A stretch of 28,614 nucleotides of DNA from IMG/VR virus record IMGVR_UViG_3300022871_000990, positions 1 to 28,614 of that record; one strand, written 5' to 3'. The DNA is from a virus. A program made the position numbers and the translations under genes. The notes beneath the pieces were generated by a model that was not told where the DNA came from, did not search any database, and was given only the letters and a program-made list of their open reading frames with translations. Positions 1 through 28,614 of this stretch are shown one piece after another; positions within the stretch are counted from its first letter, which is position 1, and every line of letters starts with the position of its first letter.

Positions 1-195
1 TATAAGTCGTTGATAATGAAGGAATAAAAATCTTAAAAATAAATGAAAATAAGTGTGTACATGTTTAACTAATTAAACTAATCTATTGGCATGGATAAGA
101 AAAGGCAAAACCAGCAGGGGACGGCAAATGGAGGAAGCCGAGCCCCGACCGAGACAGAGAAACGAGAAACCCCTAACCAAGAAAGAAACTAAATC
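1..195. other. AT-rich intergenic leader
   Basis: No convincing gene. The first 90 bases are strongly AT-rich. A 33-codon ATG frame at 91-192 lacks a recognisable ribosome binding site and shows no motif, so it is not called. The segment at 158-179 closely resembles 759-778, in front of the next gene block; both contain the string GAAACCC(C)TAACCA, which suggests a duplicated 5'-untranslated segment. No strong -35/-10 pair was found. Confidence 0.4.
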
Positions 196-714
196 ATGAC
201 ACACAAACAAATCAATAAACAGTTCGAGCAGTACACACCCCTCCTCCACAAGCTCTCCCACCAGAGCGCAAGCCGGTGTGGACGACCTGAGGAGGATGTA
301 TTCCAGCAGGCCTGCTATCTCTTCATGCAGGCCGCTGGATCCTTCGACCCAAAGCAAGGTGTGAAGTTCGGCACCTACCTCTATCCATGCATTCGCAACG
401 GGCTGATTGAATGGGGGAGGAAAAACGACCTGCCCCGCGACCCTGAGATGATCCCTGATCAGATAGCCGGGACGCCTTCTCCGGACAAGGCGGTGATGAT
501 GAAGGAATGGCTGGAGGGGTTGAGCGAGGAGTGTCATGAGGTGGCGATGATAATTCTCAATGGACCTGCGGAAGTGCTGGACCTGACGGCGGGCATGACT
601 CCAAAGGCAATCAGAGGTGCGCTGAGGAGATATCTGCGAAACGAGAAGAATTGGAGCTGGCCAAAAATATGGGGAGCGATTCGGACCATGAAATCTGAAG
701 TCGCATCCCTTTAA
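196..714 (+). CDS. Phage RNA polymerase sigma-factor-like protein
   Basis: A 172-residue protein that looks like a small sigma-70-type factor. Residues about 34-76 (DVFQQACYLF, then FDPKQGVKFGTYLYPCIRNG) match sigma region 2, the part that binds core polymerase and the -10 element. The 'F(D)xxxGVKFxTY..xxIRxxxI' pattern is diagnostic. The C-terminal half (LSEECHEV, then a basic helical tail) could be a reduced region 4, but no clean helix-turn-helix is visible. The ATG is preceded only by a weak AAGAAAG. If functional, it would direct host polymerase to phage promoters; the repeated promoter motif in this window is a candidate target, but that is inference. Distantly related phage DNA-binding proteins are an alternative. 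Confidence 0.6.
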   Translation: MTHKQINKQFEQYTPLLHKLSHQSASRCGRPEEDVFQQACYLFMQAAGSFDPKQGVKFGTYLYPCIRNGLIEWGRKNDLPRDPEMIPDQIAGTPSPDKAVMMKEWLEGLSEECHEVAMIILNGPAEVLDLTAGMTPKAIRGALRRYLRNEKNWSWPKIWGAIRTMKSEVASL

Positions 715-739
715 TGAAGGGGGATGGCAGACGTATAAT
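710..739 (+). promoter_or_regulatory. Promoter, TTAAAT/TATAAT family
   Basis: TTTAAT (710-715), an 18-base spacer, then TATAAT (734-739) followed by A. It overlaps the stop codon of the sigma-like gene. The TAATGAA at the start and CGTATAATA at the end match three other promoters at 4099, 8904 and 17366. CATCCC (704-709) can pair with GGGATG (721-726) in the same place but has no U-tract. Confidence 0.6.
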
Positions 740-800
740 AAAGTGGTGATAGAGTTTAAGAAACAGAAACCCTAACCAGCCCACACAGGAGGCACACGCC

Positions 801-1109
801 ATGGACATTAACCCAGTAAGACAAGAATCATTACGCCAGCAAAAGGAGGCACACGCCATGACGACAGAACAGACAGGACAGCACACGCCGGGCGCATGGG
901 TCGCACACGGAACAAACATAAACGCAGAAGGAGATGGGTACCAATATCTGATTGCAAGCACGAATAAAAGCCCAGTGCCAACCGAAGAGGCGTACACCAA
1001 TGCCCGGCTAATCGCCGCCGGGCCGGAAATGTATGACTATATCCTGATCCAAGCACGACGGGGAGATATGCAAGCACAGGGTATAATTAACCAAATAGAA
1101 GGGAAATAA
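801..1109 (+). CDS. Small phage protein, HTPGAW family, with two in-frame starts
   Basis: Unknown function. It belongs to a widespread phage family with an N-terminal QHTPG(A/P)W motif and a C-terminal 'xANARLIAAgPEMxxxI' motif (TNARLIAAGPEMYDYI here). There are two in-frame starts, 801 (102 aa) and 858 (83 aa). Each is preceded by the identical string AGGAGGCACACGCC directly before ATG. The family motif begins just after the second start, so 858 gives the canonical protein. The first start adds 19 residues with no clear homology, probably from a local duplication of the ribosome binding site. The gene sits just upstream of a paralogue at 1112. Confidence 0.65.
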   Translation: MDINPVRQESLRQQKEAHAMTTEQTGQHTPGAWVAHGTNINAEGDGYQYLIASTNKSPVPTEEAYTNARLIAAGPEMYDYILIQARRGDMQAQGIINQIEGK

Positions 1110-1111
1110 CT

Positions 1112-1501
1112 ATGCCAACACAAGCACAACACACGCCGGGACCGTGGAAATATCAGCGAACACACCCACAAAGCGGTGATGCTTGGTTTGTCCTTACGGA
1201 TGCAAGGGGGTACGGGCCAATTATGGAGGTTGGCGGGCATGATGTTAATGGTCAGGTTGCAGAAGCAAAATATATGATAACTGAGCCTGATATAATAGAG
1301 GCCAACGCCGAGTTTATCTGCCGGGCGTGTAATTCGCATGACGGGCTGGTAGCGGCTTGTAAATTAGCCGTTCCTTTGCTCAAACAGAATATTAAAGACA
1401 TCGGAGGATGTGACCACAACGCTGGATTATGTGTTTGCGGGTTAAAATCAGACCTTGAAACGATCAAAACCGCAATCACGGCGGCAACCGGCGAGAAGTG
1501 A
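1112..1501 (+). CDS. Small phage protein, HTPGPW family
   Basis: A 129-residue protein of unknown function and a paralogue of the preceding gene. It carries QHTPGPWKYQ near the N-terminus, ANAEFICRACNSHDGLVAAC in place of the usual ANARLIAAAPELLEAL, and a Cys/His-containing segment (GGCDHNAGLCVCG) near residues 97-109 that might bind metal. It follows the upstream stop by two bases, with a weak AAGGGAA as ribosome binding site, so the two are probably cotranscribed. In relatives the family occurs in early-gene clusters beside replication genes, as here, but no activity is established that I know of. Confidence 0.6.
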   Translation: MPTQAQHTPGPWKYQRTHPQSGDAWFVLTDARGYGPIMEVGGHDVNGQVAEAKYMITEPDIIEANAEFICRACNSHDGLVAACKLAVPLLKQNIKDIGGCDHNAGLCVCGLKSDLETIKTAITAATGEK

Positions 1502-1510
1502 AAGGGGAAA

Positions 1511-1732
1511 ATGAATATAGAAAAGTCATGTTTGTTTTGTGGACACTTTGATTTTGATATGGGTGAAGAGGATTATAGCGAACTCACTCCTGGCAGTGAT
1601 GCTTGCTTCTCCTGTTTCAAAGGCCACTGGCCCACTATGAGTAATTCTGGTCCCAACAGCCTCCAAACCTTCATAGCCAATATCAAGACCGCTGAAGGAT
1701 GCAAGGACTTTGAAGCGAGCCATGAAACATGA
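1511..1732 (+). CDS. Small cysteine-rich protein, possible zinc ribbon
   Basis: A 73-residue acidic protein with CLFC near the N-terminus, CFSC about 25 residues later and one further Cys near the C-terminus. Two CxxC knuckles suggest a single zinc ribbon. AAGGGG lies upstream of the ATG, and the stop overlaps the start of the SNF2 gene (ATGA at 1729-1732), so translation of the two is probably coupled. The function is not recognised. A regulatory or nucleic-acid-binding role is only a guess from the fold type. Confidence 0.55.
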   Translation: MNIEKSCLFCGHFDFDMGEEDYSELTPGSDACFSCFKGHWPTMSNSGPNSLQTFIANIKTAEGCKDFEASHET

Positions 1733-3336
1733 AAACAGTATCCCTAATTGGCAATAACTTCAAGATCACCTTCCCATACGATCCTGCCACTGTTGCACAG
1801 GTGCGGTGTCTTCCTCAAGGACGCCGCTGGGATCCAGTAACGCATGCTTGGTGGTGTCCTCCCTCAGTTAATGCATTGACTCAACTCCGAGAATATGGAT
1901 TTGAGGTAGACCAATCTGCGCAGAGATGGGAGCAGGAATTCTACAAGCCAGCCAAGCCTAACACAGTAGCAGCAGTAACAAATATTCCCGGCCTGAAAGG
2001 AAAGCTATATCCGTTCCAGGCAGAGGGAGTAGGGTTCATCGAGAGCCGGGGAGGACGAGCCTTGCTGGGTGATGAGATGGGGCTGGGTAAAACCATTCAA
2101 GCTCTGGCATGGCTCCAGAACAATCCAAACGCATTACCAGCGGTAGTTGTCTGCCCAGCCAGCTTGAAAGGCATGTGGGAAACCGAGTGCAAGAAGTGGA
2201 CTATGTTCACACCTGTCCTGCTCCACGGAATGGTTCCGTTCCTATTGCACTCAGCTAGCCAAAAAAATATCATATATATTATCAATTATGATATCCTATC
2301 CGGATGGCTACCGGCATTGGCACTTTGCAAAACGGTGATTCTGGATGAAGTGCATTATTGCAAGTCAGCCAAGACTAAACGGACCAAGGCAGTCAAACGG
2401 TTCTGTAAAAATAAATCCCACGTGATTGCCCTGTCTGGCACACCGATTGTAAACCGCCCGTCTGAATTCTTTATAGCATTAAACATCCTTGCTCCTGCCA
2501 CGTTCCCGAAGTGGTGGGATTTTGCCCAACGCTATTGTGACGCCAAGCACAATGGATTTGGCTGGGACACGAGTGGTGCAAGTAACGTTGAAGAATTACA
2601 TACCAGAGCTGAGACAGTTATGCTCCGGCGATTGAAGGCTGATGTACTAAAAGACTTACCTGAGAAGCAACGATCAGTCGTGCCCTTATCCCTGAATGGC
2701 AAGCAAGCCGTTTACGATGCCGTACTGGCTCATGTGCTGGGTGCGTGGCGAAATGAGGAGGAGAAGCCCGACCCACTCCGAGACATTACCCAGATCAGCC
2801 ATTTGCGACAGGCGGTGATGGATGCCAAGTTCGATGCGTGCGTGGAGTGGATAAATTGCTTCGTTGAAACTGGCAAAAAACTTGTGATCTTTGACATTTT
2901 TCATAAAACAACAGATAGATTGATGGAACGATATAATAAAATTGCTGTTGCATTAGATGGCCGTGTTGACTCTCGGCTACGGTCAAAAGTAATAGATAAA
3001 TTCCAGAATGACCCATCAGTTCAAATACTAATTGGAAATATACAAGTCGCTGGTATTGGATTTACACTCACAGCGGCGAGCGATGTTGTCTTTCTCGAAT
3101 TGCCCTGGACGCCAGCAGAGGTTGATCAAAGTTCCGACCGCGTTCATCGTATTGGTCAACGTAATGCTGTTACCATTTATTTTCTAATTGCACCAAACAC
3201 GATGGAGGAAGATATCCTGACCCTACTCGACGAGAAAAGAAAAGTACTTAATGCAGTTCTCGATGGAAAAATAACAGGGGAAGAAATGAGCATTTACCCA
3301 GAACTACTTCGACGACTTAAAAATAAACGAAAATAA
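1729..3336 (+). CDS. SNF2-family DNA helicase/annealing ATPase, SMARCAL1-like
   Basis: A 535-residue superfamily 2 ATPase. Residues about 18-45 (YDP..VAQVRCLPQGRRWDP...WWCP) resemble the HARP-type motif found before the ATPase in SMARCAL1 proteins. Motif I is GDEMGLGKT (114-122), the DEAH-box position is DEVH, motif III is SGTP, and the C-terminal lobe ends with QSSDRVHRIGQ (motif VI). Phage relatives are thought to remodel stalled forks or reanneal DNA, and are usually found near replication genes. The length is near the family minimum, with both RecA lobes intact. The start overlaps the preceding stop as ATGA. Confidence 0.88.
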   Translation: MKTVSLIGNNFKITFPYDPATVAQVRCLPQGRRWDPVTHAWWCPPSVNALTQLREYGFEVDQSAQRWEQEFYKPAKPNTVAAVTNIPGLKGKLYPFQAEGVGFIESRGGRALLGDEMGLGKTIQALAWLQNNPNALPAVVVCPASLKGMWETECKKWTMFTPVLLHGMVPFLLHSASQKNIIYIINYDILSGWLPALALCKTVILDEVHYCKSAKTKRTKAVKRFCKNKSHVIALSGTPIVNRPSEFFIALNILAPATFPKWWDFAQRYCDAKHNGFGWDTSGASNVEELHTRAETVMLRRLKADVLKDLPEKQRSVVPLSLNGKQAVYDAVLAHVLGAWRNEEEKPDPLRDITQISHLRQAVMDAKFDACVEWINCFVETGKKLVIFDIFHKTTDRLMERYNKIAVALDGRVDSRLRSKVIDKFQNDPSVQILIGNIQVAGIGFTLTAASDVVFLELPWTPAEVDQSSDRVHRIGQRNAVTIYFLIAPNTMEEDILTLLDEKRKVLNAVLDGKITGEEMSIYPELLRRLKNKRK

Positions 3337-3339
3337 AAG

Positions 3340-3368
3340 TTGCCTTCCGAAATGAAACCGTTTATACT
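3340..3368 (+). promoter_or_regulatory. Promoter of HNH endonuclease gene
   Basis: TTGCCT (3340-3345), a 17-base spacer, then TATACT (3363-3368). Equivalent pairs with 17-base spacers stand before the two GIY-YIG genes (TTTACC/TATACT at 8075 and TTTACT/TATAAT at 19471). Each homing endonuclease therefore seems to carry its own promoter. Confidence 0.55.
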
Positions 3369-3371
3369 CTT

Positions 3372-3461
3372 AAGCAGGAATAGGTTGATCACCGAAAAGG
3401 ACGATCCCTTAGTCGTCCCTGTCCTGCTTCTCAAAGCTAAGGCAACAGTAAGGAGTTGCAA
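3372..3461 (+). ncRNA. Structured 5' leader RNA of homing endonuclease (copy 1)
   Basis: Three helices can be drawn. P1 is AAGCAGGA (3372-3379) with TCCTGCTT (3422-3429). P2, nested inside it, is GGACGA (3399-3404) with TCGTCC (3413-3418) and an 8-base loop. P3 is GCAAC (3442-3446) with GTTGC (3455-3459) and an 8-base loop holding the AGGA of the ribosome binding site. The ATG follows at 3462. The same architecture with compensatory changes precedes the genes at 8210 and 19594. Conserved unpaired blocks are AATAGG after P1 and CGAAAAG before P2. It is likely a cis-acting control element; its ligand or partner is unknown. Confidence 0.65.
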
Positions 3462-4106
3462 ATGAGGACTCGTAAAATACCCCCAAGATGCGGATGCGGA
3501 TGTGGCCAACACGTATTAATAATTCGACTCAAGTATGAAGTACGATTCAATAAATATCTGCCAGGGCACAGTCACGCCAATAAGGGTATACCAAAATCAC
3601 CGGAGCACATCGCTAAACTAATTCTCTCCCACACAGGTTATCGAGACTCTCCAGAAACAAAGGCAAGAAAAAGCCTTGCAGCAACAGGCAGAAAACAATC
3701 CGCGGAAGAAAGGAGAAAGAAAAGCAAAGCACGCATAGGCCGATTCCGCGGAGAAAAAGCAAATGGTTGGCGGGGCGGGATTAGTTCGCTTCCTTATAGC
3801 AAAGAGTGGACGCCCTGGTTAAAACAGGAAATCCGCCAAAGGGACCGCCATCATTGTCAAAACCCATTCTGTATGAATCTCTCTAACATTCTTAATGTGC
3901 ACCACATAGACTACGATAAAGAAAACAACAACAAAGGAAATCTAATAACATTATGCACGAGATGTCACTCAAAAACATCAACTGGTAATAGAGAATATTG
4001 GAAAAAGTATTATCAAGCAATACAGTGTATAAATTCTGGAGGAGACGAAACAGAAATACTCAAACAAAGAATAATATACCGCATCAGAAATAAACGCCTT
4101 AAATGA
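3462..4106 (+). CDS. HNH homing endonuclease with NUMOD3-like repeats
   Basis: A 214-residue free-standing endonuclease. The HNH core is at about residues 125-175: a CQNPFC knuckle, the catalytic LNVHHIDYDKENNNKGNLI, and CTRCH as the second zinc knuckle. The N-terminus has CGCGCG, and residues about 40-100 hold short repeats of the type 'SPEHIAKL', 'SPETKARKSL' and 'SAEERRKKSK', the NUMOD3 DNA-binding modules typical of phage homing enzymes. ATG 3462 is chosen because GGAG lies seven bases upstream; an in-frame TTG at 3456 overlaps that site. It has its own promoter and leader and sits between unrelated genes, as expected of a mobile intergenic endonuclease. Confidence 0.85.
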   Translation: MRTRKIPPRCGCGCGQHVLIIRLKYEVRFNKYLPGHSHANKGIPKSPEHIAKLILSHTGYRDSPETKARKSLAATGRKQSAEERRKKSKARIGRFRGEKANGWRGGISSLPYSKEWTPWLKQEIRQRDRHHCQNPFCMNLSNILNVHHIDYDKENNNKGNLITLCTRCHSKTSTGNREYWKKYYQAIQCINSGGDETEILKQRIIYRIRNKRLK

Positions 4107-4127
4107 AACTGACCGATCTAGTATAAT
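4099..4127 (+). promoter_or_regulatory. Promoter, TTAAAT/TATAAT family
   Basis: TTAAAT (4099-4104), a 17-base spacer, TATAAT (4122-4127). It overlaps the stop codon of the HNH gene and would drive the genes from 4145 into the primase block. It shares TTAAATGAA and GTATAATA with the promoters at 8904 and 17366. Confidence 0.65.
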
Positions 4128-4144
4128 AAAAAGGAGATCACACA

Positions 4145-4339
4145 ATGCCAAAGAAAAAAGACAGTACATTATGCACATTCGCGATTCCGAACTTCCCAAG
4201 GAAACTCAAAGCCAGATATGCCGCGTGGTGCCGAGCCAGCGACATCTTCATTAAGGATCATCTTCAATATTTAATTGCAAAGGAACTCCGTGAAGCAAAC
4301 GTAGATATCCCACCCATCCCCTCACATAAGGAAGTTTGA
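4145..4339 (+). CDS. Small basic protein, unknown function
   Basis: A 64-residue protein starting MPKKKDSTLCTFAIPNFPRK. A strong AAGGAG lies nine bases before the ATG. One predicted long helix (LKARYAAWCRASDIFIKDHLQYLIAKELR) follows a short strand-like segment (STLCTFAIP), a layout compatible with a ribbon-helix-helix DNA-binding protein, but the match is weak. It is the first gene behind the promoter at 4099. Confidence 0.5.
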   Translation: MPKKKDSTLCTFAIPNFPRKLKARYAAWCRASDIFIKDHLQYLIAKELREANVDIPPIPSHKEV

Positions 4340-4341
4340 AG

Positions 4342-4653
4342 ATGAGACACAGAACTATATTCCCGCCCAATGTTGACTTTGCCGGTTGGTGGATCAAGTC
4401 TCCAAATGGATTAATCGCCCAGTTGATTCGAGATAGCCGCGACAGGCATGATGCCATCCTTTACCACCTCCGATACAACGATGAGCAAGTTGGCGACGGG
4501 AATGGGAGATGGACTGCTGAAAAACTGACAGAAACCAGATGTGTTGTCAGACGAACGCGAGAGGAAGTTGAGAATGGAAAACAAGAAGCGATCCCGGTTA
4601 AACCTGACCGCCCTGCTGAACGACCACAGCGTCGAATACTCCGAAGGGGCTAA
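4342..4653 (+). CDS. Hypothetical protein overlapping the primase gene
   Basis: A 103-residue protein of unknown function. Residues 1-65 (FPPNVDFAGWWIKSPNGLIAQL and following) look like a folded domain; the tail (residues about 70-103) is Arg/Glu/Pro rich. ATG 4342 is chosen because AAGGA lies about nine bases upstream; an in-frame TTG at 4336 is too close to that site. The last 80 bases overlap the primase gene in another frame, a longer overlap than elsewhere in the window. Either the C-terminal tail is unconstrained read-through, or the primase ribosome binding site has been embedded in this gene. Confidence 0.5.
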   Translation: MRHRTIFPPNVDFAGWWIKSPNGLIAQLIRDSRDRHDAILYHLRYNDEQVGDGNGRWTAEKLTETRCVVRRTREEVENGKQEAIPVKPDRPAERPQRRILRRG

Positions 4654-5482
4654 TGGCTGGATCAATCTGAAGTGCCCTTTGTGCTCCGACAGTAAGATGC
4701 ATCTCGGTTGGAATGGCATGGCTTTCTCCTGTTTCAGATGTGGGCGGCATGGGCGGATCGAGGTGCTATCTGCCTTGCTAGACTTAACCCTATCAAAAAC
4801 GGCCCAGACGCTGTTAAAATATGAAGGGCATATAAAGTCCCCTTCTAGCCGTTTAAACGCCGTAGAACGCGATTTAAGCCGCGTCCTGGCCGTCAAACTA
4901 CCCTACGGCACAACCCTTATGACAGATCGGCACCGGGATTACCTCCAAACCCGCAATTTTGATCCTCATCGTTTAATTCTGGAATGGGGTCTGCTAGGCA
5001 CCGGGCCGCTGGGAGAATTCAAGCACAGGATCATCATTCCGATTATTGACGGAGATGGTCAAACGGTTTGCTATCAGGGCCGAGACATTTCAGACAGGGC
5101 ATCAGCTAAATACAAATCCTGCCTCGACAAGGATGCAGTGGTCCCGATCAAATCTTGCCTCTATGGATTGAACAAATGCCAAGGCCAGGATTGGGTCGTC
5201 ATTACTGAGGGTCCAACAAAGGTCTGGCGGCTGGGACCGGGAAGCGTAGCGACCTTCGGAGTGGTGGTGACAGATAATCAACTCCAAACCCTCAAACAAT
5301 TCAAGCGACGGACGATCATCTTCGATCATGATGAGGCCGGGATGCGTGGAGCGGATGAACTGGCAGGGAGGTTATCTGTATTTGGTGGAGAAACTCAGAG
5401 CCTATCCATCTTTGGTGTAACTGATGTGGCAGATATCTCCGAAGATGACGCAAAACTATTAATGGTACGGTGTCAAAAATAA
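4574..5482 (+). CDS. DNA primase, CHC2 zinc finger plus TOPRIM
   Basis: A 302-residue DnaG-type primase, small compared with bacterial DnaG (about 580) but usual for phage. The zinc domain has C34-x2-C37, H43 and C53-x2-C56 (KCPLCSD, then FSCFRCGRHG). The TOPRIM domain begins near VVITEGPTKVWRL (the catalytic Glu in TEG) and continues to IIFDHDEAGMRGADELA (the DxD pair). No DnaB-binding C-terminal domain is visible. ATG 4574 is chosen for the GAGGA upstream and because it keeps the full zinc domain; a TTG at 4541 is the alternative. It should prime lagging-strand synthesis with the helicase at 6683. Confidence 0.85.
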   Translation: MENKKRSRLNLTALLNDHSVEYSEGANGWINLKCPLCSDSKMHLGWNGMAFSCFRCGRHGRIEVLSALLDLTLSKTAQTLLKYEGHIKSPSSRLNAVERDLSRVLAVKLPYGTTLMTDRHRDYLQTRNFDPHRLILEWGLLGTGPLGEFKHRIIIPIIDGDGQTVCYQGRDISDRASAKYKSCLDKDAVVPIKSCLYGLNKCQGQDWVVITEGPTKVWRLGPGSVATFGVVVTDNQLQTLKQFKRRTIIFDHDEAGMRGADELAGRLSVFGGETQSLSIFGVTDVADISEDDAKLLMVRCQK

Positions 5483-5583
5483 ATAAAAATAATGCTGGAC
5501 TCAATTTGGGAGGAAGAGTATTATATATTTTCAAATGGGAGATGCCCCCACAAAACCGGAATGATAAAATGATAATAAAAATT

Positions 5584-5676
5584 AAAAGGCCGCGCAGTGG
5601 TTGGGGTTTGTTCTTTCGGCTCAAAGCTGAACGTTCCGGTTCCCCGTGCATCCCACTGTTGCGGCCTTTTCTTTTC
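5584..5676 (+). ncRNA. Stem-closed RNA element or complex terminator
   Basis: In the 208-base gap between primase and the next gene, AAAAGGCCGC (5584-5593) is the exact reverse complement of GCGGCCTTTT (5661-5670). Stacked inside is CAGTGG (5595-5600) with CCACTG (5653-5658). Deeper inside, GGGG (5603-5606) can pair with CCCC (5642-5645), and a hairpin TTCGGCT/AGCTGAA (5615-5621/5625-5631) forms with one G-U pair. The 3' side runs into TTTTCTTTT, as in intrinsic terminators. The downstream ribosome binding site (AAGGAG at 5679) lies just outside. It could be a terminator with an inserted domain, or a small stable RNA. No tRNA features. Confidence 0.55.
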
Positions 5677-5690
5677 CAAGGAGACCCTCG

Positions 5691-6686
5691 ATGATACTAC
5701 GAACTATACATAAATCTAACTATACCGTGCTAGTTAATGAAATGCTGATGGATAAAACAATCTCTTTCAAAGCTCGTGGATTACTTTCTTATATGCTATC
5801 CCTGCCTAATGATTGGATTTTCTACCAAAGTGAACTTGAATCTCACTCGGAGCTCGATGGAGATACTGCTATTAGGAGTGCTGTGAACGAACTTATCACC
5901 GCTGGATATGTCACACGACAGCAGGCAAAGAACAAGGAAGGTAAGTGGAAAGAGTCTGAATGGGAGGTTAGGGAAATACCGCAACGCGGAAAACCGCATG
6001 CGGGAAACCCGATACCGGGAAACCAGCCCTTACTAAGTACTAAGAAGAAACTAAGTACTAATAATAAAAAGCATTTTTTACAGAAATCTTCATTTGATCC
6101 AGAAGAACTACCCGGTCACTTCATTAAACACCCCACTGTAATCACCTCATGGATAGAGTTTGTTCAGCACCGCAAAGAAACAGGTCATAAACTCACTCCA
6201 CTTGCCCACAAGAAGATCACGATGGAAATGCTTCAGCATACTCCAGATGAAATAGTTGAGGCAATCAATATGGCTATCACCAAAGGATGGCGAGGGCTGT
6301 TCTATAAGAATGGTTCGACCGGCAACAAATCAACTATTAGCAAACCCGACACCACCACGCTCGGTCCAGATGCCAAACGACTATATGATTTCACTGTCAA
6401 AATCCTCGGAGACCAGCTTGTCCGTAAGCAGGAGGTTGCCTTCCTCATCGCGACCATGGAAATATACCATACCACTCTCGGATCAAAGTTTCCCAATTGT
6501 GTCAAGCATCTCAATTGGGACAAATTCTTCGGGGACTGGCTGAAGTACTTGCAGGAGAAACAACCCACATTTCCCTTGCAAGGTGCTTACCAATTGAAAA
6601 TTGGAGGACTACGCTGGAGCGAATTCATTCAACGCTGTGAACATTATACCCAATATAGTTTTAAGACTGGGAAATTCCAACTATGA
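5691..6686 (+). CDS. Winged-helix replication-initiator-like protein
   Basis: A 331-residue protein. Residues 1-100 follow the pattern of phage and plasmid replication proteins: NYTVLVNEMLMDKTISFKAR, GLLSYMLSLPNDWIF, ELESHSELDGDTAIRSAVNE, then LITAGYVTR, a winged helix-turn-helix. Residues about 95-140 are a low-complexity linker, and the C-terminal 190 residues form an alpha-helical domain without an ATPase motif, reminiscent of helicase loader or DnaD-like proteins. ATG 5691 is chosen because AAGGAG lies upstream. The stop overlaps the helicase start (ATGA at 6683-6686). A plausible role is origin recognition or helicase loading; a transcription regulator is the alternative. Confidence 0.65.
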   Translation: MILRTIHKSNYTVLVNEMLMDKTISFKARGLLSYMLSLPNDWIFYQSELESHSELDGDTAIRSAVNELITAGYVTRQQAKNKEGKWKESEWEVREIPQRGKPHAGNPIPGNQPLLSTKKKLSTNNKKHFLQKSSFDPEELPGHFIKHPTVITSWIEFVQHRKETGHKLTPLAHKKITMEMLQHTPDEIVEAINMAITKGWRGLFYKNGSTGNKSTISKPDTTTLGPDAKRLYDFTVKILGDQLVRKQEVAFLIATMEIYHTTLGSKFPNCVKHLNWDKFFGDWLKYLQEKQPTFPLQGAYQLKIGGLRWSEFIQRCEHYTQYSFKTGKFQL

Positions 6687-8065
6687 TTAAAATTAAGCGA
6701 CAGAACGTGGATGGCGGTGCAGAACGGAAACTACTTATCGGGATGATTGTCAGCGATAAGTTTATCAAGCAAGCAATGCCATTTTATGATCCCGACTTGA
6801 TTGAGCAGAAATATGCTCGGACTGTTGCGGAATGGTGTGCCCATTATTATCAGCGGTATGAGAAAGCTCCCGGTCTTCATATCAAAGACATTTTTGACAG
6901 TCATGCTGACAAGATGGAACCGACAGAACGGGATTTGGTATCGGATTTGTTGGAGAGTCTTTCTACTGAATACGAACGAGCAGATCAGATGAACACTCCC
7001 TACCTGCTCGATCAGGCAGAAGCATATTTTAAAACTAGAAGCCTAAACCAGTTATTCTCAGAAAGTAAAGGTTTGCTGCTGGAAGGAGACGTGGCTGGAG
7101 CAGAAGCGGAATTGAGTAATTATAAGAGAGTGGGAAGATCGTCATCACTGGGATCCAATCCATTCAAAGATCCTGATGGAATTATGCGAGCATTCGAGCA
7201 GGCTGAGAAACCATTATTTGCCCTACCAGGCAAACTGGGATACATGCTGAACGAAGAATTTGGTCGCGATAAGTTTCTGGCATTCATGGGTCCAGAGAAG
7301 CGTGGCAAGACGTGGTGGCTGAACGAGCTGGCTATCCGAGCGGCGAAGGCCAGATGCAACGTGGCTTTATTTGGAATTGGGGACATGAGCTTGGAGCAAA
7401 CCATAATCCGGCTCGTTATTCAATTGGCAGGAAGAAGCAACAGAGAAAGATATTGTGGGGCGCATGAGTGTCCTTTTCCTAATGCAGACGGAACTGGGAG
7501 TGACTACAGAACTGTTCCAGCTGTTAAACCTCTGACGTGGCGGGAGGCGTGGCGTATAGGGCAGAGATTTCTTGGCAGGATGAAAGGCAAGGACTTTAAA
7601 TTATCCGTCCATCCCAGTGACCAATTGACTGTCACCGGATTGAAAGTCATTCTTGATAATTGGGAAACGTTTGACAACTTTATTCCTGATGTGGTCATCA
7701 TTGATTACGCTGACAATCTTGCTCCAGAAAATAGACGAGAAGAGTTCCGACACCAGCAGAACCAGATATGGAAACTATTAAGAGGATTATCGCAGGAACG
7801 ACATTGCTTTGTAGCTACGGCGACACAAGCCAATGCAGGATCTTATGATCAGACGACTTTAACAATGAAGCATTTCAGTGAGGACAAAAGAAAGTATGCC
7901 CACGTCACTGCGATGGTAGGACTGAACCAAACTCACGAAGAGAAGCGTGCCCGGCTGATGCGATTGAACATGCTGGTGCAAAGGGAGGGTGAGTTCTACG
8001 CAGAAGATTCGGTTACTGTAGCACATGATTTATGGAGGGGGAGACCGTTATTGTTTAGCTTCTAA
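6683..8065 (+). CDS. Replicative DNA helicase, DnaB-like
   Basis: A 460-residue RecA-fold helicase. The N-terminal 150 residues are helical, as in the DnaB N-domain. Walker A is GPEKRGKT (203-210), Walker B is VVIIDYADNL near residue 338, and ATATQANAG followed by a conserved Gln/Arg region fits DnaB motif H3. The central lobe carries an insertion with CGAHECPFPNADGTG. It is translationally coupled to the initiator-like gene and lies two genes downstream of the primase, the classic priming-helicase module. The usual 'SxGKT' is here 'KRGKT', a variant seen in phage helicases. Confidence 0.85.
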   Translation: MIKIKRQNVDGGAERKLLIGMIVSDKFIKQAMPFYDPDLIEQKYARTVAEWCAHYYQRYEKAPGLHIKDIFDSHADKMEPTERDLVSDLLESLSTEYERADQMNTPYLLDQAEAYFKTRSLNQLFSESKGLLLEGDVAGAEAELSNYKRVGRSSSLGSNPFKDPDGIMRAFEQAEKPLFALPGKLGYMLNEEFGRDKFLAFMGPEKRGKTWWLNELAIRAAKARCNVALFGIGDMSLEQTIIRLVIQLAGRSNRERYCGAHECPFPNADGTGSDYRTVPAVKPLTWREAWRIGQRFLGRMKGKDFKLSVHPSDQLTVTGLKVILDNWETFDNFIPDVVIIDYADNLAPENRREEFRHQQNQIWKLLRGLSQERHCFVATATQANAGSYDQTTLTMKHFSEDKRKYAHVTAMVGLNQTHEEKRARLMRLNMLVQREGEFYAEDSVTVAHDLWRGRPLLFSF

Positions 8066-8074
8066 TAATAAAGC

Positions 8075-8103
8075 TTTACCTCTGAAATGAAATCACCTAT
8101 ACT
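8075..8103 (+). promoter_or_regulatory. Promoter of GIY-YIG endonuclease gene 1
   Basis: TTTACC (8075-8080), a 17-base spacer, TATACT (8098-8103). The spacer contains GAAATGAAA, also present in the spacer of the promoter at 3340. Confidence 0.5.
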
Positions 8104-8108
8104 ATATG

Positions 8109-8209
8109 GCAGGAATAGGAAAGGACTAATTAACCTTCCCGAAAAGACCGGCCCCACAACCGGCCCTGTCCTGCTTCTCATAAATTGTGGTAACAATGTG
8201 GAGTTGCAA
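8109..8209 (+). ncRNA. Structured 5' leader RNA of homing endonuclease (copy 2)
   Basis: Same architecture as the leader at 3372. P1 is GCAGGA (8109-8114) with TCCTGC (8169-8174). P2 is CCGG (8148-8151) with CCGG (8160-8163) and an 8-base loop. P3 is GTAAC (8190-8194) with GTTGC (8203-8207) and an 8-base loop that holds GTGGA. ATG follows at 8210. P2 has a wholly different sequence from copy 1 but keeps the pairing and loop size; P3 has a U-G in place of C-G. Confidence 0.65.
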
Positions 8210-8911
8210 ATGAAGACCAAAATCTATGCCTTGCGGGATGAAGACCGCTGGCTCCGGTATGTGGGGAAAACTGGTAAGCCACTTCCTGTCCGCCTCATTA
8301 TCCATTTACGGGAGGCACAAGCTGGTGTTCGGACACACAAGTGCAATTGGATTCGCTCGATGTTGAGGCATGATTTGATTCCCACCATCACGCTAATTGA
8401 GGAGGTTGAAGGGGGTGGAAATGATGAGGAACGCAAATGGATTAAGTACTTTTATGATCATGGCATTGAACTCGTTAATGGAACTGATGGGGGTGATGGT
8501 GGTAACACAATACTGCGCTTTTCTCCTGAAGAATATGCAGAATTCAGAAAGAAGTGCAGTCATCAAGCGACAGACGAATACCGCAAAAATATGAGTCGAA
8601 TAAAGAAAGGCCACCCGGTATCACAAGAACAAAGACAAAAATTAAGTATAGCAAACAAAGGGCAAATTCCTTGGATGAAGGGGAAGCATCCTGTTCTTTC
8701 TGAAGAACACAAAATGAATATAAGCAAGGCGATGAAAGGAAAACACTGGTTCCTTTCAGAGGAAACAAAAAGAAAAATGAGTATAGCGAAGAAAGGCAAA
8801 CCCTCTTGGCATAAAGGAAAACGGCGTTCTGAAGAAACAAAGAAAAGAATGAGTGCTTCAGCCAGAAAAAGAAAAAAGCAGGCAGGCCGTTGTTATTTTC
8901 ATATTAAATGA
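8210..8911 (+). CDS. GIY-YIG homing endonuclease with NUMOD3 repeats
   Basis: A 233-residue enzyme. The N-terminal GIY-YIG nuclease has KIYALRDEDRWLRYVGKTGK (GIY and YIG elements), an Arg-containing helix (RLIIHLREAQ) and the catalytic Glu in DEERKWIKYF, with the domain ending near GTDGGDGG. Residues about 105-225 hold at least four NUMOD3-type DNA-binding repeats of the form S(Q/E)E..(K/R)xxxSxAxKGK. ATG 8210 has GGAG seven bases upstream; a longer in-frame ATG at 8087 would overlap the promoter and leader. It is probably mobile by itself: own promoter, own leader, inserted between the helicase and the next transcription unit. Confidence 0.87.
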   Translation: MKTKIYALRDEDRWLRYVGKTGKPLPVRLIIHLREAQAGVRTHKCNWIRSMLRHDLIPTITLIEEVEGGGNDEERKWIKYFYDHGIELVNGTDGGDGGNTILRFSPEEYAEFRKKCSHQATDEYRKNMSRIKKGHPVSQEQRQKLSIANKGQIPWMKGKHPVLSEEHKMNISKAMKGKHWFLSEETKRKMSIAKKGKPSWHKGKRRSEETKKRMSASARKRKKQAGRCYFHIK

Positions 8912-8932
8912 ATGACTGGCATTCCGTATAAT
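8904..8932 (+). promoter_or_regulatory. Promoter of the DNA-modification cassette
   Basis: TTAAAT (8904-8909), a 17-base spacer, TATAAT (8927-8932) followed by A. It overlaps the stop codon of the GIY-YIG gene. It matches the promoters at 4099 and 17366 in both the TTAAATGAA and the CCGTATAATA blocks. It would transcribe the four-gene cassette from 8984. Confidence 0.68.
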
Positions 8933-8983
8933 AGATCAAAGACGGAAACGATAGAAGTTCAAAACCAAAGGAGGCCAAAAGCC

Positions 8984-9535
8984 ATGAGCAAGAAACCTGC
9001 GAAGAAAGAAACGACAGCGACCCCGAACCGGGACGCAGCGAACGACATCAACGACGTCCTTAAGCCCGACCCGCTGCTGGATGTCAAGGCCGACGAGGCT
9101 GCGATCAAGACTGAACTTGATGAATTGCTGCCCAGCATCAAAGAGGACGACGACTTGACCCCGGCCACGTGGAAAACGCTGAAAGCGATGGGCTGGAAGA
9201 ACACAACGGAAAAAATAAAAACGAGCACGGCTGCAGGAACAAAAGCCGGTGCCAAATCTTCGGCCGTAAAATCGCCCAAAGCCAAGGCGGTTGCCTCGGT
9301 GAAGAAAACTACCCTGTCTCGCAAGGACGCGGTGTACGCGGTAATCGATGAAAAAGGGGGGACCAAAAAAGGAGTTAACTCAAAAGAACTCGAAATATCG
9401 TCGACGGAACGCATGGTGAAAGCCAATGGCACCGCTGGAACTAGTGCCAGCAACATCTGCAACAACGTGTTGGACGCGCTGGTTCAATATAAAATCATGT
9501 CGCGAGATGAGGACGGCCAATGCCGGTTCGCGTGA
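8984..9535 (+). CDS. Basic linker-type protein with C-terminal winged-helix-like domain
   Basis: A 183-residue protein, first gene of the modification cassette. ATG 8984 has AGGAGG about nine bases upstream; an in-frame ATG at 8912 lies inside the promoter and is rejected. The N-terminus is basic (MSKKPAKKE) and is followed by an acidic segment. Residues about 80-115 are a Lys/Ala/Ser linker of histone H1-like composition. The last 70 residues (LSRKDAVYAVIDEKGG through NICNNVLDALVQYKIMSRDE) look like a small winged helix. No catalytic motif is seen. It may bind DNA for the cassette enzymes, but it could also be an unrelated chromatin-like phage protein. Its 3' end overlaps the methyltransferase start by 16 bases. 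Confidence 0.55.
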   Translation: MSKKPAKKETTATPNRDAANDINDVLKPDPLLDVKADEAAIKTELDELLPSIKEDDDLTPATWKTLKAMGWKNTTEKIKTSTAAGTKAGAKSSAVKSPKAKAVASVKKTTLSRKDAVYAVIDEKGGTKKGVNSKELEISSTERMVKANGTAGTSASNICNNVLDALVQYKIMSRDEDGQCRFA

Positions 9536-10683
9536 TCAATCGTGGAATGAAACAGCAAGGGCTTCCATCTTGGTGGCCCTTGTCTGTTTCCATTCCTTAC
9601 ACAATGGCTGAGGTGAGGAAAGCATCTTCCGCGTGCCTTTTCACCGTTGCCAGTACCTTTTCCGGGTGCGGTGGGTCGTCCACTGGCTATCGTTTGGCAG
9701 GGGGCAAGGTGCTGGCGGTGAATGAATTTGTGCAAGCCGCAAGGGATTCATACTCGGCCAATTATCCCGACGTCACCATTCTCCCGGCGGACATACGCGA
9801 CATCACGGGGAAAGATCTTTGCGAGGCGGCAGGTGTTCGGAAGGGAGAACTTGATATTTTGGATGGATCGCCGCCATGCGCGTCATTTTCTACCGCTGGC
9901 AGTCGGGAAAAAGCATGGGGAAAAAGTAAAAAATACAGCGACACTGAGCAACGATGCGACGATCTGTTTTTCGAGTTTGCTCGCGTACTGCGTGAAGCCC
10001 AGCCCCGTTGTTTCGTTGCTGAAAACGTCAAGGGTCTTACAATAGGAATCGCGAAAAACGTGTTGGGCAATCGTCGACGTGGGTTCGCCGACGATCTGGG
10101 ACTTCCTCCCTCCGTATATTCTGAATTGCAGCAGTGTGGATACATCGTCGCGCACGCGGTGCTGAACGCAGCCGATTACGGAGTTCCGCAGATGCGCCGT
10201 CGTGTTATCTTTATCGGGGTGCGAAAAGATTTAAATATAGCGCCGACGCATCCCTTGCCCACCGTGTCGCGGTATGTTTCTGTTCGCGAGGCCATCGTCG
10301 GGGTGGTTAATAAACCTACCGATTTTTTCCCGCTTCCGACAAAAGGAACGGTAGCGCTGAGACTCCTCTGCGCGTGCAAACCAGGGCACAGCTGTGACGA
10401 ATACCATCCCAAAGGATTTTTTTTCCAATTTAGTCGACTAGAGGGGGATATCCCAAGTCTAACAATTCTTGCAGATGGACCACAATATCATTTCATGTGG
10501 AACGAGGACCGCTATTTGAGCATAGCGGAATGCAAACGAATCTGCGCGTTCCCTGACGATTTCATTTTGACAGGGAATCAAAGACAAAGATGGGAACGGA
10601 TGGGGCGTGCCGTTCCACCGTTGATGATGAAAGCTATCGCGGAACATGTATATAAAACTGTGTTGATGAAAACAAGAACTTGA
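9520..10683 (+). CDS. Cytosine-C5 DNA methyltransferase, predicted carboxymethyltransferase
   Basis: A 387-residue C5 enzyme with all core motifs in order: motif I FSGCGGSSTGY (47-57), motif IV GSPPC with catalytic C120, motif VI ENV (168-170), motif VIII QMRRRVIFIG (224-233), a short target-recognition region (about 237-310), motif IX-like LSIAECKRICAFPDDF, and motif X. In motif X the family-typical GNAVPP is GRAVPP, so the Asn contacting the cofactor site is R363. In an engineered bacterial C5 methyltransferase a basic residue at this position is reported to allow carboxy-SAM as donor. With the CmoA-like gene two positions downstream, transfer of a carboxymethyl group to cytosine is the favoured inference. 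ATG 9520 has AGGA seven bases upstream; 9547 and 9604 are weaker alternatives. Confidence 0.85.
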   Translation: MPVRVINRGMKQQGLPSWWPLSVSIPYTMAEVRKASSACLFTVASTFSGCGGSSTGYRLAGGKVLAVNEFVQAARDSYSANYPDVTILPADIRDITGKDLCEAAGVRKGELDILDGSPPCASFSTAGSREKAWGKSKKYSDTEQRCDDLFFEFARVLREAQPRCFVAENVKGLTIGIAKNVLGNRRRGFADDLGLPPSVYSELQQCGYIVAHAVLNAADYGVPQMRRRVIFIGVRKDLNIAPTHPLPTVSRYVSVREAIVGVVNKPTDFFPLPTKGTVALRLLCACKPGHSCDEYHPKGFFFQFSRLEGDIPSLTILADGPQYHFMWNEDRYLSIAECKRICAFPDDFILTGNQRQRWERMGRAVPPLMMKAIAEHVYKTVLMKTRT

Positions 10684-10702
10684 TGAAACTCAGGAGGGAA
10701 AT

Positions 10703-11956
10703 ATGTCCCGGTTGAATCAAATCGCGTTGGAGCTCAGGGAATTATTGGTGGACCAAATGCGACCCTTCAAAGGAGAACGAGTCGCGGTGTTTCTTTCCAG
10801 CGGGACGGATTCCATGTGCGTCCTGCATGCCTTGCTTGCCGCGAAGGCGAAACCCAGAGCGTATTCTTTTTTTATCGAGGGGGAAGAAAATCGGTTTGAT
10901 CCCGTCGTCGCGAAAAAAACCGCTGATTCCATCGGGATCAATTGGACTCCAATCCCGCTGGCATCTGATCCTACCGCCGCCGCTCGCAAAGCCGTTTTGG
11001 GACTGGGCGTTAAAAGCAAATGCGACGTGGAATGCGGTTGGCCGATGGCGGAAGCTTTGCAAGTCGTGGACGAGGCCGTTGTAGTTTCCGGACATGCCGG
11101 AGACGGCCATTTTGGTTTAACGAAAAAAGTGATGATGCACAAAGATCTTTTCGACGTGGAAAGGGATAGGTGCTTTGAAAATCCCGATTACGCGCAGGTG
11201 CGCACGTTGAAGTGGTTCGCCAAATGCTGTGGAAAATTGCTCTTCACCCCGTGGACCGACCCACGGATCATCCAATTATTGCGTGACCTGTCTTGGCGTG
11301 AGTTGAACCACCCGCGCCAAAAAGAAATTGCTCGCCTTGCCTTTGAAAAAGAATGCACCCTTTATCCCCCGAAACTCCATAGCGACCTGCACGCGGCAGG
11401 GACGGGGATTAAAGAGATGTTTCAGCACATTACCGAAGGGACTCGGTTCACGAACCCCGTTGCTGTTTATCATAGAATCAATTCATTGAGTCTCCCCGTG
11501 TTGGTAGGTCAAGCTCCCAGTAAAACTAGTGACGTGGAAAAACCACTTTCAGCTCGTCCCTTGTCCACCTCGTTGTGCCAATTATTGTCGTGCGATTTAT
11601 TGACGTACCTTTCTTCGTTTGAAAGGATCAATTTGTTGAATGCCTGGCCCGGATCTTCAAAGAAGGGGGATCTATTCCCCGCGCGCCTCGGGGCTGAGCG
11701 GGCGAAAGAATTGATCCCCTATTTTCGGGGACGCGAAGTTATCCTATTGGGAAGGAACGTTGCCAAGGCGTTTGGATTGCGCGACGAGTTCCCTCTTTTG
11801 CGGTATCGCCAAGAACACTGTTGCGAGATGGCGGTGGTGCCGCATCCATCGGGGGTAAATCTTTGGTGGAACGATGAAGAAAATAAAAAAGCCGCCGCGA
11901 CCTTTTTGAAATCAGCCATGGAGTCCGTAACGGATAAATTAAGGGGGGGTTTATAA
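10703..11956 (+). CDS. Asparagine-synthetase-like PP-loop ligase fused to a UDG-like domain
   Basis: A 417-residue two-domain protein. Residues 1-245 resemble the ATP-pyrophosphatase domain of asparagine synthetase B: PP-loop FLSSGTDS (30-37), then VVVSGHAGDGHFG (126-138) aligning with AsnB SGEGADELFG, and FTPWTDPRIIQLLRDL (181-196) aligning with 'SPFLDxRLVEFA'. The N-terminal glutaminase domain is absent. Residues about 265-410 look like a uracil-DNA-glycosylase fold: LVGQAPSK (267-274) in the place of GEAPG, VILLGRNVAKAF (346-357), and VVPHPSG (378-384) in the place of the HPS motif. The classic catalytic Asp is not evident, so base binding or flipping is more likely than excision. Inferred role: ATP-dependent amidation of a carboxylated base in DNA. 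AGGAGG precedes the ATG. Confidence 0.72.
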   Translation: MSRLNQIALELRELLVDQMRPFKGERVAVFLSSGTDSMCVLHALLAAKAKPRAYSFFIEGEENRFDPVVAKKTADSIGINWTPIPLASDPTAAARKAVLGLGVKSKCDVECGWPMAEALQVVDEAVVVSGHAGDGHFGLTKKVMMHKDLFDVERDRCFENPDYAQVRTLKWFAKCCGKLLFTPWTDPRIIQLLRDLSWRELNHPRQKEIARLAFEKECTLYPPKLHSDLHAAGTGIKEMFQHITEGTRFTNPVAVYHRINSLSLPVLVGQAPSKTSDVEKPLSARPLSTSLCQLLSCDLLTYLSSFERINLLNAWPGSSKKGDLFPARLGAERAKELIPYFRGREVILLGRNVAKAFGLRDEFPLLRYRQEHCCEMAVVPHPSGVNLWWNDEENKKAAATFLKSAMESVTDKLRGGL

Positions 11957-12708
11957 TGAAAGAAAAAAATAAGAATAAAGACAAGCTGGGAACGTACACG
12001 AACGGCAAGTGGAAGTTCGATGACAAAGTCACAGCATGTTTTGACAACATGTTGGAACGGTCGATTCCTCAATATAAATTGATGCGAGAATTAACCTTCC
12101 GCGTCGGAAGGCGTTTCGCGACTCTTGGAACTGCCGTTGTGGATCTCGGATGCAGTCGCGGCGGTGCTCTTGCAGAGTTTGTGGATGCCAAACGTCCCGA
12201 GGACCAGACGACGTTCATAGGAGTTGAAATTTCAGAACCAATGGCCCTCGCCGCTACCGAACGGTTTGAAAATCGCGACGACGTGGTGATACACCAAATA
12301 GATCTTCGCGAAACGTATCCTCCCGTAGTCACGCGGGACGGGATCTCGTGTGGGTCGTCCCTCACGCTCGCCGTGCTGGTCCTCCAGTTCATTCCCATCG
12401 AACACCGCCATAGGATTATTAAAAAAATATACCAGCAAACAATTTCCGGCGGGGCGTTGATCCTCGTAGAAAAAGTCCTCGGGAACACGGATGAATTGAA
12501 CGCCATGATGGTTCGCGAGTACTATGAGATCAAACGGATGAACGGATATACCGACGACCAAATCGAACGGAAGCGATTGTCCTTGGAAGGAGTTCTGGTC
12601 CCGATCACGGCGCGTTGGAACGAGGACATACTTCGAGAAAGCGGGTTCAGGCAGGTAGATTGTTTCTGGCGCTCGTTGAATTTCGCGGGATGGATCGCTA
12701 TTAAATAA
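11956..12708 (+). CDS. cmoA-like: Carboxy-SAM synthase, CmoA homologue
   Basis: A 250-residue Rossmann SAM enzyme. It aligns along its length with E. coli CmoA as I recall that sequence: [20 protein letters not shown] against [30 protein letters not shown] (61-70, motif I), [16 protein letters not shown] (158-173), and [20 protein letters not shown] (194-213) against [20 protein letters not shown]. R207 matches E. coli R199, the residue that binds the carboxylate of carboxy-SAM, and Y198 of NGY is kept. CmoA makes carboxy-SAM from SAM and prephenate; in bacteria CmoB uses it on tRNA U34. No CmoB-like gene is seen here, but a DNA methyltransferase is. Its start overlaps the ligase stop (TAATG), so the two are coupled. 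Confidence 0.85.
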   Translation: [250 protein letters not shown]

Positions 12709-12727
12709 ATAATTAAGGAGGTGTTTT

Positions 12728-13741
12728 ATGATTATCAACACAGATCAATTCAAACAGATTTTGGAAACAGTAACTCTTGTCAGGAATATTTCTGGAAAAA
12801 AAGAAAATAGTGGATGCACCGATAATTTACTTTTCAAAGAAAAGCACGTCTTCAGTTATAACGGTGAAGTCGTGGTGTGTTGCCCAACCCCGTTTCCAAC
12901 ATCGTTAGAAGGAATCGTTCCAACAGAAGCATTGATGTCGTTCATACGCAAGGTCAATGACAAAACTATGTCCGTCGAAATGACTGAAGATTTATTGGTG
13001 TTCCGGGGCGGGAAATTCAAAGCCGGCATTTTATTAGAATCCACGGGGCAGTTTCCAAAAAATATCACCACGCTTGTCGACGAAGTTGAATGGACGAAAT
13101 TACCAACCAAATTTGGGGAAGCATTGGACATCGTTTCTGAGAGCGCAGCCACCACACCTGGAACGGTTTTGTCTTTTATTCAAGTGGCCGATGAATCCAT
13201 CACGGCATGCAATAATTTTGAGGTAACTTCTTTTTCAATGAAAGGTCTGAAAAACCAAATTCTTATTCCGGCAACAGCAGTAAAAAATATCGTCCGGTTC
13301 TCTCCCGACAGTATAGGATTTTCTGACAAGTGGATATTTTTTTCAAATCCCAATGGATCCCACCTATCGTGCCGTGCCGGGACTGGAAAATACCCTGATG
13401 TGTCAAAATTACTATCTAACCGAGGGAAGCAAATTGAATTTCCAGAAACAGTGGACGACGTGCTTGCTCGTGCCGATGTGTTTTCCACGATGTCAGGGGA
13501 TGCCACCGATAAAGAAGTGAAGTTCATCGTGGCGGATAAAAAATTTATAATACGTTGTCATGGAAAACAAGGCTGGTTTGAAGAAATTATTCCGTCAACG
13601 GTGGAAAAATCCTTTTCATTCTCCATCAATCCTGAGCATTTATTGCGTGTGATTGAATATGGTAAAAAAATTGAATTAACCGAGACCTCGATTATGTTTC
13701 GAGATTCCAATTTCATCCACTCCGTCTCGATAGAAAAATAA
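12728..13741 (+). CDS. Sliding-clamp-like protein (DnaN/PCNA fold)
   Basis: A 337-residue protein with DnaN-like organisation: a short N-terminal helix (TDQFKQILETVTLVRN), alternating strands with a repeated pattern (VPTEALMSFIRKVND, IPATAVKNIVRF), and a C-terminal FSINPEHLLRVIEYG resembling the third-domain 'xNPxYLLDAL' of bacterial beta clamps. The length is slightly below that of bacterial DnaN (about 366). A strong AAGGAGG precedes the ATG. Its position before the polymerase genes and near a clamp loader ATPase supports the call. Sequence similarity is weak, so a T4 gp45-like clamp or another beta-rich protein remains possible. Confidence 0.68.
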   Translation: MIINTDQFKQILETVTLVRNISGKKENSGCTDNLLFKEKHVFSYNGEVVVCCPTPFPTSLEGIVPTEALMSFIRKVNDKTMSVEMTEDLLVFRGGKFKAGILLESTGQFPKNITTLVDEVEWTKLPTKFGEALDIVSESAATTPGTVLSFIQVADESITACNNFEVTSFSMKGLKNQILIPATAVKNIVRFSPDSIGFSDKWIFFSNPNGSHLSCRAGTGKYPDVSKLLSNRGKQIEFPETVDDVLARADVFSTMSGDATDKEVKFIVADKKFIIRCHGKQGWFEEIIPSTVEKSFSFSINPEHLLRVIEYGKKIELTETSIMFRDSNFIHSVSIEK

Positions 13742-13742
13742 A

Positions 13743-14909
13743 ATGAACCCCGGGTTTTTTAAACAGAGTGTTACTTTTGCGGAAAAATGCGGTGTGGCTT
13801 GCACGCTTGATCGCGACTGCCGCTCTCCCAAGATGCCGGTCACCGGTGAAGGGCGAATGAGGATCCTCATCATTGCTGAAGCACCCGGTGAGCAGGAGGA
13901 CAGGCAGAATACGCAATTCATCGGCCCAGCCGGACAACTCCTTCGCAAGATTCTAGCCGAGCATGGAGTTGACCTTGACCGTGACTGCCGCAAGACAAAT
14001 GCTGTGAGATGCCGACCGCCTGAAAATCGCCGTCCTACGCGTCAAGAGATCGAGGCCTGCCAACAGCACGTCTGGGATGAGATCGCCCGTTCTAGGCCTA
14101 TCCTGACGCTTTTATTGGGGCAAATAGCGGTGGAATCCTTCCTGCTAGGCCGAATAACCAAAATAGGCCAGATCGGACGGTGGCGGGGCATGGCAATTCC
14201 AGACCAAAAAGCCGGGTGCTGGATCTGCCCGACATTCCATCCAAGCTATATTCTTCGTAGCCAGGAAGGAAGAATAATCAGGGGCAAGGCCAAACCAATT
14301 CTACCCACCGAGGAATTGATATTCAGGATGGATTTAGAACAGGCATTGACACTATTGGATAAACCATTTCCGGTCGCTCCTCCTCCTCAAGTAATGTGTG
14401 AGTGGCACTGGAGCACAAAACCCGGTGATACGGTCGCCATCGACTACGAAACTACCGGCCTGAAGCCCTACCGCAAAGGACATCGAATTGTGTCGGCTGG
14501 GATCAGCAATGGTGAATGGGCTTGGGCAGGTGAAATGACACCAAAGTTTGCCCGAAAATGGAAGCTATTGTTGGCCGATCAAAATATTAAAAAGATCGCC
14601 CACAACATGAAGTTCGAGCATCAGTGGGCTGCTCATTGTCTTGATGTGGAAACGCAAGGTTGGTTATGGGACACGATGCTTGCCTCACACATGGTTGATA
14701 ATCGCAAACTTTATTGTAAACTAAAGCACCAAGCGTATATCAACTTTGGTGTACCCGACTGGAGTGATGGCATAGATTTTGAGAACGATGATGACGACTT
14801 CGCTATCCATCCCACCGTGGTTACTGATAAGTTGCTGAGTTACAATGCTCTTGATGCTTTCTGGTGTTACAAATTATATGAGAAACAAATGGAGAAGTTC
14901 AAAAAATGA
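13743..14909 (+). CDS. Family 4 uracil-DNA glycosylase fused to 3'-5' exonuclease
   Basis: A 388-residue fusion. Residues 1-205 are a Fe-S uracil glycosylase of family 4: IAEAPGEQED (45-54), FIGPAGQLL (59-67) and FHPSYIL (165-171). C16, C20, C90 and C106 are placed like the cluster ligands; C90-C106 has the usual 15-residue gap. Residues about 225-388 are the proofreading domain of a family A polymerase: Exo I DYETTG (234-239), Exo II HNMKFE (287-292), Exo III YNALD (367-371). The polymerase domain is encoded by the next gene, overlapping by four bases. Likely function: uracil removal tied to proofreading at the fork. There is no clear ribosome binding site; the start is kept because later starts lose the N-terminal cysteines. 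Confidence 0.85.
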   Translation: MNPGFFKQSVTFAEKCGVACTLDRDCRSPKMPVTGEGRMRILIIAEAPGEQEDRQNTQFIGPAGQLLRKILAEHGVDLDRDCRKTNAVRCRPPENRRPTRQEIEACQQHVWDEIARSRPILTLLLGQIAVESFLLGRITKIGQIGRWRGMAIPDQKAGCWICPTFHPSYILRSQEGRIIRGKAKPILPTEELIFRMDLEQALTLLDKPFPVAPPPQVMCEWHWSTKPGDTVAIDYETTGLKPYRKGHRIVSAGISNGEWAWAGEMTPKFARKWKLLLADQNIKKIAHNMKFEHQWAAHCLDVETQGWLWDTMLASHMVDNRKLYCKLKHQAYINFGVPDWSDGIDFENDDDDFAIHPTVVTDKLLSYNALDAFWCYKLYEKQMEKFKK

Positions 14910-16261
14910 CTCCATTGTCCATGGACGGTTATAAACTCCTGCACGATAGTGCTTTGGTTTTTGCAGACATCGAGGCCACCGGAATCCGTATGGATGTCAA
15001 ATATCTCCATGAACAGGACATAGCTGTTGGAAATGACATTCTTGGTATAGAACGTCAACTTTGGAAGACGAGTGAGGCCAAAGAATGGAAACTTCGGTTC
15101 AAAGATAAGATCAAGTTCAGTGCCACGGCCCAACTGTCCGAAATGCTTTTTAAGCAATGGAAATACAAGCCCACCAAAACCACTCGGAAGGGTCGGGCAT
15201 CTGTCGATGATGAAGTGCTTCGTAAGATCAACAGTCCATTCACCCGACTCATTTTACAGCATCGAAAGTTGAGCACAGTAAGAAACACGTTCCTTTCCGG
15301 TTTGTTGGAGAATCAATTAAATGGGTTCCTACACCCATCTTTCAACTTGCATACGGTACTGAGTTATAGAGGGAGTTGTCATGGTCCAAACTTTCAAAAT
15401 CAACCCGTGCGTGATCCTGTTCAAGGAGAGATTGTCCGGAAGGCGTTCCTTCCCCTCATTCCAGAGCACCAGTTTGGGGAGATTGACTATAAAGGAAACG
15501 AGGTTGTCAGCAACGCTTGCTATAATCATGACCCAAACCTGGTGGCTTACATCAAGGATCCAACTAAGGACATGCATGAAGATTCCGCCAAGAACTGTTT
15601 CATCCTCCAACCAAAACAGATTGGGGAGATGATCCGATACGTCGGGAAGAACGGATTTACCTTCCCGGAATTCTACGGTAGCTATTTTATCAACATTGCT
15701 CCGGCTATGTGGTGGGCGATTACGGAGCATGGACTTACAACGGAGGATGGAATTCCTTTGTACCTCCATTTGAGGAATGAAGGAATTTCTAATGAGGAGG
15801 AATTTATAGACCACATCCAACAAGTGGAGCAACATTTTTGGGACGAGCGTTTTCCAACCTTTGCCAAGTGGAAAGTCAAGTGGTATGAAGCGTACCAGAG
15901 GAAAGGGTATTTTGACTTGCTTACCGGTTTCCGGTGTCAAGGTCCCATGCGTAAAAACGAAGTGTGCAACTATCCTGGGCAAGGAACAGCATTTCATTTT
16001 CTATTGTGGGGAATGGTGCGATTACACGAATGGTTAGTCAACAATGAAATGAAAACTCAAATACTCGGTGAAATACATGATTCAATTGTGATATCCTTCC
16101 ACCCGGATGAGACCATGACCGTGTTGCGTAAGGCTCGCAAGATTATGTGTGTGGACATTAGAAAGCACTGGAAATGGATTAACGTCCCGATGAGCATAGA
16201 AGCGGAAGTCGCCCCTGTGGGAAAATCGTGGCAGGAAAAACAACCTATGGAGATATCATGA
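14906..16261 (+). CDS. DNA polymerase I family, polymerase domain only
   Basis: A 451-residue family A polymerase lacking 5' and 3' exonuclease domains. A template-binding segment reads SYRGSCHGPNFQNQP. Motif A is GEIDYKGNEV with catalytic D194, in place of the usual DYSQIE. Motif B is IRYVGKNGFTFPEFYGSY, with K248 and Y257, and an unusual GFTFPEF instead of the NFG turn. Motif C is EIHDS with H391-D392. All catalytic acids are present. The proofreading domain is on the preceding gene, so the holoenzyme is split. The start overlaps the upstream stop and the stop overlaps the next start (ATGA), a tightly coupled unit. Confidence 0.88.
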   Translation: MTPLSMDGYKLLHDSALVFADIEATGIRMDVKYLHEQDIAVGNDILGIERQLWKTSEAKEWKLRFKDKIKFSATAQLSEMLFKQWKYKPTKTTRKGRASVDDEVLRKINSPFTRLILQHRKLSTVRNTFLSGLLENQLNGFLHPSFNLHTVLSYRGSCHGPNFQNQPVRDPVQGEIVRKAFLPLIPEHQFGEIDYKGNEVVSNACYNHDPNLVAYIKDPTKDMHEDSAKNCFILQPKQIGEMIRYVGKNGFTFPEFYGSYFINIAPAMWWAITEHGLTTEDGIPLYLHLRNEGISNEEEFIDHIQQVEQHFWDERFPTFAKWKVKWYEAYQRKGYFDLLTGFRCQGPMRKNEVCNYPGQGTAFHFLLWGMVRLHEWLVNNEMKTQILGEIHDSIVISFHPDETMTVLRKARKIMCVDIRKHWKWINVPMSIEAEVAPVGKSWQEKQPMEIS

Positions 16262-16461
16262 GCAAATCATCTGAACGCATTTGTGAAAAATTGTGTTGGA
16301 TTCGGGACCAGCTTCAAATAACCCGTCAGATGAAATGCACCTGTCCTGGTTTCTATCTCCAATACAATCAGGGATGCTCTTGTGAACGGGGTCGGGAAAT
16401 AAAAAGATTAGAGAACGAGATGACTAAAAAACTGGACGAACTAAATATGGAGGATAAATGA
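16258..16461 (+). CDS. Small cysteine-rich protein, unknown function
   Basis: A 67-residue protein starting MSKSSERICEKLCW, with CTCPGF and CSCERG two-Cys pairs flanking a short turn, then a charged C-terminal helix (REIKRLENEMTKKLDEL). The Cys pairs suggest a zinc knuckle. GGAG lies six bases before the ATG. Both ends overlap or abut neighbours (ATGA with the polymerase, four bases with the clamp loader), so it is an integral part of the replisome operon. No function recognised. Confidence 0.55.
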   Translation: MSKSSERICEKLCWIRDQLQITRQMKCTCPGFYLQYNQGCSCERGREIKRLENEMTKKLDELNMEDK

Positions 16462-17369
16462 GTGCAACATCATTAGCAGTAAAGTATAGACCAAAACGGC
16501 TATCTGATTTCCTCGGCAACACTGAGACCGTCCAATCCCTTCGTGCCCTGATGGAACGCGAGGAGATGCCACACACAATTCTGTTCACCGGTCCAAGTGG
16601 AACAGGCAAGACCACACTCGCTCGAATCGTGGCAAAGCGACTCCGATGTTCTGAATACGACTTGCAGGAACTGAACACCGCTGACTTTCGAGGCATTGAT
16701 ACGATCAGGGACGTGGTAAAGAATATGTCGTTGTGCCCGATGAGCGGGTCGTATCGGATATGGATACTGGATGAGTGTCATTCCCTCACGAAGGACGCCC
16801 AGCACGCTCTATTGAAAGCCCTCGAGGATACACCCAAGCATGTTTATTTCCTGCTGGCCACTACCAATCCGGAGAAGCTTCTACCCACGATCAAGACTCG
16901 GTGCGTGACGTTTGATGTGAAGCCTCTGAATGATAAATTGATGGATCAGTTACTGAAGGACGTAATAGCGAAGGAACAAGTATTGGTAATGCAGGAAGCC
17001 ATTGATCAGATTATACAGGACTCCCTTGGTTCTGCTCGCATGGCACTGTCGATTCTTGATAAGATTATCAACATGGACAGCAAGCTTATGTTGGAAGCAG
17101 CAAAGCAACAGGCAGCAGCACAATCAGAAGCTATCAATCTATGTCGTGCCCTGATCAGCAAACGTCCGTGGAAAGAGATAGCCAAAATTATACGAGGGCT
17201 GGAACAGGAACCGGAGAGCGTGAGGCGAGCGGTGCTGGGGTACGCCCAGGCAGTATTACTTAAATCGGACAATCCGCAAGCGGCACTGGTGTTGATGAAT
17301 TTCCGTGCTCCACTTTATGATGTTGGGAAACCGGGATTGACGATTGCTTGTTACGAGAGCATAGCTTAA
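16458..17369 (+). CDS. Clamp loader AAA+ ATPase, DnaX/RFC-like
   Basis: A 303-residue AAA+ protein. The N-terminal LAVKYRPKRLSDFLGN is the typical clamp-loader opening. Walker A is GPSGTGKT (45-52), Walker B is ILDECH (103-108), sensor 1 is LATTNPEK (133-140), and KTRC (146-149) takes the place of the SRC motif with the arginine finger. LGSARMALSILDKI fits sensor 2. It should load the clamp-like protein encoded at 12728. A single subunit of this size resembles T4 gp44; no small partner (gp62) is evident. GGAGG precedes the ATG. Confidence 0.87.
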   Translation: MSATSLAVKYRPKRLSDFLGNTETVQSLRALMEREEMPHTILFTGPSGTGKTTLARIVAKRLRCSEYDLQELNTADFRGIDTIRDVVKNMSLCPMSGSYRIWILDECHSLTKDAQHALLKALEDTPKHVYFLLATTNPEKLLPTIKTRCVTFDVKPLNDKLMDQLLKDVIAKEQVLVMQEAIDQIIQDSLGSARMALSILDKIINMDSKLMLEAAKQQAAAQSEAINLCRALISKRPWKEIAKIIRGLEQEPESVRRAVLGYAQAVLLKSDNPQAALVLMNFRAPLYDVGKPGLTIACYESIA

Positions 17370-17394
17370 ATGAACGACCGTGAAACCGTATAAT
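17366..17394 (+). promoter_or_regulatory. Promoter, TTAAAT/TATAAT family
   Basis: TTAAAT (17366-17371), a 17-base spacer, TATAAT (17389-17394) followed by A. It overlaps the clamp loader stop codon and shares TTAAATGAAC and CCGTATAATA with the other members. It would drive the UvsY-like gene and probably the RNA element behind it. Confidence 0.67.
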
Positions 17395-17413
17395 AAGGTA
17401 AGGAGAAAATGAA

Positions 17414-17920
17414 ATGAGCGACCCAAATTATGACCAAGATATTTCCATCGACCCTGACGCCCTCGACATAGAGTGGACGAAGCAGGCGCAGACCTTTTTT
17501 AAATATGCCGAGCTGACCGCCAGGGCTCATGTCGTAATGGATCGTAAGAAAGAGAAAATAGATGTCCTCGAAGCAACGATGGGATTGAAAATCAGAACAA
17601 ACCCGGCTTCTTATGGACTGGAAAAAATTACTGAGGGTGCTGTTCAATCAACTATTCTGATTGACCAGAACCACATTGACGTGTTATCCGAATTGGCCGA
17701 TCTCAAATATGAATACGAAGTGCTGATCGCCGCCGTCCGTGCCCTCGACCAAAAGAAAGCGGCACTGGAGAACCTGGTCCGGTTGCAGGGACAAAACTAC
17801 TTTGCCGGACCGTCAGTGCCTCGTGAGATTGGAAAAGAGTGGGCACGTGACATTGAACGTAATACAGTACGTAGCAAAGTAAAAACAGCGATGAGTAATA
17901 AACGGGCAATCAAACGATAA
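17414..17920 (+). CDS. UvsY-like recombination mediator (putative)
   Basis: A 168-residue helical protein. Features that match phage UvsY-type mediators: an N-terminal helix with AELTARAHVVMDRKKEKID, a middle IRTNPASYG, an EYEVLIAAVRALDQKKAALENLVRL helix, and QNYFAGPSVPRE near the C-terminus. UvsY helps load the UvsX recombinase onto SSB-coated DNA; genes for both partners lie downstream (18313 and 20332). AGGAG lies eight bases before the chosen ATG. A competing ATG at 17409 stops after two codons. The assignment rests on remembered family motifs plus context. Confidence 0.6.
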   Translation: MSDPNYDQDISIDPDALDIEWTKQAQTFFKYAELTARAHVVMDRKKEKIDVLEATMGLKIRTNPASYGLEKITEGAVQSTILIDQNHIDVLSELADLKYEYEVLIAAVRALDQKKAALENLVRLQGQNYFAGPSVPREIGKEWARDIERNTVRSKVKTAMSNKRAIKR

Positions 17921-18134
17921 AGAAAAGGGTGCGTTAGTTACCGTGAGTTCGATAAACGGAAATCTCATGTGTGAATCTGGCACAAAACGTGAAGCCGTAA
18001 AAACGGTTCATCCCGCCATGAAGGTTAGTCTGATCAACGCTTCATGGCCACAAGGAGGTAAGAGGGCAAGCGTGGTAGAAATATTCTTCTGCCATAAAAA
18101 CGGATAGCGGCAGTCCCGCCACCCTTTTCTTTTT
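17919..18134 (+). ncRNA. Large structured RNA element closed by a 13-bp stem
   Basis: AAAGAAAAGGGTG (17919-17931, beginning in the upstream stop codon) is fully complementary to CACCCTTTTCTTT (18120-18132). Inside are clear hairpins: CCGT/ACGG (17941-17944/17956-17959), AGCCGT/ACGGTT (17993-17998/18003-18008, loop AAAA, one G-U), GCCATGAAG/CTTCATGGC (18015-18023/18040-18048) and TGGTAGAA/TTCTGCCA (18073-18080/18087-18094). No reading frame of note spans the gap. The 3' side ends CCTTTTCTTTTT like a terminator, as does the element at 5584. I do not recognise the class: no tRNA T-loop, no tmRNA motif, no obvious group I core. Confidence 0.6.
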
Positions 18135-18145
18135 GAGAGAATAAT

Positions 18146-18316
18146 ATGAACATTGCTGATCTTACTCCAATTCAGTTAATCTTAGTCATAATAGGATCTT
18201 GGTTTTGGGTGTATGTCGCAGGTCGGCTTGCCAGTGCAGGAATACTCAAGTCATGGTGGGATTTTATTTCCCAAAAACGTAAACCGCCGAAAGGCACAAA
18301 GGAGGAGGAGACATGA
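18146..18316 (+). CDS. Tiny single-pass membrane protein
   Basis: A 56-residue frame. Residues about 8-33 (PIQLILVIIGSWFWVYVAGRL and following) form one hydrophobic membrane segment, followed by a basic then acidic tail (SQKRKPPKGTKEEET). The ribosome binding site is weak (GAGAGA). The stop overlaps the SSB start (ATGA at 18313-18316), which supports real translation. Function unknown. It could be an accessory lysis or superinfection-type protein, but nothing in the sequence proves that. Confidence 0.5.
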   Translation: MNIADLTPIQLILVIIGSWFWVYVAGRLASAGILKSWWDFISQKRKPPKGTKEEET

Positions 18317-19353
18317 AGAGTTCGCAACAGTCAATGAAGGATCGCGTCCGCAAACGGGCGGAGGTCCACAAGAACCGGGGAGGGCTGGATACGCTGGCTC
18401 TGCCTGAAGGTGTCGAGTTGTACAAGCCAGAAAAAGGAAGTGTCGAGTTTGACATCATCCCTTACATGGTGACAGCCGACAATCATCCAGAAGTCAAGAA
18501 GGGTGAAATCTGGTACGAGCGGACTTATCTGGCCCACCGCAATGTCGGACCGGAAGAGAAGTTCCTTGTATGCCCACGCACGATCGGCAAACGATGCCCG
18601 ATCTGTGAGGAGCACCAGAAACTCAACAAGGATCCGGATGCTGACGAGGCTGTCGTCAAGGGTTTGCGAGCTAAAGAACGCGAGCTGTTCAATGTGGTGA
18701 TGAAAGACGGTGACGGATCGGTGATGCTTTTGGATATCAGTGTATTCTTGTTCGGACTCAAACTGGAGCAGGAAATACTGGAAGGTGACGAAGAGAATGC
18801 ATCTTTCGCCGAACTGAAGGGCGGCAAAACGCTCAAGGTGCGGTGGGAACAGAAGTCCATGGGCACGAACAAGTTCGTCGAGGCTGGTCGGATCGACTTC
18901 AAAGACCGGGACGACATCGGAGAAGACGCGCTGGACTTAGCGGTTGATCTGGACAAAGCGCTGAAGATCCTGTCCTATGAAGAGATAGAGAAGATATTCC
19001 AGGCCGGTGGCGACGAAGATCCAAACGACGATGAAGATAAGACAAAAGTCGAACCCGAAAAGAAACCTGTCCGACGAGTGATCGGTGGCAATCGGAAACC
19101 AGCAACGACAAGTGACGACGATGACGATCAGATTCCCGGTGCAGAAGCTCCTGCCAAGAGAAGGGTTGGATCAGAGGAAGATGACCCCAACGAGTGCATC
19201 GCTTGTGACGGCACTGGCAAGAACAGCAAGGGGAACACGTGTAAAATATGTGGCGGGTCTGGCAAGAACGATGACACAAATGGTGACGGGGACGAGAAGG
19301 AAAACGAACCCGAAAAGAAACCGAGGTCCATTCGTCGAGCGATCAAGAGATAA
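18313..19353 (+). CDS. Single-stranded DNA-binding protein, gp32-like, with DnaJ-type zinc motif
   Basis: A 346-residue protein. The N-terminal half has the layout of T4 gp32-type SSBs: a basic N-terminus, YKPEKGSVEFDIIPY, then CPRTIGKRCPICEEHQKL (about residues 97-114), the zinc-binding element, and VMLLDISVFLFG. Residues about 230-290 are a charged, acidic linker. Residues about 295-318 carry CIACDGTG, then CKICGGSG, two CxxCxGxG knuckles as in DnaJ zinc domains. The C-terminus ends basic (RSIRRAIKR) instead of the usual acidic tip. It should coat single-stranded DNA and recruit UvsY/UvsX. GGAGGAGG lies upstream. Confidence 0.72.
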   Translation: MKSSQQSMKDRVRKRAEVHKNRGGLDTLALPEGVELYKPEKGSVEFDIIPYMVTADNHPEVKKGEIWYERTYLAHRNVGPEEKFLVCPRTIGKRCPICEEHQKLNKDPDADEAVVKGLRAKERELFNVVMKDGDGSVMLLDISVFLFGLKLEQEILEGDEENASFAELKGGKTLKVRWEQKSMGTNKFVEAGRIDFKDRDDIGEDALDLAVDLDKALKILSYEEIEKIFQAGGDEDPNDDEDKTKVEPEKKPVRRVIGGNRKPATTSDDDDDQIPGAEAPAKRRVGSEEDDPNECIACDGTGKNSKGNTCKICGGSGKNDDTNGDGDEKENEPEKKPRSIRRAIKR

Positions 19354-19470
19354 TTCCGGTCGGTGAGGGATGCCCCTGCAATTGGCCGCAGGAACCCTCC
19401 CTTCTGGTTAGGGAGTGGTGGCCGGTAACCACTTAAAACCCCGGCATAATTTAATATTTGAAAATAAACC
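19354..19470 (+). other. Hairpin-rich 3' or intergenic region with competing helices
   Basis: Between SSB and the next promoter lie several helices: GAGGG/CCCTC (19365-19369/19395-19399) enclosing CCTGC/GCAGG (19375-19379/19388-19392); CTCCC/GGGAG (19397-19401/19411-19415), which shares bases with the first and so excludes it; and AGTGGT/ACCACT (19414-19419/19428-19433). There is no U-tract and no T-loop, so neither a simple terminator nor a tRNA. It could be a structured 3' end of the SSB message or a regulatory switch. Confidence 0.4.
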
Positions 19471-19499
19471 TTTACTTCTTAAAAGGAATATAATATAAT
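19471..19499 (+). promoter_or_regulatory. Promoter of GIY-YIG endonuclease gene 2
   Basis: TTTACT (19471-19476), a 17-base spacer, TATAAT (19494-19499). The -10 is perfect, and the spacing equals that of the other two homing endonuclease promoters. Confidence 0.6.
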
Positions 19500-19503
19500 G
19501 TAT

Positions 19504-19593
19504 GGCAGAAATAGGGTAGCTCCCGAAAAGATGGACACGACTACCATCCTGTTCTGCCTGTTCTTAGTCGCCACAACTAAAGTCGGAGTTGTT
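19504..19593 (+). ncRNA. Structured 5' leader RNA of homing endonuclease (copy 3)
   Basis: P1 is GGCAGAA (19504-19510) with TTCTGCC (19552-19558). P2 is GATGG (19530-19534) with CCATC (19544-19548). P3 is ACAACT (19573-19578) with AGTTGT (19587-19592) and an 8-base loop containing the GG of the ribosome binding site. ATG follows at 19594. Compared with copies 1 and 2, P1, P2 and P3 all change on both strands while keeping pairing. AATAGG after P1 and CCCGAAAAG before P2 are conserved. Confidence 0.65.
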
Positions 19594-20112
19594 ATGGAAT
19601 ATAAAATCTACGGTCTTTATAACGAGTATCACTATCTACGCTACATAGGGGCTACAAAGCGCCTACTTAAAAATCGCTTAAAAGAGCATTTACATCAAGC
19701 TCTTAAAGGCATACATACTCATAAATGCTGTGGTATTCGTGCTATGTTGTACCGTGGATTTTTTCCTACTATCAAATTATTCACTGAAGTAGAAAAATAT
19801 AAATGGCAGATAGTAGAACGAATCTATATTAAACATTTTCACGATCTTGGATATAATTTATGGAATGAAACAAGTGGTGGTGAAGGTTGTTCCGATCTTT
19901 CTTCCTTCGCGCGACAGAAAATGAGTTTGGCGCAAATAGGTAAAAAACACCCAGTAAATTATATTATTCCCATCAGGAAAAGAAAGATAATAGCACAGAA
20001 AGTCAGAGCGTATAGACTTGGTAAACACCATTCGGAAACAACTAAAAAGAAACAACGAAAAGCAACTATTGATCAGCATAGAGCGAAGGGTCACCACATG
20101 CCGGTGAAATAA
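19594..20112 (+). CDS. GIY-YIG homing endonuclease, shorter form
   Basis: A 172-residue relative of the endonuclease at 8210. KIYGLYNEYHYLRYIGATKR carries the GIY and YIG elements, RLKEHLHQALKGIHTHKC matches the Arg helix, and the catalytic Glu is in VERIYIKHF, with the domain closing at NETSGGEG. The C-terminal part has only one clear NUMOD3-like unit (ARQKMSLAQIGKKHP) and a basic tail (HHSETTKKKQRKAT), so the DNA-binding region is reduced against its 233-residue relative. ATG 19594 follows CGGAG; an in-frame ATG at 19498 overlaps the -10 box and is rejected. Located between SSB and recombinase genes. Confidence 0.82.
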   Translation: MEYKIYGLYNEYHYLRYIGATKRLLKNRLKEHLHQALKGIHTHKCCGIRAMLYRGFFPTIKLFTEVEKYKWQIVERIYIKHFHDLGYNLWNETSGGEGCSDLSSFARQKMSLAQIGKKHPVNYIIPIRKRKIIAQKVRAYRLGKHHSETTKKKQRKATIDQHRAKGHHMPVK

Positions 20113-20128
20113 AACCGGCTTTATTTTA
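20100..20128 (+). terminator. Intrinsic terminator
   Basis: GCCGGT (20100-20105) pairs with ACCGGC (20114-20119) over an 8-base loop, followed by TTTATTTT. It overlaps the last codons of the GIY-YIG gene. Confidence 0.65.
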
Positions 20129-20141
20129 AGGAATGACGATA

Positions 20142-20339
20142 ATGAAATTAACAGATCAAGACCCATTCCCATTCGGAAAGTATAAAGACGAACCTATGGA
20201 AGATGTGCCGGCGAGTTATCTCGACTGGTTCATAGGACAGAGTTGGGCGGACAACTGGCCTGCAGTCGTAGATTACATTAAAGACAACCGCGTTATGATT
20301 GACAAGGAGCTGAGAAACAGTGGAGCACTAGATGACTAA
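20142..20339 (+). CDS. DUF3820-like small protein
   Basis: A 65-residue protein with DPFPFGKYKDEPMEDVPASYLDWF, matching the 'MPFGKYKGxxLxDLPxxYLxWL' signature of the DUF3820 family, small proteins common in phages and bacteria whose role is not settled and which are often near exonucleases or recombinases. ATG 20142 is preferred: AAGGA lies nine bases upstream, while the ATG at 20133 directly abuts that site. Its 3' end overlaps the recombinase gene by eight bases. Confidence 0.65.
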   Translation: MKLTDQDPFPFGKYKDEPMEDVPASYLDWFIGQSWADNWPAVVDYIKDNRVMIDKELRNSGALDD

Positions 20340-21459
20340 ACGAATTATTAACCGTCCGGGAGAACTTCCCTCATTGACTTTGCAGATCACCAAACATGCT
20401 ATCGAAGGTCGTGATATCTTGAAAGAACAAGAGGAAGGACATCAGTACATCTCCACTGGCTCTGCCCTACTGAACCTCGCCCTGTCCGACAAGGCCGATG
20501 GCGGTTATTTACCCGGCAAGGTTATTAACGTGATCGGTGACAGTTCCAGTGGCAAGACGTTCCAATGTCTGACCACATTGGCCGAGGCTGCACACAATCC
20601 TGCTTTCGATGACTACTTACTGATCTATGACGACGCAGAAGCCGCCAGCGAGTTTGATCTGGTAAAGTTATTTGGGCAGAAGACTGCCGAACGCATCCTG
20701 CCACCCAATCTTGATTTGGAAGATCCAGAGCATAGTCGGACCATGATGGATTTTCAATCAAGCATACGGCGATTGCTGCAAGGTGATAAACCGATCATCT
20801 ATATCCAAGACAGTTTTGATGCACTTACCACCGACCAGGAACTGAAGCATGCCGCCGACCTGCAGGACGCCCACGACAAAGGCAAGGAAGCCAAAGGAAC
20901 GTATGGAATGGAAAAGGCCAAGCATGCCAGCATCCTCCTACGCCTGATCGCCGGTGGGATAAAGAAGACGAGAAGCCTCGTAATTATCATCAGTCAGACT
21001 CGTGACAATATTGATCCCATGTCATTCCAGCATAAGACACGGGCTGGTGGGAAAGCACTTTATTTTTATTGCTCATACGAGATGTGGTTGGCGGTGGCCA
21101 AGAAACTGTCTACCAAAGTGAACGATCGAAACCACGTGCAAGGTGTTGTTAGCCGAACCAAGATCACCAAGAACAAAGCGAACGGGAAAGTGAGAGAAGT
21201 GGATTTGCCAATTTATTACGATCTGGGTGTGGACGACGTGGGCGCATGTGTGGACTTTCTTATCCAGGAGAAGTGGTGGACGAAGAGTGGGTCTGGAATC
21301 ATCACCGCACCAGAACTGAGGACCACCGCCACCCGCGTGAAGTTAATCAAGGCAATAGAGGAGAAAGGTTGGATTGATCGTCTTCATACCATAACGGAGA
21401 AGGCGTGGCTTTCTATTGAAGAGAAACTAAAACTGAACAGGAAAAAGAGGTACGGATGA
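20332..21459 (+). CDS. RecA/UvsX-like recombinase
   Basis: A 375-residue strand-exchange ATPase. ISTGSALLNLAL opens the RecA core, Walker A is GDSSSGKT (69-76), the Walker B region is PIIYIQDSFDALT, and LVIIISQTRDNID matches the RecA/UvsX 'xxIxxNQ' region with Ser-Gln. Residues about 305-375 form a C-terminal helical domain. The similarity fits phage UvsX-type proteins better than bacterial RecA because the loop between Walker B and the SQT motif holds a long Lys/Asp-rich segment. It works with the SSB and UvsY-like protein upstream and the nucleases downstream. Overlaps DUF3820 by eight bases. Confidence 0.86.
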   Translation: MTKRIINRPGELPSLTLQITKHAIEGRDILKEQEEGHQYISTGSALLNLALSDKADGGYLPGKVINVIGDSSSGKTFQCLTTLAEAAHNPAFDDYLLIYDDAEAASEFDLVKLFGQKTAERILPPNLDLEDPEHSRTMMDFQSSIRRLLQGDKPIIYIQDSFDALTTDQELKHAADLQDAHDKGKEAKGTYGMEKAKHASILLRLIAGGIKKTRSLVIIISQTRDNIDPMSFQHKTRAGGKALYFYCSYEMWLAVAKKLSTKVNDRNHVQGVVSRTKITKNKANGKVREVDLPIYYDLGVDDVGACVDFLIQEKWWTKSGSGIITAPELRTTATRVKLIKAIEEKGWIDRLHTITEKAWLSIEEKLKLNRKKRYG

Positions 21460-22337
21460 TTACGCTCTTAATAGATTGCAATTTCTTAACGTATCGAGCA
21501 TACTACACCACCGGTGGAATGTCTTCCAGCGGATCAGCCACGGGGATCCCTTACGGTTTTTTCATGTCACTCTTAATATTGTCTGAGCGGTTCAAGACAA
21601 ATAAGTTTTGCTTCTGCTGGGACAGCAAAACGTCCAGACGCCATAAACTGTTCAACGATTACAAAGCGAACCGACGTGAAGATTTGACTGACGAAGAACG
21701 AGCTGAAAAGAATGATATTCATGCCCAAATAAACGCTCTACGAGACGAACTCATTCCGAGGGTCGGATTCAGGAATAGTATTCACCAAGAAGGATTTGAG
21801 GCAGACGATTTAATCGCCAAGGCTGTAATTAATAATCCTACCACTCAGTTTGTGGGGGTATCTGCAGACAACGATCTTTTCCAGTTATTACGTCATCCAA
21901 ACTTTTTAATGTTCAGTCCGACCGCTAACAAACTGTGGACTGCCTCATCGTTTGCGATGGAATATGGTATCTCCGCTCGTGATTGGGTATCAGTAAAGTG
22001 CATTGCAGGTTGTCCGGGAGATGGAGTGCCTGGTATACCGGGGGTGGCAATTAAGACTGCAGTCCAGTATATGAATGGCACTTTGAGTAACGGAAAGAAA
22101 TACAGAGACATAACAAATAAACTTGCGTTGATCAAGAGAAACTACCGGCTTGTATCGTTGCCGTTCGTGGGGATGGCACCAGTGAGATTGGTGAAGATGA
22201 AGGAAGAATTATCCATAGTAAAACTTCTTCAACTGTTTTCTGACTGTGATTTTCAATCTTTCCTAACCCGGCCAATGCAAACCCGATGGTCTAGCTTTGT
22301 CAAGGGTTATGTTAAATCAACCGTTGCCAAACAGTAG
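21456..22337 (+). CDS. 5'-3' exonuclease / flap endonuclease
   Basis: A 293-residue FEN-type nuclease like the N-domain of DNA polymerase I and T5 D15. Metal ligands and landmarks: IDCNFLTYRAYY (active-site Asp near residue 7), FCWDSKTSRRHKLFNDYKANR (Asp and helical-arch bases), GFEADDLIAKA, SADNDLFQLL, and GCPGDGVPGIPGVAIKTA, the helix-3-turn-helix DNA grip. It supplies the 5' nuclease missing from the split polymerase and would remove RNA primers and flaps. The start overlaps the recombinase stop by four bases. Confidence 0.9.
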   Translation: MITLLIDCNFLTYRAYYTTGGMSSSGSATGIPYGFFMSLLILSERFKTNKFCFCWDSKTSRRHKLFNDYKANRREDLTDEERAEKNDIHAQINALRDELIPRVGFRNSIHQEGFEADDLIAKAVINNPTTQFVGVSADNDLFQLLRHPNFLMFSPTANKLWTASSFAMEYGISARDWVSVKCIAGCPGDGVPGIPGVAIKTAVQYMNGTLSNGKKYRDITNKLALIKRNYRLVSLPFVGMAPVRLVKMKEELSIVKLLQLFSDCDFQSFLTRPMQTRWSSFVKGYVKSTVAKQ

Positions 22338-22340
22338 AAT
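22312..22340 (+). promoter_or_regulatory. Possible promoter, TTAAAT/TAGAAT
   Basis: TTAAAT (22312-22317), a 17-base spacer, TAGAAT (22335-22340), at the end of the 5' nuclease gene and just before the transglycosylase-like gene. Spacing and -35 match the family, but GAA after the -35 is missing and the -10 is weaker. Confidence 0.4.
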
Positions 22341-22357
22341 AGAGTAAGGAGAAAATC

Positions 22358-22705
22358 ATGATTAACATCGCGTGGACTATACTTTTAACCGCAGTAGCTA
22401 TGGTTGAATCTGGTGAGAACATCAACGCCTATAATCAGGGTGAGAATGCCATCGGTTTGCTCCAGATACGCCAGCCCGCCGTGGATGATCTGAACCGTCT
22501 GTGGAAGACGAGTTACAAACTGACTGACTTCTACGATCCGATCCTGGCGCAGAGAGCATTCAAATCTTATGGTAAAATGTACGGTGCCAAGACCGCAAAG
22601 GAGTATTGCGTGATCTGGAACGGTGGTCCTCGTGGATGCGAGAAAAAGACAACTGAAACATATTGGGTGAAAGTTCAACAGGCAATCAAGGAGTTGGAAC
22701 AATGA
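22358..22705 (+). CDS. SLT-type lytic transglycosylase-like protein
   Basis: A 115-residue lysozyme-fold protein. The catalytic Glu is in AMVESGENINAYNQGENAIGL, with GLLQIRQPAVDDLN following, the usual 'ESGxxxxAxxxxxxAxGLxQI' signature, and VIWNGGPRGCEKKT near the C-terminus, typical of phage SLT domains. The first 15 residues are hydrophobic but run straight into the catalytic helix, so they are core helix and not a cleavable signal. It may cut peptidoglycan glycan strands at entry or lysis. It is small and unusually placed among replication genes. AAGGAG lies upstream. Confidence 0.72.
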   Translation: MINIAWTILLTAVAMVESGENINAYNQGENAIGLLQIRQPAVDDLNRLWKTSYKLTDFYDPILAQRAFKSYGKMYGAKTAKEYCVIWNGGPRGCEKKTTETYWVKVQQAIKELEQ

Positions 22706-23211
22706 GTGACAAACGCATATATATTGGAATTGACAATGGCGTCAGTGGAAGTATAGGTTTAATCCGGCAATCGGCCACTGAGAGACATACAGAATTCTTT
22801 CCTGTCCCCACTTTCTCGGAACAAAATTACACAAAGGCAAAACAGAACATCACCAGGATAGACCACAAAAGTCTGCTGGAACGCCTGAGATATGTTGCCG
22901 GAGAAATCCATATTGTCATGGAGCGCCCCATGGTGAACCCCATGCGCTTCCGCGCGACCACGTCTGCCCTGCGGGCATTGGAAAGTACGCTTTGCATACT
23001 GGAGATATTGGGGTTGTCCTTCAGCTATGTTGACTCCAAGGCATGGCAGAAGATGCTCCTGCCGCTTGGCGTCAAGGGAACGCCGGAGCTGAAGAAGGCA
23101 AGCATAGACATCGGGTGTCGGCTGTTCCCAGAGCACGCCGAGGCCATACGGAAGCAGAAGGACGCCGACGGAATCTTGATCGCAGAGTACTGCAGGAGAA
23201 CGTTCGAGTAG
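22702..23211 (+). CDS. RuvC-like Holliday junction resolvase
   Basis: A 169-residue RNase H-fold nuclease. YIGIDNGVSGSIGLI carries the first catalytic Asp, HIVMERPMVNPM the Glu, and KDADGILIAEYCRR the C-terminal acidic pair. Pattern and length match RuvC and phage resolvases. It would resolve recombination intermediates and branched DNA before packaging. ATG 22702 is chosen for AAGGAG upstream and the ATGA overlap with the preceding stop; an in-frame start at 22663 would add residues from the preceding gene. Confidence 0.82.
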   Translation: MSDKRIYIGIDNGVSGSIGLIRQSATERHTEFFPVPTFSEQNYTKAKQNITRIDHKSLLERLRYVAGEIHIVMERPMVNPMRFRATTSALRALESTLCILEILGLSFSYVDSKAWQKMLLPLGVKGTPELKKASIDIGCRLFPEHAEAIRKQKDADGILIAEYCRRTFE

Positions 23212-23234
23212 TAAACCAAACAAAGGAGAACAGA

Positions 23235-23519
23235 ATGAAACAAGACCTGACATTGCTAATAATTGCCGCAGTAATCATCTTTTTGGTGGCTGTTGCTGCT
23301 TTCAAGGTCGAGCGGTTTATGTATTGGAAATTCAGTGAGCAAGCGGAGCTTGCCAAAGAGATTAAACAGGTTGAGAAACGAATCACAGTTCTTAACCGCC
23401 GAACGATAGATATTGCAACGAAGCATAACGCAATCGTTCAGTATCTTGTCCAAACACCATGGGCTGTGACCAATACGGCTCCTGAGAAGATTACTAAGAA
23501 AAATGAAAACCAAAATTAA
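23235..23519 (+). CDS. Small membrane-anchored coiled-coil protein
   Basis: A 94-residue protein with a single N-terminal membrane segment (about residues 5-23, LTLLIIAAVIIFLVAVAAF) followed by a helix with heptad-like spacing (KEIKQVEKRITVLNRRTIDIATKH) and a short polar tail. AAGGAG precedes the ATG. The shape recalls an inner-membrane spanin subunit, and a transglycosylase-like gene lies 530 bases upstream, but no partner outer-membrane lipoprotein gene is visible, so a lysis role is only a suggestion. Confidence 0.6.
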   Translation: MKQDLTLLIIAAVIIFLVAVAAFKVERFMYWKFSEQAELAKEIKQVEKRITVLNRRTIDIATKHNAIVQYLVQTPWAVTNTAPEKITKKNENQN

Positions 23520-23531
23520 TAGGAGGACACA

Positions 23532-23783
23532 ATGAGATCAAGCGTAACACTTGGGGCAGAGTATCGGGACAAGATCACGAAATTCAAGGGCATATGCACG
23601 GGGTCGTGCGATTATATCAGCGGGTGCAATCAAGCATTATTGGCTCCGCGAGTTGGGAAAGACGGCAAAAAGAATGGCGGGGAATGGTTTGACGTGCAAC
23701 GGCTGGAACGTGCCGGATCGAAAATCATCAAGTTAGATAACATCGAAACGCCGGGCTGTGATATGCCAGCTCCGATACGGTAA
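23532..23783 (+). CDS. Conserved small phage protein
   Basis: An 83-residue protein of a family seen in many phages, recognisable by LGAEYRDKITKFKGICTG, YISGCNQALLAP and EWFDVQRLE. The pattern 'G..V.D.ITGF.GiaTg...Y..GC..' suggests a small beta-barrel, SH3-like fold. Function unknown. AGGAGG lies upstream of the ATG. It is the last gene before the tmRNA. Confidence 0.6.
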   Translation: MRSSVTLGAEYRDKITKFKGICTGSCDYISGCNQALLAPRVGKDGKKNGGEWFDVQRLERAGSKIIKLDNIETPGCDMPAPIR

Positions 23784-23798
23784 CATTTAGAGATATTG

Positions 23799-23827
23799 TT
23801 TAACCTATTTCAAAACAACAATATAAA
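23799..23827 (+). promoter_or_regulatory. Promoter of tmRNA
   Basis: TTTAAC (23799-23804), a 17-base spacer, TATAAA (23822-23827), ending 16 bases before the mature tmRNA 5' end, which would be trimmed by RNase P. Confidence 0.5.
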
Positions 23828-23843
23828 AGGGATGATTAAAGAA

Positions 23844-24173
23844 GGGCGCGACATGGATTCGACGCTGACAGGTAGCAGAGAGATGCGTGCCGGGGTTGGT
23901 CGGTTGGCCCCGTTATCAAGCCGACTGCATGATACTCGCCTACGAGTACAAAACGGCGGCTTAAAGTCGCCTAGGAACCCGGAGAGGCGCGGAAGTATCC
24001 GGCAGTACGACTCGCACATCCGCATGATGGGGTTTGTCCGTAGGCCGACAGGAAACGGACTGGTGGTAGGTGTCTATCCAGACGCCCCAGTTGCCGGACT
24101 TAAACCGGATATGCGCGTAGAGTCTCCTGTGAACTGACTGCGGACGGGGGTTCGATTCCCCCCGCGTCCACCA
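23844..24173 (+). ncRNA. ssrA: Transfer-messenger RNA (tmRNA)
   Basis: Complete one-piece tmRNA of 330 bases. The acceptor stem GGGCGCG (23844-23850) pairs with CGCGTCC (24163-24169); its third pair is G-U, the alanine identity element. GACATGGATTCGACG follows the 5' strand, as in bacterial tmRNA. The T-arm is GGGGG-TTCGATT-CCCCC (24146-24162), with discriminator A and encoded CCA (24171-24173). Pseudoknot 1 (CGGGG/CCCCG with TCGG/CCGA, near 23891-23925) aligns with E. coli, including CGGTTGGCC. The resume codon is GCC (23938), preceded by ATACTC where E. coli has ATAGTC. The tag reads AYEYKTAA, then TAA (23962-23964) inside a GGCG/CGCC hairpin. It would rescue stalled ribosomes and tag products. 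Confidence 0.93.
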
Positions 24174-24191
24174 TTTATAAAAAGGAAAGCT

Positions 24192-24356
24192 ATGACCAAA
24201 CCCAGACGTAAAAAGACACTAAAGAAAAGGCTTTCGACAATGAAGAAGGCAACTGCACTGGAGCATCTCTCCCCGTTGGAGAAACTGAAGGTCTCAGCAC
24301 TGACTAAAATGTATAAAATTTTCCCAGGACGAGGCAGGCAATCCCATATTTCTTGA
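24192..24356 (+). CDS. Small basic protein, unknown function
   Basis: A 54-residue, highly basic frame (MTKPRRKKTLKKRLSTMKKA at its start) with a central helix (LEHLSPLEKLKVSALTKMYKI) and a basic tail. AGGA lies seven bases before the ATG. It starts 19 bases after tmRNA CCA and ends 12 bases before the SbcC-like gene. No family recognised; nucleic-acid binding is plausible from charge alone. Confidence 0.5.
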   Translation: MTKPRRKKTLKKRLSTMKKATALEHLSPLEKLKVSALTKMYKIFPGRGRQSHIS

Positions 24357-24368
24357 AGAGGAAATAAA

Positions 24369-25451
24369 ATGATCCCACAACTCACAATCCACAATTTTCA
24401 AAGTCACAAGAACACGGTGCTCAAATTCCAACCGGGAATTAACTTCATTGCTGGTCAGAGCGATTGCGGAAAGACTGCCATCCTCCGTGCTCTCAACTGG
24501 GTGACAACTAACCGGCCTTCTGGTGAGAGCTTCCGATCTAGCTGGGGCGGGGAAACTTCTGTAGAGCTAATAATGAAAGACATGGCTGGTGCTCGCGAAA
24601 CGTGTGAAATCATAAGAGCAAAAGATAAAAATAAAAACCTTTATAGGAGAAGTCAGGGCAGAGGAGTCCATGATCTAGTAGCTTTCGGCCAGGACGTTCC
24701 TGCCGAGATTACCAAAGCACTGAACTTGTCAGAAATAAATATTCAGCACCAACTCGATGCTCCGTTCCTGCTCTCCGAAAGTCCCGGTGAGGTTGCCAGA
24801 CAGCTCAACGACATAGTTGACCTGACCGTGATTGACACATCTCAGTTCAACATCAATAAGATGGTCCGGCAGACCAGTCAAGAGCTGGCCACAGAAAGAG
24901 GGCGTCTAAGAGAACAACAGATCGAGCTTGAGAAGTACGCCTACCTCAACCAACTGGAAAAAGAAATTGAAGGCATTGAAAGCATGGAGAGGGGATTGGT
25001 TCTACTTTCTGATCAGAAAGATGTCATTGCCAAGATTATATCTGCGATGGAATTGCACGAGGGGCAGTTACTGGAGAGCGAGACGATTCTCAAAGCTGAA
25101 AACAAGATCAATGCGGTGGAAGCTCTTGTTGAGCAGGAAGAAGAGTATGCCAAACAAGTAGAGGAAATAGGCAACCTCAGTGCGAGAATCTCATCCAAGA
25201 TAGAAACGATCAAGGGGATTGGTACTATCCTCCCTGCCGAAGAGCCAATGTACATTCTATTTGAATTGATGGAGAAGCGAGGTGAGACAGAAGATCGCAG
25301 ATCCTCACTGGAAGAACTGGTGCAGGAAACATGTGCAGAGAAGATGAAACTGACTACCATCTCAGTTCAAGTAGACGCCATGGAGAACGAGTACGATCAA
25401 TTGATGCCGGAGACGTGTCCATTATGTGGGCAGAAAGTGAGAAAATTATGA
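24369..25451 (+). CDS. SbcC/Rad50-like ATPase, N-terminal half ending at the zinc hook
   Basis: A 360-residue protein. ATPase N-lobe: LTIHNFQSHKNTVLKFQPG, Walker A GQSDCGKT (29-36), and a Q-loop region with IQHQLDAPFLLSESPGEVARQLNDI (about 125-149). Residues about 165-345 form a charged coiled coil. The protein ends with CPLCGQKVRKL, the zinc-hook CxxC, six residues from the stop after CPLCG. The returning coiled coil, signature motif and Walker B of Rad50/SbcC are missing, and no downstream frame supplies them. It is immediately followed by genes including an SbcD-like nuclease. It may act as a short dimerising form or with a partner elsewhere. Confidence 0.75.
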   Translation: MIPQLTIHNFQSHKNTVLKFQPGINFIAGQSDCGKTAILRALNWVTTNRPSGESFRSSWGGETSVELIMKDMAGARETCEIIRAKDKNKNLYRRSQGRGVHDLVAFGQDVPAEITKALNLSEINIQHQLDAPFLLSESPGEVARQLNDIVDLTVIDTSQFNINKMVRQTSQELATERGRLREQQIELEKYAYLNQLEKEIEGIESMERGLVLLSDQKDVIAKIISAMELHEGQLLESETILKAENKINAVEALVEQEEEYAKQVEEIGNLSARISSKIETIKGIGTILPAEEPMYILFELMEKRGETEDRRSSLEELVQETCAEKMKLTTISVQVDAMENEYDQLMPETCPLCGQKVRKL

Positions 25452-25990
25452 GCAGCATCACAAGTGGCTTGACTGCCAAGGGGAAATGCATAAGAATTAG
25501 TTTGTCAATAACCTCTTCCCCCATAGAAATAAATGGATTCGTTGAAGAGGCTGACATGCTGTGGAAATGGAAAGACAAAAAAGGACACGTTCACCAATGG
25601 AAGAAGCACGGGAAGAAGGTTGATATTCCTACCACAAGAAAGAAACAAATTTACAGTATGGACCCTTGGGATGGGGATGTGTTTGAGTGTACAATTAGAG
25701 TATGTAAAAAATGCGGAGAAGAGGTTCATCCTAAATTTAATACCAAGTACACAACTAAATCTGCTACTGGTCTTCGGACAGTGGAGGGAAAATTTTGTAC
25801 ACCAGAAAAAGTCAATGTAGGACAGATTGTGGATCTGAAGGATTTATGCAAAGAGCTATGTGGCGAGATGGTAATTACAGGATGCCACCAATATGGCAAT
25901 GAGTATAACGCAGAATTTAGTTTAACAGGTGAGCTGACATTCTGCTGGAAGAAGAAACGGAAAAGCAAGAAAAGAAAAACAAGAAAATGA
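25448..25990 (+). CDS. Hypothetical protein between SbcC- and SbcD-like genes
   Basis: A 180-residue protein with no recognised family. It has strand-rich segments (KCIRISLSITSSPIEINGFVEEAD), a basic stretch (KKGHVHQWKKHGKKVDIPTTRKKQ), one CKKC knuckle with further Cys/His residues (CTIRVCKKCGEEVHPKF), and a very basic C-terminus (KKKRKSKKRKTRK). Translation is coupled on both sides: ATGA with the SbcC-like stop, four bases with the SbcD-like start. Being locked between two recombination partners suggests a related role, but it does not resemble the missing half of Rad50. An upstream in-frame ATG at 25331 overlaps the SbcC-like gene and is rejected. Confidence 0.55.
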   Translation: MSSITSGLTAKGKCIRISLSITSSPIEINGFVEEADMLWKWKDKKGHVHQWKKHGKKVDIPTTRKKQIYSMDPWDGDVFECTIRVCKKCGEEVHPKFNTKYTTKSATGLRTVEGKFCTPEKVNVGQIVDLKDLCKELCGEMVITGCHQYGNEYNAEFSLTGELTFCWKKKRKSKKRKTRK

Positions 25991-26907
25991 GAACGATCCA
26001 CAGAGCGACAAAGAAACCAACTTGCATCCTGACGGCAGACTGGCACCTGCGTGAGGACACTCCGGTCTGCCGGATGGACGACTACTGGAAAGCTCAAGCC
26101 GAAGCTATTGAGTTCATCTATGATTTACAATTGCAACATACTTGCCCCATCATTCACGCTGGGGATATGTTCGATCATTGGAAGCCGTCACCGTTCCTGC
26201 TGGCGTGGGCGATAGAGTATTTGCCGGATGAGATACATGTAGTCCCGGGACAGCACGACCTTCCCCAGCACAACCTTGATCTGCTGTCTAAATCGGGCCT
26301 GAACGTCCTTGAAAAGGCGGGAAGGGTAAAGTGCCTAGGGGAAGGGATTCGACCTCTTGTAGGCGATTCTACGACGGTTTATGGCTATGCCTGGGGGCAA
26401 ACGCCTCAGAAAATTGCATTTACCGAAGGATGCCGGGATATACTCGTTCTCCACACCATGACCTGGACCCACCGCATTCCATTCCCAGGATGCAAAGCTG
26501 ACAGTGCCCACGCTCTTTTGAAGAAGTTATCAGGATACGATTTAATAGTCACTGGAGACAATCATCAACCCTTTATTGTGGAGCATGAAGGACGAGTACT
26601 CTGCAATCCGGGCAGTATGATGCAGATGGCGGCAGACCAGCAAAGTCATAAACCACGAGTGTATCTGTATTATGCAGAAGACAACTCTGTGCAACCGGTC
26701 TACCTCCCATCCTCCAGTGACTATATTTCTAGGGAGCATATTGACAGGGCAGAGGAACGGGATCAGCGGGTTGAGGCATTCGTGTCACGACTCAAAGATG
26801 ATTTTGAGATTGGGCTGTCATTTGAGAAGAATCTCAAGGAGTATTTTGAAAAGAATAAGGCCAAGAAAGAAGTGAAGGATCTGGTCTGGAAGGCGGTGGA
26901 AACATGA
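25987..26907 (+). CDS. SbcD/Mre11-like metallophosphoesterase
   Basis: A 306-residue calcineurin-type nuclease. Metal-binding motifs in order: ADWHL (DxH, with D and H near residues 18-20), HAGDMFDHW, VVPGQHDLPQ where the usual GNHD is GQHD, LHTMT, and VTGDNHQPF (GDxH). NPGSMMQM follows, as in Mre11-type enzymes. It is expected to process DNA ends with a Rad50-like partner (24369) and feed UvsX recombination. The Asn to Gln change in GNHD affects a metal ligand position, which is uncommon. The start overlaps the preceding stop by four bases. Confidence 0.83.
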   Translation: MRTIHRATKKPTCILTADWHLREDTPVCRMDDYWKAQAEAIEFIYDLQLQHTCPIIHAGDMFDHWKPSPFLLAWAIEYLPDEIHVVPGQHDLPQHNLDLLSKSGLNVLEKAGRVKCLGEGIRPLVGDSTTVYGYAWGQTPQKIAFTEGCRDILVLHTMTWTHRIPFPGCKADSAHALLKKLSGYDLIVTGDNHQPFIVEHEGRVLCNPGSMMQMAADQQSHKPRVYLYYAEDNSVQPVYLPSSSDYISREHIDRAEERDQRVEAFVSRLKDDFEIGLSFEKNLKEYFEKNKAKKEVKDLVWKAVET

Positions 26908-27356
26908 ACAGCAAATACACAGAACGAATCCTGAGGAATGCACAAGCACTTCTCGACCGGCAGAAGGTGGGATCGATGGAGTCTCTAAAAGGATTTGCTC
27001 GACAGATGAAGTTGGATTATTGCGAGTTGAGTAGAAAGCTGTCTAAGAAAAGGAGCAACATGATTAACAAACCGAAAACGATGGCTGAGAAACTAGCACG
27101 TAAGCTGGCTTATGCGGATCAGATGCAAAAACTTGTTCCGTATTGCGATCATATCACCGTGCAATATGCTTTAGCGGTAGCGGCAAAATATTTTGGCTTA
27201 TATAGCCCAAAGACGGCAACCTGCGACGTTTGTAATTCCTTATGGGGTAAGTGTCTTGACTATTGTGACGCTACACAAGGCCATCAAGTAACAGCGGAAG
27301 AGAAGATGCTTTCACATCTACAGAATAAGGAGCCACCATGTACCAATCCCAAATAG
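26904..27356 (+). CDS. Hypothetical protein, possible dual start
   Basis: A 150-residue protein of unknown function. Residues 1-52 are a basic helical segment (LLDRQKVGSMESLKGFARQM). An in-frame ATG at 27060 (MINKPKTMAEK) has a much better ribosome binding site (AAAGGAG, about six bases upstream) than 26904, so a 98-residue product could also be made. The C-terminal part has CDVCNSLWGKCLDYCD, a Cys cluster that could bind zinc. The first start overlaps the SbcD-like stop (ATGA). Confidence 0.5.
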   Translation: MNSKYTERILRNAQALLDRQKVGSMESLKGFARQMKLDYCELSRKLSKKRSNMINKPKTMAEKLARKLAYADQMQKLVPYCDHITVQYALAVAAKYFGLYSPKTATCDVCNSLWGKCLDYCDATQGHQVTAEEKMLSHLQNKEPPCTNPK

Positions 27357-27577
27357 ACCAACGTGCCGCAGAGTTAGAAGCCGCTGACAAGCGCATGGAC
27401 CCGCACGGCCAGATCATAGACTCCGGCGAGTTGCGGGCGTGGGAGAGGCATTTCGGGCCATGGTGCTATGCAGTCCAGCGGTATTGTAAGAAGAGCAGAG
27501 GGCTGTGTGCGAACAGATGCTGGCAGACGTGGCGGGGATTGAACAATGAAAAACATCGCATCATTTTCGGGTGGTAA
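27338..27577 (+). CDS. Small hypothetical protein
   Basis: A 79-residue protein: an acidic helical N-terminus (IDQRAAELEAADKRMDP), then ELRAWERHFGPWCYAVQRYCKKSRGLCANRCWQ, rich in Trp and Cys. AAGGAG precedes the ATG. It overlaps the upstream gene by 19 bases and the downstream gene by 32. No family recognised. Confidence 0.5.
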   Translation: MYQSQIDQRAAELEAADKRMDPHGQIIDSGELRAWERHFGPWCYAVQRYCKKSRGLCANRCWQTWRGLNNEKHRIIFGW

Positions 27578-28322
27578 AGACAGTACAGCCATGGTCTTGC
27601 GGTTGATCGAGGAAGACTGGCCGCTGGATGAGATCGTATTCTTCGACACCGGGTGGGAGTTTCCGCAGATGCACGAGCACATTGACAGATTTGAGCAGTA
27701 CATCGGGAGGCCGATTACTCGGTTGCATCCTCGAGAGTCATTTGACTATAAAATGTGGATCAAACCCATTGTGCGAAGAAAGAAGTCATGTCCGATGCAC
27801 GGCAAGGTGTACCGCTGCGGCAATGGATGGCCCTCGTTCTTTAGCCGCTGGTGTACCCGTGAGAAGGTTGACGTGATTGACCGATATTGCGGCGACGCTC
27901 TGCAATATGTTGGGATTGCGGCAGATGAGACAAAACGGCTTAAAATGCGCAACTATCCCTTGGTTAAGTGGGGGATGACGGAGGCAGATTGCCTTCAACT
28001 GTGTTTGGATAAGGGGTTTGATTGGGGTGGGCTTTATAACCACTTTGACCGGGTGTCGTGTTTTTGTTGCCCGCTCAAAAGATTAGACGATTGCCGCACA
28101 TTACGAAAGTATTACCCGCCACTGTGGGGCAGAATGATTGAGATGGGCGACAACGTGAGAAGTCTAGAAGGTAGGCGGTTTCACCATGGCAAGACGGTGC
28201 GTGACCTTGAAGAACGATTTGCCCAAGAAGATAAGCAACAATGGTTACGACTGGACAAAATAGCAAGCCGGGACGTGGCGGGGATTGAGGACGTGAAACA
28301 AACAACAATCAAGGAGGAATAA
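27546..28322 (+). CDS. PAPS-reductase-family PP-loop protein
   Basis: A 258-residue adenine-nucleotide alpha-hydrolase-fold protein. The PP-loop is SFSGGKDSTAM (7-17), then FFDTGWEFPQMHEHI, typical of the phage phosphoadenosine phosphosulfate reductase family, and C-terminal CFCCPLKRLDDCRTLRKYYP, a Cys cluster seen in such phage proteins. Other cysteines (CPMHGKVYRCGNG, RWCTREK) may form a metal site. The known family activity is ATP- or PAPS-dependent sulfur chemistry; the phage members are mostly uncharacterised and this one need not be a sulfate reductase. There is no Dnd or other phosphorothioation gene nearby. Confidence 0.75.
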   Translation: MKNIASFSGGKDSTAMVLRLIEEDWPLDEIVFFDTGWEFPQMHEHIDRFEQYIGRPITRLHPRESFDYKMWIKPIVRRKKSCPMHGKVYRCGNGWPSFFSRWCTREKVDVIDRYCGDALQYVGIAADETKRLKMRNYPLVKWGMTEADCLQLCLDKGFDWGGLYNHFDRVSCFCCPLKRLDDCRTLRKYYPPLWGRMIEMGDNVRSLEGRRFHHGKTVRDLEERFAQEDKQQWLRLDKIASRDVAGIEDVKQTTIKEE

Positions 28323-28325
28323 AGT

Positions 28326-28614
28326 ATGAAGTTTGAAATTAAACATCGTTTTTCTGGTGGCATATTGTTTAGTTGCGAAAGTGAAACATTAAAATTAGCA
28401 GTTAATTTGGCAATTAAGTCAAACGCCGACTTGCGTTCCGCCGACTTGAGTTACGCCAACTTGAGTTACGCCGACTTGAGTTCCGCCAACTTGAGTTCCG
28501 CCGACTTGAGTTACGCCAACTTGCGTTACGCCGACTTGAGTTCCGCCGACTTGCGTTCCGCCGACTTGAGTTACGCCAACTTGAGTTACGCCAACTTGCG
28601 TTACGCCAACTTGC
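28326..28614 (+). CDS. Pentapeptide-repeat protein, 3' end beyond window
   Basis: The frame opens at ATG 28326 after a strong AAGGAGG and is still open at the window end. After a 33-residue N-terminal segment ([20 protein letters not shown] and following), the protein becomes A(D/N)L(S/R)(S/Y) pentapeptides, at least twelve in a row. This is the right-handed beta-helix repeat of the Qnr/MfpA type, some members of which mimic DNA and protect or inhibit gyrase. The gene's role here is unknown. At DNA level it is a 15-base tandem repeat (see repeat entry). Confidence 0.8.
28427..28614 (+). repeat. 15-base tandem coding repeat
   Basis: About twelve tandem copies of GCC(G/A)ACTTG(A/C)GTT(A/C)C, encoding A(D/N)L(S/R)(Y/S). 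Nucleotide identity between units is much higher than protein conservation needs, indicating recent expansion. It continues past the window end. Confidence 0.85.

Follow-up and report, generated by a model that had tools for sequence, protein, structure and literature searches.

The preQ1-II and SAM-II elements are translational riboswitches with pseudoknots that involve the Shine-Dalgarno (SD) sequence, and the C4 RNA of the phages P1 and P7 targets repeated sites around the ribosome binding site (RBS) downstream in the same operon. The int-alpA RNA (Rfam entry RF02996) is typed by Rfam as an sRNA, and its name implies an integrase/alpA neighborhood. For the homing endonuclease genes of the T4 type (I-TevI, mobE, and segB), hairpins have been described that sequester the RBS; these hairpins are single and simple and are present only on the long early and middle transcripts, the late transcripts beginning too far in to form them (PMC2988022).

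The DNA analysed here (the window) is a viral stretch of 28,614 nucleotides (IMG/VR record IMGVR_UViG_3300022871_000990, positions 1 to 28,614), which carries three homing endonuclease genes, all on the plus strand. The first (P0001, 3462-4106, 214 aa) lies between helicase and primase genes and encodes an HNH homing endonuclease, as assigned by a PHROG match at 3.6e-13. The second (P0002, 8210-8911, 233 aa) follows a DnaB-like helicase gene, and the third (P0003, 19594-20112, 172 aa) lies upstream of a UvsX-like recombinase gene; both encode GIY-YIG/NUMOD3 homing endonucleases, which are 40% identical, and the comparison of the HNH protein with P0002 gives no meaningful relation. The same phage replication-gene contig has a full one-piece tmRNA gene (23844-24173; Rfam 112.5 bits, ARAGORN tag AYEYKTAA), phage-borne tmRNA being uncommon, and a tRNA methyltransferase-like gene in the replication region (11956-12708; phrog_4752, 1.2e-67). 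Its DNA polymerase (phrog_17, 13743-16261) is encoded by two neighboring ORFs with an ATGA overlap (14906), which match the profile positions 475-829 and 836-1233; the gene may be naturally split, or a frame change may be involved.

Each of the three homing endonuclease genes is preceded by a leader for which a sequence-only reading had proposed three helices, P1, P2, and P3. The leaders are indeed found at the places proposed, with the stems described, both in the sequence and in the fold. The P2 pairing, which is the hairpin P2b in the description below, is kept while its sequence changes (GGACGA/TCGTCC, CCGG/CCGG, and GATGG/CCATC in copies A, B, and C, respectively), and P3 has in all three copies an 8-base loop with the SD just before the ATG. 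The proposed layout is nevertheless incomplete, as it lacks the hairpin P2a inside P1, the pseudoknot, the alternative pairing with the SD, and the promoters.

In copy A, which including its promoter covers the span 3340-3461, a sigma70-like promoter (TTGCCT-17-TATACT, 3340-3368) precedes the int-alpA domain (3373-3428), as defined by Rfam, by our family model, and by the fold. P1 (3373-3379/3422-3428) is the closing stem of a three-way junction with the two hairpins P2a (3383-3385/3391-3393) and P2b (3399-3404/3413-3418, loop 3405-3412), between which the GAAAA joint (3394-3398) is located. Downstream are the strand CTAAGG (3437-3442) and the P3 hairpin (GCAAC/GTTGC, 3442-3459), with the SD in the loop 3447-3454. 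In copy B, the promoter (TTTACC-17-TATACT, 8075-8103) is followed by an int-alpA domain with an enlarged P2a (8108-8174), having P1 at 8109-8114/8169-8174 and P2b at 8148-8151/8160-8163 (loop 8152-8159), and by the strand TTGTGG (8185-8190) and P3 (GTAAC/GTTGC, 8190-8207, loop 8195-8202). In copy C, the promoter (TTTACT-17-TATAAT) is at 19471-19499 and the int-alpA domain at 19504-19558, with P1 at 19504-19510/19552-19558, P2a at 19514-19516/19522-19524, and P2b at 19530-19534/19544-19548 (loop 19535-19543), whereas the strand TAGTCG is at 19565-19570 and P3 (ACAACT/AGTTGT) at 19573-19592, with its loop at 19579-19586. All these features are on the plus strand. The identities over promoter and RNA are 71% (A-B), 67% (B-C), and 55% (A-C), so that the HNH leader most resembles that of a GIY-YIG gene. 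The same RNA stands before one HNH and two GIY-YIG genes, in agreement with the earlier proposal that the leader is independent of the enzyme family, and constitutes one modular expression leader common to unrelated homing endonucleases.

The assignment of these leaders to the int-alpA family is based on two covariance models. The Rfam model matches copy A at 41.8 bits and copy C at 36.2 bits (gathering score 35.8); copy B scores below this cut-off, probably because of its larger P2a. A second model, R1, is based on 54 int-alpA sequences, all taken from other genomes and none from the window. It finds exactly three matches in the window, which are the three leaders (E = 1.8e-9 for copy C, 4.7e-8 for copy A, and 1.5e-3 for copy B), and every match terminates on an ATG. 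The window leaders have P1 around two hairpins and the UAG/CGAAAAG/CCUG joints, whose UA, GAAAA, and CU parts are near-invariant. At the closing position of P1, all three copies have A and G where the family has a C-G pair, which indicates that the window leaders belong to a divergent int-alpA branch. In the family, covariation is seen for 7 of the 8 pairs of P1 and for 2 of the 3 pairs of P2a. The neighbors in the window are helicase, primase, DnaB, and UvsX genes and not an integrase or alpA; since an integrase is found upstream in 25 of 92 members of the wider family, the integrase/alpA location is a naming habit and not a requirement, and it is not part of the Rfam model.

The sequence-only reading had suggested a covariance search for further relatives, with the absence of additional hits counting against it; the outcome was the opposite, and hundreds of relatives were found. 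In INPHARED, no phage nearly identical to the window phage was found, and blastn with the leader of copy A gave chance-level matches only, while the Rfam int-alpA consensus gave partial int-alpA matches. The initial viral pattern search returned near-identical records of this phage and chance matches, and nothing else.

In all three window copies, a sigma70-like site (spacer 17 nt) ends 4 nt before P1. Sites of this kind occur in the window at about the expected frequency (29 in its first 20 kb, compared with 27 expected), and the unusual point is the identical offset in three of three copies, not the presence of the site. In four samples of the family, a TATAAT-like hexamer is present just before P1 in 5/15, 23/48, 24/78, and 11/91 elements, compared with 0.2, 1.1, 3.0, and 0.5, respectively, in equal-sized zones further upstream. 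This enrichment, together with the shared offset, suggests that in many cases the int-alpA RNA probably starts its own transcript.

The loop of P2b is complementary to two strands of the same leader: the strand directly before P3, with which it can form a pseudoknot and which is referred to below as the decoy, and the SD-bearing segment of the P3 loop. The pairs of loop and decoy are CCTTAG (3407-3412) with CTAAGG in copy A, CCACAA (8154-8159) with TTGTGG in copy B, and CGACTA (19538-19543) with TAGTCG in copy C, and the second partners in the P3 loop are TAAGG (3449-3453), TGTGG (8197-8201), and AGTCG (19581-19585), respectively. Decoy and SD segment thus form a near repeat that differs from copy to copy, and the three strands covary between the copies, the core of the loop being CCTTA in A, CCACA in B, and CGACT in C. 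The duplex energies of the loop with its own decoy and SD strands are -6.5 and -5.3 kcal/mol in A, -7.3 and -7.4 in B, and -7.1 and -7.1 in C, whereas pairing with the strands of the other copies is -4.6 kcal/mol or weaker. Both pairings are new relative to the Rfam model, which holds neither of them; priority over the original description of the family is not claimed. Minimum free energy folding alone predicts neither the pseudoknot nor the loop-loop kiss for the window leaders, and the unconstrained minimum of copies B and C deviates partly from the family fold. The purine-rich, SD-like character of many decoy strands would also fit a constitutive leader for ribosome loading, in which the decoy is a standby site, the structure protects the mRNA, and there is no off state. 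This explanation is improbable, as the strand of copy C and of the GACGA-type elements, although not SD-like, has remained complementary to the P2b loop.

The two pairings were also assessed across the family, using a search pattern in which only CTAG, CGAAAAGCGG, and CCGCCTG were fixed, such that the loop and the downstream strands were unconstrained. This pattern yields at least 240 stretches, and the test set consists of 182 non-redundant int-alpA RNAs among the matches listed in which a start codon follows P1 at a distance of 22-46 nt; the start codons of the relatives were assigned mechanically, and several of the relatives are MAG contigs. Among these 182 elements, 152 have a 5-nt complement of the loop at the decoy position (14-30 nt before the start codon), 127 have one at the SD position (3-12 nt before the start codon), and 112 have both. 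When the loops are swapped between elements, the means over 200 trials are 21, 27, and 11, respectively, with maxima of 34, 39, and 19. With a single element per distinct loop, the counts are 101 (decoy), 84 (SD), and 72 (both) of 127, compared with 14, 18, and 6 for swapped loops. A clean 5-nt match is missing at the decoy position in about 16% of the relatives and at the SD in about 30%, in part as a result of the mechanical choice of start codon. The sites are distributed bimodally, at 4-12 and at 17-26 nt before the start codon. In a second, independent sample, found via the P2a side only and with GACG, GCAG, and GCCG among its P2b stems, the decoy complement is present in 24, the SD complement in 26, and both in 16 of 37 elements (3.9, 4.4, and 1.4 with swapped loops). 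A P3 stem of at least 4 bp around the SD is formed in 84% of the elements, compared with 40% when the flanks are swapped. Clear cases occur in Planctomycetota, Hydrogenedentota, Chloroflexota, Nitrospirota, and Firmicutes, and in one element (L113) a 9-mer that matches the P2b loop is common to decoy and SD.

These data bear on the reading in which the RNA acts in trans on other mRNAs and its complementarity to the downstream strands is incidental, a reading in line with the Rfam sRNA type. It is strongly disfavored by the loop-swap test, as the changes in loop, decoy, and SD are matched locus by locus, and also by the fixed distance of the RNA from the start codon. Moreover, the three copies in this one phage have mutually nonmatching loops, which argues against a common trans target, and overall a trans-acting sRNA of this kind is very improbable.

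The genes behind the leader are very diverse across the family and include replication initiators (DUF1376), integrase-adjacent genes, methylases, and others, and the homing endonucleases among them belong to three fold families. On the phage contigs of this second sample, found via the P2a side, 17 of 50 leader genes are of homing endonuclease types (HNH/NUMOD4, GIY-YIG, and endonuclease VII), and many of the remaining ones encode DUF1376-type replication proteins. As counted by phmmer, with only matches from other contigs being scored, 12 of 35 leader genes are homing endonuclease-like, compared with 12 of 656 other genes (Fisher p = 7e-11), a comparison biased in favor of enrichment, as the queries were mostly leader genes, and biased against it, as 3 of the 12 "other" genes (on L335, L324, and L348) have a leader according to R1. 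The contig L335 has, at 860-2710, three int-alpA leaders with three different loops, as in the window; two of these certainly precede nuclease genes (HNH and endonuclease VII), and the third is located where a nuclease-like ORF begins. Homing endonuclease genes are strongly enriched behind the RNA in phages; the RNA itself belongs to a family already listed in Rfam, is not new to this phage, and also precedes other genes. A leader specific for homing endonucleases is rejected, given this diversity, as is inheritance of the leader together with the GIY-YIG gene, since the leader is absent from the relatives of the window nucleases in other phages (GIY-YIG at 40-45% identity). The linkage to three homing endonucleases could also point to a mark recognized at the DNA level during mobility, such as a recombination or cleavage site, as the sequence-only reading had considered. 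This idea finds no support and is extremely improbable, because it is RNA pairing in the register of the start codon that is conserved and not the sequence, because the RNA also precedes replication and other genes, and because homing endonuclease relatives in other phages do without it.

Some further occurrences of the RNA were noted. In the set L276-L376, the leader is very often found in front of genes for DUF1376-type phage replication proteins (MHYY..IGDY). In Escherichia coli elements beside yicC (L030, L031, and L032), it lies between the integrase and the next gene, and a C4 RNA and isrK are located farther down the same element, which therefore combines two RNA controls that resemble each other in outline. 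In another E. coli locus (L034, 2980-3047), it is flanked by an integrase and a cluster of BREX defence genes, and the ORF behind it appears disrupted relative to L033.

It is likely that each leader is an int-alpA RNA that switches the translation of its own downstream gene in cis. Family membership, the two pairings, the three-way covariation, P3, the position at the start codon, and the promoter-like sites are read directly from the sequence. Translation control remains the best reading, as had been proposed; its key element, absent from the sequence-only reading, would be the choice of the P2b loop between SD and decoy. In the envisaged mechanism, the promoter would initiate the RNA at or near P1, and P1 would close the three-way junction, which displays the P2b loop. 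With the loop on the decoy strand (pseudoknot), the SD in the P3 loop would be accessible to ribosomes, relieving the block; with the loop on the SD-bearing P3 loop (loop-loop kiss), the start would be blocked. As the two pairings are predicted to be mutually exclusive and nearly isoenergetic, anything that biases the junction would set the output. Such a bias might come from a ligand, a protein, or the order and speed of folding, in which the decoy strand is made first; the open state may then form by default and be reset later. Alternatively, the junction may sense and respond to a signal.

The closest rival of this cis switch is an antisense RNA that acts like C4, in which a processed or terminated P1-P2a-P2b sRNA pairs with the SD in trans at its own locus, causing autorepression, the decoy being a second target or a lock. 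The common outline of an outer stem with two hairpins, the co-occurrence of both RNAs in the same E. coli elements, the Rfam sRNA type, and a U-rich stretch about 7 nt long directly after P1 are in agreement with such a released RNA. However, a terminator at this place is not a general feature: the case for an intrinsic terminator is weak, as at least 6 T in the first 8 positions after P1 are present in only 7% of the elements, and the tracts of the window copies are short and mixed. The fixed register of the decoy between P1 and P3 is also more natural for a switch in cis, and the C4 model (RF01695) gives no match in the window at the gathering score or at E <= 5. Altogether, this alternative is unlikely.

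More speculatively, int-alpA could be a large, unrecognized class of ligand- or signal-responsive translational switches of mobile elements in many phyla, serving homing endonucleases, phage replication initiators, and integrase-linked genes, in which an anti-SD loop pairs with either the SD or a decoy that evolved as its copy, with dozens of mutually orthogonal versions; we put this forward tentatively, as a possibility short of an even chance. The covariation missing from the Rfam model provides a testable cis function for a family stated only as sRNA, and the many natural triples of loop, decoy, and SD are ready-made orthogonal pairs for tests of RNA switches. Should the junction act as a sensor, it would reveal when mobile genes choose to act.

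When compared with the known systems, the window leaders have P1, P2a, P2b, and the UA/GAAAA/CU joints in common with RF02996. They differ in that the Rfam model ends before P3, has neither the pseudoknot nor the SD pairing, and is typed as an sRNA, whereas in the window P1 has no C-G closing pair, P2a is clearly larger in copy B, and every copy precedes a homing endonuclease gene. The likeness to C4 (RF01695, P1/P7-type phages) includes, besides the outer stem with two hairpins, a loop complementary to the downstream RBS region; the junction sequence is unlike that of int-alpA, and C4 is processed and trans-acting, whereas here the register and the decoy suggest action in cis. As in the T4-type cases, the genes concerned encode homing endonucleases, their RBS coincides with an RNA structure, and a promoter lies close upstream. 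In the window, however, the SD lies in or overlaps the 8-base P3 loop and not inside a stable stem, and the leaders are conserved three-way junctions with a two-target loop that start at the promoter. The preQ1-II and SAM-II riboswitches have in common with int-alpA a conserved junction, a pseudoknot or loop pairing with the SD, and the start-codon register; the likeness to the riboswitch class lies in the conserved junction and the putative two-state pairing. In contrast to these riboswitches, each of which serves one pathway, int-alpA has a duplicated decoy of the SD strand and precedes diverse genes of mobile elements.

Follow-up and report, generated by a model that had tools for sequence, protein, structure and literature searches.

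DNA modifications derived from modified SAM are reportedly predicted in the abstract of Iyer et al. 2013. The closest described system is that of cyanophage S-B43, in which CmoA, CmoX, and CmoY make 5-carboxymethylcytosine and then its glycine amide (Yang et al., PMC12783734, 7 Dec 2025). Biochemistry and a crystal structure were published for the S-B43 homologues. Wild-type SpCmoX took carboxy-SAM only, and the features given for calling a CmoX are the SPPC motif and the motif X Arg (PMC12783734). The term "glycosylase" is absent from the main text of that paper. For the UDG superfamily, an excerpt of PMC10359453 gives GE[A/G]PG as motif A of family-4 UDGs and HPS(S/A)(L/V)(L/V)R as motif B of UdgX, which is stated to be the same as in family 4. 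In the same excerpt, complex formation was compromised in the UdgX E52Q mutant.

The window, i.e., the whole analysed stretch of 28,614 nucleotides, is a 28.6 kb virus record, and the virus infects bacteria. The four adjacent genes of a preliminary description of this DNA were recovered as consecutive + strand ORFs, with neighbours overlapping or separated by at most 19 bases:

8912..9535, + strand: basic protein without a family match, 207 aa
9520..10683, + strand: predicted CmoX-type DNA cytosine C5-carboxymethyltransferase, 387 aa
10703..11956, + strand: putative CmoY-type ATP-dependent amide ligase fused to a UDG-like domain, 417 aa
10703..11476, + strand: AsnB-like ligase domain of this fusion, residues 1-258
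11480..11932, + strand: UDG-superfamily-like domain of this fusion, residues about 260-410 (from model, structure search, and conservation)
11956..12708, + strand: predicted CmoA-type carboxy-SAM synthase, 250 aa

The cassette of cmoX, ligase, and cmoA is real, but the proposed fourth member was dropped because searches of the other loci gave no relative of it. Its 207-aa product is basic (pI 9.4) as described, whereas nothing supports the DNA binding that was also proposed. No match was found in Pfam, PHROG, or NCBIfam families, and the loci searched gave relatives of it only in contigs from this virus. A link of the protein with the cassette or with DNA binding is thus without support. The single promoter placed before the four genes was not borne out, i.e., four promoter-like sites were counted in 8000-13000 against 4.7 expected from shuffles. 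The sole + strand site of this region (8075-8103) falls at the beginning of the homing endonuclease gene upstream.

The C5 cytosine methyltransferase was recognized by PF00145 (E 3.8e-50). Its best match among solved structures was the published CmoX, 8yf3 (2e-84), and it showed 45.2% identity to the S-B43 gene. The SPPC catalytic motif is present at S117-C120, with Cys120 as the catalytic residue. The basic motif X residue that had been pointed out is Arg363 in MGRAVPP, which aligns with the Arg of GRMVPP in 8yf3, i.e., the position of SpCmoX R350 and HhaI N304. In contrast, two C5 enzymes from loci without CmoA (L136 and L139) have the Asn form, GN[SA]VPP. Among the CmoX-type genes of the 78 best other ligase loci, the motif X form was Arg in 54, unmatched in 12, and Lys in one. 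The single Lys form (L269) looks spurious. The Arg form was also found in 24 of 26 CmoX-type genes from 79 other CmoA loci, the exceptions being L095 and L097. The C5 enzyme of L023, without the motif X Arg in the alignment, was left out of the CmoX seed, and the L002 methyltransferase, read as a non-C5 type, was left out of the CmoX set.

The CmoA homologue matched TIGR00740 (E 1.3e-39) and phrog_4752 (1.2e-67). Its TIGR00740 score of 136 bits is below the curated NCBIfam cut-off of 193 bits, and the proven S-B43 CmoA, with 116 bits, is likewise below it. In E. coli CmoA, the residue aligned with Arg207 is the Arg of QKR, which by our own count we take to be Arg199. A passage of PMC3663124 describes a salt bridge from CmoA Arg199 to the carboxymethyl group. 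As an absolute marker of CmoA this residue was ruled out, since the S-B43 CmoA aligns Glu there. The earlier statement that carboxy-SAM serves only CmoB needs correction because the published CmoX also uses it (PMC12783734).

The three genes, which might never have co-occurred in related genomes, were found together repeatedly. In the ligase scan, 132 relatives were found and the best 80 were kept, of which two are this virus. Of the remaining 78 loci, counted as contigs that were not dereplicated, 66 had all three genes, 75 had CmoA, and 67 had a CmoX-type gene. These counts bear on the reading in which an ordinary SAM-dependent C5 methyltransferase lies only incidentally beside CmoA, an unrelated tRNA-modification gene. 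Membership of the C5 methylase family is undisputed and the CmoA score is sub-threshold, as that reading would have it. However, the proven SpCmoA shares the low score, the trio recurs, and the motif X Arg comes with 45% identity to an enzyme that in its wild type took only carboxy-SAM, which together make this reading very improbable.

The AsnB-like ligase domain was recognized by PF00733 (2.8e-5, residues 11-138), and the best PDB matches of its model were beta-lactam synthetase and asparagine synthetase. A PP-loop of the SGG-x-DS type of the AsnB synthetase fold is found as SSGTDS at 32-37. There is no glutaminase domain, so the amine would come from solution. The domain is 26% identical to the S-B43 CmoY over 234 aa. 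Near its C-terminal end, the Gln and Gly of a QLG motif, a feature found in this analysis and not one defined by the authors of PMC12783734, are absent. In an alignment with 79 other ligases, the position of His230 is Gln in 78 and that of Ala232 is Gly in all. Because His230 replaces a near-invariant Gln, the amine may differ from glycine, and the ligase could use another amine or be impaired. An impaired ligase, or one not acting on 5-carboxymethylcytosine in DNA, would leave free 5-carboxymethylcytosine as the final base, as the two replacements might suggest. This outcome is considered improbable, since the PP-loop, Lys106, Glu110, Asn202, Pro204, Gln206, and Lys207 are retained, and the 417-aa gene, which lies between cmoX and cmoA, is intact in the two other contigs of the same virus.

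The predicted chemistry, i.e., carboxy-SAM formation, C5 carboxymethylation, and ATP-dependent amidation, is that shown for the S-B43 homologues (PMC12783734). The caution that a similar route may already have been reported was thus well placed, and a categorically new pathway is ruled out by that paper. Overall, the preliminary observation was confirmed in part, and its interpretation is supported by homology. In the proposed scheme, CmoA would form carboxy-SAM from SAM and prephenate, as its homology suggests. We infer that the window CmoX puts the carboxymethyl group from carboxy-SAM on cytosine C5 in duplex DNA, where Arg363, conserved from the proven homologue, would select carboxy-SAM. 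The ligase would then adenylate the 5-carboxymethyl group and join an amine, which is glycine in S-B43. The UDG-fold domain may flip or bind the modified base, or read the modified DNA, and so hold the ligase on its substrate without excision. To the reading as a whole, i.e., virus DNA modified in three enzymatic steps with the UDG-fold domain as a base-reading accessory, we assign a probability of about 0.7. Judged from the sequence, the cassette very probably makes 5-carboxymethylcytosine and probably makes the amide, and a non-excising base reader is a plausible role for the UDG-like domain at somewhat under even odds.

The UDG-like domain reported at the end of the ligase is real (residues about 260-410), and its fold is backed by a model (pLDDT 93.3, pTM 0.88) and a structure search. 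It aligned with 1ui1 at Z 12.2 and rmsd 3.3 over 148 residues, and its structural neighbours were TDG, UdgX, family-4 UDG, and MUG. In the full-length ligase model this C-terminal domain did not resolve, since the alignment held no rows for it. PF03167 gave E 0.0019 and 18.7 bits, below the cut-off of 24.3 bits; the phage M6 copy also scored 18.7 bits, and a homologue from L101 scored above the cut-off (39.9 bits). The motifs are GQAP at 269-272, Asn310, and HPSGVN at 381-386, and Asn310, His381, Ser383, and Gly384 are invariant in 30 aligned UDG-like rows. The family-4 motif A differs from that of the window domain, in which Gln replaces Glu; across the 30 rows, this residue is Gln in 26, Glu in three, and Leu in one. 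In motif B, HPS (381-383) is kept and is followed by GVN, a signature of the UDG-like family.

These motifs leave room for an active glycosylase within the same cytosine pathway, removing deaminated C5-substituted uracils or unfinished intermediates as repair or quality control. Human TDG with 5-carboxylcytosine is among the closest folds, as are family-4 UDGs, and all 30 rows share the motif B His and an Asn in the position of the pyrimidine-contact Asn. The family-4 Glu is kept in three rows, so some capacity for excision is conceivable, and Brig1 and Brig3, described in passages of PMC11078745 and PMC13160076, are examples of UDG-superfamily enzymes able to excise modified cytosines. However, Gln occupies motif A in most rows, and a canonical UDG domain is already encoded in this virus at 13743-14909. 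Moreover, excision of dense modified bases would harm the phage's own genome, and a repair role gives no reason for fusion to a ligase. An active glycosylase is therefore considered unlikely, and the base-reading accessory is preferred.

The UDG-like gene is optional in cmo loci. It was found within one of the 78 best other ligase loci and two of the 79 CmoA loci. The case among the ligase loci is a separate gene in L262, which is the contig of L135. As a general feature of cmo ligases the domain was rejected, being fused in none of the 78. A 546-aa ligase ORF of L305 gave no UDG-like match, and the extension at its N-terminus seems to be an artefact of the reading frame.

UDG-like homologues were searched with three cmo-linked copies and one TAGT-linked copy as seeds. 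Separate homologues were found in nine other cmo loci and eleven loci of TET-associated glycosyltransferase (TAGT), and those in thymidine-hypermodification (ADDT) loci form one clade. With near-copies removed, a CmoA, TAGT, or ADDT marker was present in 22 of 31 UDG-like loci and in 4 of the 66 loci of the DNA-polymerase control (one-sided Fisher test, 5e-11), an enrichment biased upward by the cmo- and TAGT-linked seeds; with three seed loci left out, the count was 19 of 28 (p 1e-9). Control loci had a median length of 11.2 kb against 14.4 kb for the UDG-like loci; of the control loci with at least 13 kb, 3 of 24 held a marker. The seeds L144 and L145 were left out of a 64-locus control and counted in the 66-locus control, as L144 holds TAGT. 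Against the 64 loci, CmoA alone was found in 9/31 vs 0/64 (p 1.7e-5) and TAGT alone in 11/31 vs 3/64 (p 1.9e-4), whereas ADDT alone, 2/31 vs 0/64, was without significance (p 0.10). All three marker families were missing from 10 of 34 UDG-like loci, or from 9 of 31 once near-copies were removed. A further small control used canonical UDG genes of the window's relatives, and TAGT was present in 4 of those 10 loci.

In the tree, cmo and TAGT copies interleave, and the nearest copy of the window domain, with 45% identity, is from a TAGT locus. The production of 5hmC-derived bases by TAGT loci is suggested by the Pfam name, and no TET dioxygenase was found among nine re-scanned neighbours of TAGT-locus UDG genes. 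In cellular genome contigs, a short-motif scan for the family gave one locus with a weak family match (2e-5) and no marker-profile match. Candidates from Rhizobium phages, with E of 0.03 to 0.6, and from the record of Escherichia phage ERS-1, which carries no annotation (E 2e-3), proved too weak or broken and were rejected.

As a tentative generalization, one UDG-like family may serve at least three chemically unrelated systems, i.e., carboxymethylcytosine amidation, TAGT-type glycosylation, and thymidine hypermodification. It would move between the first two of these, and the window copy is fused to the ligase that acts last. The same neighbours bring in a further explanation, in which the UDG-like proteins are shields, i.e., inactive homologues covering modified bases against Brig-type host defence glycosylases. 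According to passages of PMC11078745 and PMC13160076, the targets of these glycosylases are alpha-glucosyl-5hmC, 5hmC, and modified thymines, whose chemistry is close to what the neighbours of the UDG-like genes suggest. But a stoichiometric protein would need to coat the genome and covalent fusion to a ligase would be unnecessary, so a shield role seems quite improbable beside that of a base reader.

The predicted pathway, in another virus lineage, supports the published view of carboxymethylcytosine as a widespread handle for phage DNA decoration, and the altered ligase points to amides other than glycine. The UDG-like domain is a testable lead on how base-decorating enzymes reach their targets in duplex DNA. 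Since one glycosylase fold recurs next to decoration genes of three kinds, these systems may share a solution in which the base is flipped and not cut. The family also suggests a source of modified-base readers, and there may be a connection to the glycosylases with which hosts counter modified phages.

Compared with Synechococcus phage S-B43 (MN018232), the same three enzyme families lie side by side, and the ligase lacks a glutaminase domain in both. The gene order is cmoA-cmoY-cmoX in S-B43 and cmoX-cmoY-cmoA in the window, the CmoY of S-B43 has 271 aa against 417 aa, the UDG-like domain is found only in the window's ligase, and the Gln-Leu-Gly motif is changed there. An AsnB-like ligase also lies beside or close to CmoA in PaBG and Staphylococcus vB-SscS-F1, where a C5 enzyme is also present, and in Erwinia pEa_SNUABM_5 and Yersinia fHe-Yen9-02, with no C5 enzyme in the stretch read. 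The ligases of PaBG, vB-SscS-F1, and pEa_SNUABM_5 (271-293 aa) and the 341-aa ORF of fHe-Yen9-02 are all without the UDG-like domain. A UDG-like protein with the same GQAP and H-x-SG-x-N motifs is encoded by Pseudomonas phages M6 and AN14 and Yuavirus relatives, 38% identical to the window domain in AN14. There it is a gene of its own in a thymidine-hypermodification cluster, i.e., amino acid:DNA transferase, PLP enzyme, and radical SAM. Family-4 UDG, UdgX, TDG, and MUG share the fold (Z about 11 to 12) and the motif B His-Pro-Ser but differ in motif A, where Gln replaces Glu in most of the family. In the literature searched, no description of a ligase-fused UDG-like domain was found, and Iyer et al. 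2013 and Lee et al. 2021 may mention the gene. The pathway itself is already published, and the new part is the UDG-fold domain joined to the ligase.

Four adjacent genes behind one promoter had been reported in the preliminary description of the window, a virus record of 28,614 bases. The main parts of that description were real, i.e., a C5 cytosine methylase, an AsnB-like ligase with a uracil-DNA glycosylase (UDG)-like domain, and a CmoA homologue, but a search around the cassette found no prominent promoter. The genes were placed as follows.

8087-8911: homing endonuclease gene (GIY-YIG/NUMOD3), immediately 5' of the cassette
8912-9535, + strand: ORF 1, basic protein, no family match
9520-10683, + strand: ORF 2, CmoX-type C5 cytosine methylase (PF00145; 8yf3, 2e-84)
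10703-11956, + strand: ORF 3, AsnB-like ligase with UDG-like domain; asparagine synthase match in the N-terminal part only
11956-12708, + strand: ORF 4, CmoA homologue (phrog_4752, 1.2e-67; TIGR00740, 1.3e-39)

No homologue of the ORF 1 protein turned up in any other locus that was searched. The homing endonuclease gene is a possible vehicle for moving the cassette. On its 3' side, the cassette is followed by genes for a polymerase processivity factor (phrog_947), a UDG-exonuclease, and a family A polymerase. Polymerase A is split at 13743-16261, where the first gene carries a UDG domain and a 3'-5' exonuclease and the next gene the polymerase domain; in phage PaBG, UDG, exonuclease, and polymerase domains are reported to form one protein (PMC7412058). 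Elsewhere in the window, a complete tmRNA gene (23844-24173, tag AYEYKTAA), an Rfam match to int-alpA RNA above the gathering score (3373-3442) with an HNH endonuclease gene just 3' of it (3456-4106), and a gene that encodes part of a PAPS-reductase domain (PF01507, 27546-28322) were identified.

The interpretation as cytosine carboxymethylation followed by amidation was sound, and the route has already been demonstrated in Synechococcus phage S-B43 (Yang et al., PMC12783734). In that phage, CmoA converts prephenate and SAM to carboxy-SAM, CmoX transfers the carboxymethyl group to C5 of cytosine in GC motifs via Cys98 and Arg350, and the AsnB-like ligase CmoY joins glycine to the carboxymethyl group. 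The same study listed 5,615 CmoX and 2,251 ligase candidates, plus clusters with unknown amines. The best solved relative of ORF 2 was the published DNA carboxymethyltransferase CmoX (8yf3), and its identity to the S-B43 CmoX gene was 45.2%. It has the SPPC motif (Cys120), and Arg363 stands at the place equivalent to Arg350. By homology, the window genes would therefore direct carboxy-SAM synthesis, C5 carboxymethylation of cytosine, and amidation with an amine that need not be glycine.

Homologue scans, counted without dereplication of contigs, supported the gene association. Among 78 other loci from the best 80 of 132 ligase relatives, CmoA was found in 75, a CmoX-type gene in 67, and all three genes in 66; the neighbourhood proposed for searching in other viruses is thus recurrent. 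Among 79 other loci from the best 80 of more than 551 CmoA relatives, a CmoX-type gene was found in the available stretch of 26, and 24 of these 26 genes had the Arg form at motif X (exceptions, L095 and L097). The other 53 loci showed no CmoX-type gene in the available stretch, and many stretches were short. Candidates for a different carboxy-SAM acceptor were seen in three loci. A 530-aa ParB-domain protein is encoded upstream of cmoA in L036 (4149-6499) and L047 (4648-6240), with domain matches of 2.7e-6 and 1.5e-5 (the latter just under the cut-off) and a methyltransferase-like motif judged by eye; in L079 (3957-8423), an N6/N4 DNA methylase and a Rossmann methyltransferase are near or beside cmoA. 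In L101 (4500-6140), ERLGRSVPP of motif X occurs at two places in the 546-aa CmoX ORF, starting at residues 116 and 519, which resembles a duplication of the C-terminal region at the N-terminus. Staphylococcus phage vB-SscS-F1 (L023, 4825-5832) has cmoA, ligase, and C5 methylase consecutively, and the methylase aligned with Gly instead of Arg at the motif X position.

The window ligase has 417 residues, whereas S-B43 CmoY has 271. The best ligase ORFs of the 78 other loci (best 80 of 132 relatives) were mostly 250-299 aa (71 loci), with five of 300-349 aa, one of 200-249 aa, and one of 500-549 aa, the N-terminal extension of which looks spurious. The synthetase core residues are conserved. However, His230 occupies a position that is Gln in 78/79 other ligases, and Ala232 one that is Gly in 79/79. 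Identity of the ligase domain to S-B43 CmoY was 26%, and its top score against 12 other glutaminase-free ligases was 2e-31, which falls short of the 1e-56 at which ligase clusters were drawn (PMC12783734), a rough comparison because the E-values come from different databases. These differences suggest that the amine may not be glycine.

The extra length of the ligase includes the UDG-like domain. Its model (residues 256-417, 29 homologous rows in the alignment) reached pLDDT 93.3 and pTM 0.88, and the best Foldseek matches in the PDB included human TDG with 5-carboxylcytosine, UdgX, and bacterial UDGs. VIA-align gave Z 12.2 to Thermus thermophilus UDG (rmsd 3.3, 148 aligned); for E. coli MUG, Z was 12.0. 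A sequence-profile comparison with solved chains placed 3ikb, an uncharacterised S. mutans protein, closest (4e-8), which indicates a UDG-like branch with cellular relatives; a short-motif scan of a cellular genome collection for this family gave one weak locus only. Asn310, His381, Ser383, and Gly384 were invariant in 30/30 aligned rows, and an Asn and a His that line a UDG pocket are kept. A less probable alternative is that the domain is an active repair glycosylase. Motif A of the window is GQAP; at its second position, 26 of the 30 rows have Gln, three have Glu, and one has Leu. In our reading of the aligned motifs, this position is the counterpart of UdgX Glu52, which is reported as required, with E52Q compromised (PMC10359453). 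Base excision by the domain is therefore doubtful, although not impossible.

A role of the domain in base flipping or base reading would fit the retained pocket residues, the mostly absent motif A Glu, the fusion to the last-step enzyme in the window, and the occurrence of the domain beside different kinds of modification genes. This role is less certain than the predicted carboxymethylation and amidation steps. The first scan gave seven loci besides the window virus, with amino acid:DNA transferase (ADDT) genes in six and a TET-associated glycosyltransferase (TAGT) gene in one. The second scan, with a profile built from the window copy, two copies from cmo loci, and one from a TAGT locus, gave 34 loci after the window virus and repeated contigs were left out; marker profiles matched 24 of these loci (CmoA in 10, TAGT in 12, ADDT in 2). 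Pfam re-testing upheld TAGT in 5/5 and ADDT in 2/2. A marker-independent Pfam scan was run on 24 loci that lack CmoA and covered 112 of their 129 listed neighbours (the 17 omitted were mostly antisense or small ORFs). Within the first 25 families listed per batch, TAGT was the top family in batch 1 (4/68) and joint top in batch 2 (2/44), and ADDT occurred in at least three. The UDG-like and marker genes overlap by 4 bases in L112, L114, L122, and L126, and the remaining pairs have gaps of up to 3.8 kb. In L136 and L139, the UDG-like gene is joined to N-form C5 methylases without CmoA. By family name, the TAGT loci may produce 5hmC-derived bases; no TET dioxygenase was found among nine re-scanned neighbours. 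Beside such genes, the UDG-like protein could alternatively, though with low probability, be a shield against Brig-type host glycosylases, which act against modified phage DNA.

After dereplication at ≥90% identity, a marker gene was present in 22 of 31 UDG-like loci, a share biased upward by the three cmo-linked and one TAGT-linked seeds (19/28 without three seed loci), against 4/66 DNA-polymerase control loci, which were shorter (3/24 for those of at least 13 kb). CmoA was absent from both controls (0/79 DNA-polymerase and 0/10 canonical UDG loci). Among viruses related to that of the window, 4/10 loci of canonical UDG genes had TAGT, so UDG-TAGT proximity is not remarkable by itself in this lineage. 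Two facts count against the base-flipping or base-reading role. The UDG-like gene was found in only 2/79 CmoA loci (best 80 of more than 551) and 1/78 ligase loci (best 80 of 132), so the cmo pathway works without it, and 9/31 dereplicated UDG-like loci had no marker gene.

In a tree of 40 UDG-like rows, with strong support on just 9/36 inner branches, the cmo label required eight changes and the TAGT label seven, and the ADDT copies formed one clade (100/100). The row nearest to the window domain, at 45% identity, came from a TAGT locus. The cmo-locus copies may nevertheless share one origin. In L144, whose polymerase is 71% identical to that of the window, a TAGT gene (2133-3236) is flanked by the genes for the processivity factor and the UDG-exonuclease, and the 9 kb of this locus showed no cmo genes; the window cmo genes sit just upstream of the processivity-factor gene. 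From this one relative, related viruses seem to carry different base-decoration genes at the polymerase neighbourhood.

Carboxy-SAM synthesis, C5 carboxymethylation, and glycine amidation were all demonstrated for the S-B43 homologues (PMC12783734). In the literature searched, neither the fusion of an amide ligase to a UDG-fold domain nor the recurrence of that domain beside three kinds of DNA-decoration genes was described, and this fusion and its recurrence are the part of the finding worth pursuing.

Follow-up and report, generated by a model that had tools for sequence, protein, structure and literature searches.

The window, by which we mean the whole 28,614-nucleotide stretch analysed here (IMG/VR record IMGVR_UViG_3300022871_000990), in all likelihood belongs to the genome of a tailed phage and carries a CmoX/CmoY/CmoA operon for post-replicative cytosine hypermodification, a judgement that applies to the CmoX, CmoA and Arg363 part. 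By analogy with a characterised homologue, the cmoX product very probably attaches carboxymethyl, not methyl, to DNA cytosines, and the evidence supports Arg363 as the cofactor-selecting residue. The system was described in Synechococcus phage S-B43 (Nat Commun, Dec 2025; PMC12783734), for whose proteins the chemistry of CmoA, CmoX and CmoY is established; the gene order, residues, folds and evolutionary correlation are established here.

Table 1. Positions of the operon features in the window.
Feature	Position	Strand	Basis
cmoX, C5-cytosine-methyltransferase-fold predicted DNA carboxymethyltransferase, 387 aa as called	9520..10683	+	PF00145, 8YF3, tree
Catalytic Cys120 codon, GSPPC motif (SpCmoX Cys98)	9877..9879	+	invariant column, alignment A5
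Arg363 codon	10606..10608	+	motif X position of HhaI Asn304 / SpCmoX Arg350 (PMC12783734)
CmoY-like ATP-dependent amide ligase domain, asparagine-synthetase type, without glutaminase	10703..11479	+	PF00733, phrog_26038, fold
UDG-superfamily-like domain fused to ligase, residues 260-417 (158 residues)	11480..11953	+	phrog_12275, PF03167, AF2, VIA
UDG-like motif A, GQAP, residues 269-272	11507..11518	+	G in 52/54 sequences
UDG-like motif B, PHPSGVNLWWN, residues 380-390	11840..11872	+	six residues 54/54
cmoA, carboxy-SAM synthase homologue	11956..12708	+	1-base overlap with ligase stop; 1IM8/4GEK, TIGR00740, phrog_4752

The three genes lie on one strand in the order cmoX, ligase gene, cmoA, within 3.2 kb (Table 1). 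The cmoA product matches the solved CmoA structures 1IM8 and 4GEK (2e-26 and 4e-25) and phrog_4752 (1e-67), and keeps the KRxNGY segment. Its match to the NCBIfam CmoA model TIGR00740, which was presumably built on cellular CmoA, scores 136 bits (E 1.3e-39) and is thus below the curated cut-off of 193; the ligase match is likewise below curated NCBIfam cut-offs. The setting is that of a tailed phage, with genes for a primase, helicase, clamp (identified from its translation alone), clamp loader, family-A polymerase and RecA-like, gp32-like and SbcCD-like proteins around the operon.

Two frames whose translations resemble, by eye, GIY-YIG homing endonucleases (8087-8911, two genes upstream of cmoX, and 19498-20112) lie within this replication gene region. 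A further UDG-superfamily domain (PF03167, 2e-25), joined to a 3′-5′ exonuclease, is encoded at 13743-14909, immediately preceding the family-A polymerase gene (14906-16261); the polymerase of phage phiLo (PDB 9QHS, with a modified template) has a related UDG-like domain at its N-terminus. The product of 27546-28322 is PAPS-reductase-like (PADLOC SspD, 1e-22; phrog_424, 5e-45), and this could be another nucleotide or sulfur modification gene. The last frame, 28326-28613, encodes a pentapeptide-repeat-like protein and is incomplete at the window end.

CmoX and the arginine at motif X

The cmoX product matches the Pfam DNA_methylase family PF00145 (3.8e-50), and among all solved structures its best PDB match is 8YF3, SpCmoX of S-B43 (E 2e-84), to which it is ~45-49% identical. 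In the tree it falls in a 100/100-supported CmoX clade of 12 rows together with S-B43 and S-CRM01. The SPPC motif with the catalytic Cys is present as GSPPC (Cys120). Moreover, SpCmoX Phe25, Glu47, Phe48, Asp69, Cys98 and Arg350 correspond to the invariant residues F47, E69, F70, D91, C120 and R363 of alignment A5; in SpCmoX the Cys is the nucleophile and the other five contact carboxy-SAM (Cx-SAM; PMC12783734).

The original prediction that an Arg replaces the motif X Asn in this C5 enzyme is borne out. The frame encodes a protein that includes RWERMGRAVPPLMMK, with Arg at residue 363, and positions 10606-10611 read CGT GCC (R363-A364). R363 lies opposite the Arg of GRMVPPLMMK, residue 350 in 8YF3 (phmmer, 361 aligned residues). 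The same column holds Asn in HaeIII (MIGNAVP) and DNMT1 (QVGNAVPP), which confirms its assignment by alignment here, and the published overlay does so for HhaI Asn304. Ordinary C5 enzymes, including phage ones without CmoA, also have Asn in this column. The numbering runs from the ATG at 9520 and homology to SpCmoX begins only at about residue 24, therefore the true start of cmoX may lie downstream and R363 would then be numbered lower.

A sequencing or frame error at the Arg363 codon was ruled out, as the identical Arg is found in two other IMG/VR contigs, which are almost the same as the window where they overlap it. The cmoX genes of these contigs (L003 and L004) differ from that of the window by 13-14 nt, and 12 of the differences fall in two short clusters, 10111-10152 and 10460-10475. 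The second cluster causes the changes L314P, L317V and D319S, and here it is the contigs that fit the family consensus PSPTI.A and the window that departs from it. Local allele exchange, or a mixture of strains, appears to account for this pattern in the enzyme's C-terminal part.

That a natural Arg with a neighbouring CmoA gene marks a C5 enzyme using carboxy-SAM, as originally predicted, is supported, since the same has been shown biochemically and structurally for the S-B43 homologue. Phage CmoA uses SAM and prephenate to form carboxy-SAM, and SpCmoX produces 5-carboxymethylcytosine (5cxmC) in GC motifs from carboxy-SAM only, not from SAM; its Arg350, in place of HhaI Asn304, contacts the carboxylate of the cofactor (PMC12783734). 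Target specificity may vary from one CmoX to another. Therefore the interpretation of Arg and CmoA is right in substance, yet it is explained by a published system: the CmoA-like neighbour is real, but the supposed coincidence is not unexplored territory, the pathway, the Arg and a crystal structure all having been published. The predicted gain of methyl transfer by an R363N mutant is unlikely, as R350N of SpCmoX accepted neither SAM nor Cx-SAM (PMC12783734).

For the window, CmoA would convert SAM and prephenate into carboxy-SAM. CmoX would then flip a cytosine out of the helix, Cys120 would attack C6 and the carboxymethyl group would be moved to C5, with a salt bridge from Arg363 to the carboxylate making carboxy-SAM, not SAM, the substrate.

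The ligase and its fused UDG-like domain

The ligase gene spans 10703-11956 and encodes 417 residues. The original prediction does not extend to this gene, whose fused extra domain makes it the more unusual feature of the operon. Its N-terminal domain matches PF00733 (Asn_synthase, 2.8e-5) and phrog_26038 (2e-25), its ATP-pyrophosphatase loop reads SSGTDS and the gene adjoins both cmoX and cmoA. The whole protein (P0002) and its C-terminal domain have no phmmer match in the PDB, but fold comparison gave matches. The ligase model (pLDDT mostly >90 over residues 1-220) is matched by Foldseek to beta-lactam synthetase (2e-10) and also to AsnB/ASNS.

CmoY of S-B43 joins glycine to the carboxylate of 5cxmC (PMC12783734). 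By analogy, the substrates of the window ligase should be 5cxmC and an amino acid, which may be glycine: the enzyme would adenylate the new carboxylate and then attach an amine to it, and the lack of a glutaminase domain makes glycine or some other amino acid the likeliest source of that amine. That the amine is not glycine but a polyamine or a different amino acid, which would make the final base differ from 5gcxmC, we judge to be close to an even question. Identity to SpCmoY is only ~25%, the segment after His226 (SDLHAAGTG) deviates from the usual HxNLQLG, and ligase clusters with differing pocket residues have been reported (PMC12783734); against this, residues 1-258 keep every column that is invariant in 29 CmoY-like ligases, and the lack of a glutaminase is shared with the glycine-using cluster.

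The C-terminal domain matches phrog_12275 (2.6e-25) and, weakly and below gathering, Pfam UDG PF03167 (E 0.0019). Its AlphaFold2 model (pLDDT 94.4) has the UDG alpha/beta fold, with VIA giving Z ~11-12 over 141-150 residues against E. coli MUG, human TDG, family-4 UDG and UdgX, and Foldseek E-values of 5e-5 to 1e-3 for the best matches. The ligase and UDG-like domains were modelled separately, since a mixed alignment (A8) misaligned the two halves; pLDDT in the C-terminal half of the full-length model is <50. In motif B (PHxSGxNxW), P380, H381, S383, G384, N386 and W388 are present in 54/54 sequences, and Asn310 is invariant too.

Chance fusion of the ligase frame was ruled out, as it is uninterrupted over 417 aa and 100% identical in two contigs. 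The fetched loci contain 97 distinct CmoY-like ORFs, and only one of them, that of the window and the near-identical contigs, carries the UDG-like domain, which is absent from the remaining 96; the search for ligases in viral contigs used a three-row alignment.

Our account of the UDG-like domain is inferred throughout, as are the choice of amine and the activities of the window proteins. Most likely the domain binds the duplex and keeps the modified base flipped out so that the ligase can act on it. Such a base-presenting role is consistent with the covalent fusion, with a motif A that varies and with pocket residues that are conserved, and we propose it as a possibility held with somewhat less than even confidence. 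We regard it as rather unlikely that the domain is an active DNA glycosylase and not a base-flipping aid, whether removing unligated or wrongly modified cytosine or attacking host DNA. The fold (Z ~12 to TDG, including its complexes with 5-carboxylcytosine, to MUG and to family-4 UDG) and the strict conservation of the motif B His and Ser and of Asn310 would suit an active enzyme. However, family-4 enzymes have Glu at the motif A position after the first Gly, whereas the window domain has Gln270, as placed from the sequence motif and not from a measured superposition, and the position varies across the family (Q27, E14, M5, I4, L3, K1). Moreover, removing a genome-wide mark would be self-harm for the phage, and covalent fusion to the ligase better suits substrate presentation.

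The base-presenting role may extend to relatives of the domain. A domain search found 63 loci with the UDG-like family, 43 of them with hypermodification genes: 11 have CmoA and CmoX, 7 a CmoX-clade methyltransferase with no CmoA seen, 16 M6-type aGPT/radical-SAM genes and 9 a TET-associated glycosyltransferase in the contig, whilst in 20 none of these was found. The TET-associated glycosyltransferases (PF20691) accompany the UDG-like family in L047 (~3.7-6.5 kb) and in contigs L035, L048, L049, L067, L074, L078, L087 and L090. TET/JBP (PF12851) gave no match near the UDG-like genes nor in controls, an absence that is uninformative. The UDG-like domain was found in only 1/29 CmoX records and in 0/19 ordinary C5-methyltransferase records, an all-empty result from a model that is positive in CmoX records. 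Therefore the domain is an occasional partner of CmoX and most of the 63 loci in which it occurs have hypermodification genes. Only tentatively, we suggest that the phrog_12275-like UDG-fold family is a common base-flipping presenter in the carboxymethylcytosine/CmoX, M6-type thymine and TET-associated-glycosyltransferase pathways, the fusion to a decorating enzyme in the window revealing this role. The fusion offers a direct way into a glycosylase-like family that is uncharacterised and is found with three chemically different hypermodification pathways, and is itself a candidate self-contained DNA amide-labelling enzyme.

Motif X arginine and CmoA across C5 enzymes

Among C5 enzymes with CmoA in the flank, all 89 scored rows from the fetched loci have Arg at the motif X column. 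The 28 without CmoA in the flank comprise 16 Asn, 2 Ser, 1 Lys and 9 Arg. One of these nine comes from an Erwinia phage (L027) whose genome encodes CmoA at another site, and seven are S-B43-like enzymes for which CmoA was looked for in the fetched flank only; the other, L040, has Arg yet no CmoA in its 62-kb contig. This tracking of CmoA by Arg across lineages makes Arg363 more than chance. That cmoX encodes an ordinary 5-methylcytosine enzyme tolerating a motif X Arg, with CmoA a tRNA-modification gene nearby by chance, is highly improbable, for although bacterial CmoA serves tRNA cmo5U and L040 shows Arg with no CmoA in the contig, Arg and CmoA go together in several lineages and SpCmoX uses Cx-SAM only, its Arg contacting the carboxylate (PMC12783734).

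Staphylococcus phage F1 encodes both CmoA and CmoY although the column holds Gly, showing that Arg is not the sole solution. Its methyltransferase (L029, 5825-6829) reads VVGGVINQL there.

Since the rows are related, the C5 tree was built without the motif X columns. A single Arg clade was rejected (p-AU 9.5e-6), and at least four changes at the motif X column are forced by well-supported branches. Independent pairs on supported branches gave an agreement between Arg and CmoA of ~3/3, too few for significance. Far from the SPPC-bearing CmoX clade, GGFPC-type enzymes adjoining CmoA (L196/L199, L209 and L218/L221/L226/L238) have Arg, e.g. YERCGRAVTVNVI. The nearest kin of the L218 group, phage 5093 and its relatives at ~44% identity, have Asn (YKQAGNSVTVNVI), and no CmoA was found in the record of phage 5093 and its kin. 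Arg therefore arose more than once, including in GGFPC-type enzymes beside CmoA.

The GGFPC-type Arg enzymes lie at 1676-2743 in L218, 4895-5944 in L223, 7680-8555 in L196 and 7733-8926 in L209, the PC-motif type having been read for L218, L223 and L196. They are candidate independent carboxymethyltransferases. The published candidate search demanded SPPC plus Arg (PMC12783734) and would thus overlook such GGFPC-type candidates.

Inside the CmoX clade, Asn occurs at motif X in L051/L053, L069 and L073, and the contigs of L053, L069 and L073 (72, 24 and 60 kb) contain no CmoA. A return to methyl transfer is probable for these enzymes. They also have extra N-terminal regions of >200 residues, and a UDG-like gene adjoins. 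Taken together, evolution alone, in several lineages, supports one residue switching C5 enzymes between SAM and carboxy-SAM.

Comparison with known systems

Two features were not found in the literature searched and add to the published system: the ligase-UDG fusion, and the recurrent acquisition of Arg, linked to CmoA, by enzymes outside the SPPC clade. The main text of PMC12783734 makes no mention of glycosylases or UDG. Like S-B43, the window has the same three gene families adjacent, the same catalytic Cys and SPPC and the same motif X Arg. However, the gene order is X-Y-A in the window and A-Y-X in S-B43, and the window ligase is ~25% identical to SpCmoY (271 aa), with the extra C-terminal UDG-like domain in the window only.

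The engineered CpG methyltransferase M.MpeI N374K is a C5 enzyme able to use carboxy-SAM (as cited in PMC12783734) and shares with the window enzyme a basic residue in place of the motif X Asn. It is engineered and has Lys, whereas the window enzyme is natural, has Arg and is encoded beside a CmoA and a ligase.

Streptomyces phage TurkishDelight and Pseudomonas phage PaBG resemble the window in clustering a CmoX with Arg, CmoA and an AsnB-type ligase. The UDG-like protein was not found in the record of either phage, ParB-like genes lie upstream of both cassettes, and the TurkishDelight ligase includes a glutaminase, unlike that of the window.

The fused domain itself is 37% identical over 146 residues to the phrog_12275 protein of Pseudomonas phage M6 (ORF047/048 region; AN14_07), which belongs to the M6-type cluster for thymidine hypermodification in Pseudomonas Yuavirus phages. 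The M6 protein is free-standing (168 aa) and thymine-linked, whereas the window domain is ligase-fused and cytosine-linked.
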